Source: Bacillota bacterium
GTDB lineage: Bacteria; Bacillota; Clostridia; Christensenellales; UMGS416
Length of the DNA stretch: 64,000 bases
NCBI GenBank assembly: GCA_016281935.1
Contig: JAEEJN010000078.1
Span: forward strand, 81,059-145,058
Direction of reading: 5' to 3'
Shown: positions 1 to 64,000 of the stretch, piece by piece
Layout: every line of letters starts with the position of its first letter
Position numbering within the stretch: position 1 is the stretch's first letter
The notes under the pieces: model-generated
What the model was told of the DNA's origin: nothing
The model's database searches: none
What the model saw: the letters and a program-made list of their open reading frames with translations, nothing else
Made by a program: the position numbers and the translations under genes

Positions 1-763
1 CATAATTCACGTCGGGACTGTTATGGGAGAAGTGATTCAGTACAAGGACCGTATCACCATCGATCAGTCCTTTTTCCATGAACAGACCTTTGTACTTCAG
101 GACATCTCCGAAACAGAGGTGCGACGTATAGTCCAGACGGTCACGGTTTCCACCCGTACAGTCGAAGCTGACGAAGTCGAACCGCATCCCGCAGTCCATG
201 AGCCAGGATAGAGAGGCTTCCGGCAGAATACCCGTATCATGAAGATACAGGATCGTCTTTTCCCCATCTGAGATCACATAGGAAAAAGGGTTCGGAGTAC
301 CGTGAAGCGATCTAAGCGGTGTCACCCAATACTTCCCTACGGATGCGGTCTCATAGGGAATGAGCGTATGGATCCGCACGTAATCCGAGGTATCCGCTGC
401 ATGCTCCAGAGATCTGAAACCAGGAAGGATGTCCGGCGAGCCGTAGATATCGTAACCCGGATGTCCTTCCGGAACGTGTCCCAGGCCATGATACATATAG
501 TTGAAATCCATGGGATAGAAGTGATCTTCATGTATGTGCGTGAACAGATAATACCGGATGTCGGCATAGTTCAGCCCGTATTTCAGTTCATGCATGAAAG
601 CGTCAGCAGAAAAATCGATATTGAGCGTATCGTCGATCAGAGTCTGTGAACGGGTACGGATGTTGCGTCCTCCGGCCTTTCTTGCGTTTTCACAGTTCTC
701 GCAGTGACAGAACATGGCGGGGATCCCCTCTGCCGCCGCCGTGCCGAGATACTTGATCTTCAT
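1..763 (-). CDS. MBL-fold metallohydrolase, PhnP-like (C-terminus runs off left edge)
   Basis: Not in ORF track because it is open at the window edge. Manual minus-strand translation from ATG at 763: MKIKYLGTAAAEGIPAMFCHCENCENARKAGG...YLFTHIHEDHFYPMDFN... with HxHxDH metal motif; RBS ggagg just upstream. Confidence 0.85.
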   Translation of the reverse strand, partial: MKIKYLGTAAAEGIPAMFCHCENCENARKAGGRNIRTRSQTLIDDTLNIDFSADAFMHELKYGLNYADIRYYLFTHIHEDHFYPMDFNYMYHGLGHVPEGHPGYDIYGSPDILPGFRSLEHAADTSDYVRIHTLIPYETASVGKYWVTPLRSLHGTPNPFSYVISDGEKTILYLHDTGILPEASLSWLMDCGMRFDFVSFDCTGGNRDRLDYTSHLCFGDVLKYKGLFMEKGLIDGDTVLVLNHFSHNSPDVNY

Positions 764-949
764 GGTCCTCCTCCTGTCTGTGTTTTCTGATCTGATTATA
801 GTAAGCCCGCCGTGCCCGGTCAAGCAGAGTCCATGGTCCTCTTGACAACGGAACGAAAACGGGTATCATGATTGACATATCGACGTTTTCCCGTGAATTC
901 AGTCGTAATGGCTTCAAACATAAGACAAACAGGACACAAGGAGCAGTGC

Positions 950-1552
950 ATGAACATCGTATGTCTGGATATGGAAGGCGTTCTGACGCCCGAGATCTGG
1001 ATCGCGTTTTCCGAAGAAAGCGGGATCCCCGAACTGAGACGGACGACCCGGGACGAACCCGATTATGATAAACTCATGAAATGGAGAATCGGGATACTGA
1101 AGAAACACGGTCTTGGCCTGAAGGAAATCCAGGACGTGATTGCAAGGGTAGATCCTCTCCCCGGCGCACGTGAATTTCTGGATGCTCTTCGGGACCGTGT
1201 CCAGGTCCTGATCCTTTCGGATACTTTTGAAGAATTCGCGAAACCGTTGATCCGCAAGCTCGGGATGCCGACGCTGTTCTGCAACTCGTTGGAAGTCGCG
1301 CCGGACGGAGAGATCCTCAGCCACCGTATGCGGATCGCGAATTCCAAACTCACGACCGTACGGGCCCTTCAGAGCATCGGATACGAGACGATAGCTGCAG
1401 GCGACAGTTTCAATGATATCGGCATGATCAAAGCCTCCAAAGCGGGCTTCCTGTTCAGAACAACGGACGCGATCAAGAGAGATTACCCCGAATACCCCGC
1501 CTTCGAGACCTATGATGACCTCTTCGACGCCATCGTGCAGTCTCTGAACTGA
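950..1552 (+). CDS. thrH: ThrH-like bifunctional phosphoserine phosphatase / homoserine phosphotransferase (HAD family)
   Basis: MNIVCLDMEGVLTPEIWIAFSEESGI..., LILSDTFEEF, AAGDSFNDIGM HAD motifs; start at 950 preferred over 872 because of upstream AAGGAG. Confidence 0.85.
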   Translation: MNIVCLDMEGVLTPEIWIAFSEESGIPELRRTTRDEPDYDKLMKWRIGILKKHGLGLKEIQDVIARVDPLPGAREFLDALRDRVQVLILSDTFEEFAKPLIRKLGMPTLFCNSLEVAPDGEILSHRMRIANSKLTTVRALQSIGYETIAAGDSFNDIGMIKASKAGFLFRTTDAIKRDYPEYPAFETYDDLFDAIVQSLN

Positions 1553-1574
1553 CTATACATATTTACAGCAAAGA

Positions 1575-1599
1575 CGCCGGCATAAGCCGGCGCTTTTTC
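1575..1599 (+). terminator. Rho-independent terminator after thrH-like gene
   Basis: cgccgg-cataa-gccggcg stem followed by cttttt. Confidence 0.75.
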
Positions 1600-1615
1600 T
1601 GTCTTACGGATAAGA

Positions 1616-1642
1616 AAAGGACGGGAGAAAACTCCCGTCCTG
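1616..1642 (-). terminator. Rho-independent terminator of the solute-binding protein gene
   Basis: ggacgggag-aaaa-ctcccgtcc; on the minus strand followed by TTTTC. Confidence 0.75.
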
Positions 1643-1662
1643 AAGATATAGGGATCGATATC

Positions 1663-3432
1663 TTACTTGCGGTTCATGACCTCTACGAAACGATCGTAGG
1701 CGGACTGAGAATGCTTGACGTAGTCTTCCACGCCCATGGCCTTCAGTTCGGCAATGTAGGCATCCCAGTCAGCATCGACATCACCGGTACCGGAGACCCA
1801 CTCAACACCGCGGCGGTTGGTGTAGTCGCGGATATCGGACAGGATCTGGTTCACGCGCTCAGCCTCTTCCACGGTGTAGTTCAGGCTGCCGGGGATGTAG
1901 GACTTATCAGCGTAGGGCTTCAGATCGTTGTCGATGTGCTGGACCTTACGGTCGGTGAAGTGCAGATGCAGACGCTCGTCGTAGTACTCACGGGTGCAGC
2001 CGCAGGGGAAGAAGGAAGCGAAGTTGTTGTCGCGGAACATCAGGATCGTCATGCCTTCGGGCACGTCGGTGTTAACCATCAGAGCGCGGCCGTTGTTGCA
2101 GACGGTGCAGGGGATCAGACGGGGGTTCGGGCCGTCGATCGCGCCTTCGATCGTCGTCAGGGACTGATCCGGCTGGAACCAGTAATCCGCATAGCGATCA
2201 GCGATATAGGGCTTCTCGCAGTCGCGGGTGATGACCCAGCGGTAGTTGTAGCCGGGGTACTGCTCAATGCCGAAAACAGGATCTTCGCCGTTCAGGCCTT
2301 TCAGAGGCTGCACGAAGTCATACTCGATCGGGCCGTTGGGGGAAGTGAAGCCGTCGCCGATCTCCCAGATGCCGAAGCAGCCATAGACGTAGGGCTCCTG
2401 GTTGAAGGCAGCGTTGAAGGTATCCCAGTCAGAGGAGAAGCCGAGGGTGGACAGCAGGCCTTCGTCAGCAAGTTTGCGCAGATAACGGACAGCATCCTTA
2501 TAGCGGTCATCCATGCCGGTGAAGTAGACTTTGCCGTTCTCATCCACGTCCAGATAGCTGGCAGACATGTTGATGCCGAAAGCGCCGAAGATGTGCTGCA
2601 GACCAGTGTTGCCGGAGTTGTAGCCGACAAGGTTCAGCAGAGCATACAGAGGAACTTCGTCATTGGCATCGCCGTTGCCGTTGCAGTCGTTCTCTTTGAA
2701 GGCTTTCAGAACAGCCTCGAAATCCTGCAGCGTGGAGGGCATATCCAGACCCAGATCATCCATCCAGGAGTTGTTGATGATGAGCATGTTGCCGCTCTGC
2801 ATCCAGCCGCCTTCGTTCAGACGGGGCAGAGTGTACATGTTGCCGTCAGCGCAGGAAATGTAAGCGCGCAGAGCCGGCTTCTTGTCGAACAGGGCTTGCA
2901 GGTTGGTCATGTAGGCGTCTACATAAGGATCCTGCGGGATGAAGATGTGCTGCTGCATGCCGTACATAGCCTGCATCAGGGGGGACATACCGTCGGAGAT
3001 GACATCGGGATACGTACCGGAAGCAAGGATGATGTTGTACTTCTCGCTGTAGGTCGTGCCGGTGTAGCTCTCGAAATCGATGTGTACGTTGGTGATGGCT
3101 TCCGCCTGCTGAACGATATAAAGCTCATTCAGATCGTCGGGAGCATAGTTGGAACGGCTGCACAGAACGTGGATGGTCTCCATCTCCTTGCAGACCGGCC
3201 AACCGGTAGGATTGAAGTTGCTGTCGCCTTCAGCATCTTCCGTTCCAGTTCCGGCAGGCGTCTCATCGCCTTTGGGTTCGTCAGACTTGGGGGCTTCCGT
3301 GGCCTTCGCAGGCTCATTGGAGCCGCCCTGCTGGGACGGAGTGTCCGAGCCGGCCGGTGTGGACTGGCAGGCAGTCAGGCAGATCGTCAGAAGCATGAGA
3401 ACCGCCAGAATCAAAGCAAGTTTTTTGTTCAT
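1663..3432 (-). CDS. ABC transporter extracellular solute-binding lipoprotein (sugar-type)
   Basis: Signal peptide with lipobox MNKKLALILAVLMLLTICLTACQ, acidic low-complexity linker, solute-binding fold; start at 3432 with AGGAG-like RBS. Confidence 0.85.
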   Translation of the reverse strand: MNKKLALILAVLMLLTICLTACQSTPAGSDTPSQQGGSNEPAKATEAPKSDEPKGDETPAGTGTEDAEGDSNFNPTGWPVCKEMETIHVLCSRSNYAPDDLNELYIVQQAEAITNVHIDFESYTGTTYSEKYNIILASGTYPDVISDGMSPLMQAMYGMQQHIFIPQDPYVDAYMTNLQALFDKKPALRAYISCADGNMYTLPRLNEGGWMQSGNMLIINNSWMDDLGLDMPSTLQDFEAVLKAFKENDCNGNGDANDEVPLYALLNLVGYNSGNTGLQHIFGAFGINMSASYLDVDENGKVYFTGMDDRYKDAVRYLRKLADEGLLSTLGFSSDWDTFNAAFNQEPYVYGCFGIWEIGDGFTSPNGPIEYDFVQPLKGLNGEDPVFGIEQYPGYNYRWVITRDCEKPYIADRYADYWFQPDQSLTTIEGAIDGPNPRLIPCTVCNNGRALMVNTDVPEGMTILMFRDNNFASFFPCGCTREYYDERLHLHFTDRKVQHIDNDLKPYADKSYIPGSLNYTVEEAERVNQILSDIRDYTNRRGVEWVSGTGDVDADWDAYIAELKAMGVEDYVKHSQSAYDRFVEVMNRK

Positions 3433-3968
3433 ACTTTTCTCCTTTTCCTTTCCTATGATAGATACAAGATCCCCTTGATCTTCTATTCTATTATAGGATG
3501 AACAGACAAATAAATCCCGAATGATGCGGTTTCGGATGCATGTATCCAAGCCCATCGGTCATGTATTTACTCTTTTGTATTCCGATAACGCACTTTGACT
3601 CTTTCATGATTTCGTAATCTCATATGCCTTCCGAAAAATAACGGAATCCCGGAACCGTATCGTCTTCTGACAGCCTCGATCTCGTCATCCATTTCTATAA
3701 TCACGTATGTTATTATGTAATTTCCCAATATAGTACGTAAATGTTCGCGGAATGTGGCAGAATATTGTCATGAACATGGATATTTGCCGACATCAACATG
3801 ATTTTTCCTAACATTTTCCTGTTCAAGCCATTCAAAGTATAATCTGAGGAACGGATAAAACGTCATCGTTTCAGGTGTGATCGGAAAGTGAAATCCGCCG
3901 ATTCAGGCAGGAATCCGTGCCGTTCAGGTCGTAAATAGCAGAAGAATCCGGAAACGAGGAGGAACAGG

Positions 3969-4760
3969 ATGAGAAGACACGCTGCAGCGCTGCCCGCAGA
4001 ATTCCAGCCGCCCGAGATCCGGCCTTTTCTGAAAGGCGCGGACATATATGACAGCAGCTGTTCACCGGAAGCATCCGTCTACTTTCTGGATCAGGGAGAC
4101 GGCCTGTACCTGAAGATCTCTCAGGCAGGAACGCTCTTCAGGGAAGCCGAGATGACAGCCTACTTCAGCCGTCTGGGTCTTTCCGCGCAGGTCCTGCATT
4201 ACGGGACTCACGAAGGCAGTGATTATCTGATCACGGCAAGGATCCCGGGAGAAGACTGTACGGACCGGCACTGTCTGGACGATCCGAAAAAGCTGTGTGA
4301 CACCACCGCCTCTTTGCTTCGGGCGCTCCATGAGACAGACGGTTCTCTGTGTCCCGTACAGGACAGGCTCGAGAGTTATTCGGAATCCGTCCGCAGGGGA
4401 CTTGCCGGCAGGCACTGCGAATCGGATCTGTTCGCTGGTCTATGGGAATTCGGCTCCCTGCAGGAAACGAGAGTTGTCGCGGAAGAAGGACTTCGTAATC
4501 TTCGAAAAGACGCACTGATCCACGGGGATTACTGTCTCCCCAACATCATCCTGAACGGATGGGATCTTTCCGGGTATATCGATCTGGGAAACGGGGGCAT
4601 CGCCGACAGCCACATCGATATCCTTTGGGGGATATGGACGCTCAATTACAATCTTGGCACAGTGGAATACTCAGACCGTTTCATGGATGCCTACGGGCGG
4701 GACCGGATCGATCCCGACAGGCTCAGGATGATCGCGGCAATGGAAATGATCGGCATATAA
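3969..4760 (+). CDS. APH(3')-like aminoglycoside phosphotransferase / kinase
   Basis: LIHGDYCLPNIILNGWDLSGYIDLGNGGIADSHIDI = HGDxxxxN catalytic loop and IDLG metal motif of the APH fold; RBS gaggaggaacagg. Confidence 0.75.
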   Translation: MRRHAAALPAEFQPPEIRPFLKGADIYDSSCSPEASVYFLDQGDGLYLKISQAGTLFREAEMTAYFSRLGLSAQVLHYGTHEGSDYLITARIPGEDCTDRHCLDDPKKLCDTTASLLRALHETDGSLCPVQDRLESYSESVRRGLAGRHCESDLFAGLWEFGSLQETRVVAEEGLRNLRKDALIHGDYCLPNIILNGWDLSGYIDLGNGGIADSHIDILWGIWTLNYNLGTVEYSDRFMDAYGRDRIDPDRLRMIAAMEMIGI

Positions 4761-4803
4761 GAACCGAAACTGATTCACAAAACGCTATGACAGGAGGAAA
4801 CCT

Positions 4804-5709
4804 ATGGCTGACAATCTGAATGAACACTTCATCGATTACAGAACTCTGACTTCCGAAGAACTGAAAGCAGACCGTGATTCCAGATGGGCAAGGATGAAGC
4901 ATGAACTTGCCGGGGAAGGGATCCGACCTCAGAAGATCTGGGGTGAAAGTGTTCCCGGCTTCGATCCCGCTCTCGGTCAGGACGAGCCTGCTCTCTACGT
5001 GCTGCCCATCCATCCTGGACGCGGATTGTTCATCGTCTGCGCGGGAGGCGGCTTCGTCCATAAATCTCCCAACGAATCCAGAGCCGTAGCCGAGTTCTTC
5101 CACCGGGCGGGACTGAACGCCGCGATCCTCGATTACAGGGTCCGGCCCTACGATCCGCAGACGTGCGCAGTAGCCGACGGTCTCCGCGCTGTCCGGTACG
5201 TCCGTGCTCACGCGGAAGAATGGGGGATCCCTGCAGACAGGATCGCCATAGGCGGATTCTCGGCAGGCGGCATGCTCTCGGGAGGAACGGCAACCCGGTA
5301 TGATGCGGGAGATCCAGCATCGGATGATCCCGTCGCACGCTGCTCGTCAAGACCTGACGCCGTGCTTCTTCTGTACGGAGCTTTCCCCATGCGCGTGCCT
5401 CAGGCCGGAGCCGGAGGCTACGACATCGAGGCGACCCGCAAAGCGTCCGCGGTATGGCCTGCGGCGAATCTCCGTCCGGACAGTCCGCCCTTTTTCCTCT
5501 TCCAGACCCACCGGGACGATCCTCACGGAACGCTCGAATATGCCAAGGCATGCGCCGACCGGGGCATCGAATTCGAGATCCACGCTTTCAGGGAAGGCCC
5601 TCACGGAGGCGGTCTGTATGACGGAGCAGATGAGACGACGCCTCTTCAGCCCCACACAGCACGCTGGGCTGTACTGGCACAGGAGTGGCTCGAAGGCTAC
5701 GGTTTCTGA
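4804..5709 (+). CDS. alpha/beta hydrolase (acetylesterase-like)
   Basis: CAGGGFVHKS oxyanion-type motif, IGGFSAGGM nucleophile elbow, C-terminal catalytic His region GPHGG. Confidence 0.8.
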   Translation: MADNLNEHFIDYRTLTSEELKADRDSRWARMKHELAGEGIRPQKIWGESVPGFDPALGQDEPALYVLPIHPGRGLFIVCAGGGFVHKSPNESRAVAEFFHRAGLNAAILDYRVRPYDPQTCAVADGLRAVRYVRAHAEEWGIPADRIAIGGFSAGGMLSGGTATRYDAGDPASDDPVARCSSRPDAVLLLYGAFPMRVPQAGAGGYDIEATRKASAVWPAANLRPDSPPFFLFQTHRDDPHGTLEYAKACADRGIEFEIHAFREGPHGGGLYDGADETTPLQPHTARWAVLAQEWLEGYGF

Positions 5710-5775
5710 TTTCTGCAAGGATATGCCGGATTGATTTCCCGGTCTGTCACGTTATATCCACCAGAGCTCCCAGTC

Positions 5776-5804
5776 TTGAACTCGGGGCTCCGGTTTGCTA
5801 TAAT
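5776..5804 (+). promoter_or_regulatory. SigA-type promoter for ABC exporter pair
   Basis: TTGAAC (5776-5781) - 17 nt - TATAAT (5799-5804). Confidence 0.7.
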
Positions 5805-5860
5805 CGCCATTGTTTGCCAGTCGACAAATTCCCACCGAAACAACCACTCGGAGAGTCAAT

Positions 5861-7690
5861 ATGGAATCCCAGGAACAGAAAACAACCCTTCCCTTCTTTG
5901 GCATCCCCAAAGTCCTGCCTTATGCCAAACGTTACCGCTGGATGATCGTCCTCATGGTCTTCCTGGGGCTTCTTTCGAGCCTCGTGGATTCGATCTACCC
6001 GCTGTTCAACCGGCATATCATCAATCACAACCTGGCAGAACACACCGCAGATTCCCTTTGGATCGTCGGGATCCTGTATTTCCTGGTCCTCGTTTTCCAG
6101 GTCCTTAACAATTATTACTCCTGCTATATGTGCTCCCGAATGGAACTGTGGGTGAACAGAGATCTGCGGAACGCCGCTTTCAATCATCTACAGACGCTGA
6201 CTTTCGACTATTTCAACCGGAATTCGGTCGGCTATATCCATGCACGCGTCATGAGTGATTCCGGCCGCGTCGGTGAGCTCTTCTCCTGGAGGCTCATGGA
6301 TTTCGTATGGAGCGCCAGCTACGTCATCTGTGTCATCATCGTCATGTGCGTCACGAATCTGAAGCTTGCGCTCCTCATCCTTGCGCTCTTTCCCGTGGCG
6401 ATTGTCGCGGTCACCTTCTTCCGTCGCCGTCTGATCCGTCAAAACCGCCGTGTACGCGAACTGAACTCGATCATCACCGGTGACTTCAACGAAGGCATTA
6501 CCGGCGTGCGCGCCATCAAGACGCTTGCGATCGAAGACCGTATGAACGAAGATTTCCGTACCGACACCGCCACAATGAAGCGGGAATCCATAGGGGCCGC
6601 AAGGACCTCCGCCCTGATCGGTTCCGGTGTCTCCTTCCTTTCAGCCGTTTCTCTGGCCCTGGTCCTCTGGAAAGGCGGAAGCCTGACCATGGAAAAAATC
6701 ATGGAACTTGGAACGCTATCCGTTTTCATGACATACGCCATTTCCATCATGGATCCGCTGCAGAACTGCATCAACGTCGTCAACGCCCTGACGACGATCC
6801 AGGTCAATATCGAACGTTTCAGCCGGCTCATGGAGACGGAATCCTCCGTCATGGACAGTCCCGAAGTCGTGGAAAAATACGGGGATACTTTCAGCCCCAA
6901 AAAGGAGAACTGGGAAGAACTGCACGGACGCGTGGAATTCCGCGACGTGACGTTCCAGTATCCGGACGGGGACGAGCCCGTACTCGAGCATTTCAATCTG
7001 ACGGTGGAGGAAGGCGCTTCCATCGCCATCGTCGGCGAAACGGGCGCCGGGAAATCCACGCTCGTCAATCTGGTCTGCAGATTCTATGAACCCACGGAAG
7101 GACAGGTCCTGATCGACGGACGGGACGCGAGAGAACGCTCCCAGCTCTGGCTGCACAGCCACATCGGATACGTTCTCCAGACGCCGCACCTCTTTTCAGG
7201 TTCCGTGAGAGAGAACCTTCGGTACGGACGTCCCGACGCAACGGACGAAGAGATCTGGAACGCTCTGCGCCTCGTTTCCGCCGATCACGTCGTGGAACGC
7301 ATGGACGCGGGACTGGACAGTGACGTAGGCGAAGGCGGAAGCATGCTCTCGTCCGGAGAGCGCCAGCTCCTGTCGTTTGCCCGTGCCATCCTCGCAGATC
7401 CCCGCATCCTCGTTCTGGATGAAGCGACATCATCTGTAGACACCCTCACGGAAAAGATGATCCAGCAGGCCATCGAGACCGTAACGGCCGGACGCACCTC
7501 CTTCATGATCGCCCACCGTCTGTCCACGATCGTGGACGCGGACACGATCCTTGCCGTCAGAGACGGAAAGATCGTGGAACAGGGCAATCACAGGGAACTC
7601 ATGGACAAAAAAGGTTACTACTGGGAACTCTTTACCAGGCAGTACGCTGACATGGCGGTCGATCTGGCCATGTCCGGAGAGGAGGCGTAA
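5861..7690 (+). CDS. ABC transporter, fused permease/ATPase (heterodimeric exporter subunit A)
   Basis: TM domain plus GETGAGKST Walker A, LSSGERQ signature, LVLDEATSSVD Walker B. Confidence 0.92.
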   Translation: MESQEQKTTLPFFGIPKVLPYAKRYRWMIVLMVFLGLLSSLVDSIYPLFNRHIINHNLAEHTADSLWIVGILYFLVLVFQVLNNYYSCYMCSRMELWVNRDLRNAAFNHLQTLTFDYFNRNSVGYIHARVMSDSGRVGELFSWRLMDFVWSASYVICVIIVMCVTNLKLALLILALFPVAIVAVTFFRRRLIRQNRRVRELNSIITGDFNEGITGVRAIKTLAIEDRMNEDFRTDTATMKRESIGAARTSALIGSGVSFLSAVSLALVLWKGGSLTMEKIMELGTLSVFMTYAISIMDPLQNCINVVNALTTIQVNIERFSRLMETESSVMDSPEVVEKYGDTFSPKKENWEELHGRVEFRDVTFQYPDGDEPVLEHFNLTVEEGASIAIVGETGAGKSTLVNLVCRFYEPTEGQVLIDGRDARERSQLWLHSHIGYVLQTPHLFSGSVRENLRYGRPDATDEEIWNALRLVSADHVVERMDAGLDSDVGEGGSMLSSGERQLLSFARAILADPRILVLDEATSSVDTLTEKMIQQAIETVTAGRTSFMIAHRLSTIVDADTILAVRDGKIVEQGNHRELMDKKGYYWELFTRQYADMAVDLAMSGEEA

Positions 7691-7695
7691 CGAAG

Positions 7696-9528
7696 ATGAA
7701 GCAGAACGAACTGTATCCCAATCACGCCAGCCTTCTGCTCGCTCTGGTCCGCGGCTCCAAGCGTTTCTTTATAGCGAGCATCCTGTTTGCATGGTGCACG
7801 ACCCTCCTGGACCTGATCAACCCCAGGATCATTTCCTATACTGTAGATTCCGTGATCGGAGACGCCGCACCGGACCTGCCGTTCTATATCCGGCCGATTC
7901 TTGACTTTCTGGGAGGCACAAAGACCTTCCGTGCCCATATCGGGTATATCGGCCTCATCATCATCGCCGTTGCGGTCCTTGCTCTCCTTTCGCGTTATGT
8001 CTTCCGGATGATGAACGCCCGGGGCCAGGAAGTGCTGCTGAAGTCCACGAGAGACCTTCTCTATCAGCACATCCTTTCTCTGCCCTTCTCCTGGTTCAAC
8101 CAGAACCATACGGGCGATATCATCCAGCGCTGCACCAGCGACGTTGACATGATCAGAGCCTTCCTGTCCGAACAGCTGACCGCGCTCGTGCGTATGGCCG
8201 TCCAGATCCTTCTGAGCCTTCTGTTCATGATCAGCATCTCCCCCAAAATGACACTGTTCGTGGCTCTGTTCATCCCCGTGATCGTCGCCTCCTCCTATTT
8301 CTTCCATACGAGGATCGAAAAGAGCTTCCGAAAAGTAGATGAAACGGAAGGGGAGCTCTCGGCTGTCGCACAGGAGAACCTGACAGGCGTACGTGTTGTA
8401 AGGGCTTTCGGAAGAGAGACCTACGAACGGGAACGTTTTGAAAAAAAGAATGAGGAGTATACAGGCCTCTGGGATTATCTCATGCGTCTGCTTTCAGCCT
8501 TCTGGGCCACCGGCGATGCGATCTCCGGCCTGCAGATGCTGATGGTCCTGATGACGGGAGCCCACTTCTGTCTCAACGGGGAGATCAGCATCGGGAACTT
8601 CATCGCCTTCCTGTCCTACAGCGCCATGCTCATGGGGCCGGTCCGCCAGCTGGGCCGCGTCATCTCAGGCATGAGCCGCGCAGGCGTGTCCATAGACCGT
8701 ATCCGCTATATCCTCAACTCCGCATCCGAACAGGAGATTCCGGGAGCCGAGGAAGCGGATCTTGCGGGCGATATCGTATTCGATCACGTGACCTTCCGCT
8801 ATGGCCAGGAAGAGGACGCCCCGATCCTGGACGACGTCTCCTTTACTCTGCGGGAAGGCAAGGTAACAGGTATCCTCGGCAGCACGGGAAGCGGCAAAAG
8901 CACGCTCATGTATCTGTTGTGCCGTCTGTACGATCTTCCCGAAGGCGGAGGACGCATCACGATCGGCGGCCGTGATCTGAAAACAGTGACCCGAAGAAGC
9001 GTCCGTGAACAGATCGGATTCGTTCTGCAGGAACCCTTCCTTTTCTCCAAGACTCTTGGTGAAAACATCGCAATCACGAACAAGGACGCGAGCGAAGAAG
9101 AGATCCGGGACGCTACCCGAACAGCCGCACTGGACGAAACGGTCATGCACTTTACGAAAGGATATGAGACTTTCGTCGGCGAACGCGGCGTCACGCTTTC
9201 CGGCGGCCAGAAGCAGCGCACAGCCATAGCACAGACGATCCTGAGGAATACCCCCATCACGATCCTGGACGACAGTCTTTCCGCCGTAGATGCCGAGACG
9301 GATTCCCGTATCCGCCGAGAACTCAACCGGCGCGAGACAAACTCCACCCGCATCCTGATCTCTCACAGGATCACGACTCTGATGCAGGCAGATCACATCA
9401 TCGTCCTGGACAAGGGACGCGTTGTGGAAGAGGGCTCCCACGACGAACTGTATGCTCTCGGCGGGCTGTACAGGCGAATCTGCGACATGCAGTCACCCGA
9501 AGGGGCTCTGCGGTCCGCCCACGTCTGA
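7696..9528 (+). CDS. ABC transporter, fused permease/ATPase (heterodimeric exporter subunit B)
   Basis: GSTGSGKST Walker A, LSGGQKQR signature, TILDDSLSAVD Walker B; 5 nt after upstream subunit. Confidence 0.92.
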   Translation: MKQNELYPNHASLLLALVRGSKRFFIASILFAWCTTLLDLINPRIISYTVDSVIGDAAPDLPFYIRPILDFLGGTKTFRAHIGYIGLIIIAVAVLALLSRYVFRMMNARGQEVLLKSTRDLLYQHILSLPFSWFNQNHTGDIIQRCTSDVDMIRAFLSEQLTALVRMAVQILLSLLFMISISPKMTLFVALFIPVIVASSYFFHTRIEKSFRKVDETEGELSAVAQENLTGVRVVRAFGRETYERERFEKKNEEYTGLWDYLMRLLSAFWATGDAISGLQMLMVLMTGAHFCLNGEISIGNFIAFLSYSAMLMGPVRQLGRVISGMSRAGVSIDRIRYILNSASEQEIPGAEEADLAGDIVFDHVTFRYGQEEDAPILDDVSFTLREGKVTGILGSTGSGKSTLMYLLCRLYDLPEGGGRITIGGRDLKTVTRRSVREQIGFVLQEPFLFSKTLGENIAITNKDASEEEIRDATRTAALDETVMHFTKGYETFVGERGVTLSGGQKQRTAIAQTILRNTPITILDDSLSAVDAETDSRIRRELNRRETNSTRILISHRITTLMQADHIIVLDKGRVVEEGSHDELYALGGLYRRICDMQSPEGALRSAHV

Positions 9529-9534
9529 TCATCA

Positions 9535-9565
9535 CCGGCTCCGGTTCATTCCGGAGCCGGTTTTC
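9535..9565 (+). terminator. Rho-independent terminator
   Basis: ccggctccgg-ttcatt-ccggagccgg followed by TTTT. Confidence 0.8.
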
Positions 9566-9588
9566 TGACTGTGGGAGAGATTCGTTAC

Positions 9589-9618
9589 TTGACGCTCCCT
9601 TCGTTCTGAGAATACAAT
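9589..9618 (+). promoter_or_regulatory. SigA-type promoter
   Basis: TTGACG - 18 nt - TACAAT upstream of the gene at 9658. Confidence 0.65.
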
Positions 9619-9657
9619 GAATTCAAAGAATCCATCTTGCAAAAAGGAGACAGTTTC

Positions 9658-10989
9658 ATGAAAAAAACAGTTGATTATTCTGCCGTCCGGGGATTCAACT
9701 ACACACAGTCGGATGCCTGGAACGACAGAGATTTCTGGAGCCGCTACAATCACGACATCGTGGAAAGGGACATGGGCTATGCTGAGCGCCTGCATCTGAA
9801 CAGTGCGCGCATCTTCCTTCCCTATCCCGTCTATCAGGCCAATCCCGACAAGTTCCTTGCAGACGTCAAGGATTTCGTCCAGACTGCTTGGAAACACGGA
9901 GTCTCTACCAACCCCATCGTCCTTTTCGGCGCAATGTTCTATCCCATGGAAGAAGAATTCGCTCCCGTGGAAGGAGAGACCCTGCGTCCGCTGCGCAAGA
10001 CCATCCAGCATCCCGAATCCTGGCATTTCGGCGAAGAATACTTTGATCATCTGTATGAGGCGATCGGTCAGGAACCCGGCCTCCTTTTCTGGGATATTTC
10101 CAATGAACCCGGATATACGGATGCCTTTGTCACCTGGTATGATGAAGAACCCAAGTATGTGCAGGATTTCCGCCCCGGGATCCCGGATCTGAAGGAACTC
10201 AGGGAAAAGCAGGAGAAGACCTGGGAATTCATCCGTCATTTCTGCAAATACGTCAAAGCCAAGGATCCCGATCATGATATCGGCATCGGGAACATCTTCA
10301 TCTGGGAAACGGAAGCCAGCCGCACGGCTGAACTGGTGGACGTCATCGTTTTCCATGATTATTCATCCACACGCGCCCGTCTGCGCGAGGTCCTTGAAAT
10401 GGCCATTGCCCTCGGCAAGAAATACGGCAAGCCCATCGTGGACAACGAAATGTGCTGCCTCGCACGGGCGAATCCCTATGATATGTCCATCCAGATGCAT
10501 AACGAATACGGCGTCGGCTGGTATCTGTTTGAACTCATGATCGGCCAGGACGGATGGAACCGCGTGCACGGAGTCGTGTATCCCGACGGAACGGTCCGCG
10601 ATCCCTCCATCGTCTCCGCGATCTACGGTTTCTATCGCAACAGAGGTGAAAGCGCGCTCCGTTCCGACGTGGCACAGGAAGACTACACCGAACGCGCTCT
10701 CTTCTATGCGGACCGCGTCCTTCGTCAGACCAGACGCCCCCGCCGCAGAGATCATTCCCAGGATGCAGAGGAACTGCTGGAAGTCTGCGAATTCATCGCC
10801 AATCTTCTGGAAACCGGCGAACTCGTTCCCATGGCCTATCCGCCTACAGCGAAGATCGAAGCCTACCGCAGGCAGACAGACCCGGATTGTGACGAGATCA
10901 AGGATTACCTTGCCGAACTGGTAGAAACCCTCAAAAAGACGACTCACTTCGTGAAGGACGGTGCCGGATTCCGGGAACTGCGTATCTGA
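9658..10989 (+). CDS. Glycoside hydrolase-like protein, clan GH-A / cellulase-like TIM barrel
   Basis: LLFWDISNEPGYTD (acid/base NEP) and GKPIVDNEM (nucleophile-strand-like) motifs; RBS AAGGAGA; no signal peptide. Confidence 0.65.
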   Translation: MKKTVDYSAVRGFNYTQSDAWNDRDFWSRYNHDIVERDMGYAERLHLNSARIFLPYPVYQANPDKFLADVKDFVQTAWKHGVSTNPIVLFGAMFYPMEEEFAPVEGETLRPLRKTIQHPESWHFGEEYFDHLYEAIGQEPGLLFWDISNEPGYTDAFVTWYDEEPKYVQDFRPGIPDLKELREKQEKTWEFIRHFCKYVKAKDPDHDIGIGNIFIWETEASRTAELVDVIVFHDYSSTRARLREVLEMAIALGKKYGKPIVDNEMCCLARANPYDMSIQMHNEYGVGWYLFELMIGQDGWNRVHGVVYPDGTVRDPSIVSAIYGFYRNRGESALRSDVAQEDYTERALFYADRVLRQTRRPRRRDHSQDAEELLEVCEFIANLLETGELVPMAYPPTAKIEAYRRQTDPDCDEIKDYLAELVETLKKTTHFVKDGAGFRELRI

Positions 10990-11004
10990 TCGAATATGAA
11001 AAAG

Positions 11005-11036
11005 CACGGGGCCATCCGTTTCGATGGTCCCGTGTT
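11005..11036. terminator. Hairpin terminator between convergent genes
   Basis: cacggggccatc...gatggtcccgtg followed by tttatt. Confidence 0.65.
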
Positions 11037-11061
11037 TATTGTTGTTCAGATGTTGTCATCA

Positions 11062-12228
11062 TTATCCGAAAGGATGCACGATGTGTACCGCCCAGGATCC
11101 TATCCTGTACAGAGGACCTTCCAGGGATCTTCTGACATTCTGAAGTTCTTTTCGGATCTCGATGCCCTGCGGACAGTGCTTTTCGCAGGCTCCGCAGCCC
11201 ACGCAGTTCGAAGCGGCGGTCGGTTCCTTGCGGAGAGCAGTGCACATGAAATAGTCCTTCAGCGCCGAGAATCTTCCTTCGGATGCAAGCCGATTGTAAG
11301 CTGAAAAAGATCCGGGTATATCTACATGATGCGGACAGGGCATACAGTAACGGCATCCCGTGCATCCGACTTTCATCCCCGCATTGACGGCCTCAGCAAG
11401 CCTTTTGAGCATAGTCCGGTCTTCTTCCGTCAGACTCCCGATCTCCGTTTCAGAAGCCGTCCGGACGTTCTCCTCCACCATGGCGTCCGAGTTCATACCC
11501 GACAGGACACAGAAGACCTCCTTCTGATCGAACAGCCACTGAAACGCCCACTTGGCAGGAGTCTTGAGAACATCATACTCATCGATGATCTTCTTTGCCG
11601 GTGCGGGAAGGTTTGCCAGCCTTCCTCCGCGCAGCGGTTCCATGATGACGACAGGAATACCTTTTTCATATGCGTAATTCAAGCCGTAACGACCGGCCTG
11701 AGAGTACTCGTCCATATAGTTGTACTGGATCTGACAGAAATCCCAGTCATACGCATCAAGAAGGCGGCAGAACCCTTCCGTTCCCCCATGATAGGAATAG
11801 CCGATCTGACCGATAGCACCGGAAGCCTTTTTCTCTTCGATCCATTTCTCGATGCCGAGCGCTTTGAGTTTTTCCCAGGCGGACAGATCCGTCAGCATAT
11901 GCATAAGATAATAATCAATATGGTCCGTACGGAGACGCCGCAGCTGTTCCTGGAACAGCTTCTCAAGGCTCTCCGCACTTCGGATCAGATAATGAGGCAG
12001 TTTTGTCGCAATCCTGACCCTGTTCCTCAGTCCGTTCCTTTCGAGGATCTCTCCCAGCGTCGCTTCACTGTTCCCGTAAATATAGGCCGTGTCGAAATAA
12101 TTGACGCCTCCGTCGATCGCGGCAAGCAGCTGGCGTTCCGTCTGTGAGGGATCCAAGGGAAAGCGCATGCATCCATATCCCAAAACCGAGATCTCGTTTC
12201 CGTATCTGTCCTTGCGGTATTGCATCAT
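11062..12228 (-). CDS. Aldo/keto reductase with C-terminal 4Fe-4S cluster domain
   Basis: RKDRYGNEISVLGYGCMRFPLD, VNYFDTAYIYGNSE, and C-terminal CVGCGACEKHCPQ ferredoxin motif. Confidence 0.9.
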   Translation of the reverse strand: MMQYRKDRYGNEISVLGYGCMRFPLDPSQTERQLLAAIDGGVNYFDTAYIYGNSEATLGEILERNGLRNRVRIATKLPHYLIRSAESLEKLFQEQLRRLRTDHIDYYLMHMLTDLSAWEKLKALGIEKWIEEKKASGAIGQIGYSYHGGTEGFCRLLDAYDWDFCQIQYNYMDEYSQAGRYGLNYAYEKGIPVVIMEPLRGGRLANLPAPAKKIIDEYDVLKTPAKWAFQWLFDQKEVFCVLSGMNSDAMVEENVRTASETEIGSLTEEDRTMLKRLAEAVNAGMKVGCTGCRYCMPCPHHVDIPGSFSAYNRLASEGRFSALKDYFMCTALRKEPTAASNCVGCGACEKHCPQGIEIRKELQNVRRSLEGPLYRIGSWAVHIVHPFG

Positions 12229-12254
12229 CGGCCCTCTTTTCTCTGTTTGTCCGT

Positions 12255-12284
12255 ATTGTAAAAAAGGCATGTCTGCTTTGTCAA
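12255..12284 (-). promoter_or_regulatory. SigA-type promoter for aldo/keto reductase
   Basis: Minus strand TTGACA (12284-12279) - 18 nt - TACAAT (12260-12255). Confidence 0.65.
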
Positions 12285-12572
12285 GGGTATGGAGCCGCAC
12301 CCTGCTTCTCATTCCGTTGACAAAGCCGTCTCCCATATGATAGTCTGTTTACAACCAATAAATTGCAATGCCAATTTATGGACAAATTCGCATAATTTCG
12401 CTGTCAGGAATTCTGTGTTCACATGGAACTCCGGCACATTCCGCACGACGTTCTCAAGCCCTGCGCAGCATCTGGAAGGGTCTCATATCGACCATCCGAT
12501 CATGGCAGAGAACCGCGGGAATAATTCACATATGCGGTTCTAATACAGGAAACCGCAGAAAAGAGGTGCTGA

Positions 12573-13469
12573 TTGAAACCTTATGACAGAAAACCCAAAC
12601 AGATCGTTGTCACCACTTTGTGTCTTCTGGCCGGAAACGGGCTCCTTGCCTTCCTCGTAGCCGCGTTCGTGATCCCTCACGATATCATTATGGGCGGAAC
12701 AACGGGTATCGGCATCGTTCTCCACAAACTGTTCCCATCCATAGAGGTCGCAAGCTTTGTTTTCGTTCTGAATGCCCTCCTGCTTCTCATCGGGCTCATC
12801 ATCCTCGGAAAAAAGCTCTTTATCACTACTGTTGCCTCCACAATCCTTTATCCTGTCATGCTGGCTCTCTGCCAGCGCATACCCGGGATCGACAGTCTGA
12901 CAGACAATCCTCTGCTGGCCGCTGTCTTTGCCGGTGCGCTGATGGGTATAGCGCTCGGGCTCGTCATGCGTGTAGGTTCATCCACTGGAGGCATGGACAT
13001 CGTCAACCTGATCCTGCACAAATGGCTCCATCTTCCGATCGCGCTGTTCGTCTATCTGACGGACACTCTCGTTGTCGGCGGCCAGGCTCTTTTCACACTT
13101 CCCGAGAAGACCCTTCTGGGTATCCTCGTCCTCGTCATCGAATCCATCGTTTTGGATAAGACGATGCTCGTAGGCACTTCTCAGATCCAGATCCTCATCA
13201 TTTCCGAGAGATTCGAGGAACTTCGCAGCGCTCTCCTGAATCGGCTGCAGGCAGGCGTCACGATGATCCGTATCGAAACAGGCAGACTCCGTCAGGAAGG
13301 GTTTAGCGTACTCTGTGTGATCCCGCAGAACAAGCTCTATGCCGCAACCGAACTGATCCAGGAGATCGACCCGGATGCCTTCATTACGATCTCCCAGATC
13401 AAGGAAGTCAGAGGCCAGGGATTCACGACGGCGCGCAAAGAGATTCTGAACCCGGAAGAACCAAATTGA
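12573..13469 (+). CDS. YitT family membrane protein (DUF161 + DUF2179)
   Basis: Multi-TM with GGTTGIGIVLHK and VGSSTGGMDIVNLIL motifs plus C-terminal DUF2179-like domain; TTG start with AGAGGTG RBS. Confidence 0.85.
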   Translation: MKPYDRKPKQIVVTTLCLLAGNGLLAFLVAAFVIPHDIIMGGTTGIGIVLHKLFPSIEVASFVFVLNALLLLIGLIILGKKLFITTVASTILYPVMLALCQRIPGIDSLTDNPLLAAVFAGALMGIALGLVMRVGSSTGGMDIVNLILHKWLHLPIALFVYLTDTLVVGGQALFTLPEKTLLGILVLVIESIVLDKTMLVGTSQIQILIISERFEELRSALLNRLQAGVTMIRIETGRLRQEGFSVLCVIPQNKLYAATELIQEIDPDAFITISQIKEVRGQGFTTARKEILNPEEPN

Positions 13470-13592
13470 TCATCTGACGCCGGAATATAAAACAGACTCA
13501 GAGGGACAACCCCCTGAGTCTGTTTTTCATCTGTTCGGTTCTGAAAAAGAAAATCCATCATTCCGCTTCGACCGCGAACCGCATCCGGAAAC

Positions 13593-15860
13593 CTACAGCT
13601 GATTTCTCATGATCTTTCCGCTGATGGTCTTGGGAAGTTCGTCCCTGAATACCACGATACGGGGATATTTGTAAGGCGCCGTATGGGCCTTGACGTAGTT
13701 CTGAATCTCCTTTTTCAGCTCCTCGGTCGGTTCTGTACCCTTGACCAGGACGACAGAAGCTTTGACGACCTGACCGCGAACCTCGTCCGGTGCAGCGGAA
13801 ACTCCGCATTCCAGGACATAAGGAAGTTCCATGATGACGTTTTCGATCTCGAACGGCCCGATGCGGTAGCCGGAAGACTTGATCACGTCGTCCGCACGGC
13901 CCACATACCAGAAGAAGCCGTCTTCGTCTCTCCAGGCCAGATCGCCCGTATGATACAGTCCGTCGTGCACGACTTCATCCGTGCGTTCCTGATCCCGGTA
14001 ATAACCTTTGAACAGTCCGCAGGGTCTTCCTTTGTCCAGCCGCACTACGATCTCACCGTTTTCACCGACTCCGACAGGTTTTCCATCCGGATCGACCAGA
14101 TCGATATCAAAGGTGGGAACAGCTTTGCCCATGGAACCGACTTTGTGACTGTCTCCGATCAGGTTGCCGATGGTCAGAGTTGTTTCCGTCTGCCCAAAGC
14201 CTTCCATCGGACGCAGGCCGGTCAGCTTCTCCAGCTGATAGAACACTTCAGGGTTGAGCGCTTCACCGGCGACCGTCGCGCGGTGGATCGAGGAGAAATC
14301 GTATCCGGACAGATCTTCCTTGATGAGCATGCGGTAGATCGTGGGCGGCGCGCAGAAAGTATCGATATGATACTTCTGGAACAGCGGAAGGATCTCGGTC
14401 GCATGGAAACGATCCATATCGTATACGAAAACGGTACCTTCACACATCCACTGCCCGTACAGTTTGCCCCAGAGCGCTTTGCCCCATCCTGTTTCGGAGA
14501 TCGTCAGATGCAGCCCTCCGGGCTGGATATCATGCCAATAGCGAGCCGTGATGAAATGACCGAGAGGATAACGGTAGTCATGCAGAGCGATCTTCGGATA
14601 ACCGGTCGTGCCGGACGTGAAGAACATGAGCATCGGATCCTCTCCGCAGGGAGAATCCTCTTCTCTGCGGAAACGGCGGGTATAGAGGCCGTATTCGGCA
14701 TTGAAATCATGCCAGCCTTCCTTCTGCCCTCCTACGAGGATCTTCAGTTCCAGTTCCGGGCACTGTGCCGCCGCAAGATCCACCTGGTGCGATGCGTCGC
14801 CGTCGGCCGTACACACGATCGCGCGGACCCCGGCAGCCTGGAAACGATAGATATAGTCATGTTCCTGTAGCTGGTTTGTCGCGGGGATGGCAATAGCGCC
14901 GAGTTTATGCAGCCCAAGGATTGCGAACCAGAATTCAACATGGCGTTTCAGCACGAGCATGACCCGGTCGCCTCTGCGGATCCCGAGCGCTTTGAAATAA
15001 TTGGCAGCCTGGGAAGAGGCGTCCTTCATATCCTTGAAGGTAAAGCGACGCTCCTTCATATTCTTGTCCAGATGGATCATAGCCAGCTGATCGGGATGCT
15101 TGCGGCCCAGATTGTCTACTACGTCAAAAGCGAAATTGAACCGTTCCGTATTGACGAAATCCGCAGAAACCAGCTTGCCTTTTTCATCTTCCACAGTATG
15201 GATGAATTCAGAGATCTCGAGAGGCTTGGCGTTTCTCGCCACCACAAGAGATTCTGAGACTTCCTTCTCTGTGGTCTCCTGACCGGGCAGCACGACGGCA
15301 AGGAACAGACAGTCCTTCCCTCCGGTAGCGATCATCCCATGGGGAGTCGCGGAATTGTAGTAGATACTGTCGCCTTCCTGCAGGACTTCTTCATGATCAC
15401 CGACCCTGACACGGAGTTCGCCCTCCAGCACGAGGTCGAACTCCTGGCCGGAATGCGTCGTCGTGTGGATCGGACGGTTCTGCTGCTCCTCCGAGTACGC
15501 ATAGCGCACCCAGTAAGGCTCTGCAATACGGCCCAGGAACTGCAGAGCCAGAGATGAGATCTCAATCCCGGGTTCTTTTGCAGTAACGGTTCCCTGTCCT
15601 TTGCGGGTCACTGTATAGGAACGCAGGTTTGCGCTGTGTCCTTCCAGAAGGTCCGCGATGCCGATACCGAAGATCTGGGCGCAGGTATGGATGAAAGTGA
15701 AGGGCAGATCGACCAGTCCCGCTTCATAGCGGCGGTAATCGTCCGCGGAAACACGGGTTCTGGCCGCCATTTCCTCTTCGGAAAGGCCGGAAACCATCCG
15801 CATTTCCCTAATACGGGCCGCAACTTCCCGTACCCGTTCGTCGACAGCTTGATAATCCAT
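13593..15860 (-). CDS. XRE-HTH + cupin + AMP-dependent acyl-CoA synthetase fusion protein
   Basis: N-terminal HTH (IREMRMVSGLSEEEMAARTRVSADDYRRYEAG), cupin (HSGQEFDLVLEGELRVRVGDHEEVLQEGDSIYYNSATPHGM), then ANL enzyme motifs FFTSGTTGYPK, FGQTE, YHTGDLAWRDEDGFFWYVGRADDVIKSSGYRIGPFEIE, LPKTISGKIMR. Confidence 0.93.
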   Translation of the reverse strand: MDYQAVDERVREVAARIREMRMVSGLSEEEMAARTRVSADDYRRYEAGLVDLPFTFIHTCAQIFGIGIADLLEGHSANLRSYTVTRKGQGTVTAKEPGIEISSLALQFLGRIAEPYWVRYAYSEEQQNRPIHTTTHSGQEFDLVLEGELRVRVGDHEEVLQEGDSIYYNSATPHGMIATGGKDCLFLAVVLPGQETTEKEVSESLVVARNAKPLEISEFIHTVEDEKGKLVSADFVNTERFNFAFDVVDNLGRKHPDQLAMIHLDKNMKERRFTFKDMKDASSQAANYFKALGIRRGDRVMLVLKRHVEFWFAILGLHKLGAIAIPATNQLQEHDYIYRFQAAGVRAIVCTADGDASHQVDLAAAQCPELELKILVGGQKEGWHDFNAEYGLYTRRFRREEDSPCGEDPMLMFFTSGTTGYPKIALHDYRYPLGHFITARYWHDIQPGGLHLTISETGWGKALWGKLYGQWMCEGTVFVYDMDRFHATEILPLFQKYHIDTFCAPPTIYRMLIKEDLSGYDFSSIHRATVAGEALNPEVFYQLEKLTGLRPMEGFGQTETTLTIGNLIGDSHKVGSMGKAVPTFDIDLVDPDGKPVGVGENGEIVVRLDKGRPCGLFKGYYRDQERTDEVVHDGLYHTGDLAWRDEDGFFWYVGRADDVIKSSGYRIGPFEIENVIMELPYVLECGVSAAPDEVRGQVVKASVVLVKGTEPTEELKKEIQNYVKAHTAPYKYPRIVVFRDELPKTISGKIMRNQL

Positions 15861-15880
15861 TTGTTATACTCCTTCTGTTC

Positions 15881-15913
15881 AAAAAAGAACCGCCTCAGTC
15901 TGCACTGAGGCGG
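15881..15913 (-). terminator. T-box attenuator terminator hairpin
   Basis: Perfect 10-bp stem CCGCCTCAGT/ACTGAGGCGG followed by TTCTTTTTT on the minus strand. Confidence 0.9.
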
Positions 15914-16146
15914 GATTAACCGTGGTACCACTCAATTTGTCCTTACAGGACCTCTTCAGGCTCTAACAAGCCCTAAGCGATAACGCCGCTGCCGCGGAGG
16001 ATGTCTACTTCTCTTGGTTTCGGATCCTCAGCTCAGAAGGGATAGGATTTGAGAGACACACGACCGGGCTTTCACCGTCCCCGGATCTCTGTACATGAAG
16101 AACTCTCTTCCCGTCTTCCTCATAGCCTTTGCTATGTATGGATTGC
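15881..16146 (-). ncRNA. T-box leader riboswitch
   Basis: Minus strand contains TGAGTGGTACCACGG (complement of 15920-15934), matching the conserved T-box; Stem I-like elements ATGAGGAAG...AGAGAG...GGTGAAAGCCCGG...TGAGC; and terminator CCGCCTCAGT-gcag-ACTGAGGCGG-TTCTTTTTT (15913-15881). Confidence 0.92.
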
Positions 16147-16174
16147 ATTATAGCACTTCACAGATTTCTGTCAA
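16147..16174 (-). promoter_or_regulatory. Consensus SigA promoter of the T-box transcript
   Basis: Minus strand TTGACA (16174-16169) - 16 nt - TATAAT (16152-16147). Confidence 0.85.
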
Positions 16175-16205
16175 GTTCTATTTTCAATTCTTTTTCCGCG
16201 GTGTC

Positions 16206-17099
16206 TCAGACAGATACTCCGTCAAGCTGATTGTAGATGACTTCGCCTTCCGGCACCGAATGCGTCAGCCATACGTTGCCGCCGATCACCGCATTCTTCC
16301 CGATGACGGTATCTCCGCCGAGGATCGTCGCTCCCGCATAGATCACGACGCCGTCTCCGATATCCGGATGCCTCTTGATTCCCTTGACAAGGACGCCGTC
16401 TTCTCCTACGGGGAAGGATTTCGCACCCAGTGTCACACCTTGGTATAGTTTGACGTGTTTTCCGATGCGGCAGGTCTCTCCGATCACGACGCCGGTCCCA
16501 TGGTCGATGAAAAAAGACTCATCGATCGTGGCCCCGGGATGGATATCTATACCGGTGATCCTGTGTGCGTGTTCCGTCATCATACGGGGAATCAGCGGAA
16601 CACCCAGGCGGAAAAGGGCATGTGCCAGCCGATAGATGGATATCGCTTCAAACGCGGGATATGCCAGTATGATCTCCTGCTCCGAACGGGCGGCGGGATC
16701 GCCTTCATAAGCAGCGCGGATATCCGTCGACAGGATCCTCGCGATCTCCGGCAATTCTTCCATGAAAGAAGAAACGGTATGCGTCGCTGCAGACTGAAGG
16801 TCTTCTGCAGACATCGTTCCGTTCTGTTGGTAGCTGCCCTGCACGTCACAGCACATTCCGTACAGAAGAGCACCCGCCTGGGCCAGTGCTGCAGAAACAA
16901 CGGATTCAAGACTTTCCGGCCTTGAGATCTCTTCCTGATACACATGAGGATACATGGCGGTGCGGACAAGATCGATGAACCGTACGATCCGATTTTTCAG
17001 TCCATAACCTCCCAGGGGCTGGAAACCTTCCCTGATCTTGTTCATACCCAAAAGCTGGCGCATGACTTCAGCTCTCTGGGGCTCATACCAATCGTTCAT
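16206..17099 (-). CDS. cysE: Serine O-acetyltransferase
   Basis: Left-handed beta-helix hexapeptides: IDIHPGATIDESFFIDHGTGVVIGETCRIGKHVKLYQGVTLGAKSF...; start at 17099 with GAGGATACT RBS. Confidence 0.9.
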   Translation of the reverse strand: MNDWYEPQRAEVMRQLLGMNKIREGFQPLGGYGLKNRIVRFIDLVRTAMYPHVYQEEISRPESLESVVSAALAQAGALLYGMCCDVQGSYQQNGTMSAEDLQSAATHTVSSFMEELPEIARILSTDIRAAYEGDPAARSEQEIILAYPAFEAISIYRLAHALFRLGVPLIPRMMTEHAHRITGIDIHPGATIDESFFIDHGTGVVIGETCRIGKHVKLYQGVTLGAKSFPVGEDGVLVKGIKRHPDIGDGVVIYAGATILGGDTVIGKNAVIGGNVWLTHSVPEGEVIYNQLDGVSV

Positions 17100-17242
17100 A
17101 GTATCCTCCTTGAGGTTCATGTGCTTTATTGTAGCACAGCGATCCCCGCGGTGCAACAAAGACAGACATCCCTTACATATCCGGCGTCCGCATTCCAGAC
17201 CCGATAGGCAAAAAGGCCTCCGAAGAGACCTTTCCCGGTCCG

Positions 17243-18031
17243 TTATTCCAGATGTTCGGAAAGGAAGTCCGCAAATGCCAGCCATTCCCCGGGCGAAAGC
17301 TCTTCCGGCCGCGCCTTTGCAGACTGACCTATGGCTTCCAGTGCTTCCGATGCACGCTCTTTTGTGATCCCTGCAGCGCCCAGTATCCCCGGCATCTGTT
17401 TGCGCCGCTGCGTGAACGCACAGCGGGTCAGCCTTCGCACTCTGGCCAGCCGTTCATTTTCCGGCCTGATCTTCTTTTTCTCCAGCATGAGTACCGCTGA
17501 ATCCACATGCGGCTGAGGCATGAACGCCGCTGGAGGCACTTCGATCGGGATGTCAGCTGTCCAACCAAGCGCGATCTCAATGGCCAGAGGCCCATAGTCT
17601 TTTGTACGGAAAGGCGCTGTCAGCCGTTCGGCCGCTTCCTTCTGCATGAGAAGCGTCACCCGTTCAGGGACTGTGTATTCCCAAAGGATCTTCTTCACGA
17701 TGTCCGTCGTGATGTAATAAGGTACGTTTCCCGCTACAGAGAAGCTGTTGCCGAGCTTTTCAACGGTCTTTTCCTCGCGGACCTTCAGAAAATCTCCCCA
17801 GAGTATCTCAACGTTGGGCAGGCGCCCCGCGCCGATCTCAAGAGCTTCCTTCAGGCCTGTATCGATCTCCACGCTCAGGACTTTTTCCGAACGCCGGGCA
17901 AGGCAGCGGGTCAGGGCGCCTTTGCCCGCTCCGATCTCGAGCACACAGCCCCCGTCGGGGACCGCAGTCTCTGCTATGGCTTCCAGATATCGGTCATCTG
18001 TTAAAAAATGCTGTCCCAGTGGTCGGGCCAT
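17243..18031 (-). CDS. rsmA: 16S rRNA (adenine1518-N6/adenine1519-N6)-dimethyltransferase
   Basis: ARPLGQHFLTD, VLEIGAGKGALT, VAGNVPYYITTDIV (NxPY) motifs. Confidence 0.93.
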   Translation of the reverse strand: MARPLGQHFLTDDRYLEAIAETAVPDGGCVLEIGAGKGALTRCLARRSEKVLSVEIDTGLKEALEIGAGRLPNVEILWGDFLKVREEKTVEKLGNSFSVAGNVPYYITTDIVKKILWEYTVPERVTLLMQKEAAERLTAPFRTKDYGPLAIEIALGWTADIPIEVPPAAFMPQPHVDSAVLMLEKKKIRPENERLARVRRLTRCAFTQRRKQMPGILGAAGITKERASEALEAIGQSAKARPEELSPGEWLAFADFLSEHLE

Positions 18032-18064
18032 GGATTCCCTCCGGATCATGATATTCGTTGTCGG

Positions 18065-19450
18065 TTACGGAGACTTCACGTCATAAGCTACGATATAGAC
18101 CTTGACTTCTCTCCGCCGGCCCCAGTTGATGCATTCCTTCGTCGTATTCATGAACACGTCCAGCATCATGGGTTTCGTATAGCGGAATCCGCCCGTATCT
18201 TCTGAAATTGCATACCCGTAACCGGTGATATAGAGCAGCGTATGATATGGAATCGTCTGAGGCGCAACGGCGACCGTACCGGGATTCTCTCTGGTCCTGC
18301 TCCATCTCGGCCATGTCCCTGTAGCGGTTTTTCTTCCTGTATGCGTATAGGCCGTCACTTCCATGGACATGGTATCCAGGTATTCGGAAGGCGCCCCCGG
18401 CACCTTCAGATCCGACGGATCAATCTTGACATGGGTATCCGGAGCCTTGGTCTTGGTCGGCTGCTGGCCTCCCGGGGCAGGTGTCACCGATGCAGGTTTT
18501 TTGGTATTGGAAGGCTTCGCCGTTGCTTTGGCCGTCGGTTTCGGTGTCGGTCTGGGCGTTGGAGTGGGTTTCGGCCTCGTTCCCCTGAGGACGATCTTGT
18601 CCACCGGTTCCTGCACGACTTCTTCCTTGATCGATACACGGCTGACTTCTTCACCGTCACGGTATGTCACAAGGAGCGTACGCTCAATCACCCCGTTCAC
18701 GCCTTTCTGATACACGACAGACTGGCCGACATAATAATCCGATGAGTCCCGGGTCTCTGTCTTATAATCCATCCGGAGCCGCACGACCTGTTCCTTCTGG
18801 GTCACATGGACGAACTCCACTGTCGAGGAAGCATAAAGCTCCGTATCCGGAGCGGGTTCCACACTGTCGATATCCGATACGGTCAAACCGGCCTTCTCCA
18901 AAGCCTGAGCTACGGTCATGCCCGGCGCTCCGACTGCTTTGTGGATTCCGTCGTCTGCGTTGATCGTTACGGTTATGCTCCGGGTGATGGAAATGACCGC
19001 ATGATCTTCGGGCAGTACAGAATCGAGATCCGGCGTTACGATGTCCGAGGACGCAAGGTCGATCTCGGCAGCAGCCAGGACTTCGGATACTGTGAGATCT
19101 TCTGCCATGATCTCAAGTTCCCGCCCCCGGTCCAGGATACGGACGGGGTAGCTTTTGGCACCGCTGCTGCGCAGAAAATACGCAAGACCTGCCGCTGCAA
19201 GAAGAACGACCGCCACGGAGACCACAGCACCGATCCTTTTGCGCATACGCATGCTTTTTTGGGAATAGCGAAGCACACGGCCGCGGCCTTCCGCCTTCCG
19301 TGTGCTCTCTGCCCGGTTCTCCGGAATCTCGGCCCCGGATTCGTGCAGACCGTCTGTCTGTTCGCCTTCAGCCTGTTCTCCGGCCGGACGCAAGACTTGC
19401 TCCCGATGCGGCTGCGCGGAAACTCTTTTCCGCGGATCCTGTCTTCGCAA
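18065..19450 (-). CDS. DUF348/G5/3D domain cell-wall protein, YabE-like
   Basis: TM segment, DUF348 repeats, G5 domain, Pro/Thr/Lys linker, C-terminal 3D domain (MEVTAYTHTG...GYGYAISEDTGG...LDVFMNTTKECINWGRRREVKVYIV); adjacent to rsmA as in Firmicutes. Confidence 0.88.
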   Translation of the reverse strand: MRRQDPRKRVSAQPHREQVLRPAGEQAEGEQTDGLHESGAEIPENRAESTRKAEGRGRVLRYSQKSMRMRKRIGAVVSVAVVLLAAAGLAYFLRSSGAKSYPVRILDRGRELEIMAEDLTVSEVLAAAEIDLASSDIVTPDLDSVLPEDHAVISITRSITVTINADDGIHKAVGAPGMTVAQALEKAGLTVSDIDSVEPAPDTELYASSTVEFVHVTQKEQVVRLRMDYKTETRDSSDYYVGQSVVYQKGVNGVIERTLLVTYRDGEEVSRVSIKEEVVQEPVDKIVLRGTRPKPTPTPRPTPKPTAKATAKPSNTKKPASVTPAPGGQQPTKTKAPDTHVKIDPSDLKVPGAPSEYLDTMSMEVTAYTHTGRKTATGTWPRWSRTRENPGTVAVAPQTIPYHTLLYITGYGYAISEDTGGFRYTKPMMLDVFMNTTKECINWGRRREVKVYIVAYDVKSP

Positions 19451-19585
19451 TGCTTCCTCCGTTGGTCTCTGTACTGCGGATCAAATCGGTATCATCGTAG
19501 TACAAAACGTCATGAATGTCAAATAATGGCACTTTATGGCCTTTTTTTCAGCATAAAACTGCTGTTTTGAGCAAATTTCTCTGAT

Positions 19586-19614
19586 TTGCAGAGCGTCGGA
19601 CTAAAGTGTATAAT
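19586..19614 (+). promoter_or_regulatory. SigA-type promoter for PBP
   Basis: TTGCAG - 17 nt - TATAAT. Confidence 0.65.
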
Positions 19615-19644
19615 ACTGTTATACTATCCATTCAAGGAAACATG

Positions 19645-21825
19645 ATGAAAAAAGCCGTCCGCTGGATCGCAATGCTGCTGATCCTCGCCGTACTGCTCCC
19701 CTTCGGAGCCTGTGCCAAACCCGCCGCGTCCATAGATCCCGCCGGCGTTTTTTTGGGATACATCGAAAGAGCCGAATATGCCCGTATTTACTCTCTGCTG
19801 GATCCCCTGTCGAAAGCGTCTGTGAGCCTGGCCGAAGTATCAGACCGCTATAACAGCGTGTATGACGCAATCGGAGTCACTTCGATCGATGGTGAGATAC
19901 TGCAGAGAGAGGAAATCTCTCCGACAAGGCAGAGGGTCTATATGGGCCTGAACATCAGCTCTTCCAAAATGGCAGATCTTCTGCAGGTCGGCATTACGCT
20001 GGACATGATCTACGTGGATAATCAGTGGTATCTGGAATGGACTCCGTCCATGATCCTGTCCGGTCTGGAAGAAGGCGGACGTGTCTCATTCATCACGCTG
20101 ACGCCCAACCGCGGAGAGATCTTCGATGCGGGCGGCAATCTGCTCGCAACGAACAGTCACGCCGTTTCCGTATATGTCCAGACAGAAGAGGTCCAGGATC
20201 TGGACACGCTGATCCGGATCGCCGCCCCTATCCTCAAACTGACCGAGTCCAGCATACGGCAGAAGGTCCTTCGCGGCATGGGGCTTCTGAAAGACGAGAC
20301 GGAGGAGGCGGATGCGGAACCCACTGCGACACCCGCTGCAGTCTCTCCGACCGACACTGCCGCGCCGGCTGAAGAACCCGAAGTCCAAAAGCGCTCCATT
20401 GTGCTGAAAGCCTTCCCTGAAGACGGACTCACGGAAGAAGAGATCACGGCCCTGACAGAAGTCCCCGGTCTCAAGATCGATACGGGATACCTTACGACCA
20501 TTCGAAGCTATCCCTACGGAAGTCTGGCGGCCCATCTGATCGGCTATACGGGATACATCACGCAGGAAGATCTGGATAAGCCAGAATATGCAGGACTTTC
20601 CACAGACACGATCCTGGGAAAATCGGGTCTGGAACGGGCATTCGACGAAAAACTGAGAGGTTCTCAGGGATATGAACTTGCACTGTACAACGCCGACGGT
20701 GAGAAAACTCAGATCCTTGCGACTCAGCCCGCACAGGACGGGGAAGACCTGTGGCTGACGATCGACCTGGGTTCCCAGGAACTTGCAGAAGCGCTCCTGT
20801 ATCAGCATCTCGGGAAAGAGATGAGCGGAACCATCGTGGTTCTGGATTATGAAACAGGCAAACTGATCGCCGCCGCATCATTCCCGACCTATGACCTGAA
20901 CCTGTTCTCCTTCGCTCTGAGCGCGGAAGATTCGGAGTATCTGTACAGCGAAAAAAGCAGATCCCCCATGTTCAACCGCATCACCCAGGGCCTGTATCCC
21001 CCCGGTTCCGTAGTCAAGCCCTTTGTCGGCGGCCAGGGACTCGATACGAATGCGATCACAGTGGATTTCGCCTTCAATCAGATCTCCATCAATGACAACG
21101 CATGGCATCCCAACGACTCAAGATGGGTCTATCCGGATATCCGGCGCGTGCAGAGGACTCCTGATCCGATGAATCTGAGAAATGCGCTTGTTTATTCAGA
21201 CAACATCTTCTTTGCATACGTCGCGCTGACGATGGGTGAAGACAATTACCGTGCGCTGATGAGCCGCATGCATTTCGGAGAAGCCCTTCCTTTTGATCTT
21301 CCGACGGCAAGCTCACGCATTTCCAACGAATCAAGATTTGGTTCCATGAAACTCCTGGCCGACTCCGGCTACGGACAGGGCGAAATGGTCATCACGCCTC
21401 TTCAGATGGCGACTATCTTTTCCTCCCTCGCGAATCAGGGCAACGCACTGCAGCCTTATCTCGTCGGCTCCCGTCGAGTGGTATCCGGACACAGCTATCT
21501 GACGGTGGAGGAAGCTGAAACGAAAACCTATATCCACAATGTGCTTTCGGAAGAAACCCTTCAGATACTGGGCCCGAACCTCAGATCAGTCATCCGCCGT
21601 GCTTCTCCTGAACTGTATGATCTTGACCTGGGCATCGCAGGCAAAACCGGTACAGCTCAGACCGGTGCCGCCAATGAACAGGAGATCGCCTGGCTCATCT
21701 GCTACAACACGACGGGTTCCAAAAAGCGCCTGGTATGCGTGACGCTGGAGACTCCGGCCAACGAAGGATCGTTCCGTTATCAGCTGGCCATCCCCTTCTT
21801 CCAGGAGATCGTCGGAGGTACATGA
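19645..21825 (+). CDS. Class B penicillin-binding protein (MecA-like N-terminal region)
   Basis: Lipobox-like LLPFGAC, dimerisation domain, catalytic SVVK (PPGSVVKPF), SDN, KTG (AGKTGTAQT). Confidence 0.9.
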   Translation: MKKAVRWIAMLLILAVLLPFGACAKPAASIDPAGVFLGYIERAEYARIYSLLDPLSKASVSLAEVSDRYNSVYDAIGVTSIDGEILQREEISPTRQRVYMGLNISSSKMADLLQVGITLDMIYVDNQWYLEWTPSMILSGLEEGGRVSFITLTPNRGEIFDAGGNLLATNSHAVSVYVQTEEVQDLDTLIRIAAPILKLTESSIRQKVLRGMGLLKDETEEADAEPTATPAAVSPTDTAAPAEEPEVQKRSIVLKAFPEDGLTEEEITALTEVPGLKIDTGYLTTIRSYPYGSLAAHLIGYTGYITQEDLDKPEYAGLSTDTILGKSGLERAFDEKLRGSQGYELALYNADGEKTQILATQPAQDGEDLWLTIDLGSQELAEALLYQHLGKEMSGTIVVLDYETGKLIAAASFPTYDLNLFSFALSAEDSEYLYSEKSRSPMFNRITQGLYPPGSVVKPFVGGQGLDTNAITVDFAFNQISINDNAWHPNDSRWVYPDIRRVQRTPDPMNLRNALVYSDNIFFAYVALTMGEDNYRALMSRMHFGEALPFDLPTASSRISNESRFGSMKLLADSGYGQGEMVITPLQMATIFSSLANQGNALQPYLVGSRRVVSGHSYLTVEEAETKTYIHNVLSEETLQILGPNLRSVIRRASPELYDLDLGIAGKTGTAQTGAANEQEIAWLICYNTTGSKKRLVCVTLETPANEGSFRYQLAIPFFQEIVGGT

Positions 21826-21848
21826 GTCTCTCACAAACACATAAAACA

Positions 21849-21878
21849 AGAGTCTGGATTCCTGTTCCAGACTCTTTT
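21849..21878 (+). terminator. Rho-independent terminator
   Basis: agagtctgga...tccagactct followed by TTTT. Confidence 0.75.
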
Positions 21879-21892
21879 CTATGTGCATGTCT

Positions 21893-22225
21893 TCACTCTT
21901 CTGAGTCATCGTCCTCGAATCCACGCCAGAGCATCTCATTGATTTTTCTGTTCGCTTCTTCGCTTTCCTTTTTGGCCCTCCACTTATCGATTTCCATACG
22001 GATCGCGAGGATCTCATCCGCGACCTGTTCGATCTTTTTCGGTCTGGCCTGATTCAGATATCCGATCAGCCGATCCATTGCCCGAGGGCTTCCGAGCATC
22101 TCTGCCGCAGCCTCTCCCAAATCTCCGGGAAAACCGAGGTGTATGACAGCACGTATGAGCTGTGCCTTTTTTCTTCCCCATTCACCATTCCGTACAGGCA
22201 TTTTGATCCGGCCTCCGTTGTTCAC
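21893..22225 (-). CDS. Hypothetical protein (110 aa)
   Basis: ORF adjoining the EamA gene on the same strand (apparent GTG start at 22225; ATG at 22201 possible); no recognised domain. Confidence 0.6.
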   Translation of the reverse strand: MNNGGRIKMPVRNGEWGRKKAQLIRAVIHLGFPGDLGEAAAEMLGSPRAMDRLIGYLNQARPKKIEQVADEILAIRMEIDKWRAKKESEEANRKINEMLWRGFEDDDSEE

Positions 22226-23094
22226 TATAAAATCTCGCTGATCAGTGCTGTCGCAATGATCACAACCGCGCCTGCCCAGCCTTCCGGAGGAAGAGCCTCG
22301 TGAAGGAAGAAGACGGAACAGAGCACAGAAACAACGGGTTCAAGATACCCGAGAATCGCGACCGTCTGGACCGGCAGAGTCTTCATGCCGCTGAAATACA
22401 GGCAATATGCAAATCCTGTATGTACGACACCCAGGATGACGATGATGAGGATCGAGCGGCTGTCCAGCACATAGTCTTCCGCATGAAACCTCAGCAGGAC
22501 ATAAGGAAGGATGGTCAGCGCGGACACGAACAGCTGGATGACGGCTTTGTCCATAGCCGGCAGGCCCGAGATTTTACGGTTGCAGATAACGACCCCGACG
22601 AAACCCAGCGCCGCAGCAAGCCCCAGAAGAACCCCGACGATATCCGCCGTCTCACCCCGCAGCACGCCGGATATCAGGACGATCCCGGCGAGTGCCGCCG
22701 CGACACAGGGAAGTTTCCGCTTGTCCATAGGTTCTTTCAGAAGAACAGGCGCAACGACGACGACGATGACCGGCGCTAGATAATTGCACAGACTCGCTAT
22801 AGCGACCGTCGTACGAATATAGGCAGCAAAAAGAAAGATCCAGTTCAGTCCCAGGAAAACCCCCGAAAAGAGGAGCCATTTCAGGTTGTTTCGAATAGCT
22901 GTCCAATCCGGTCTGTGCCGGATGATCAGGCAGTAAAACCCGAGGAACAAAGAACCAAACAGGCCTCGGCAGAGAGCCGCCGCCTCACTTGGGATGTGTA
23001 CGTAGCGGAGAAGCATGCCGACCGTTCCGTATATCACGACAGCTGTAATGTATTTTCCTCGTTCGGCATTCAGATTCACAGCTTTGTTCTCCAT
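22225..23094 (-). CDS. EamA/DMT family transporter
   Basis: 10-TM pattern, two EamA repeats, GVVHTGFAYCLYFSGMKTLPVQTVAILGYLEPVVSVL. Confidence 0.9.
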   Translation of the reverse strand: MENKAVNLNAERGKYITAVVIYGTVGMLLRYVHIPSEAAALCRGLFGSLFLGFYCLIIRHRPDWTAIRNNLKWLLFSGVFLGLNWIFLFAAYIRTTVAIASLCNYLAPVIVVVVAPVLLKEPMDKRKLPCVAAALAGIVLISGVLRGETADIVGVLLGLAAALGFVGVVICNRKISGLPAMDKAVIQLFVSALTILPYVLLRFHAEDYVLDSRSILIIVILGVVHTGFAYCLYFSGMKTLPVQTVAILGYLEPVVSVLCSVFFLHEALPPEGWAGAVVIIATALISEIL

Positions 23095-23286
23095 TCCCGC
23101 GGTCCTTTCCCGAAATATCCAGAAAATAATATCACATTCGCCCTGACTGCGCTATCTTTTTTCGACTTTTCCCGACAGATGTCGCTTTTCCCTCTCCCCG
23201 TTTCTTCTGTTTTCATGCAGGAAAAACACTTCTTTCAAAGAATTATCAATAAGATTCAAATCCAATCCGCAAAAGGAGCATACAAT

Positions 23287-24054
23287 ATGGACACACTGAA
23301 GCTGACTTTTCTCGGTCAGGCAGGTACGGCACTTACGTACCGGGACCAGACTCTTGTAACGGATCCTCATCTGAGCACCTTCCTGGAAAGAGGCGCATCC
23401 GAATCGAATCCCTGGAAGCGTCTGTATCCGGCTCCCACAACACTGTCCGCTCTCAAACCGGACGGCATCCTTATTTCGCACAACCATGCGGATCATCTGG
23501 ATCCGTGGACGCTCAAGCCTTACTATGAGGACGGCGGCAAAGCCCCTCTCGTGGTACCGGCTCCCGAAGCCCGTCTGGCAGAATCATACTGTTCTACGAT
23601 CATACAGGCCCGTGCCGAACAGCCGCTCAAGATCGGTGACTTCTCCATCCTTCCCATCCCCTGCGCTCACACACAGCTTCATACGGACGGAGAAGGCCGA
23701 TTCCGCGAACTGTCCTATGTCATCCGCTGCGGTTCGATCTGCGTGTTCTTCGGCGGCGATCTGAGTCTTTACGACGGATTGCCCGAGCGTCTGGAGCGGA
23801 TCGATCCGGATATTATGATCCTTCCCGTCAACGGCGCAGACGAGGACCGAACCTCCCGGGGAATCATCGGCAATATCGATGAAGTAACCGCGGCGCGTCT
23901 GGCTCATCGCTGCAGAGCCGTTCTTCTCCCCATGCATCACGATCTGTACGCCATCAACGGCTGCAGCCCCGAAAGAATCCGTGCGGCTGCTTCGGAAGAA
24001 GGAGCGCGTCTCATGCTCCTGACGGCGATGCAGAGCGCTGTATACGAAAAATAA
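23287..24054 (+). CDS. MBL-fold metal-dependent hydrolase (UlaG-like)
   Basis: LKLTFLGQAGTALTYRDQTLVTDPHLS and ISHNHADHLD motif; start at 23287 with AAAGGAG RBS. Confidence 0.85.
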   Translation: MDTLKLTFLGQAGTALTYRDQTLVTDPHLSTFLERGASESNPWKRLYPAPTTLSALKPDGILISHNHADHLDPWTLKPYYEDGGKAPLVVPAPEARLAESYCSTIIQARAEQPLKIGDFSILPIPCAHTQLHTDGEGRFRELSYVIRCGSICVFFGGDLSLYDGLPERLERIDPDIMILPVNGADEDRTSRGIIGNIDEVTAARLAHRCRAVLLPMHHDLYAINGCSPERIRAAASEEGARLMLLTAMQSAVYEK

Positions 24055-24072
24055 TCAATCAGGAGGAACCCC

Positions 24073-24750
24073 ATGCGTTACGAAATCAAAGGCGATACCC
24101 TGCCCGTTGTCATCCTCTATCCCGAAGCGGGCGAATCCATCATCACCGAAGGCGGTGCCATGAGCTGGATGTCCCCGAACATGCAGATGCAGACTTCCGG
24201 CGGCGGCTTCGGCAAGATGCTTGGCCGTGCATTTTCCGGTGAAAGCCTGTTCCAGAACATCTATACCGCCCAGGGCGGTCCCGGAATGCTTGCATGTGCC
24301 TCCAGTTTTCCCGGTTCCATCCAGGCTTTCCAGATCACGCCCGGATCATCCATGATCTTCCAGAAATCCGCCTTCCTCTGCGCGGAAGCCGGGGTCACTC
24401 TGTCTGTCCATTTCCAGAAGCGTCTCGGTGCCGGCTTCTTCGGCGGCGAGGGATTCATCATGCAGAAAATCTCCGGACAGGGTCTGTGCTTCGCAGAGTT
24501 TGACGGCAGTGTCATGCAGTACCAGCTGCAGCCGGGACAGCAGATCATCGTGGATACCGGCAATCTCGCCGCGATGACGGAGTCCTGCAGCATGGACATC
24601 AAGACCGTTCCCGGCATCAAGAACGCCCTGTTCGGCGGAGAAGGACTGTTCAACACAGTTATCACCGGCCCCGGAACCGTATGGCTCCAGACCATGTCTG
24701 TCGCTTCACTGGCGGGCGTCATCTCAAAATATATCCCCAAGTCCAACTGA
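24073..24750 (+). CDS. TIGR00266/AIM24 family protein
   Basis: YPEAGESIITEGGAMSWMSPNMQMQTSGGGFGKMLGRAFSGESLFQNIYTA typical of the family; AGGAGG RBS. Confidence 0.88.
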   Translation: MRYEIKGDTLPVVILYPEAGESIITEGGAMSWMSPNMQMQTSGGGFGKMLGRAFSGESLFQNIYTAQGGPGMLACASSFPGSIQAFQITPGSSMIFQKSAFLCAEAGVTLSVHFQKRLGAGFFGGEGFIMQKISGQGLCFAEFDGSVMQYQLQPGQQIIVDTGNLAAMTESCSMDIKTVPGIKNALFGGEGLFNTVITGPGTVWLQTMSVASLAGVISKYIPKSN

Positions 24751-24760
24751 TGAGGAGCAT

Positions 24761-25468
24761 ATGAACAAGGAAGAGCTTCTGAAAGCCTATCCGTACAGGC
24801 TCGAGATCCATGCTCACACCAGTCCTGCAAGCCCATGCAGTGAGATTCCTCCCGAAGATGCCGTGCGCCGATATAAGGCGCTCGGCTTCGACGGGATTGC
24901 GATCACCAATCATTACAATCTGCTGATCTGGCCTGAAAAGCATGACAGGGACGAGACCATCCGGAAATGGTATGACGACTATCTCCGCGCAAAGGCCGAA
25001 GGCGATCGGACCGGCATGAAGGTCTATTTCGCCATGGAGATCCGTTTCTCGGAAAACGCCAACGATTATCTGGTGTACGGTATAGACCGCAGTTTCCTGG
25101 AAAATGCCTATTCTTTCCTGGACGGAGGGATCGATTCGTTTTATCGGGCCTGTAAAAACGACCGGAATTTCATCGTCCAGGCCCATCCTTTCCGCAACGG
25201 CATGGAAAGAGCGAATCCCGATTCACTGGACGGGATCGAAGTGTACAACATGCATCCCAATCATAACAGCCGTGTCGGCTTCGCGGAACAGTATGCCCGC
25301 AGCGTCGGGCTCCCGATCACCGGCGGTACGGATTTCCATCATCCTGGCCATGAGGGGATCTGCAGCATACGCACCCGGTCATTGCCCGAAGACGGTTTCG
25401 AGTTGGCTGATGTCCTGCGCAGCCAGGATTTCATATTCCAGGTCGGCGAAAGCCTGATTCTTTTCTAG
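24761..25468 (+). CDS. PHP domain metal-dependent phosphoesterase
   Basis: LEIHAHTSPASPCSEIPPEDAVRRYKALGFDGIAITNHYN and GGTDFHHPGH motifs. Confidence 0.88.
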   Translation: MNKEELLKAYPYRLEIHAHTSPASPCSEIPPEDAVRRYKALGFDGIAITNHYNLLIWPEKHDRDETIRKWYDDYLRAKAEGDRTGMKVYFAMEIRFSENANDYLVYGIDRSFLENAYSFLDGGIDSFYRACKNDRNFIVQAHPFRNGMERANPDSLDGIEVYNMHPNHNSRVGFAEQYARSVGLPITGGTDFHHPGHEGICSIRTRSLPEDGFELADVLRSQDFIFQVGESLILF

Positions 25469-25476
25469 GAGACGAC

Positions 25477-26559
25477 ATGGAACGATTTCAATATCATTTT
25501 GAACCTGAAAAAGGCTGGATGAACGATCCGAACGGACTCGTACAGTTTCGCGGACAGTATCATGCTTTTTTCCAGTATAATCCTCACGACACGAAGTGGG
25601 GTCCCATGCATTGGGGACACGCCGTAAGTTCAGACCTGCTCCACTGGGAAGAACTGCCCATCGCTCTGTATCCGGATCAGCCGTACGAAAACAACGGAGG
25701 CTGTTTTTCCGGAAGCGCCATCGTACACGAAGACAGGCTGTATCTGTTTTACACGTCAGTCGGCAAAGAGCTGGGACAGACCCAGTCTGTCGCAGTATCT
25801 GACGACGGTATCCACTTCGTCAAATACTCAGGCAATCCTGTGATCCGTTCATGCCCCGTCGACCTCGCTCCCGATTTCCGGGATCCCAAGGTCTTTCCGT
25901 GGAACGGAGAGTTCCGAATGGTCGTTGGTTCCGGTTCGAAAGGCACAGGCCGTGTCCTTCTGTTCGGTTCACGGGATCTGCTCCAATGGGAGTTTATCAG
26001 CATCCTGTATGAGAACGGTGAACTTGCTCCCGTTTTCGAGTGTCCGGATTTCTTCATGCTTGACGGCAAACCGGTTCTCATGTGTTCAAAGATCGGAGTG
26101 CGTGTCCGTTCGACCCTGTTTGTTCAGGGAAGCTTCGACGGCAGCAAGTTCACACCCGAAACCGTATTCCAGCCGGAATGGGGTCCTGAATTCTTCGCTC
26201 CCCAGACCTTTTCGTCGGATGACGGGAGACGGATCCTGATCGGATGGTTTTATGCCTGGGCAAAAGAACTTCCGGAAGGCGCGGTTTCCGCAGGTGCTCT
26301 GTCCATACCGAGAGAACTGTACTTCAATGAAAAGGGCAGCCTGTGCGGCCGTCCGGTCCGGGAAGCAGCATTTCTTCTGAAAGAAAACGATCCCGCTGTG
26401 GAACAGACTGCAGAAGGGATCGTGATCCACGGGCGGCCTGAAGGCGATTTTACTCTTCCCTGCGGGCCGATCCGGGATCTGAAGATCCTGCATGACGTCA
26501 AAGGCATCGAGGTCTTTGTGAACGGCGGTGAATGCTCCGCTTCTGCGTGGCTCCTATGA
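25477..26559 (+). CDS. Glycoside hydrolase family 32 (sucrose/fructan hydrolase), short form
   Basis: GWMNDPNGL, FRDPK, ECPDFF catalytic motifs. Confidence 0.92.
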   Translation: MERFQYHFEPEKGWMNDPNGLVQFRGQYHAFFQYNPHDTKWGPMHWGHAVSSDLLHWEELPIALYPDQPYENNGGCFSGSAIVHEDRLYLFYTSVGKELGQTQSVAVSDDGIHFVKYSGNPVIRSCPVDLAPDFRDPKVFPWNGEFRMVVGSGSKGTGRVLLFGSRDLLQWEFISILYENGELAPVFECPDFFMLDGKPVLMCSKIGVRVRSTLFVQGSFDGSKFTPETVFQPEWGPEFFAPQTFSSDDGRRILIGWFYAWAKELPEGAVSAGALSIPRELYFNEKGSLCGRPVREAAFLLKENDPAVEQTAEGIVIHGRPEGDFTLPCGPIRDLKILHDVKGIEVFVNGGECSASAWLL

Positions 26560-27062
26560 AAGCCCTGACGCATCCGTTCCCTCCTCTCTATGACGGACAG
26601 TCCCGCATCCTCATTCTCGGCTCCTTTCCGTCTGTCGCATCCCGCGCCGTGAATTTCTTCTACGGTCATCCCCGAAACCGCTTCTGGCCTTTGATTTCAG
26701 ACTGGGCCGGCGAACCCCTCCCCCGGGATACGGAAGGCCGGCGCGCTCTCGCGCTCTCTCAAGGCATTGCCCTGTGGGATTCCCTGGCATCCTGCGAGAT
26801 CGAAGGTTCTTCCGACGCCTCGGTTCGGAACGCCGTTCCCAATGATCTCACACCCATTCTGGAAGGCGCCCGGATCCGCGTGATCCTGTGCAACGGCACG
26901 CTGTCCAAGAACATTTATGACCGATTCATCCTGCCCCAGACCGGTATCCCCGCTTTGGGGCTTCCTTCTACCAGCCCGGCCAATGCAGCCTGGAGCCTGG
27001 AAAAGTTGAAAAGCGTTTGGTATCCCGCTCTGGATACCGGAAAGGTTGACCATGTATCCTGA
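26556..27062 (+). CDS. DNA-deoxyinosine / hypoxanthine glycosylase-like protein (UDG superfamily)
   Basis: LILGSFPSVASRAVNFFYGHPRNRFWPLI, ALWDSLASCEIEGSSDASVRNAVPND, GLPSTSPANA; ATG overlaps GH32 stop (ATGA). Confidence 0.85.
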   Translation: MKALTHPFPPLYDGQSRILILGSFPSVASRAVNFFYGHPRNRFWPLISDWAGEPLPRDTEGRRALALSQGIALWDSLASCEIEGSSDASVRNAVPNDLTPILEGARIRVILCNGTLSKNIYDRFILPQTGIPALGLPSTSPANAAWSLEKLKSVWYPALDTGKVDHVS

Positions 27063-28539
27063 AGATATGAACAGCCGTCTCCAGGCAGTCGAGGAAGTCA
27101 TCTCACGCGGACCTTTCGCACCGACCTGGGAATCCCTTTCGAAATACCGTGTGCCGGAATGGTTCCGCTGCGCCCGCCTGGGCATCTTCATCCACTGGGG
27201 CGTCTACAGTGTGCCCGCTTTCGGGAATGAGTGGTATCCTCGGAACATGTATATCGAGGGAAGCCGTGAATACCGGCACCATCTAGAGACCTATGGACCC
27301 CACAGGGATTTCGGTTACAAGGATTTCATCCCCATGTTCAAAGCGGAAAAATTCGATCCGAAAGCCTGGGCCAAGCTCTTTCGAAAGGCCGGAGCTCAGT
27401 ATGTCGTTCCTGTCGCGGAACATCATGACGGATTCCAGATGTATGCCAGCGATCTCTCTCACTGGAACGCAGCGGAAAAAGGCCCCTGCCGGAATGTTCT
27501 CGGTGAACTGGGTGAAGCTGTCCGTTCGGAAGGCCTGATACTCGGTGCTTCCACCCACCGCATCGAGCACTGGTTTTTCCTGGGCCACGGCAAAAATTTT
27601 GACAGCGACGTGAAAGAGCCGCTGAAGATCGGCGATCTCTACTGGCCCTCTATGGAGGAACCTGCAAACCACCATGATGTGACGCCTCCGTGTGTTCCCA
27701 CAGAGGAATATATGAACGACTGGCTCCTTCGCACCTGTGAGATCATCGACCGATACCAGCCACAGGAACTGTATTTCGACTGGTGGATCCAGATCGAGAT
27801 CATGAAGCCCTACCTGCAGCGTTTGGCGGCCTACTATTACAACCGCGCCGCAGAATGGGGCAAAGAGGTCGTGATTGCCTACAAACATGATGCTTTCGCG
27901 TACGGGACCGCAGTCATCGACATCGAACGCGGACAGTTCGCGAATCCCATGCCTTTCATCTGGCAGACGGATACAGCGATCGCAAAGAATTCCTGGTGTT
28001 ATACGGATGGCAACCAGTTCAAAGATCCGAGAGACATCATCTGCGATCTGCTGGACATTATCTCCAAGAACGGGCGCATGCTCCTGAACGTCGGTCCCAA
28101 GTCCGACGGAACGATCTCTGAAGAAGATACAGAGGTGCTCGAGGCGATCGGGGACTGGATGGAAAAGAACCGTGAAGGTGTCATTGGGACACTGCCCTGG
28201 AAAAAATACGGTGAAGGTCCTACGCAGGTTGCAGAAGGTCAGTTCACAGACGGAGTGGACAGAGGATTCACCAAAGAAGATTTTCGTTTCATGGCGCACG
28301 CAAACGACATCTTCGCATTCTGCCTGAATTTCCCGGAAGACGGAAAGATCCGCATCCGCTCTCTCGGCCTTCTGGACAACCGAAGCAAACCGGAATTTGC
28401 CGGTACGGTCGACAAAGTCGAAGTCCTCGGATATCCGGATGCCGTGATTGAATGGGAACGAACCCCGGAAGGCATGGAAATCCATGTCAACGGCGTGAGC
28501 ACGCGTATGCCCGTCGGATTCAGGATCACTGTCCGATAA
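27052..28539 (+). CDS. Alpha-L-fucosidase, GH29
   Basis: WFRCARLGIFIHWGVYSVPAFGNEWYPRNMY, YVVPVAEHHDGF, YFDWW; GGAAAGG RBS lies inside the preceding ORF. Confidence 0.92.
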   Translation: MYPEDMNSRLQAVEEVISRGPFAPTWESLSKYRVPEWFRCARLGIFIHWGVYSVPAFGNEWYPRNMYIEGSREYRHHLETYGPHRDFGYKDFIPMFKAEKFDPKAWAKLFRKAGAQYVVPVAEHHDGFQMYASDLSHWNAAEKGPCRNVLGELGEAVRSEGLILGASTHRIEHWFFLGHGKNFDSDVKEPLKIGDLYWPSMEEPANHHDVTPPCVPTEEYMNDWLLRTCEIIDRYQPQELYFDWWIQIEIMKPYLQRLAAYYYNRAAEWGKEVVIAYKHDAFAYGTAVIDIERGQFANPMPFIWQTDTAIAKNSWCYTDGNQFKDPRDIICDLLDIISKNGRMLLNVGPKSDGTISEEDTEVLEAIGDWMEKNREGVIGTLPWKKYGEGPTQVAEGQFTDGVDRGFTKEDFRFMAHANDIFAFCLNFPEDGKIRIRSLGLLDNRSKPEFAGTVDKVEVLGYPDAVIEWERTPEGMEIHVNGVSTRMPVGFRITVR

Positions 28540-28560
28540 TCCAAGAACAGATAACGAAAA

Positions 28561-28584
28561 GGCAGCCATGAACGGCTGCCTTGT
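28561..28584. terminator. Hairpin terminator between convergent genes
   Basis: ggcagcc-atgaac-ggctgcc followed by ttgttt. Confidence 0.65.
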
Positions 28585-28604
28585 TTCTTTGGTTTCGATG
28601 CGTA

Positions 28605-30089
28605 TTACTGATGGAACAGTTTTTTCGCCTGATAGTGAGGTTCGCAGGTAAGATTGATGCCCAGCTTCTTCATCGTGTTCATGTCCACCTGGGAAAGGAT
28701 CACGGTAGAGTGTGCTTCACATCCGGCTAGTTTGGGCAGTTGCTCCAGAGCATACTTCGCTCCGGGATCCGTCACCGCACAGATAGCAAGAGCGAGCAGG
28801 ATCTCGTCCGTATGCAGACGCGGATTGTGATTGCCCAGATGATCGACTTTCAGATGCTGGATCGGCTCGATGATCGCAGGGGACATGAGCGGAATCTCGT
28901 GCGGGATGCCTCCCAGCGCCTTCAGCGCGTTGATCAGCATGGCGGATGTCGCCCCCAGAAGGGAACTGTTCTTTCCTGTCACGACTCGTCCATCCGGCAG
29001 CTCCAGAGCCGTAGCCGGACCGTTCGTTGCCTCTGCGCGGGCAAGTGCCGCTTCGATGCAGGGTCTTTCCGAAATGGCGATCTTCGCCTGGTTCATCAGG
29101 AGCTCCAGTTTCATCACCGTATCACCTACGGCTTCGTCTCCTTTTCTCCGGGCGCACATTGCGTCGTAATAACGGCGGATAATCTCGAGCCGCGCAGCAC
29201 GGCGTACGACGTCGTCGTCGCTGATGCAGTAGCCGACCATGTTCACGCCCATATCCGTCGGGCTCTGATAGGGGCATGAGCCGGAGATCATCTCAAGCAT
29301 TGCCCGAAGAACGGGGAAAATCTCTACATCACGGTTATAGTTGACGGTCGTTTCTCCGTAAGCCTCCAGATGGAAAGGGTCAATCATGTTGACATCGTCG
29401 AGATCAGCCGTGGCGGCTTCATAAGCCAGATTGACGGGATGATTCAGAGGCAGATTCCATACGGGGAACGTTTCGAACTTGGCATATCCGGAACGGATAT
29501 CCCGTTTATAATCGTGATAAAGCTGAGAAAGGCAGGTCGCCATTTTCCCGCTTCCCGGACCGGGAGCCGTCACGACCACGAGCGACCGGCTCGTCTCGAT
29601 GTATTCGTTGCGGCCGAAGCCTTCATCCGATACGATCATGCGGACACTGGAGGGATATCCCTCGATCGTATAGTGACGGAAAACGTTCAATCCGAGCTGT
29701 TTCAGCCTTTTCTCGAATGCAAGAGTAGCGGGTTTGTCCTCATAACGCGTGATAACCACGCTTCCCACGAACAGGCCTTTACCGCGGAATGCGTCGATCA
29801 AACGCAGCACATCCTGGTCATAGGTGATGCCGAGATCCCCGCGGACTTTGTTCTTTTCGATATCGCTCGAATTGATGGCAATGACGATCTCCGCCTGATC
29901 TCGAAGCTGGAGCAGCATATTGATCTTGCTGTCAGGCTGAAAACCCGGAAGCACTCTGGACGCATGATAGTCATCGAACAGCTTGCCGCCGAATTCCAGA
30001 TAGAGTTTTCCGCCGAACTGTTCAATGCGCTGACGGATATGTTCCGATTGGAGTTTCAGATATTTGTCATGATCAAATCCGATTTCCAT
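28605..30089 (-). CDS. DUF1846 (UPF0371) family protein
   Basis: MEIGFDHDKYLKLQSEHIRQRIEQFGGKLYLEFGGKLFDDYHASRVLPGFQPDSKI is family-typical; RBS GGAGGACATC. Confidence 0.9.
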   Translation of the reverse strand: MEIGFDHDKYLKLQSEHIRQRIEQFGGKLYLEFGGKLFDDYHASRVLPGFQPDSKINMLLQLRDQAEIVIAINSSDIEKNKVRGDLGITYDQDVLRLIDAFRGKGLFVGSVVITRYEDKPATLAFEKRLKQLGLNVFRHYTIEGYPSSVRMIVSDEGFGRNEYIETSRSLVVVTAPGPGSGKMATCLSQLYHDYKRDIRSGYAKFETFPVWNLPLNHPVNLAYEAATADLDDVNMIDPFHLEAYGETTVNYNRDVEIFPVLRAMLEMISGSCPYQSPTDMGVNMVGYCISDDDVVRRAARLEIIRRYYDAMCARRKGDEAVGDTVMKLELLMNQAKIAISERPCIEAALARAEATNGPATALELPDGRVVTGKNSSLLGATSAMLINALKALGGIPHEIPLMSPAIIEPIQHLKVDHLGNHNPRLHTDEILLALAICAVTDPGAKYALEQLPKLAGCEAHSTVILSQVDMNTMKKLGINLTCEPHYQAKKLFHQ

Positions 30090-30292
30090 GATGTCCTCCT
30101 CACCGTCGCAGCGATACCGTAAGTTCCGGCACGCACTCCCAACAAAACAAGATGATACCAAAAACCGCCGCTATTTTCAATCTCTTTTGCAAACATGACG
30201 AAGAGAAATCCCCGACTCTTTCCGGATCATCACGCAGACAAAACAAAGCCGGATCACGTCAGACGTGTCCGGCTTCATGTTCTCTCGTTCGG

Positions 30293-31834
30293 TTATTTGG
30301 CTGTGTCGCTCACGCGGGTCTCGCGAATGACATTCACCTTGATCTGTCCGGGGTATTCCATCTCGGACTCGATCCTGTGGGCAATCTCTCGGGCAAGAAG
30401 CACCATCTGATCATCGCCGATCTTCTCGGGGATCACGGCGATGCGGATCTCGCGCCCAGCCTGGATCGCATAGGACTTGTCGACGCCTTCGAAGGAATTA
30501 GCGATCGATTCCAGCTGCTCAAGTCTCTTGATATAGTTCTCAAGGCTCTCGCGTCTTGCTCCGGGACGGGCTCCTGAAATGGCATCCGCCGCCTGAACGA
30601 GCAGTGCTTCCACGGTCTGAGGCTCGATATCGTTGTGATGAGCCGCGATGATATGAATAATCTCGTTGCTCTCACGGTACTTACGGGCGATATCCACGCC
30701 AATCTTGACGTGCGTGCCTTCAACTTCATGGTCGATGGCTTTGCCGATATCATGCAGCAGTCCGCCCCTCTTGGCCAGTCTCACGTCTGCGCCGAGTTCG
30801 GCAGCCAGCATGCCGGCCAGATTGGCCACTTCGATAGAATGGTTCAGGACGTTCTGTCCGTAACTTGTACGGTAACGCATCCGTCCGAGGATCTTGACCA
30901 TCTCGGGATGGATACCCGTGATGCCCACCTGGAAGAGTGCGGCTTCTCCCGCTTCGCGGATTGCCGTATCCACTTCCTTCTGTGCTTTCGCGACCATCTC
31001 TTCGATTCTCGCCGGATGGATGCGGCCGTCCACGACGAGCTTTTCCAAAGCCAGCCTGGCGACTTCGCGGCGTACGGGATCGAATGCAGACAGGATTACG
31101 GCTTCCGGTGTGTCGTCGATGATGAAATCCACGCCGGTGGCCTGTTCAAGGGTCCGGATATTGCGGCCTTCACGGCCGATGATGCGGCCCTTCATTTCCT
31201 CGTTGGGAAGGTTGACGACGGAAACGGTAGCTTCCGCGACATGATCGGCGGCTGTCCTCTGGATCACGTCCGCCAAGATCTCCCGCGTCATGCGGTCCGC
31301 ATCCGCTTTGGTGTCTCTTTCGATATTGCGGATAAGTACTGCGGCATCGTGCCGGGTCTCTTCTTCCACGTTCTGAAGGATCAGCTGCTTGGCTTCTTCC
31401 GTAGTCAGTCCGGAGATCCTTTCCAGTTCCGCCAGCTGCTGTTCATACAGCTTCTGAGCTTTCTCTCTGAGCGCGGCTGCCTCTTCCCTTGCCTGCGCAA
31501 CTTTTTCTTCCCGCACTTCCAGTGCGGCGGTCTTCATGTCGAGCGTGTCTTCTTTCTGCTGCAGCCGACGTTCCACGCGGCTGATCTCACTGCGGCGGTC
31601 ACGGATCTCCTTGTCCGCTTCTGCCCTGAGACGATGAGTTTCTTCTTTGGCTTCCAGTATGGCTTCCTTTTTGGCTTTATCCGCAGCTTCCTGACTCTCT
31701 TCCAGAAGCTTGCGCGCGATATCCTGTGCATTGCCGATCTTTGCTTCGGAAACCGATTTACGATACTGATATCCGGCCCATGCCGCGATAACGGCAATGG
31801 CCAGGCAAATCAAAACGATCCAATACCATTCCAC
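30293..31834 (-). CDS. rny: Ribonuclease Y
   Basis: N-terminal TM + coiled coil, KH domain ([38 protein letters not shown]), HD domain ([19 protein letters not shown]). Confidence 0.96.
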
Positions 31835-31926
31835 GGGTCTTTCAACACCTGCCTTTCTCTTTCATATTTCCAAAAAAAGAATAGTATACGCAATGATAAG
31901 GGGTAGAACGAGAATACCCCTAAAAG

Positions 31927-31955
31927 ATTATAATTATAATCAAGAACTCTGTCAA
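31927..31955 (-). promoter_or_regulatory. Perfect-consensus SigA promoter for rny
   Basis: Minus strand TTGACA (31955-31950) - 17 nt - TATAAT (31932-31927). Confidence 0.85.
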
Positions 31956-32092
31956 GGAGACCTGCATCAGTTTATGCATAAGAATGAATATCTCACCTTT
32001 CAAACAGGTCCCCGGCATATATATATCGTCCACGCACATAAACCTGCCTGCATCTGACAGCAGGCAGCAGGTATCATCCCGTTTCTGCACAG

Positions 32093-32126
32093 AAAACGGC
32101 GGCACGGTCATCATTCCGTGCCGCCG
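32093..32126 (-). terminator. recA Rho-independent terminator
   Basis: CGGCGGCACGG-8 nt-CCGTGCCGCCG then TTTT on the minus strand. Confidence 0.88.
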
Positions 32127-32143
32127 ATGTATCAGAGCATCGT

Positions 32144-33151
32144 TTACTGCTCTTCTTCAGTTGTGTCCCGTCCCAGGGCCTTCGCTCTGATCTTGGCCTC
32201 AAGTTCAGCCGCTTCTTCAGGATTTTCCACAAAGTAACGGCGCGCGTTTTCGCGTCCCTGACCGATGCGGTTGTCCTTGTAGGAGAACCAGGCTCCGGAT
32301 TTGGTCACGAGTTCGTATTCCACACCGAGATCCAGAAGACTTCCCTCCTTGGAGATCCCCGTACCGTACATGATATCGAATTCGGCCTGTCTGAAAGGCG
32401 GAGCCATCTTGTTCTTCACGACTTTGACACGGGTACGGTTGCCCACGACTTCGCTGCCCTGTTTCAGGCTCTCGATCCTCCGGATGTCCAGACGGACAGA
32501 AGCATAGAACTTGAGCGCGCGTCCGCCGGTCGTCGTTTCCGGATTCCCGTACATGACGCCGATCTTCTCACGCAGCTGGTTGATGAAGATGATGCAGGTG
32601 TTGGTCTTGTTGACGGCCCCGGCGAGTTTGCGCAATGCCTGAGCCATGAGGCGAGCCTGAGCACCCACGTGGGAATCACCCATATCGCCGTCGATCTCAC
32701 TCTTGGGAACGAGTGCCGCCACAGAGTCGACGACCAGAATATCGATGGCCGCGCTGCGCACAAGAGCATCTGCGATTTCCAGCGCCTGCTCACCGGTGTC
32801 CGGCTGAGAGAGATACAGGTCATCAAGCACGACGCCCAGATTCTGAGCATAATTCACATCAAGGGCATGTTCTGCATCGATGAACGCAGCGATGCCGCCT
32901 CTCTTCTGTGCCTCGGCGATGCAGTGCAGAGCGAGTGTCGTTTTGCCGGAGGATTCCGGTCCGTAAATCTCAATGATGCGGCCGCGCGGAACACCGCCGA
33001 TACCTAAAGCAAGATCCAGTTCCAGGCAGCCGGTGGGGATCACATCCACCTGGATCGCCTGCTGGTCGCCCATGCGCATAATGGAACCTTTGCCGAATTG
33101 TTTTTCGATCTGAGCCAGTGCCTGCTCCAATGCTTTCTGTTTATCGTCCAT
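32144..33151 (-). CDS. recA: Recombinase A
   Basis: [57 protein letters not shown]. Confidence 0.98.
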
Positions 33152-33167
33152 AAGATGCCTCCGATTT

Positions 33168-33196
33168 TGATAGTTCCATTATATCAGATATAGAGT
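33168..33196 (-). promoter_or_regulatory. SigA-type promoter for recA
   Basis: Minus strand cTTGCGC-17 nt-TATAATgg upstream of recA (coordinates approximate by a few nt). Confidence 0.6.
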
Positions 33197-33214
33197 GACA
33201 GCGCAAGAGAAAAA

Positions 33215-33228
33215 CGAACATACATTCG
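33215..33228. promoter_or_regulatory. LexA/DinR box-like operator upstream of recA
   Basis: CGAACATACATTCG versus Firmicutes SOS consensus CGAAC-N4-GTTCG (one mismatch), just upstream of the recA -35. Confidence 0.75.
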
Positions 33229-33243
33229 TGATCTGGTTCCCCC

Positions 33244-34479
33244 TTACGAACGTTTTTCCAGTTCTTTTCTCAGCATATCCAGCGCTTCAAGTGCGGCGCC
33301 GCGGCGGTTCTGCGTTCGCGAGCGATTGCCGCGTCTCTCCACGACCCGGGTACCTTCCGGCGTTGCGAGCGCCACATAAATCAGGCCCACGGGCTTCGTA
33401 TCCGTTCCGCCTCCGGGCCCCGCGATACCGGTAGTCGCCAGCGCATAGGTCGCTCCGGACGTCCTGCGCATACCTTCCGCCATTTCTCTTGCGGTCTCTT
33501 CCGACACAGCTCCATGGAGCTCCAGGGTCTTTGCACTGACCCCGAGCCTGCGCATCTTGGCTTCGTTGCTGTAGGTCACACAGCCTTCCAGAAACACGTC
33601 CGAACTGCCCGGGATATCCACGATAGACGAAGCGATCATGCCGCCCGTGCAGGATTCCGCGCATGCGACAGTTGCTCCGTGCCGCTTCAGAAGATCCAGG
33701 ACGACTTCCGGCATTTCTCTGCCGTCCCACGAAAGGATGCTGTCACCGAACAGTTTCTCTATCTTATGTTCCATAGGGACAAGAAGAGATTCCGCATCTT
33801 CACGCGCAGCCGCAGAGGCCGTTGCCCGGAGAACGATATCTCCGTTCCCCACGTATGTGGCGAGCGTGGGATTGGCCGAATCCAGCAGATCACCCAGGCG
33901 ATATGCGATCGCCGATTCCCCGATGCCGTAGATATGGATGAACCGGGAGACCATGATACGTCCTGCCCTTTCCAGAAGATACGGCTTCACATGATCCGTG
34001 AACATGGGATTCAGTTCTCTAGGAGGACCGGGCAGGATCACGACGATCTTGCCGTCTCTGTCCAGAAGGCAGCCCGGAGCCGTCCCGTTCGGATTCGGAA
34101 GGATCTTTGCACCTTCAGGGAACCATACCTGTTTGAAATTGTTGGGAGTGCATTCTCTCCCCATCATCTCGAACCGGGCCAAAAGTTCCTGCCGGGATGC
34201 CGGATCCTCTTTCATGGCAAGTCCGAGCGCTTCCGCGGCGGTTTCCTTTGTCAGATCGTCAGGAGTCGGTCCGAGGCCTCCCGTCAGGATCAGAAGATCA
34301 CTCCGTTCCAGAGATGTGACAATCTGTTCCTTCAGACGTGCTGGATTATCCCCCACAACGGTATGGTAGTAGACCCCGATCCCCATTTCACGGAGCTCCC
34401 GGGAAAGGAACTGGGCATCCGTATTGGCGATCTGTCCCATGAGGAGCTCTGTACCGACGGATAAGATCTCCGAACGCAT
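33244..34479 (-). CDS. cinA: CinA competence/damage-inducible protein
   Basis: SEILSVGTELLMGQIANTDAQFLSRELREMGIGVYYHTVVGDN; C-terminal CAESCTGGMIASSIVDIPGSS. Confidence 0.95.
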   Translation of the reverse strand: MRSEILSVGTELLMGQIANTDAQFLSRELREMGIGVYYHTVVGDNPARLKEQIVTSLERSDLLILTGGLGPTPDDLTKETAAEALGLAMKEDPASRQELLARFEMMGRECTPNNFKQVWFPEGAKILPNPNGTAPGCLLDRDGKIVVILPGPPRELNPMFTDHVKPYLLERAGRIMVSRFIHIYGIGESAIAYRLGDLLDSANPTLATYVGNGDIVLRATASAAAREDAESLLVPMEHKIEKLFGDSILSWDGREMPEVVLDLLKRHGATVACAESCTGGMIASSIVDIPGSSDVFLEGCVTYSNEAKMRRLGVSAKTLELHGAVSEETAREMAEGMRRTSGATYALATTGIAGPGGGTDTKPVGLIYVALATPEGTRVVERRGNRSRTQNRRGAALEALDMLRKELEKRS

Positions 34480-35018
34480 CAGAACCTCCAGACGTCACGG
34501 GACGCAAGGATGTATTCCACGAGCGAAAGGATCGTAAGGATCGCCGCGAGAGCAAGAAATACGATACCCGTCACGGACATCCATGCCGCAAGGAACAGCT
34601 GCGCGAATGCGAGGAGAAGGATGCCTACATCCTGCAGCACCGTCTTTGCTTTGCCCAGATAGGACGCAGGGATGACTTCCCCGCGTTTTCCGGCCGCCGC
34701 GATACGGAGTCCGGACATGACGAGCTCCCGCATGAGGAAAAGCCAGACCAGAAGCCAGGGGAACGCACCAAGATGAGCAAGCGGCAGAGCCAGCGTGAAA
34801 AAGAGGGCCTTGTCAGCAATGGGATCCATGGCAGCACCGAAGTCCGTCTCACTGTCCGTCCTTCGTGCGATCCATCCGTCGGCAAGATCGGTCAGAGCGG
34901 CAAAGAGGCCAAGGAAGGCCGCGATGCCCCATCCGACACGCCCGCCTGCCCACGCGGCGATTAAGATCAGAGGCAATACCGCAATGCGTCCGAGCGTAAG
35001 CTTGTTCGGCAGATTCAT
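34479..35018 (-). CDS. pgsA: CDP-diacylglycerol--glycerol-3-phosphate 3-phosphatidyltransferase
   Basis: NLPNKLTLGRIAVLPLI; CDP-alcohol phosphotransferase motif DLADGWIARRTDSETDFGAAMDPIADK. Confidence 0.94.
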   Translation of the reverse strand: MNLPNKLTLGRIAVLPLILIAAWAGGRVGWGIAAFLGLFAALTDLADGWIARRTDSETDFGAAMDPIADKALFFTLALPLAHLGAFPWLLVWLFLMRELVMSGLRIAAAGKRGEVIPASYLGKAKTVLQDVGILLLAFAQLFLAAWMSVTGIVFLALAAILTILSLVEYILASRDVWRF

Positions 35019-35019
35019 T

Positions 35020-36359
35020 TCATTCCACCAGTTCATCCTGCACCTCCCCAAACAGATCGTATTCTTCAGACCGGGTCACTTTCACCGGCACGAAGCTTCC
35101 TAGCGAAAGAGCTTTTTCGCTGGTAAAGCGGGTGATTCCATCGATCTCCGGCGCCTGGTACATGCTCCTGCCCAGATAGACCCCGGGCGTTTCCTCTTCT
35201 TCGACGAGGATCTCAAGCGTGCTGCCGACAAACCGTGCCAGCCGTTCGCGTGAAACTTCCTGCTGAGCCAGCATCAGCTTTTCGAAACGTCCCTGCGCAG
35301 TCCTTTTTGCAGGGCGTCCCTCCATCTTCTCGGCGGCTGTTCCTTCTTCGGGACTGAATACGAAAGCTCCGAGCGCATCGAAGGGATATTCCCGGATGAA
35401 CTTCAGGAGCCGCGCAAACGACTGCCGGGTCTCTCCGGGGAAACCGACCATCATGGTCGTACGTACATTAATCTTCCGCCGCATGGAACGGAGTTTGCTC
35501 ATAAGAGCCGTCAGCTCTTCATAACGGCTGCGGCGGCGCATCTTTTTGAGGACATCGTCGTCCGCATGCTGCATGGGAAGATCGAGATAAGGGCAGATTT
35601 TTTCTTCCGTTTCGACAACTTCCAGCAGTTCATCCGTGACCCTCTCAGGATAAGCATACAGGAAACGGATCCAGTGAAGGTCCTCAATTTCTGCCAGTTT
35701 TCGAAGCAGTTCCGGCAGACGGCCCTTCCCATACAGATCCTCACCGTACCGCGTCGTATCCTGCGCGATCACGACCAGTTCACGGACGCCCTGAGAAGCC
35801 AGTTCACGGGCTTCCCGGATCAGTTCTTCCATGGGCCGGGACCGAAACGGTCCGCGGATCATCGGAATGGCACAGAAAGCACATGCATTGCTGCATCCTT
35901 CCGCTATTTTGAGATAGGCATACCAAGGCGGTGTGGACAGTACTCTATCCGCATATCCGGCGACTTTCCGGTCGATCGCTACGGAAACGACAGGTTTGTC
36001 GGAAGCCATCGCCTGCTCTAAGAAGCCACAGATCTCTCCATACTGTGTCGTTCCGAGAAACAGATCCACTTCAGGAAGAAGATCTACGAGCTGCCGTCCG
36101 TATCTTCCGGAAAAGCAGCCTGTCATGCCCAGAAGGCGGCATTTGCCTTCCTGCTTGTATTTTGAGAGCTCGAGCGTCTCTTCCACCGCTTCGGATTTTG
36201 CGCTTTCGATGAAGCCGCAGGTATTCACAAGAATGATCTCAGCCTGGGCAGGATCCTGAACCATACGGTACCCGTCTTCATTCAGACGGGATGCCATGAC
36301 CTCGGCATCCGTCCGATTCTTGCTGCATCCGAGGCTCAGAATATAGTAGGTCTCACGCT

Positions 36360-36363
<4 letters not shown>
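35020..36363 (-). CDS. rimO: Ribosomal protein uS12 methylthiotransferase
   Basis: SLGCSKNRTDAEVM, radical-SAM CxxxCxxC (EGCSNACAFCAIP), TRAM domain. Confidence 0.95.
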
Positions 36364-38852
<2,489 letters not shown>

Positions 38853-39162
38853 GACGACGTTCCTCCATAATAAAGATTAGTATATTCAAATGATACCTAT
38901 TCTTGAAGGATTTTTCAAGTTAAACAGCCTTTTTCATCGTTTTCGTCCGCACTTTCCGGCCTTTTCGCCTCTGCAGCGGATCCCTTTCACTGATTTTCTT
39001 TGCCTGCCGGAGGATTTATGCTACAATACGAAAAGCGGATACATCTTGCTGCATCTGCCTCAGATTCCATGCCCTGTAGCCTCCCGGCCCCGCTGTTCAT
39101 CCGATGACCGGCATGACAGAAAGCGGATCTGTTCCGAAAGCCACAGAGAAAAGAAGGTATAT

Positions 39163-40368
39163 ATGAAGATCATCGTCCAGAAATTCGGAGGTACCAGCGT
39201 TTCCACTCCCGAACGCAGGGCACTGCTGACCGAACACGTGCTCCGTGCGGTCGGTCAGGGATACAAAGTCGCGGTCGTCGTCTCCGCCATGGGACGCAAA
39301 GGCGATCCCTATGCCACTGATACGCTTCTTTCTCTCGGACAGAACGCATATCCACAGCTCTCCGCAAGGGAGAAGGATCTGCTCATGTCGTGCGGGGAAA
39401 CCATCTCCGCAGTGGTCGTGGCCGGATGTCTGCAGTCAGCCGGTCTGTCCTCCAGAGCGTTCACAGGTGCACAGGCAGGCGTGTTTACGGACAGTACATT
39501 TGGAGCGGCATCCTGCCTGCATGTGGACCCGCGCGCACTTAACGAGTGTCTTGAGAAAGATATCATACCTGTTGTCACCGGTTTTCAGGGGATAGACTCG
39601 CAGGGAGACATCACAACTCTTGGCCGAGGCGGCAGTGATACGACAGCAGCACTCCTCGGCGTCGCACTCAAAGCAGAGATGGTGGAGATCTACACAGACG
39701 TAGACGGCATCATGACGGCTGATCCCCGCATCACACCCAATGCACGTGTCCTGCACAGCATCTCCTATGATGAAGTCTACCAGATGGCGGACAACGGCGC
39801 CGGCGTCATCCATCCCAGGGCCGTCGACGTCGCAATGAGAGGCAACGTCCCTCTTCTGATCCGGAATGCCATGAGCGACGCGCAGGGCACTCTGGTCACG
39901 CATCCCGCCGGCATGGCCGCAGATATCACCGGGGATGAAACGGTCGCCAACATTTCCGTGCTCCGCAAACGCACACAGGCAATCCTGAAGCAGACAGATC
40001 CCGCTCAGGTACAGGAGATCCTCCAGCTTCTCGCAAAGGCCCGCGTCTCCATCGACTTGATAAACCTGTTCCCCGATTCCGCGATCTTCACTGTATCGGA
40101 CGAGGACTCCGGCGTCATGGAGCCCATTCTGGCCAATCACGGAATCCGATACACGCTTCTTCCCGGCTGCGCCAAGGTATCTGCAATCGGCGAAAAGATG
40201 CGCGGCATCCCCGGAGTCATGGCAAGAGTCCTGACAGCACTCCAGTCGCGAGGCATTGAAGTCCTTCAGACGGCAGACAGTCATATGACGATCGCCTGTC
40301 TCGTCCGAGGAGAATCCGCAGACGAAGCCGTACGGGCCCTGCACGAAGCATTCCATCTCGACCGATGA
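39163..40368 (+). CDS. lysC: Aspartate kinase
   Basis: MKIIVQKFGGTSVSTPERR, GRGGSDTTA, tandem ACT domains. Confidence 0.94.
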   Translation: MKIIVQKFGGTSVSTPERRALLTEHVLRAVGQGYKVAVVVSAMGRKGDPYATDTLLSLGQNAYPQLSAREKDLLMSCGETISAVVVAGCLQSAGLSSRAFTGAQAGVFTDSTFGAASCLHVDPRALNECLEKDIIPVVTGFQGIDSQGDITTLGRGGSDTTAALLGVALKAEMVEIYTDVDGIMTADPRITPNARVLHSISYDEVYQMADNGAGVIHPRAVDVAMRGNVPLLIRNAMSDAQGTLVTHPAGMAADITGDETVANISVLRKRTQAILKQTDPAQVQEILQLLAKARVSIDLINLFPDSAIFTVSDEDSGVMEPILANHGIRYTLLPGCAKVSAIGEKMRGIPGVMARVLTALQSRGIEVLQTADSHMTIACLVRGESADEAVRALHEAFHLDR

Positions 40369-40387
40369 TCTGTCCGAACCGACATAC

Positions 40388-40414
40388 AGCCTGCGCTTGC
40401 GTAGGCTTTTCTCT
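40388..40414 (+). terminator. Rho-independent terminator after lysC
   Basis: agcct-g-cgc-tt-gcg-t-aggct followed by TTTTCTCTTTCTTTT. Confidence 0.6.
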
Positions 40415-40499
40415 TTCTTTTCTGAATCCCACGATTCTTATCCACCATAATTTGATATTTCCTTTTATCTCTATTTGATGTATAATTTATCCGCTAATT

Positions 40500-40531
40500 G
40501 TTATATGATGAGAGGGACGTGATCATATAAC
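40500..40531. promoter_or_regulatory. 10-bp perfect inverted repeat upstream of XRE regulator
   Basis: GTTATATGAT-12 nt-ATCATATAAC, just downstream of TATAAT (40481-40486). Confidence 0.5.
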
Positions 40532-40642
40532 CGTACAAATCTCCTGCTCTCACCTATAACAGTTGCTTTTCAGTCCGGAAATATGTTAAAATGAAATTTA
40601 AAAATGTTAAACTCGCGCAAGCGGAGAAGGGAGGTTATCAAA

Positions 40643-40978
40643 ATGGATGGAGAACGCCTTGAAGAGCTCCGCAAAGATGCGGGACTGACCCAGGAAGAAC
40701 TCGGTCGGATGATGAATATCAGCAAGCATGCGATATCTTCTTATGAACGCGGCAAAAGCGAACCGTCTGATACCATCAAGATCGCTATGGCCCGGTATTT
40801 CCACGTTTCCGTGGACTATCTGGTAGGCGCGACAAGAGACCCGCGGCCTCATACGGATACGCCAAACGTGATCATTCTTTCCCCCCGCCTGTCCAAGCAG
40901 GCGATCCAGTCAGCAAGAGATTTCTGTGCTTATCTGGAAAGCCGTTATACCCTGGATCACGATGAAGATCCGGAGTGA
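40643..40978 (+). CDS. XRE family transcriptional regulator
   Basis: HTH: RLEELRKDAGLTQEELGRMMNISKHAISSYERGKSEPSDTIKIAMARYFHVSVDYLVG; GGGAGG RBS. Confidence 0.92.
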   Translation: MDGERLEELRKDAGLTQEELGRMMNISKHAISSYERGKSEPSDTIKIAMARYFHVSVDYLVGATRDPRPHTDTPNVIILSPRLSKQAIQSARDFCAYLESRYTLDHDEDPE

Positions 40979-40993
40979 CCGCGACAAAGAAAC

Positions 40994-41036
40994 AGCTGTG
41001 GAATGCGGATCGACCGTCTGATTCCACAGCTTTTTC
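40994..41036 (+). terminator. Rho-independent terminator
   Basis: agctgtggaat...attccacagct followed by TTTTT. Confidence 0.8.
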
Positions 41037-41053
41037 ATATGTCGTTCATTTCA

Positions 41054-41647
41054 TCAGTGCCGGTTCTTCAGCACTTTCATCGGAGCTTCCGCCAGGGTCC
41101 ACCCCCAAACAGGCAGCGGAAACTCTTCCGGAAGATGGTCCGCTCCGGAAACAGCAAGCTCCGTCACATGCCTTGATTCCAAAAACGCAGACAAAGCGGG
41201 ATCGCTCAGTGCCGAAAGTTCCAAAACACAGATCACACGTTCTGGCACACATCTGCAGACGTCGTCTCCTTCAATCAGAAGGCTGCCTTTTTCAGTCCAT
41301 TCCCGCGGGCCGTTCTCTCCCAGAAAAGGTGCGACGGCTTCCAGATCCTCTTCAGGAACGCAGCGTGGATCCAACCGCAGTTTGACGGGGCCATAACCCC
41401 GGGCAGACAAAGAACGGGCATCCTTCAGCCAGTCATCCAGAGAAAACCGGGTTTGTGCAGGCAGATAATTCTCAACGGATGGATAGAACACACCGCTGGG
41501 AAAAAGGCGCAGTCTGGTTCTTCCGGAAAGATCCGCACTGACACGTTCTCCGGGATTCACGGCCAAAACCGCAGCCGATTCTCCTGCAAGGATCTTCGCA
41601 AAGGGTCCTGTCTGAGCCCCCGCATAAGCCAGGATCTGGGTGATCAT
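41054..41647 (-). CDS. Hypothetical protein (197 aa) translationally coupled to upstream glycosidase-like gene
   Basis: Start overlaps the preceding stop by 4 nt (ATGA); no recognised domain. Confidence 0.65.
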   Translation of the reverse strand: MITQILAYAGAQTGPFAKILAGESAAVLAVNPGERVSADLSGRTRLRLFPSGVFYPSVENYLPAQTRFSLDDWLKDARSLSARGYGPVKLRLDPRCVPEEDLEAVAPFLGENGPREWTEKGSLLIEGDDVCRCVPERVICVLELSALSDPALSAFLESRHVTELAVSGADHLPEEFPLPVWGWTLAEAPMKVLKNRH

Positions 41648-43557
41648 ACGCGGATCGGGTCGTCCATTCCCGCTCTGCGGAAGAAGTCGGTCTTCCGCAG
41701 CACCTCCAGACGGAAGGCTCCCATCCAGGCAACGAGCCAGCGGGAAGTCTGGAAAGCCTGTCCCCAGCGTGCATAACAGAAAGCTTCAGACTGAGCGCCT
41801 GCAGGATAAACAAGCCCGCTCTCACCGTAATGCCCGTCGGATACGCCGATGGAAGCATTGTTCCATACCGCCATCGCACGGTCCTTCCAGACAGGGTTGC
41901 CCGTATACTCGCCAAGAACAAGGAGATAGGACAGATAGCGAAGCGCGTAGGCATCGATATGGTTATGCTCCGTGGAGACTGCGGTGCCGCCCATCGTATC
42001 GTATCCGATATCTCCCATGGCCGTGCCTTTCGGGAAGGGAACGGTGTGATGCCACTGCCAGGTGTCCAGATAGTATCCCGTATGCTCAGCAGCCTTCAGA
42101 TACTTCGCATCTCCCGTGATCTTATAAAGCATGAGAGCGGACGCCAGGATCGGGATGGCGCTTTCCTTGTCCACGCAGAAGGAATCCAGCGCACCCGCTG
42201 TTGTGAATCCCCTGTCTCTGAGTGCACCAAAATAGCAGTCGAACGCGCGTCTGGCGGAATCGAGCCATCTGTCGTCTTTCGTCACGGCATAGGCCCAGAG
42301 CATGGCGCTCATGATGAAATCTCCGGTATTGCCTTCCTCCTGCAGGACCTTGGCATTCCTATCGAAAGCACAGGGATAGGATCCGTTCGGCAGCTGGGCT
42401 TTGAGCAGCGTCTCACAGATATCCAAGGCCGCTTTTCTGTAGGCCGGACGGGGCGTGCCGCATCGTTCGGCAAGTTCTGCGGCTTCCAGGAGATTCTCCA
42501 CGGCGGAGCCAAGATTGCAGGAATCCAGGACCGCCTTGTCCGCTTCGTCGGAATCGGTCAGATAGGCCGGCTTGAATCGGACATACATGAGTCCCGAGGG
42601 AAGAGCCGTTTTCATCCAGGAATCCAGGACCGTCAGCCCAAGATCCCGGTTCTCTTCATTTCCGGTCATGAGATAATCATACAGGAAAGCGTTGGCATAG
42701 CCGATGTTCTGTCCGCACCAACCTGCCTCAAAGCTGGAGCTGTTCGTACTCGGACGTTTGTTCCAGCGGCGTCCGTCCCAGGAGAGACCGATGTTGAAGA
42801 ATGTCCCGGCTTCCGTTTCTTCGAGAAGGCAGTCCTTCGCATAGGACAGAGCCAGATCATACAGTTCCTTTTCACCGAACCAGGGATGCACCGGATGCCG
42901 GAACACGCTCCAGGCGTAATCCAGGAGCCTGCTGTATCCGGGAAGTCCTTCTTCCCTCTGTCCGTACACGATATAAGCAGTAACGGTCAGCGGTTTGGCG
43001 GAATCCACAAGGACAGTGTTCCTGTAACCGGGGATATAGGTGCTCATACGGGCAAAGATGACCGGCATCTCCTGTTCCGGAGCCAGCAGCCGCAGGATCG
43101 TTTTCTTTCCTTCCTTTTTCACGATGGAGCCGGATACCCCGCAGTTTTCCGGAAGCGTGCGCGGATCTGCGAACAGGCCGACGGCAAATTCATCGTTCTG
43201 CGCGAAGGAACAGGCCGGAACGGCCGTGCGGCCGGACGCATAGGATACGGGTTCCCCGTTGTGATCGAATCCGAAGGGATCCTTGCCTCCTCCGAAAGGA
43301 TTGCCGTTATAGGTGACGGACGGCATGAGCAGATAGTCTTCATCAAAATCCAGCTCCAGGTCCATCTGAAGTTCAGACACCGGATAGGCTCCGGGGAAAG
43401 TGGAGTAAAAGTCTCTTTCCCACCGGATGACGCCTTCATCCACCTGGATGAAACGGTCGCGCGCACCGAAGCCGCTGGCAAAACCGCGCTCTCCCGCGCT
43501 GGCATCCCTGAACGGCAGGACATGAGCCAGGAGCTTTTCGTTCACCTTGATATTCAT
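41644..43557 (-). CDS. Putative (alpha/alpha)-barrel six-hairpin glycosidase-like protein
   Basis: Repeating helical-hairpin texture (YDLALSYAKDCLLEETEAGTFFNIG...GNTGDFIMSAMLWAYAVTKDDRWLDSARRAFD...) after a beta-rich N-terminus; RBS GGGAGG; no signal peptide. Confidence 0.65.
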   Translation of the reverse strand: MNIKVNEKLLAHVLPFRDASAGERGFASGFGARDRFIQVDEGVIRWERDFYSTFPGAYPVSELQMDLELDFDEDYLLMPSVTYNGNPFGGGKDPFGFDHNGEPVSYASGRTAVPACSFAQNDEFAVGLFADPRTLPENCGVSGSIVKKEGKKTILRLLAPEQEMPVIFARMSTYIPGYRNTVLVDSAKPLTVTAYIVYGQREEGLPGYSRLLDYAWSVFRHPVHPWFGEKELYDLALSYAKDCLLEETEAGTFFNIGLSWDGRRWNKRPSTNSSSFEAGWCGQNIGYANAFLYDYLMTGNEENRDLGLTVLDSWMKTALPSGLMYVRFKPAYLTDSDEADKAVLDSCNLGSAVENLLEAAELAERCGTPRPAYRKAALDICETLLKAQLPNGSYPCAFDRNAKVLQEEGNTGDFIMSAMLWAYAVTKDDRWLDSARRAFDCYFGALRDRGFTTAGALDSFCVDKESAIPILASALMLYKITGDAKYLKAAEHTGYYLDTWQWHHTVPFPKGTAMGDIGYDTMGGTAVSTEHNHIDAYALRYLSYLLVLGEYTGNPVWKDRAMAVWNNASIGVSDGHYGESGLVYPAGAQSEAFCYARWGQAFQTSRWLVAWMGAFRLEVLRKTDFFRRAGMDDPIRV

Positions 43558-43586
43558 GATACAAGCCTCCCTATAGTTCTGTTTTC

Positions 43587-43614
43587 ATAATAACGGTTTA
43601 TCTTCCCTTGTCAA
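43587..43614 (-). promoter_or_regulatory. SigA-type promoter for the glycosidase-like gene at 43557
   Basis: Minus strand TTGACA (43614-43609) - 16 nt - TATTAT (43592-43587). Confidence 0.65.
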
Positions 43615-43700
43615 GCAGGGAAAACCCTGTTTGCGGCGAATACAATACACACAGAATCAGACGGAGCCTTTGCTCTCTCAGCGAACCAGGAGGAAACAGT

Positions 43701-45881
43701 ATGACCAACGTAAAAGAATTTGAAAACGGGAAAAAAGTATTCCGTGTCACGGACAGGGAAATGTCTTCCACCCCCGTAAGTCCTCTTCTGTGCAGCAACT
43801 TCATAGAAGAAGGCTTCGGATACCAGGTCGAAGGCATGTGGAGCGAAATGCTGTTCAACCGCTCCTTTGAAAAGATCTTCCAGATCACGCCTGCAACCTA
43901 TGACTGGTTCGGCGGACGGAACGTCATCGGCAATGACTGGCAGAACCAGGAATGGTATCACTCTTCCTACGATCACAACCGCTGGTATGCCTGCCCCGGT
44001 CAGGATCTGCCGCTCTCCATGGCTCCTGACTGCACCTACCTCGTTCCCAAAGCCGTAGGCTATTCCCTCACTCTTTCCCAGGTAGACGGCGGCGTACACG
44101 GTGAGACCGCACTCGAGATCAACAACTTCGACGAACGTCCCTGCGGTCTCGCTCAGAACGGCAAACTCCTGAAAAAAGGCGCGGAGTACACCTTCTCCGG
44201 TTATCTGAAAAATCTGGGCGACAAGCCCGTGACAGCGGAACTGCGCTTCTATGAAACGACCGATCCCATGAACTGGTGGCAGGAACCCGTCGTCTGCCTG
44301 CCTCTCGGCGAGATCTCCACTGAAGGCGGCTATAAGGAAGCCACGTTCACCGTGGATGACTTTGAGGGATACGCCACATTCTCGCTCTGGATCACGCCCG
44401 GACGCGTACTCGCGGATGCTTTCTCCCTGAAACCCACGGCAACCTGCAAAGGCTGGCGTCCCGATGTGATCGAAGGGATGAAGCGCATCAATCCCGGTGT
44501 CATCCGTTTCCCCGGCGGCTGCTTCGCTTCTTTCCATGACTGGCGCACGGCCATCGGCCCGTTCAACGAACGCAAACCCGAGCCGTCCTTCTTCTGGGGC
44601 GATGTGAACTATAACGACGTGGGCACCGATGAATTCCTGCAGATGTGCGAGATGATCGGATCGGAAGCGATGCTGGTCGTGAACATCTTCCATCCCAGCA
44701 AGGAATACTTCCTCCAGGATCACCAGGACTTCGGACGCTGGCTGCGCATGAACGCCCGCGACGTATCAGTGGACGGCCGCCGTTCCCCCGGCACCCGTCC
44801 TTTGGCGAAGATCGAACCTTATTTCAAGCAGCCTCACGGCTTCCATGTGACGCACTGCATCGACATCGACAAGGGCATCGAGTGCGCCGCTCAGTGGGTG
44901 CAGTACTGCAACGGCGATGTTTCCACTCCCATGGGCGCCCTGCGCGCGAAAAACGGGCATCCCGAACCCTACGGCGTCAAGTTCTGGGAGATGGACAATG
45001 AAGCCTTCCGCTGGCTGTCCCACGCGGATTACGCGAAGCTCCTCATCCGCTACAGCAAAGCCATGAAGGCCGAGGATCCCACGATCAACATCGGCATGAC
45101 GACTTATCACAGCTACTCTCCCAACGTGGAGGAGATGCTGGACATCTGCGGCAACTATATCGACTTCTTCGCTGACCGTGTCTGCGAGCCTGACAACCTG
45201 GGCTACAAACTGGGGGCTATCCGGCGCTGGAACGCTTCACATGAGCACAAGATCTTCTACGCCGATACGGAAGCTCTTCAGAACCGCGATCCCCACATGG
45301 CTCCTTTCGTGGCCGACTTCTACAAGAAGAACGGTATCACGATCCGCGAAGCGCGCCGCACCTGGATCTACGCACTGTCCCTCGTCTCCAACCTTCTGAT
45401 GGACATGCGGTACGGCGGCGAAGTGAAGTTCATGTGCTTCAACAACCTGGCCAACACTTCCGGACAGAGCTGCATCGAAACGCCCAAGGAAGGCGCCATG
45501 CTCCCCTTCTGCGGTCTCATCTACGAACAGATGAGCCGGAGCCTGGCCGCATGGCCCGTGGAGATCGAAGGCTATACGCCCACGTCCCGCAAGGAGATCG
45601 AAATCCAGGCCGCCTGGGATCTCGAACGGCAGAAGCTCGTCCTCATCCTGCTGAACCGCTGCGACGAAGGCACCCGCGTGACACTTGATCTTTCCTCGAT
45701 CGGCAAGTCCTTTACGAAGTCCTCCTCGCGCCGCATGAGCGCTGCAGGCGGACGCACACAGGAAACGGCGCAGAGCCAGGGCAACTGCCGCGTGGAATAC
45801 GACTACGGCGCCGTGAACACCGCGTCTCCCCTGACCTTCGCCATTCCCGCCTTCTCATTCACGGAGATCGTTCTGGAATAA
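43701..45881 (+). CDS. Alpha-L-arabinofuranosidase-like glycoside hydrolase (GH51-type)
   Basis: GVIRFPGGCFASFHDWRTAIGP, VKFWEMDNEAFRW (acid/base NE), GH51-like C-terminal beta domain; AGGAGGAAACAGT RBS. Confidence 0.82.
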   Translation: MTNVKEFENGKKVFRVTDREMSSTPVSPLLCSNFIEEGFGYQVEGMWSEMLFNRSFEKIFQITPATYDWFGGRNVIGNDWQNQEWYHSSYDHNRWYACPGQDLPLSMAPDCTYLVPKAVGYSLTLSQVDGGVHGETALEINNFDERPCGLAQNGKLLKKGAEYTFSGYLKNLGDKPVTAELRFYETTDPMNWWQEPVVCLPLGEISTEGGYKEATFTVDDFEGYATFSLWITPGRVLADAFSLKPTATCKGWRPDVIEGMKRINPGVIRFPGGCFASFHDWRTAIGPFNERKPEPSFFWGDVNYNDVGTDEFLQMCEMIGSEAMLVVNIFHPSKEYFLQDHQDFGRWLRMNARDVSVDGRRSPGTRPLAKIEPYFKQPHGFHVTHCIDIDKGIECAAQWVQYCNGDVSTPMGALRAKNGHPEPYGVKFWEMDNEAFRWLSHADYAKLLIRYSKAMKAEDPTINIGMTTYHSYSPNVEEMLDICGNYIDFFADRVCEPDNLGYKLGAIRRWNASHEHKIFYADTEALQNRDPHMAPFVADFYKKNGITIREARRTWIYALSLVSNLLMDMRYGGEVKFMCFNNLANTSGQSCIETPKEGAMLPFCGLIYEQMSRSLAAWPVEIEGYTPTSRKEIEIQAAWDLERQKLVLILLNRCDEGTRVTLDLSSIGKSFTKSSSRRMSAAGGRTQETAQSQGNCRVEYDYGAVNTASPLTFAIPAFSFTEIVLE

Positions 45882-45916
45882 TCTATACAAAACGGCGGGC
45901 CCCCCGCAAGAAGCAA

Positions 45917-45952
45917 AACAGCCCTGCACTTGACGGTGCAGGGCTGTTCTTT
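45917..45952 (+). terminator. Rho-independent terminator (possibly bidirectional)
   Basis: aacagccctgcac-ttgacg-gtgcagggctgtt. Confidence 0.75.
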
Positions 45953-45956
45953 GGAC

Positions 45957-46985
45957 TTATCCGAGTTTTTTCTCGAAATGCTGGTAATCGATGGGGCTTT
46001 TCCAGTTGCCTCCCCAGGTGAAACCGTACTTGATGAAGATCGAGTAACAGACATCGTCTTTCTTGATGACGTGCGGATCGTCGACCGTGCGGTCTACATA
46101 GGGAGCCGCATTGTCATGGGCATAGCGCAGCCGGCCTCCGCTGTACCAGACGTAGGGGTTCTGCTGGGGATTGATGTCGATGGCCAGTCCGTAGGCATGA
46201 TTCGAAAGGTGGTTCGAACCCGTCGCTTCGCGGTAGTTGAAGGCGGAAGTATTGTTCACGTCGATCGACGCCGTATCCGTGGAAGTCCCGTTCCCGGTCC
46301 AGTAATTGTCGACAAGAAAGACCGACTGGATCTCGTATTCCGCGTCGAAAAGCTCCCGGAAAACGTTCAGAACATCATCCGCGATCCTCCGGTTCACGAT
46401 CATTTCCCCCGACTGGATCTCATGATCGAAATTATAGTGAAGGATCCGAAGATAGCGCAGGTCCTCCAGTCTGATGTTCGGGTTGTCACGGTAGGACTTC
46501 CCGTTGATCCTCGCGAAGACGTCCCCGTCACGTTCGATCGTTTCCGCCGTGAAATAAAGAGACAGTTCCTCCTCTAGGGCTTCCCTCTGCACAGTATCCC
46601 CCGGAGACAGGGCGCCAGGCGCTGTTTTGGGTGCAGGCGTCGGTGTCGGGAGCGGTACGGGGGTAGAAAGAGCGATCGTAAGCCTGATGTTCAGTTCATC
46701 CACTTGCGTTTCCAGTTCGTCCACGCGCTTCTCCAGTTCGGCATTCCGCGTTTCGGCCTCATTCAAAGCTTCCTTTGCCGTTTTCGCATCGGCTTCTTCC
46801 TGAGCGACGAGCATCCGCTGCTCTTCGGCCTCCCGGACAGCGGAATCCCTCTCCGCCGACCGGAGCCGGTAACCAAGATACAGAAGTCCCGAAAGAACGG
46901 TCAGCAGGACAGCAAGAGCCGTCACGCACCAGAAAGCCGCTGTCGGGATTTTCCATCCCGTCTGTCTGTTTCTTCGCATGATCAC
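45957..46985 (-). CDS. Membrane-anchored M15 family (VanY/CwlK-like) peptidase with coiled coil
   Basis: N-terminal TM, EE-rich coiled coil, SNHLSNHAYGLAIDINPQQNPYVW metallopeptidase motif. Confidence 0.88.
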   Translation of the reverse strand: MIMRRNRQTGWKIPTAAFWCVTALAVLLTVLSGLLYLGYRLRSAERDSAVREAEEQRMLVAQEEADAKTAKEALNEAETRNAELEKRVDELETQVDELNIRLTIALSTPVPLPTPTPAPKTAPGALSPGDTVQREALEEELSLYFTAETIERDGDVFARINGKSYRDNPNIRLEDLRYLRILHYNFDHEIQSGEMIVNRRIADDVLNVFRELFDAEYEIQSVFLVDNYWTGNGTSTDTASIDVNNTSAFNYREATGSNHLSNHAYGLAIDINPQQNPYVWYSGGRLRYAHDNAAPYVDRTVDDPHVIKKDDVCYSIFIKYGFTWGGNWKSPIDYQHFEKKLG

Positions 46986-49030
46986 CGAACTTTTCTGCCG
47001 TATGCGGTGATCTCGTTGATGCAGGTGTCATCATACTTCGTTCCCGCAAATACGTCGTCGATCAGGATCGTCACGCTGTCCACATAGACAGGCTGGGAGA
47101 AAGTGACCCACTGGACTTCCTTTTTGTGTTCGAACTCCACCTGGAATCTTTCGTCTCCCAGGATGATCGTCAGCTTTTTGGGTGCGGCATTGGTCTCGTA
47201 ATAGTTCTGATTCCGCCAGTTGCCCAGTTTGAAGGAAAGCGCCGTGAGTCCGTACGTGCCGTCGAACGTAAAGGCAACGGATTCACCCACGCCGTATCCG
47301 TCGACACCTTCCTGCCAGGACGTTTCATCCACTCCGTCGAACATGAGAATGGGATCGTTGCTGACTTTTTCCTGCTGGATCGTGGAGGAAGCTCTCGCGG
47401 AGATCACGCGGATCTTCGTGTCGATGTGCTGAGGAGACTTCCGGCTCACGGACGTCTGCGCCGTGGAATCCGTCCAGTCTCTGTCTCCGGGCACGAAGAC
47501 CGTCTCATTCTGATCGATCGTATATCCCTGGCCGCTGCCGGTCCCGGGATTCTCGGGCTTCCAGATCAGGCTCCCGTCTTCCTGAAGCGTCATGCGTCCC
47601 GACGCACCTTCGGCGATCACGATGTCCTGATATTCACCGTTGATCTTCACATGCCAGGTCTGTGTTCCGTCTTCGTAGACGAAGGCGTCCTGAGATTCCT
47701 CCCATTTTCCCGTAAAGGAAAAACGCGTCCGGCTGCCGTCTTCATTGCCCTGGATGATCGTCATGGGATAGCTGATCCCTCCGGGAGCGTTCGGATCGGT
47801 CTCTTCCGCGAAGGTCATGGAAATCTTCCGATCAGTATCCTGTACGGTCCATTGTTCAGAAGAAAGATGCGGGTTCTCAGGTTCATCCGACGGCTCACCC
47901 GTTTCCTGCGGCTCCACAGGTTCGGGTCCGTCGTTTCCGCCGGGCTCAGGCAGAACGGGTTCGGGCAGGACGTCAGCTCCCTGCTGCAGAGCTTTGAGAC
48001 GCTCCTCAAGTTCCAGAATCTTAAGGACCGACGGGCCGGACAGTTTCTCACCGAAGGCCTGAGCAGCCGCCTCAGGATCTGCAGTCATGCCCTGAGGAGT
48101 TCCGTAGAGAACGGTCGCGGAGGAGACTTTATCCAGCTTCTCCAGATAGGTCTTCTCCTGTGCAGCATCCATGGTCCCCGATTCCTGCGTATAACAGATC
48201 GAGTTCAGATACAGAGCCATGTCCTTATCGACGTTGTTCCATCCGTTCCCTGCGTCGACGGCTCTTACGCGGCAATAGGGATCACGGACTTCAAAACGCA
48301 GCTTCACATCCGCAAGGCCGCTGTTTCCCTTGGAAGACAGAGCCATCTGAACGCCCCGTTTCATGAATCCGGTATAAGCACCCTCCCAGGTCACGGTGTC
48401 ATAGCCGCGGTCCCTGAAGTAACCGTACATGACGTCCTTCATGCCGGTCTCGTATTCTCCCAGAGTGCAGTTCTCAACAGTCCTGATCCGATCCATGTCT
48501 CCGCCGGCCGCTACGAGATGCATCACGAGGAAAACAAGGGCGAGAATCAGGACGACGCCTCCTGCTCCCAGAATGACCCAGAGCGCCGAACTTCCGCGCT
48601 TCCGATCCGCATGTCTCGCCGTATTCCGATGGTGAGCTCCAGTGGTTCCCTGGTGAGATCCGTAAGGAACGTCGTTCCGGGATCCCTCCCGGCCCCGGTA
48701 CGGATCGTTCGGATAAGGCCGTTCCTGATATACGGGCGTTCCGACAGGCTCGAAACCGCCATGATCGGGACGGTATGGCTGTTCCACAGGCGGTACGGCC
48801 GCAGGCCTGACGCCTGCCCCGTTCGGATCCTCGCCCCACCCGGACGGCGCTTCCGTGATTACGCCGGCTTCCGCAGATCCGCGATGGCGGCGATGCTTAT
48901 CGGAATGGACCTCTTCCTTCGGGATTTCCTGCGCCGCAGCGGGCTTCGGATCCTTCCCTGTCGCCTGTCCGCAGAAGATGCAGAACAGTGCGTCGTCGTT
49001 TATTTCTTTTCCGCAGTGTGTACAGAACAT
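46982..49030 (-). CDS. Zinc-ribbon + TM + C-terminal discoidin-like (NADase-type glycan-binding-like) protein
   Basis: MFCTHCGKEINDDALFCIFCG zinc ribbon; TM ALWVILGAGGVVLILALVFLVMHL; C-terminal DGVDETSWQEGVDGYGVGESVAFTF...APKKLTIILGDERFQVEF. Confidence 0.8.
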   Translation of the reverse strand: MFCTHCGKEINDDALFCIFCGQATGKDPKPAAAQEIPKEEVHSDKHRRHRGSAEAGVITEAPSGWGEDPNGAGVRPAAVPPVEQPYRPDHGGFEPVGTPVYQERPYPNDPYRGREGSRNDVPYGSHQGTTGAHHRNTARHADRKRGSSALWVILGAGGVVLILALVFLVMHLVAAGGDMDRIRTVENCTLGEYETGMKDVMYGYFRDRGYDTVTWEGAYTGFMKRGVQMALSSKGNSGLADVKLRFEVRDPYCRVRAVDAGNGWNNVDKDMALYLNSICYTQESGTMDAAQEKTYLEKLDKVSSATVLYGTPQGMTADPEAAAQAFGEKLSGPSVLKILELEERLKALQQGADVLPEPVLPEPGGNDGPEPVEPQETGEPSDEPENPHLSSEQWTVQDTDRKISMTFAEETDPNAPGGISYPMTIIQGNEDGSRTRFSFTGKWEESQDAFVYEDGTQTWHVKINGEYQDIVIAEGASGRMTLQEDGSLIWKPENPGTGSGQGYTIDQNETVFVPGDRDWTDSTAQTSVSRKSPQHIDTKIRVISARASSTIQQEKVSNDPILMFDGVDETSWQEGVDGYGVGESVAFTFDGTYGLTALSFKLGNWRNQNYYETNAAPKKLTIILGDERFQVEFEHKKEVQWVTFSQPVYVDSVTILIDDVFAGTKYDDTCINEITAYGRKVR

Positions 49031-49181
49031 GTCGTTGTCCTCTCCCTGTAGGATTCCCTTCCATCTTAACATGCACTTCCTGTTTTCGCAAGGAATATCA
49101 GGATAAGGCAGACCCGTCCGGCCTTCAGCCGAACAGCCGTTTTCACGCTCCGAACAAGCCCGTTTCCGCCTCACCGATGCT

Positions 49182-49210
49182 TTACTTTTGCCCTGCATAT
49201 TGCTATAATA
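49182..49210 (+). promoter_or_regulatory. SigA-type promoter for yicC-fmt cluster
   Basis: TTTACT - 17 nt - TATAAT. Confidence 0.65.
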
Positions 49211-49232
49211 CAAAAACTAGGAGTATAGCATC

Positions 49233-50108
49233 ATGAAGAGTATGACAGGCTTCGGCCGGGGTGAAATCTCCAGGGACGGCAGGACCGTTTCCGTCGAGAT
49301 GAAAAGCGTGAACAACCGCTATCTGGATCTGTCCGTGCGGCTGCCTCACAGTCTGAGCGCGCTGGAAGAAGCGGTAAAGACCGCCGTATCCTCGCGGATC
49401 TCCAGAGGACATGTGGACATTTTCGTCCGCTACGAAAACACGCGGAGCGATGCACGCAGCGTGAAAGTCGACGCTGCTCTTCTGGAAGCCTACCGGTCCG
49501 CTTTTTCGGAAGTGGCGCGGCGCACCGGATGGAACGGCGAGATCGATCCTTCCGTCGTCATCGGCCTTCCGGATGTACTGAGGACGGAAGAGGCTCCCGA
49601 GGACGAGGATGCGCTGAAAGCCCTTCTTCTGGAAGCCGTCGGTTCCGCACTGGACCGTCTGACCGAAATGCGTGCGCGGGAAGGCGAGCGCCTGGCTTCG
49701 GATATCTCCGGAAAGCTGGATGAACTCTCCGGCTGTGTGGAAGCTGCAAAAGCCCGTTCTCCCGAGGTCGTCTCCGCACATGCGGAAGCGCTCAGGGCAA
49801 GGATCCGTGAGCTTCTTGCCGAGATCCCCATCGATGAGGCCCGTATGGCCAACGAGATCGCGATCTATACCGACAAGGCCGCGGTGGATGAGGAAATGAC
49901 CCGTCTTGCCAGCCATATCGCTCAGATGCGTGAATACCTGACTTTGGATGCGCCCGTCGGGAGACAGATGGACTTCCTGACCCAGGAGCTGAACCGGGAA
50001 GTCAACACGCTCTGCTCCAAAGCCAACGACGCTGAGATGACCCGCATCGGACTCGCGGGCAAAAACACCGTGGAAAAAATCCGAGAGCAGGTGCAGAACA
50101 TTGAGTGA
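49233..50108 (+). CDS. yicC: YicC/YloC family endoribonuclease
   Basis: MKSMTGFGRGEISRDGRTVSVEMKSVNNRYLDLSVRLP; C-terminal DFLTQELNREVNTLCSKAND. Confidence 0.95.
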   Translation: MKSMTGFGRGEISRDGRTVSVEMKSVNNRYLDLSVRLPHSLSALEEAVKTAVSSRISRGHVDIFVRYENTRSDARSVKVDAALLEAYRSAFSEVARRTGWNGEIDPSVVIGLPDVLRTEEAPEDEDALKALLLEAVGSALDRLTEMRAREGERLASDISGKLDELSGCVEAAKARSPEVVSAHAEALRARIRELLAEIPIDEARMANEIAIYTDKAAVDEEMTRLASHIAQMREYLTLDAPVGRQMDFLTQELNREVNTLCSKANDAEMTRIGLAGKNTVEKIREQVQNIE

Positions 50109-50730
50109 GTCTTCGAACAAGCGCGGCATCGCCCTGGTACTGTCCGGACCTTCGGGCGTGGGAAAAGACGCAGTGCGCGAACCTCTGCTCGCCGCCTGTC
50201 CCGGTCTCAGGCAAAGCATCTCCGCCACGACGCGTCCCATGCGTCCTGGTGAACGGGACGGGGTCGACTATCATTTTCTGACAAAGGAAGACTTCGAGGC
50301 TGCGATCCGGAGAGAAGAGTTCCTGGAATACACGCTGTACAACGGCAACTACTACGGCACTCCCGCGCCTTTTGCGAAAAAGGAGCTGGATGAGGGAAAA
50401 GACCTTCTCTTCAAGATCGAAGTGCAGGGCGCGCTGAATGTGAAGCGCTTCTTTCCCGACGCCGTTCTCGTTTTCCTTGTTCCCCCGTCCATGGAAGTCC
50501 TGTGGAAGCGCATGACCGGACGCGGGACCGAGGATCCCGAAACGCAGAAAGCCCGTTTCCGTACGGCTTACCGCGAACTGGAGTTCGCTTCCCAATATGA
50601 CTACATCGTCACCAACGGTGATCTGAATGAGACCGTGGAGCATGTCCGCGCGATCTATCTTGCGGAAAAGGCCCGTATCGACCGCTCTATGGCACTTGTG
50701 AAAACATTACTGCAGGAGGAAATCCAATGA
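50101..50730 (+). CDS. gmk: Guanylate kinase
   Basis: LSGPSGVGKDAV, SATTRPMRPGERDGVDYHFL; TTG start overlapping yicC. Confidence 0.95.
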   Translation: MSESSNKRGIALVLSGPSGVGKDAVREPLLAACPGLRQSISATTRPMRPGERDGVDYHFLTKEDFEAAIRREEFLEYTLYNGNYYGTPAPFAKKELDEGKDLLFKIEVQGALNVKRFFPDAVLVFLVPPSMEVLWKRMTGRGTEDPETQKARFRTAYRELEFASQYDYIVTNGDLNETVEHVRAIYLAEKARIDRSMALVKTLLQEEIQ

Positions 50731-50930
50731 GAACCATTCCGACCAAAGACATGCTGTCCAAAGTGGACTGCCGTTATACTCTCGTGATCATGGCGGCCAA
50801 GCGCGCCCGCCAGCTCGTAGAAGGCGCTCCCGTGCTCATCGATGACGCAACGGGTGTCAAACCTGTCTGCATCGCCTCCGAAGAGATCTTTGAAGGGAAA
50901 GTGACCTACGAGCCTGCCAAGGTGAAGTAA
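50727..50930 (+). CDS. rpoZ: RNA polymerase omega subunit
   Basis: Short acidic/basic ORF with YTLVIMAAKRARQLVEGAP at the conserved position between gmk and coaBC. Confidence 0.92.
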   Translation: MRTIPTKDMLSKVDCRYTLVIMAAKRARQLVEGAPVLIDDATGVKPVCIASEEIFEGKVTYEPAKVK

Positions 50931-52124
50931 ATGAGCAGGATCATTTTCGGCGTGACCGGTGGCATCGCCGCCTATAAAGCGGCGGATATCGCCAATGAGC
51001 TCACCAAGGCCGGGCATGACGTCTTCCCCATCATGACGAAGCACGCCATGGAATTCCTTGCGCCTCTGACGCTGGAGACTCTGACGCATCACAGCGTGGA
51101 CAAAGAAGAGTTCGGTCAGGACGATACCTACCGGATCCGCCACATCTCTCTGACGGAAGATGCGGATCTTCTCCTGATCGCTCCCGCCACGGCCAACATC
51201 CTCGCCAAAGCAGCCGCCGGCATCGGGGACGATCTTCTGTCCACGACGATCCTGGCGGCGAACTGCCCGATCCTTGCGGCACCCGCTATGAACACGCGCA
51301 TGTGGGAGAATCCTGCGACTCAGGCCAACGTGAAGACACTCGAAGCACGTGGCTGGCGTTTCATCGGGCCCGCGGAAGGCCGTCTTGCCTGCGGGACCAT
51401 AGGCAGGGGAAAGCTTTCTCCCGTCGAAGAGATCGTTTCCGCAGCTCTGGAAATGCTGCAGCCCCGCAGAGATCTTGCCGGCAGAAAGATCATCGTGACC
51501 GCCGGACCGACCCGTGAGAAACTGGATCCCGTACGGTACATCACCAATTTCTCTTCCGGCAAAATGGGCTATGCCCTGGCCGAAGAAGCCGTTTCCCGCG
51601 GCGCAGAGACCATTCTGATTTCTGGCCCGGTTTCTCTTCCGAAACCCGACGGAGTACGGGTCGTGCCCGTCGAATCCACACAGGATCTCTACGATGCCTG
51701 CATAAAGGAGTTCGAAACGGCCGATCTCATCATCATGGCAGCGGCTCCCGCCGATTTCCGTCCCGCCAGCATGGCAGAACAGAAGATCAAAAAAGAAAAG
51801 GGCAGCAGCCTGACCGTGAGCTTTGTGGAGAACCCGGATATCGCTGCCGCGCTCGGCCGTATGAAGCGCCCCGGCCAGCTTCTCGTCACTTTTGCCGCCG
51901 AAACGGAAAACCTTCTGGAAAACGCCAGAACAAAGCTCGCAGCGAAAGGCGCGGATCTCATGATCGCCAATGACGTGAGCCGGACAGATGCGGGCTTCCA
52001 CGTCGATACCAACGCCGTCACGATCCTGCGGCCGGACGGAAGCGAACCGGAAGTACTTCCGCTCATGCCCAAACGGGAAGTTGCCGCTCACATACTGGAT
52101 GCGGCGAAATTGCTTTGGGAATAG
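50931..52124 (+). CDS. coaBC: Phosphopantothenoylcysteine decarboxylase / phosphopantothenate--cysteine ligase
   Basis: FGVTGGIAAYKAADIANELTKAGHDV, APAMNTRMWENPATQAN, TAGPTREKLDPVRYITNFSSGKMG. Confidence 0.96.
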   Translation: MSRIIFGVTGGIAAYKAADIANELTKAGHDVFPIMTKHAMEFLAPLTLETLTHHSVDKEEFGQDDTYRIRHISLTEDADLLLIAPATANILAKAAAGIGDDLLSTTILAANCPILAAPAMNTRMWENPATQANVKTLEARGWRFIGPAEGRLACGTIGRGKLSPVEEIVSAALEMLQPRRDLAGRKIIVTAGPTREKLDPVRYITNFSSGKMGYALAEEAVSRGAETILISGPVSLPKPDGVRVVPVESTQDLYDACIKEFETADLIIMAAAPADFRPASMAEQKIKKEKGSSLTVSFVENPDIAAALGRMKRPGQLLVTFAAETENLLENARTKLAAKGADLMIANDVSRTDAGFHVDTNAVTILRPDGSEPEVLPLMPKREVAAHILDAAKLLWE

Positions 52125-52187
52125 ACCCGAACTCATAAGGCGGGAGCGATCCCGTCTTTTATTCTATCAGCCTTTCAGAGGTGCCCT

Positions 52188-54434
52188 ATGACGCGATATG
52201 CGAGAGTGATCGTCGACGTGGCCCACAGTGACGTGGACCGCCTGTTCGACTATATCCTGCCGGACGGCATGGAAGCCGTACCCGGCATGCGTCTCCGCAT
52301 TCCTTTCGGACACCGCATGCGGGAAGGCTATCTTCTGGAGATCCGTAATGAAACAGACGTCCCTCAGGACAAACTGAAGCAGGTCTCGGCCGTGATCGAC
52401 CCCGAACCCGTTATACTGCCACATCTGGTAGACCTGGCCCGCTTCATCGCCCGGAAATACCACTGCACCATGGCGGAAGCCCTGAGACTCATGATTCCTG
52501 CTCAGATGCGCGGTGAGCGCGTCAAAGCAAGAGAGCAGGCGATTCTCAGATTGGCCGTGCCCCGTGATGAAGCGCTTGAAGAAAGCGAAAAAATCCGCAA
52601 GAAAGCAAAAAGGCAGTCCGAACTGCTCTGCCTTCTGGCCGAAAAGGGTGAATACCCCCGCGCTGCGCTTCCCCAGGAAATGGCCGGAGCCGTTCTTCCC
52701 CTTCTGCGGAAAGGCCTGATCCAGTCTGAGAACCGCAGGGAGCATAGGCGCCCTTACGTTGAAAGCGCGCTTGCAGGCAGTATCCCGGACAAGCTCACAG
52801 GCACCCAGAAACTGTGTCTGGACCGTATCCTGTCGGGCATGGGAAGAGGAGGACGTTTCCTTCTTCACGGCGTCACGGGATCCGGAAAGACCGAGGTCTA
52901 TCTGCAGGCTGCGCAGAAAGCTCTGGACAAAGGGCTCGGAGTCATCATTCTGGTCCCTGAGATCTCCCTGACTCCCCAAATGACGGCCCGTATCCTGTCC
53001 CGATTCGGCGATCAGGTCGCAGTCCTGCATTCCCGTCTGTCCGCAGGCGAACGGTATGATCAGTGGTGCCTTCTCCGCGAAGGAAAAGCCCGGGTCGCTG
53101 TAGGTGCCCGTTCCGCGATTTTCGCTCCCGTCGAAAACCTCGGTCTGATCGTGATCGACGAAGAGCATGAGTCCTCCTACAGCTCGGAGCATACACCCCG
53201 TTACCGCGCTTCCGAAGTTGCCGAAGAACTGTCCCGTATGAGCGGAGCGGCTCTGGTACTCGGATCCGCTACGCCTTCCGTTCTGACCTATCACCGCGCA
53301 CTAGAGGGCGAACTCGAACTGCTCTCTATGCCCATGCGCGTCGGAACAGCCAAACAGCCTTCCGTCACCGTCGTGGACATGCGCAGAGAGCTCGCCATGG
53401 GCAACAGGGGCGTCCTGTCCGGAGCGATGGTCGAAGGACTGAGGTCCTGTTTTGCAAGAGGCGAGCAGGCGGTCCTGTTTCTGAACAGGCGGGGATTTGC
53501 CGGGTTCGTATCCTGCAGAGCCTGCGGGGAAGTCATTCGCTGCGAACACTGCGACATATCCATGACGTATCATCGGTCCGTCAATCTCCTTCAGTGCCAC
53601 TACTGCGGGGCATCCAGACCGCTGCCTAAAGTATGTCCCTCCTGCGGGAGCCGTTCGATCGCTCTTTTCGGAGATGGGACGGAGAAACTGGAAGCTCAGC
53701 TGGCTTCTCTCTTTCCCGACATCCGCGTTCTCCGCATGGATGCCGACACGACACGCACCAAGAATTCCCACGAGCAGATCCTTTCCGCATTTGCCAGGGG
53801 TGAAGCCCAGATCCTCATCGGAACGCAGATGATCACGAAAGGGCTCGATTTCGAACGTGTGACCATGGTCGGCGTCGTCGCAGCAGATCTGTCTCTGTTC
53901 CACGGAGACGGGCTCGGTACGGAACGGACTTTCCAGCTGATCTGCCAGGTCTGCGGACGGGCAGGGCGGGGAGAGCTCCCCGGCACTGCCGTCATACAAA
54001 CCTATGTGCCGAACCATTACGTCATCCGCTGTGCCGCAAGGAACGAATATGAGGCTTTCTATCGAAGAGAGATGCAGGAAAGACAGGCCCGGCTCCTGCC
54101 TCCGTTTGTCCGCGTCATGCGTCTGATTCTTTCAGGAGAAGATGAAGACGCTGTGCTTGAAGACCTGACCTATTTCCGCTCGGAGGCTGAAAAGGCACTG
54201 GAAAACATTCCGGAGAAATATGTGAACGAAGTGCAGGACAGTCTGATCCTTCTGGAGGGGATGAAAGCACCTGCGGAACGCATCCGCGGGTTTTACCGCT
54301 ACCAGCTTCTCTGCCGGGCCAAAGAAGGCCGTGGAGCAGAAATCCTGGAACGATTGTTTTCCCGTTTGGAAGAATGTGCTCCTCCACGCAGCAGCCATGC
54401 TGCTCTGGAAATCAACCCGAATACCATGATATAA
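52188..54434 (+). CDS. priA: Primosomal protein N' helicase
   Basis: GVTGSGKTEVYLQA, DEEHESSY, zinc-binding CRACGEVIRCEHCDISMTYHR. Confidence 0.96.
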   Translation: MTRYARVIVDVAHSDVDRLFDYILPDGMEAVPGMRLRIPFGHRMREGYLLEIRNETDVPQDKLKQVSAVIDPEPVILPHLVDLARFIARKYHCTMAEALRLMIPAQMRGERVKAREQAILRLAVPRDEALEESEKIRKKAKRQSELLCLLAEKGEYPRAALPQEMAGAVLPLLRKGLIQSENRREHRRPYVESALAGSIPDKLTGTQKLCLDRILSGMGRGGRFLLHGVTGSGKTEVYLQAAQKALDKGLGVIILVPEISLTPQMTARILSRFGDQVAVLHSRLSAGERYDQWCLLREGKARVAVGARSAIFAPVENLGLIVIDEEHESSYSSEHTPRYRASEVAEELSRMSGAALVLGSATPSVLTYHRALEGELELLSMPMRVGTAKQPSVTVVDMRRELAMGNRGVLSGAMVEGLRSCFARGEQAVLFLNRRGFAGFVSCRACGEVIRCEHCDISMTYHRSVNLLQCHYCGASRPLPKVCPSCGSRSIALFGDGTEKLEAQLASLFPDIRVLRMDADTTRTKNSHEQILSAFARGEAQILIGTQMITKGLDFERVTMVGVVAADLSLFHGDGLGTERTFQLICQVCGRAGRGELPGTAVIQTYVPNHYVIRCAARNEYEAFYRREMQERQARLLPPFVRVMRLILSGEDEDAVLEDLTYFRSEAEKALENIPEKYVNEVQDSLILLEGMKAPAERIRGFYRYQLLCRAKEGRGAEILERLFSRLEECAPPRSSHAALEINPNTMI

Positions 54435-54466
54435 TGAACTGAAAACCAAGCTGCAAGGAGGCATCC

Positions 54467-54976
54467 ATGGCTTTACGTGATATCGTAACCCTGCAGGACG
54501 ACACGCCCGTTCTGCGCCAGATCGCACGGCCTGTCACGGTCTTTGACAAAAGGCTTGCCGATCTTCTGGATGACATGGCCGAGACCATGTACGCCGCAGG
54601 CGGAGTAGGACTCGCGGCACCGCAGATCGGCATCCGCCGCCGTATAGTCGTGATCGACATCAGCGAAGACAAGGACTCCGTTCTTGAACTCGTCAACCCC
54701 GTCATGATGGCGACCGACGGAGAGCAGGTCTGCTATGAAGGCTGCCTTTCCATTCCCGGAAAACGGGGAAAGACCCACCGTCCGAATCGGGTGATCGTGC
54801 AGGCAATGGACCGTCACGGCGATATGTTCGAGATCACTGCGGAAGGATTCCTGGCGCTGGCTCTCTGCCATGAACTGGATCATCTGGACGGAAAGCTTTA
54901 CATCGACATCATGGAAGGCGAACTCATGGACGACCCGTCTGAAGATGATGATGACCCCGGAGATGAGGAAGCCTGA
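54467..54976 (+). CDS. def: Peptide deformylase
   Basis: GVGLAAPQIG, EGCLSIPG, CHELDHLDG. Confidence 0.96.
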   Translation: MALRDIVTLQDDTPVLRQIARPVTVFDKRLADLLDDMAETMYAAGGVGLAAPQIGIRRRIVVIDISEDKDSVLELVNPVMMATDGEQVCYEGCLSIPGKRGKTHRPNRVIVQAMDRHGDMFEITAEGFLALALCHELDHLDGKLYIDIMEGELMDDPSEDDDDPGDEEA

Positions 54977-55911
54977 TGCGCATCGTTTTTCTCGGAACTC
55001 CCGACTTCGGGATACCGGCACTGAAAAGGCTGCAAAAGGAAGGTCATGAGATCCTCTGTGTCGTGACACAGCCCGATCGTCCCCAGGGCAGAAAAATGGT
55101 CCTGACTCCCTGCGCGATGAAACAGGCCGCCCAGGAAGCGGGACTTCCCGTTTTCAGTCCCGAAAAGATCAACAGTGAAGACAGTCTCGCTTATCTGTCT
55201 TCTCTGGCCCCGGACGTCATGGTCACCGCTGCCTACGGGCAGATCCTTCGACGGAAGATCCTGTCGATGGCTCCCTACGGCATCGTGAATATCCACGGGT
55301 CTCTCTTGCCCCGCTATCGCGGCGCGGCACCGATCCAGTGGGCCCTCATCGACGGAGAGAAAGAAACAGGCGTCACCACGATGCAGACCGAACGTGGGGT
55401 AGATACGGGAGCCATGCTCGTAACGAAGAAGATCCCGATCTCCGATAAGGATACTGCGGAAACTCTGTTTACGAAGCTTTCTCTTCTGGGAGCAGACGCC
55501 ATCGCAGAGACACTGGCCGGACTGGAGGCGGGAACACTCGTTCCTGTGCCTCAGGATGAGACTCTCGCGACCCACTGCCGGATGCTCGAAAAGTCCGATG
55601 GTTATCTGGATTTTTCGGATTCCGCTGAAGCGCTTTCCTGTCGGATCCGGGGCGTGACGCCCTGGCCCGGCGCCCAGACATTGCTTGATGGAAAGATCAT
55701 CAAGATCCTGGAAGCGGAAGCGGCTCCGGGTCCCGCCGCAGGTAGCCCCGGATCGATCCTTACACTGGGCGATTCCATCGATGTGGCCGCCGGCACCGGC
55801 ATCCTTCGCATCCTGAAACTCCAGGAAGCGGGCAAAAAGCCGAACACCGCTGCGGAATATCTCCGCGGACATCCGCTGCAGAAAGGCATGTGCTTCGAAA
55901 AACTGCAGTAA
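54976..55911 (+). CDS. fmt: Methionyl-tRNA formyltransferase
   Basis: MRIVFLGTPDFGIPAL, VNIHGSLLPRYRGAAPIQWALIDGEKETGVTTM. Confidence 0.96.
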   Translation: MRIVFLGTPDFGIPALKRLQKEGHEILCVVTQPDRPQGRKMVLTPCAMKQAAQEAGLPVFSPEKINSEDSLAYLSSLAPDVMVTAAYGQILRRKILSMAPYGIVNIHGSLLPRYRGAAPIQWALIDGEKETGVTTMQTERGVDTGAMLVTKKIPISDKDTAETLFTKLSLLGADAIAETLAGLEAGTLVPVPQDETLATHCRMLEKSDGYLDFSDSAEALSCRIRGVTPWPGAQTLLDGKIIKILEAEAAPGPAAGSPGSILTLGDSIDVAAGTGILRILKLQEAGKKPNTAAEYLRGHPLQKGMCFEKLQ

Positions 55912-55952
55912 TTCCCACTGACGGTTCAATCAAAAACAGAAGAATAGAAACA

Positions 55953-55995
55953 GCCGGAGAAGAAGCGCTTCAAACGCCTCATCTCCGGCCTTTTC
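55953..55995 (+). terminator. Rho-independent terminator after fmt
   Basis: gccggaga...tctccggc followed by cTTTTcc. Confidence 0.7.
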
Positions 55996-56021
55996 CTTTC
56001 GAAGCTATGTGTTTTCAGGAG

Positions 56022-57476
56022 TTATCCCATTCTGCTTCGCATCCATCGTTCGACTGCGGGACCGACAATACGGTCTGTCGCACGGGTTATGTCGTCATGC
56101 ATACCCGATTGGGCGTCGAACTGCATATGACCCACGCCGGGACCTTTCGCCGTCCATTCCGGAAGTCCCTCACCGTTCGGATCTCCGTTCCGTATGAAAT
56201 TGATCCAGTATCGGCTCATGAGTTCCGACAGGGCACGGTCTTCATCGGTATAAGGCAGACGCCTTCCGCTCCAGGGCACTGCATCGAGCGTCTGGAACGT
56301 ATAGGGCATCTCCATTCCATGGAAAGCTCCCGCTTCCGTCAGGCGTCTTGCAAATACATACTGCCAGGTGGGCAGTCCGTAATCGATGGAACGGATCTTC
56401 GCCCAGGCAAGCTGTCTTCCGTACCAGTAGTCTCTCGCGAGTTTTGTGGCGTATCCGTCCAGGCCGTTCTCCATGGAATACAGGTCTGACGGAAGCCCCA
56501 ATCGCTCCGTGACGGCCCGGACATAAGGTTCCGCTGCCCAGCGGCTGCCTTCGTCGTAATTGGAGCCTATGATCACGGGGATCTGTGCGGCCTGATTGGA
56601 GAGCATGAGCTCCCCCAGCCGATCCGGAAGGAATCCTCTGTCGATCACGGTCGCGCAGATATGTCCCGTCTTCCGCATGGGATCTCCATCCCGGTAGAAT
56701 TCCGTGAAAGGGATCCTTCGAAGTTCATCAAGGTTCCTGCACCCAAAGGCTTCCGCAGTCTCCAGCCCCCATCCTTCCGCATCCTCCAACGGTGTGTCAC
56801 GTTCAGGCTGGAAGATATCTCCGCTGTGGCAGATCGCCCGCTGAAACAGCCCGCGGGCGGAAGGAGCCAGCATGAGCGCGCAGCAGCTACCGCTCCCGGC
56901 GCTTTGTCCCGAGATCGTGACACGGGAAGGATCCCCTCCGAACGCTGCGATATTGTCCCGGATCCATGCAAGAGCGGCCGCCTGATCCCTGTAACCGAAA
57001 TTGCCGGACCATCCGTTGGGATCCTCCTCCTTCATATCCGGATGCACGAAGAAACCGAAAAAGCCCACGCGGTAGTTGACGGTCACAAGGACCACGCCGT
57101 TTCTGGCATAGGCTTCCCCGTCCGTGATGGGATCGTCCGAAGTGCCGGCCTGCAGCGCTCCGCCATAGAACCATACCAGGACAGGACACGGTCCCTCGGT
57201 GTCTGCCGGAGCCCAGACATTGAGGTACAGGCATTCCTCACTCATGTAATGGAGCGCCATGGGATGCTCAGGCGCGGGAGGCACGTTCTGAACGGCACAC
57301 GCGGGAAACGTCAGTGCCGGTCTGATCCCCTTCCATGGGAGAGCCGGATGCGGCCCGCGCCAGCGCAGCGCCCCGACGGGAGCTCTCGCAAAAGGGACGC
57401 CTCTGAAAATCGCCACGTCTTCTTTCACTTCGCCCTGAAGCCGACCCTGCGCAACAGTCACGATCTTTTCCTTCAT
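56022..57476 (-). CDS. Type-B carboxylesterase/lipase family protein
   Basis: FRGVPFARAPVGALRWR, EECLYLNVWAP, ISGQSAGSGS nucleophile elbow. Confidence 0.93.
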   Translation of the reverse strand: MKEKIVTVAQGRLQGEVKEDVAIFRGVPFARAPVGALRWRGPHPALPWKGIRPALTFPACAVQNVPPAPEHPMALHYMSEECLYLNVWAPADTEGPCPVLVWFYGGALQAGTSDDPITDGEAYARNGVVLVTVNYRVGFFGFFVHPDMKEEDPNGWSGNFGYRDQAAALAWIRDNIAAFGGDPSRVTISGQSAGSGSCCALMLAPSARGLFQRAICHSGDIFQPERDTPLEDAEGWGLETAEAFGCRNLDELRRIPFTEFYRDGDPMRKTGHICATVIDRGFLPDRLGELMLSNQAAQIPVIIGSNYDEGSRWAAEPYVRAVTERLGLPSDLYSMENGLDGYATKLARDYWYGRQLAWAKIRSIDYGLPTWQYVFARRLTEAGAFHGMEMPYTFQTLDAVPWSGRRLPYTDEDRALSELMSRYWINFIRNGDPNGEGLPEWTAKGPGVGHMQFDAQSGMHDDITRATDRIVGPAVERWMRSRMG

Positions 57477-57516
57477 GCCTTTTTCTCCTTTTTCTGCTCT
57501 TTATCCGCACACTGAA

Positions 57517-58887
57517 TCAGTCCGCGTCGGTACCTTCGGGTCTTGTCAGATCCTGTACCCATTTGTATTTCCGGAACCTGCACATCACCCAGGGGATCTT
57601 TCCGACCTCATCCAGACAGGTGCAGGCATAGACCGCATAGACATGCCAGTGGAACACGAAGGCGCCGAGGATCGCCAGAGGGATCGCGATGCCCCACATG
57701 CTGACGGCCAGCGAATACATATCGAAAATCGTGTCCCCGCCGCCGTCCAGTACACCGTTGATCGTGACCGTGTTCACAGCGCGTCCGATCATATAGACGG
57801 CCATAATGACCATCATGCCGGTCAGATTGCTTCTCGCCTCATCAGTCAGGATCACCATGTGGACGACGAGAGGCGTCACCGCCAGGACCAGAGCCGTGGA
57901 AGCGAAACCGATCAGCCAGGATATGTTCCTCAGCTTGATGCCGTAGGCTTTTCCCATCTCCAGCCGGCCTGCTCCGAGTTCGTTGCCTACCATGATGCCG
58001 GCCGCCGCGCCGATGCCGTTGCAGGCACAGCAGACCAAATCCCGCACTACGGCAGCTACAGAGTTTGCCGCAGCTGCGTCCGCTCCCATGTGTCCGATGA
58101 TCGCCGTATAGGACGTGAAGCCGACTCCCCAGAAAAGGCAGCCTCCCAGAAGCGGAAGACACTGTCTGCGGAAGTCGGATACGAGCTCCCGACGCCCGCC
58201 GAAGAAATGTTTCCAGTCCGGACGGACCGCATCTTTCCCTGACGATACGGCGATGCACAGCATCAGTTCCAGGACCCGCGAGATCGTTGTCGCCAGGGCG
58301 GCGCCCCGGGCGTTCATGGCAGGAAGGCCGAAAAGGCCGAAGATAAACACGGCGTTCAGGATCAGATTCAGCACGACTGCCGCCGTGCTGATAAAGGCGC
58401 TTGCGGGAACACGGTCGGTGACCTTCATCATCATAAGATAACACTGGGAGATTCCCGTCAGCAGATAGGACCACCCGGCGATCCTGAGATAGGAAGCGCC
58501 GACTTCGATGATCGGCTCGTCATGGGAAAATATACGCATGAGAGGATCGGGTATGATCTCACAGGCAGCGAAAAAAAGGATGGAAACGAGACCGCTGAGC
58601 TTCAGAGAAAGGTTGAACAGTTCCCGCATCGTACGCAGGTCTCCCTTTCCGAAATACTGCGCTCCGAGGATCGCTCCGGCTCCTGTGATGCTGCTCAGGA
58701 ACATGTTCTGAATGAACTGGATCTGGGTCGCCAGCGAGACAGCCGTCATCTCAGTCTGACCCACACGTCCGAGCATAAGAGCATCTCCCGCAGCGACTGC
58801 TGCCAGCATCAGGCTCTGGAAGGCGATCGGCAGAGCCAGTGCCCAAAGTTTTCGGTAAAACGCTTTGTTGTCTATCGTTGCCTGCAT
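57517..58887 (-). CDS. MATE family efflux transporter
   Basis: 12-TM pattern, LALPIAFQSLMLAAVAAGDALMLGRVGQTEMTAVSLATQIQF, GAGAILGAQYFGKGD. Confidence 0.93.
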   Translation of the reverse strand: MQATIDNKAFYRKLWALALPIAFQSLMLAAVAAGDALMLGRVGQTEMTAVSLATQIQFIQNMFLSSITGAGAILGAQYFGKGDLRTMRELFNLSLKLSGLVSILFFAACEIIPDPLMRIFSHDEPIIEVGASYLRIAGWSYLLTGISQCYLMMMKVTDRVPASAFISTAAVVLNLILNAVFIFGLFGLPAMNARGAALATTISRVLELMLCIAVSSGKDAVRPDWKHFFGGRRELVSDFRRQCLPLLGGCLFWGVGFTSYTAIIGHMGADAAAANSVAAVVRDLVCCACNGIGAAAGIMVGNELGAGRLEMGKAYGIKLRNISWLIGFASTALVLAVTPLVVHMVILTDEARSNLTGMMVIMAVYMIGRAVNTVTINGVLDGGGDTIFDMYSLAVSMWGIAIPLAILGAFVFHWHVYAVYACTCLDEVGKIPWVMCRFRKYKWVQDLTRPEGTDAD

Positions 58888-59056
58888 ACGCGGCCTTCCT
58901 CCTGTCTGCTCCTACAGAATACCCGAAAGCCACCGCATTGTCAAAGGCGGCCGTATGCCGTTCGACCCTTTTGCCGTTCCTCCCCGCTGTCTTGATTCCT
59001 GTTCCCGGGAATGATAATATGAAAACAGAATCCATCATGACTGCAAGGAGGACAAA

Positions 59057-60310
59057 ATGAAGGCAGAAGACCTCACGCTGTACCGGGTCCGCATACCGAG
59101 AAAGAGCTGCCCGCTCAGCGATATACCGGCAAAAGTCAAAAGCGAGTTCGGGAAGCTGCAGGACAGGATCCATCCCGGAATGCGTGTCGCTATCGCCTGC
59201 GGTAGCCGCGGCGTCAACAATATCGCCCTGATTGCCCGTTCCCTCGCCGAATGCCTGAAGGCGCACGGCGCCGAACCCTTCGTCATCCCGGCCATGGGAA
59301 GTCATGGAGGCGGGACCGCGGAAGGACAGGCAAAGGTCCTGGCCGACTACGGGATCACGGAAGAATACGTTGGTGCGCCGATCCTGTCTTCCATGGAGGT
59401 CGTTTCCCTCGGGCATACGCCGGAACCTCCCCACGTCCCAGTATATATGGACAGAAACGCGTATGAGGCTGACGGTGTGATCGTCATCAACAGGGTCAAA
59501 GCACATACCGATTTCCACGGAGAACACGAGAGCGGCATCGTCAAAATGCTGACGATCGGTCTTGGAAAACGCGCACAGGCTACAGCGATCCACAGCTACG
59601 GTGTCCGAGGGCTACGGGAATACATCCCCTATGTTTCAGCTGCCGTGATCCGTTCAGGAAAGATCATCGGCGCTCTGGCTGTCCTGGAAGACGGAAACGA
59701 TGACACCGCAGATATCGCGGCTGCAAGAGCGGAAGAGATCTTCGACGTCGACAGCGCATTTCTTGCCCGCTCCAAGTCGCTTATGGCGACACTTCCTTTC
59801 CGCGATCTGGATCTTCTGCTGGTGGACGCCATGGGCAAAGACATCAGCGGTACCGGCCTTGATACGAACGTGATCGGCCGCATGTCCATCGAAGGCCAGC
59901 CAGACGGAGAACCGCACTGCCGCTGCATCTGTGTCCTGAGTCTGACTCCCGGAAGCCACGGCAATGCAGTCGGCGTCGGCCTTGCAGACATCATCTCCAG
60001 ACGGCTTCGTGATGAAATGGATCTGGACGCGACCTATACCAATGTCGTGACAAGCGGTTTTCTGAAGCGAGGCGCGATCCCCTATACGGCTCCGTCCGAC
60101 CGCGATGCGGTAGAGACCGCCCTGAAGTTCTGCTGCGCCGAAGATCCGGATCATCCGAGATTCGTCCGCATCCCGGATACTCTGCATCTCGGTGAGATCG
60201 TCGTATCCGAAAGCCTGCTTTCCGAACTGCCTTCCGACTGTGAGATCCTGGGAAAGACGGTGCTCTCTTTTGATTCGAAGGGCCAGATCACAGCTTTCCA
60301 GTCAAGATAG
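59057..60310 (+). CDS. LarA-like (DUF2088, lactate racemase N-domain) protein
   Basis: AIACGSRGVNN, VIPAMGSHGGGTAEGQ, INRVKAHTDFHGEHESGIVKMLTIGLGK. Confidence 0.78.
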   Translation: MKAEDLTLYRVRIPRKSCPLSDIPAKVKSEFGKLQDRIHPGMRVAIACGSRGVNNIALIARSLAECLKAHGAEPFVIPAMGSHGGGTAEGQAKVLADYGITEEYVGAPILSSMEVVSLGHTPEPPHVPVYMDRNAYEADGVIVINRVKAHTDFHGEHESGIVKMLTIGLGKRAQATAIHSYGVRGLREYIPYVSAAVIRSGKIIGALAVLEDGNDDTADIAAARAEEIFDVDSAFLARSKSLMATLPFRDLDLLLVDAMGKDISGTGLDTNVIGRMSIEGQPDGEPHCRCICVLSLTPGSHGNAVGVGLADIISRRLRDEMDLDATYTNVVTSGFLKRGAIPYTAPSDRDAVETALKFCCAEDPDHPRFVRIPDTLHLGEIVVSESLLSELPSDCEILGKTVLSFDSKGQITAFQSR

Positions 60311-60347
60311 GAATACATAGATGAATCCGCTCATACGGTGATAAGAA

Positions 60348-60383
60348 AACAGACTCGGTTCATATCCCGAGTCTGTTCTTTTT
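60348..60383 (+). terminator. Rho-independent terminator
   Basis: aacagactcgg...ccgagtctgtt followed by cTTTTT. Confidence 0.8.
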
Positions 60384-60441
60384 AATCTGTCTGTCGTATC
60401 GGATGCAGTCAGGTCAGAATCATGCATCTGCCCCTTTGCTT

Positions 60442-62229
60442 TTACGCTTTATACATAGGACCGTAATATGCGCAGGCGCGATAATCCGTCGATGTACTGT
60501 CCTCTCCTTTGCCGAAACCTGTCCAGGCATGCGGTCTGAAGACGTCTGCTTCGGGCACATTATGGATCGATACAGGGATACGAAGCATGGAAGCCAGCGT
60601 GATGAGATCCGCCCCGACATGGCCGCCAACTGTCACACCGTGATTTGCACCCCAGTTTGCCATGACAGAGTACACGCTCTCGAAGGCACCCTGTCCGGTC
60701 AGTCTCGGAGCGAACCAGGTCGTAGGCCAGGTCGGATCCGTCCTCTGATCCAGCGCGTCGTGGACCTCGTTCGGAAGAGTGACCGTATATCCTTCCGCAA
60801 TCTGCAGTGTGGGTCCCACGCCGTCGATCAGGTTTACGCGGAGCATCGTAACGGGCATTTCGGCCATCGTCCTGAAATGAGATGAATAACCACCGCCGCG
60901 GAAATATTCCACGTCCGCCGGACACCAGTCCGTAGCCTTCAGGCAGGCATCCACGTCCTCAGGCGTCATATTCCACCATTCTTTCATCGTTCCGCAGCCC
61001 TCGGCATCTTTTGAAGCACCCGTGCCGTCCAGAGCAGTCGCTCCGGAATTGATCAGGTGGATGATGCCGTCTTTGGCATATCCCTGCAAATCATAGCCCG
61101 TGACCCGTTTCACCGCATTGGGAGACCAGTAAGTCCGTACGTCGTGGAAACAGGGTGCCTTGCCTGTCAGCAGCGTGGCGAACAGCATGGAGATGCCGTT
61201 CAGCGTATCGTTCTCCGTCGCAAAGGCGAAAGGAGCCTTGATCCCGTTCCAGTCAAAACTCGTCGCCATGATTGCTTCCGTGAAATCTCCGTTGGGCAGC
61301 CAGTCTGTCCACTGGCGCTGACCCTGGAAGCCTCCTGCGATTGCATTCTTGCCCAGCGCTTCCTCATGCCAGCCCAGTTCATCCAGTTTCGGATTGCCCA
61401 TGAGAATATCGCGGACGATGATCGAGAACTTGGCGATGAATTCCCAGTCTTTCTCTTTGGGTATGACTTTGGATCGGCGGATGATCTCGGGCAGATCCTT
61501 GCCGGCATTCTTATCAAAGCCCACAGGGCAGTTCTTCTCGATCCAGTCCAGTGCACGGGCATATTCGTCAGGATCATAGATCTCCAGCGTGATGCGGCGC
61601 AGGATCTCCGTGAGATCCAGCCATTCGGCACGGAGGCCGAGATACTTCTGCATGAATTCCGCGTCACAGAAGGATCCGCCGATCCCCATGCACACCGATC
61701 CCATGTTCACGTATGCCTTGTTCTTCATCTGCCCCACGGCAACAGCGGCTCTGGCAAAGCGCAGGATCTTTTCCCGGACATCCGGCGGGATCTCCGTGTC
61801 CGTACGGTCCTGCACGTCCCTGCCGTAAATGGAGAACGCCGGAAGTCCGCGCTGCGCATGTGCCGCCATGACCGCCGCCAGATAGACCGCTCCGGGCCTT
61901 TCCGTAGCATTGAGTCCCCAGACCGCTTTGATCGTTGAGGGATTCAGATCCATCGTCTCCGAACCGTAGCACCAGCAGGGAGTCACGGACAGAGTGGCGA
62001 TGACGTTTTCCCTGGAAAACTGTTCCTCCACCATGGCGGCCTCTTTCCCGCCTCCGATGGTCGTGCAGCCGATCACGCATTCCACAGGCGTCCCGTCCTG
62101 ATACCGGAGATTGTCCGAGATGAGCTTCGCGGCGTTTTTCGCCATCGTCATCGTCTGCTCTTCGAGAGATTCCCGAATGCCGCCCCACCGTCCGTCGATG
62201 ATCGGGCGGATCCCGATTTTCATATTCAT
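60442..62229 (-). CDS. fucI: L-fucose isomerase
   Basis: [67 protein letters not shown]. Confidence 0.94.
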
Positions 62230-62304
62230 ATGGATTCCCCCTTCTGTATATAATAGAATAAAACTCCCATGAGGAGTCGATCCTCACAGAAGTCAATTCG
62301 CTTT

Positions 62305-62997
62305 TCATCCGCAAATATCCTGTCGTTCTTCACCCTGATGTTTTTCATTTGGATCGCTGCCGTTCAGGAACGGACGCGCCAGATGGACGCAGAAGAATTC
62401 GATGATGGGTCCCATGCAGAACGCAGAAAGCACCGTGCCGAAACCCACGGCAGCGAACACGCCGCCCCAGTTCATTCCGGAAAGGCGGCACAATACCGCA
62501 CCGACGGATACACAGAAGAAATCGCAGATGATGCGGCAGAAACGGAACGGGATCTTTTTCTGTTTCTCGGACCATATAAGCGCTACTGCATCATAGGTGG
62601 AGACACCAAGATCAGCCGTGAAATAGAACGCAGCCGCAAGGCACATGATGACCATGCCCGCGACAAGAAGAGCGATCCGCAGGACGATCCCCGCTTCCGG
62701 AAGGATCCGGTACAGCAGATTCGTTGAAAACTCCGCAATGTATCCGAGAAGGAACAGATTGATCAGTGTCGCCAGACCTATCTTGCGGCGGTCCGTCAGA
62801 AGATCGAAGCAGAGAAGGATGATGTTGATGATGGTATACAGCGTCCCGTAACGGATCGGGATGACGGCATCCAGCCCGCTGACCATCGCCTGAAAAGGAT
62901 CCACGCCAAGTTCTGCTCTTTTGAACAGACCGACGCTGACACCGCAGACGACCACACCTCCCACACACATGATGATCCGTTTGACCAGCTTGTTCAT
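62305..62997 (-). CDS. YczE/YitT-like membrane protein
   Basis: MNKLVKRIIMCVGGVVVCGVSVGLFKRAELGVDPFQAMVSGL...ADLGVSTYDAVAL; start at 62997. Confidence 0.82.
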   Translation of the reverse strand: MNKLVKRIIMCVGGVVVCGVSVGLFKRAELGVDPFQAMVSGLDAVIPIRYGTLYTIINIILLCFDLLTDRRKIGLATLINLFLLGYIAEFSTNLLYRILPEAGIVLRIALLVAGMVIMCLAAAFYFTADLGVSTYDAVALIWSEKQKKIPFRFCRIICDFFCVSVGAVLCRLSGMNWGGVFAAVGFGTVLSAFCMGPIIEFFCVHLARPFLNGSDPNEKHQGEERQDICG

Positions 62998-63138
62998 GAC
63001 CACCGATCGTCCGCTTTGGAAGCAGACCCTTTCCCAGTCTCCGCGCGGCCCTTTACGGGTTCGCCAAAGAGAAATTATATCCTTTTTGTATCGGTCCCGC
63101 AAGCGTCCGGAACAGCCGCGATGCATGTTTTCATCGCC

Positions 63139-63167
63139 TTGACGGTCTCCCGAATCCTTCCTATAAT
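63139..63167 (+). promoter_or_regulatory. SigA-type promoter
   Basis: TTGACG - 17 nt - TATAAT. Confidence 0.75.
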
Positions 63168-63195
63168 TAGGTCATCAAGTGATCGGGAGGTTCTC

Positions 63196-64000
63196 ATGGC
63201 CATCCATTTTGACGCGCCGAGCCGCACTTTCAGGCTGGACGCAAAGGATACATCCTACATGTTCGGAGTCCTGGACGACGAAGGTTTCCTCGTCCACTGT
63301 TACTGGGGACCGAAGCTGACCGACAACGATGCCGGCATGTTTTACCGCCAGATCCCCTCGCCCGCATCTCATGAACGGGAACGCGCTTCCATCATGGACG
63401 TCATGCCTCAGGAATTCCCGACGGAAGACCTGGGTGATTTCCGTGACGCCGCCTTCGGCATCCTGGACGAATCCGGTCATGAAGCCAGCCTGTTCCTGTA
63501 CCGTTCCCACAGGATCCTGTCCGGAAAGCCTTCTCTTGAAGGCCTTCCCTCCACTTTCGGGAACAGTGATGAATGTCAGACATTGGAAGTCATCCTTGAA
63601 GACCCGGTGCTTCATCTGAAAGCGGTCCTGTCCTATACCGTTTTCGAGAATCTGGATGTCATCACGCGGAGCGTCCGCATCGAGAACGAAGGCACGTCCC
63701 CCGTCCGTCTGACCCGTGTCCTGTCTGCCTGTGTGGACTTTGACGGGGACGACATGGACCTTGTCTCGCTGTGGGGCGGCTGGGCCCGGGAGAACAATGC
63801 CCAGCGCATGCCTGTCCGGCACGGAAGGCAGTCCGTCCACTCCGCAAGAGGTGAATCCAGCAATGCATACAATCCCTTCATGGCGCTGATGGAGCATACG
63901 GCCGGTGAGGATTTCGGTGAAGTATACGGGTTCAATTTCGTATATTCCGGCAACTTCGTTGCCTCGGTCGAAATGGAACAGCATGGTCTCATCCGTGCGC
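63196..64000 (+). CDS. Alpha-galactosidase-like GH36 protein (N-terminal domain only; runs off right edge)
   Basis: MAIHFDAPSRTFRLDAKDTSYMFGVLDDEGFLVHCYWGPKL... GH36 N-terminal domain; GGGAGG RBS; open to window end. Confidence 0.75.
   Translation, partial: MAIHFDAPSRTFRLDAKDTSYMFGVLDDEGFLVHCYWGPKLTDNDAGMFYRQIPSPASHERERASIMDVMPQEFPTEDLGDFRDAAFGILDESGHEASLFLYRSHRILSGKPSLEGLPSTFGNSDECQTLEVILEDPVLHLKAVLSYTVFENLDVITRSVRIENEGTSPVRLTRVLSACVDFDGDDMDLVSLWGGWARENNAQRMPVRHGRQSVHSARGESSNAYNPFMALMEHTAGEDFGEVYGFNFVYSGNFVASVEMEQHGLIRA

Follow-up and report, generated by a model that had tools for sequence, protein, structure and literature searches.

An isoleucine-specific T-box riboswitch upstream of an XRE-cupin-acyl-CoA synthetase gene suggests controlled use of branched-chain acids for amino-acid synthesis in uncultured Clostridia

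Introduction

It has long been established that rumen bacteria form amino acids from isobutyrate, 2-methylbutyrate, and isovalerate. Work on the use of branched volatile fatty acids by ruminococci describes how rumen bacteria carboxylate and aminate isoacids to form branched-chain amino acids (Allison et al. 1962, cited in PMC7356843), and 2-methylbutyrate is reported as a precursor of isoleucine and isobutyrate as one of valine (PMC7356843). That work is physiological, and we found no gene or regulation named in it. In our literature search, whose scope left out most subscription papers, including the older T-box surveys, no paper naming the activating genes and the control of rumen isoacid use was found, and no T-box was described on such an enzyme.

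MacsMa from Methanosarcina acetivorans (PDB ID: 3ETC), for which we know of no T-box, is the closest PDB relative of the synthetase domain considered here (634 bits, approximately 51% identity), but it is archaeal and lacks the XRE-cupin part. Its preferred substrate is 2-methylbutyrate, the binding of substrate depending critically on Trp259 (PMC10455477). The best NCBIfam match is MbcS of Staphylococcus aureus (NF047394), which selectively activates 2-methylbutyrate and isobutyrate and uses isovalerate poorly (PMC10026030). MbcS differs in having a role in fatty-acid synthesis and in handling both acids with one enzyme, in contrast to the two specialized copies found here. In the Geobacter iorAB-paaK arrangement (PMC2700814), a CoA ligase likewise accompanies a 2-oxoacid:ferredoxin oxidoreductase, and the genes are listed with others that are linked to amino acids and preceded by conserved sequences; the context there is aryl acid and tryptophan, and only the leuA leader is marked as a T-box.

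With transcriptional T-boxes of Rfam family RF00230, the present leader shares Stem I with a specifier loop, the distal AGAGA/GGUGAAA elements, the Stem II AGUA/GAA S-turn, UGGU, and the overlapping antiterminator and terminator. It differs from them in controlling an XRE-cupin-acyl-CoA synthetase rather than a tRNA synthetase, a classical biosynthesis gene, or a transporter, and in scoring below the family cut-off.

Results

Organization of the leader

The window, a stretch of 64,000 nucleotides from an uncultured Bacillota bacterium, carries the leader at positions 15861–16174. Its features are as follows.

16169–16174, minus strand: -35 hexamer TTGACA (consensus 6/6)
16147–16152, minus strand: -10 hexamer TATAAT (consensus 6/6), at 16-nt spacing and preceded by TG
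15903–16132, minus strand: T-box riboswitch, whole Rfam model (RF00230 positions 1–219 of 219)
16120–16123, minus strand: AUGA K-turn motif, preceding the GAAG strand
16115–16118, minus strand: 5' strand GAAG of the lower Stem I helix, pairing with 16036–16039 (sequence and Infernal alignment)
16086–16090, minus strand: AGAGA motif of the Stem I distal region, invariant in 40/40 relatives
16041–16043, minus strand: specifier codon AUC (Ile), from calibration within the genome, the Infernal alignment, and invariance in 40 relatives; the next base is C16040
16036–16039, minus strand: 3' strand CUUC of the lower Stem I helix, followed by U and GAG (16032–16034)
15920–15933, minus strand: T-box GAGUGGUACCACGG, with UGGU at 15927–15930 for the tRNA 3' end ACCA
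15890–15913, minus strand: intrinsic terminator stem-loop (10 pairs, 7 G-C), followed by UUCUUUUUU (U-run)

The promoter thus matches the consensus at 12 of 12 positions with a spacing of 16 nt, and Stem I starts at approximately 16132. The SigA promoter, Stem I-like elements, T-box, and terminator reported in the initial annotation are all present, as is the degeneracy of the specifier-loop S-turn motif that it had pointed out. The 5' arm of the terminator overlaps the 3' arm of the antiterminator, making the two helices mutually exclusive, and their folding energies are -20.2 kcal/mol for the terminator versus -6.3 kcal/mol for the antiterminator alone. On the same strand, an upstream gene at 16206–17285 encodes a serine O-acetyltransferase of the EpsC/CysE type and ends some 30 nt upstream of the T-box promoter.

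Assignment to the T-box family

The covariance model of RF00230, proposed as a check in the initial annotation, accepted the leader over its full length, positions 1–219, with a score of 73.5 bits (E=2.9e-16 in a search of the short stretch; E=3.6e-16 in a whole-genome search), and the alignment supported AUC as the specifier. This score is below the curated gathering score of 93 bits, so that a default Rfam scan at the gathering threshold gives no match in the leader, a false negative. Scores of this order are usual in this genome, since only 4 of the 13 T-boxes found in the whole-genome search pass the gathering score. The nine below it include the leaders of serS, valS, proS, and asnB, and the sub-threshold score therefore reflects the limit of the model's reach and not non-membership. 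Free minimum-energy folding of the leader alone was uninformative (z = -1.14). A consensus structure derived from 40 Ile-type relatives, on the other hand, showed compensatory changes in 22 of 41 pairs. The whole-leader match, the specifier in the Stem I loop, the UGGN T-box, the antiterminator exclusive of the terminator, and the conserved pairing place the leader in RF00230; it is a genuine T-box.

Specifier codon

Nine other leaders of the same genome served as the calibration. In all of them the spacing between specifier and 3' GAG is constant, and a single base separates the specifier from the lower Stem I helix. The codons read in this way are ACC for thrS, AUC for ileS, UUC for pheS, GUC for valS, UCC for serS, UGG for both a trpB-like gene and trpD, and CUC for leuA; a leader with UAC, whose downstream gene is not assigned, fits the same offset. 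By this rule the specifier of the window leader is AUC at 16043–16041. The base that follows it is C instead of the usual purine, as also in 18 of the 40 relatives and in the asnB leader of this genome (specifier AAC), whose helix is one pair longer. In the alignment of 40 Ile-type leaders, which had been picked beforehand by their AUC call, A-U-C is invariant, while the preceding base is T, C, or A and the following base is A, C, or T. The preselection costs little because all of the other readable leaders carry Val codons. Between the two codons favored in the initial annotation, AUC and UAU, the calibration and the alignment support the former and reject the latter. A further candidate, CCU (Pro), which would involve a possible GGGA/UCCC helix, was overturned by the same two analyses.

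The initial annotation had also taken UGGU as an argument against tRNA-Ser. The discriminator of bacterial tRNA-Ser is normally G. The serS T-box of this genome (L008) nevertheless carries UGGU, so the bulge base is an unsafe guide to the amino acid here, and the earlier argument is unsound; serine is excluded by the specifier position instead. Among the tRNA genes identified in the incomplete assembly, tRNA-Ile(GAU) was not found.

The fusion enzyme

The gene downstream of the leader encodes a three-part protein.

13593–15860, minus strand: XRE-cupin-acyl-CoA synthetase, 755 aa (Pfam HTH_31, Cupin_2, AMP-binding, AMP-binding_C)
14481–14483, minus strand: codon of Gly460, on the predicted helix 459–472, which carries Trp464

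In the predicted structure model, the XRE helices span residues 3–73 and the cupin strands residues 91–191, and the synthetase begins at about residue 215. Foldseek confirmed the synthetase domain and was silent on the ligand of the cupin. The protein is not a member of the MbcS family, as it scores 425.6 bits against a curated cut-off of 850. With the numbering of MacsMa fixed by Tyr460, Arg490, and Tyr525 (PMC10455477) and by the Lys256 that the 3ETC title mentions (an offset of -23 from the chain number), Trp259 and Gly255 of MacsMa are conserved as Trp464 and Gly460 of the window protein, respectively. By analogy with MacsMa, 2-methylbutyrate is the predicted substrate. Of the branched or aryl acids initially suggested for activation and subsequent reductive carboxylation, the branched ones are supported and the aryl ones are not.

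A codon-residue match among paralogs and homologs

A second fusion, 72% identical to the window gene, is encoded in the same genome on contig C16 (5071–7347). The specifier of its T-box is GUG (Val), and a matching tRNA-Val(CAC) with discriminator A is present in the genome. Searches of relatives and GTDB genomes yielded 138 intact fusions, the named ones being almost all from rumen or gut Clostridia assemblies. A T-box lies directly upstream of 121 homologs, and its specifier, read by hand for about a dozen leaders and by an automatic caller for the others, is Ile in 77 cases and Val in 44, with nothing else found. The 77 Ile-specifier homologs comprise 72 fusions or adjacent gene pairs and five synthetases without the XRE-cupin part. 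The absence of Leu specifiers fits the poor use of isovalerate by MbcS. Tandem pairs of an Ile-type followed by a Val-type fusion are common. At several tandem loci, among them L053 (7372–3348) and, as the clear cases, L047, L051, and L145, a Val-type copy without its own T-box directly follows an Ile-type copy, and a single Ile T-box may therefore drive both genes there. In the distant relatives L065–L073, the XRE-cupin part and the synthetase are two adjacent genes split by a stop codon, and in most of these a T-box motif is missing immediately upstream.

At position 460, which precedes the acyl-pocket Trp by one helix turn, every one of the 77 Ile-specifier genes encodes Gly and every one of the 44 Val-specifier genes encodes Ala. 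The extra methyl group of Ala460 beside the pocket would be a change in the expected direction for a substrate one carbon smaller. The Ile/Val label changes only three times on the tree. In trees built without the segment around residue 460, the supported independent contrasts numbered three (full-length tree), four (synthetase), and five (first half of the synthetase), all concordant and none discordant; with only three to five contrasts, a formal sign test cannot be passed.

Many of the columns that best separate Ile- from Val-type genes fall in the XRE-cupin part, several of them on predicted cupin strands. Columns 96, 99, 116, 120, 126, 141, 187, and 189 of the window protein, in and around the cupin, are of this kind, hinting at a ligand pocket specialized with the product; our guess is that the XRE-cupin is a ligand-binding or regulatory part specialized in this way. 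The XRE-cupin part of the Val paralog is up to 68% identical to the Val clade and 49% identical to the window gene. Its synthetase domain is 83–84% identical to that of the window gene, yet Ala460 is kept. Judging from these identities, the paralog (L044:5020–7350) is a mosaic, probably produced by gene conversion.

Linked genes and the loss of IlvB and IlvC

Downstream of the Val paralog on C16 lie an ATPase-like gene, a ferredoxin, and VorA-B-G. The VorA of this cluster exceeds the cut-off of PRK07119 (VOR family; VorB-type 2-oxoacid oxidoreductase subunit), with 543.9 versus 399 bits, and the TPP and gamma subunits and the ferredoxin adjoin it. The window gene itself is not beside VOR genes. 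VorA occurs near the fusions in about 44 of about 119 stretches examined, many of those without it ending at contig ends or representing a single-copy Ile clade with no nearby VOR. The typical order is synthetase(s), ATPase-like gene, VorA, VorB, and VorG, and several of these stretches also contain a branched-chain aminotransferase. In the genome of the window, an IlvE-type aminotransferase is encoded on contig C28.

Profile searches did not find IlvB or IlvC in this genome, and IlvD was detected only below its cut-off; these absences are provisional because the assembly, from an uncultured bacterium, is 88% complete. In profile searches of 101 genomes, IlvB and IlvC were absent from 17 of the 20 fusion carriers, this genome included, and the remaining three carriers, all of one genus, keep both. 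The association between fusion and ilv loss (only p ~0.04, uncorrected for kinship) is supporting evidence only.

On C28, a T-box with a Leu specifier (CUC; 32759–32991) precedes genes for LeuA, an 827-aa fusion protein, and a branched-chain aminotransferase (L099:5750–10719). The 827-aa protein consists of a xylose-isomerase-like TIM barrel fused to another acyl-CoA ligase. Only one aconitase-family protein (a 758-aa frame) was found in the genome, and a separate LeuC was not. The ligase fusion at this locus and the lack of a separate LeuC point to a possible involvement of an acyl-CoA ligase in leucine synthesis as well.

Discussion

The initial annotation had proposed that the CoA ligase serves amino-acid supply, and the Ile specifier, the paralog with a Val specifier, VorABG and aminotransferase genes in the same operons, the preference of the closest solved relative for 2-methylbutyrate, and the missing IlvB and IlvC all support this. 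We consider the following scheme likely as a whole. Uncharged tRNA-Ile would be read through the AUC specifier, and its ACCA end would pair with UGGU, so that the antiterminator replaces the terminator. The synthetase would then be made when isoleucine is short, because uncharged tRNA-Ile would stabilize the weak antiterminator against the terminator. The enzyme is predicted to convert 2-methylbutyrate into 2-methylbutyryl-CoA, which the VorABG-type 2-oxoacid:ferredoxin oxidoreductase encoded on C16, working reductively, would turn into 3-methyl-2-oxovalerate, and a branched-chain aminotransferase would complete the synthesis of isoleucine. The paralog before the VOR genes, with its Val (GUG) T-box and Ala460, would lead from isobutyrate to valine by the same route. 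In principle, the reactions of VOR and of AMP-forming synthetases are reversible. We infer the response to tRNA charging, the substrates, and the direction of VOR from comparative evidence, the computed features of the loci.

The synthetase might instead supply 2-methylbutyryl-CoA chiefly as a primer for anteiso branched-chain fatty acids, with tRNA-Ile as a mere proxy for branched-chain supply, in line with the role of MbcS in branched-chain fatty acid synthesis in S. aureus (PMC10026030). We regard this as improbable, because the T-box reports the charging state of an amino acid, the Val/Ile pair corresponds to two amino acids, the linked genes are those of VOR and an aminotransferase and not FabH or lipid genes, and IlvB and IlvC are missing. 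The acyl-CoA may serve both purposes, the supply of fatty acids being a side use. A module running oxidatively, in which VOR acts in the breakdown of isoleucine and valine to acyl-CoA and the synthetase works backwards to release the acids, is less probable still. The VOR enzymes of fermenters do commonly run oxidatively, but a terminator T-box turns genes on in amino-acid starvation, which is the wrong sign for degradation; moreover, AMP-forming synthetases normally activate acids, and with the biosynthetic route missing a source of isoleucine and valine is needed.

It is extremely unlikely that the specifier is UAU (Tyr) or UCC (Ser) and that the enzyme contributes to the supply of a different amino acid, for instance via aryl acids. 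Both triplets share bases with AUC, the S-turn motif of the loop is degenerate, and UGGU does not discriminate. Only A-U-C is invariant among the 40 aligned relatives, however, and the flanking bases, on which UAU and the UCN codons depend, vary; the offset calibration points to AUC, and the relatives of the enzyme use small branched acids.

By this scheme, the present gut and rumen bacteria, in which the usual pathway is missing, probably make isoleucine via 2-methylbutyryl-CoA and valine from isobutyrate, both from scavenged branched-chain acids. More tentatively, the genes may form a module for salvage whose three specificities co-evolve: the tRNA recognized by the leader, the ligand pocket of the cupin, and one acyl-pocket residue. 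Such a module would replace IlvB and IlvC in many uncultured rumen and gut Clostridia, with the cupin adding a further layer of control by sensing the amino acid or an acyl compound. The Val paralog of this genome would then be a natural domain swap, in which the Val T-box, the Val-type cupin, and Ala460 are kept while the rest of the synthetase is Ile-like. Since the product amino acid of each synthetase can be read from its riboswitch codon, a vague ligase annotation would become an exact substrate prediction for more than 100 genes. The strict match between the RNA codon and the enzyme residue (AUC with Gly, GUN with Ala) provides a simple rule for assigning these enzymes and a test by mutagenesis of one residue.
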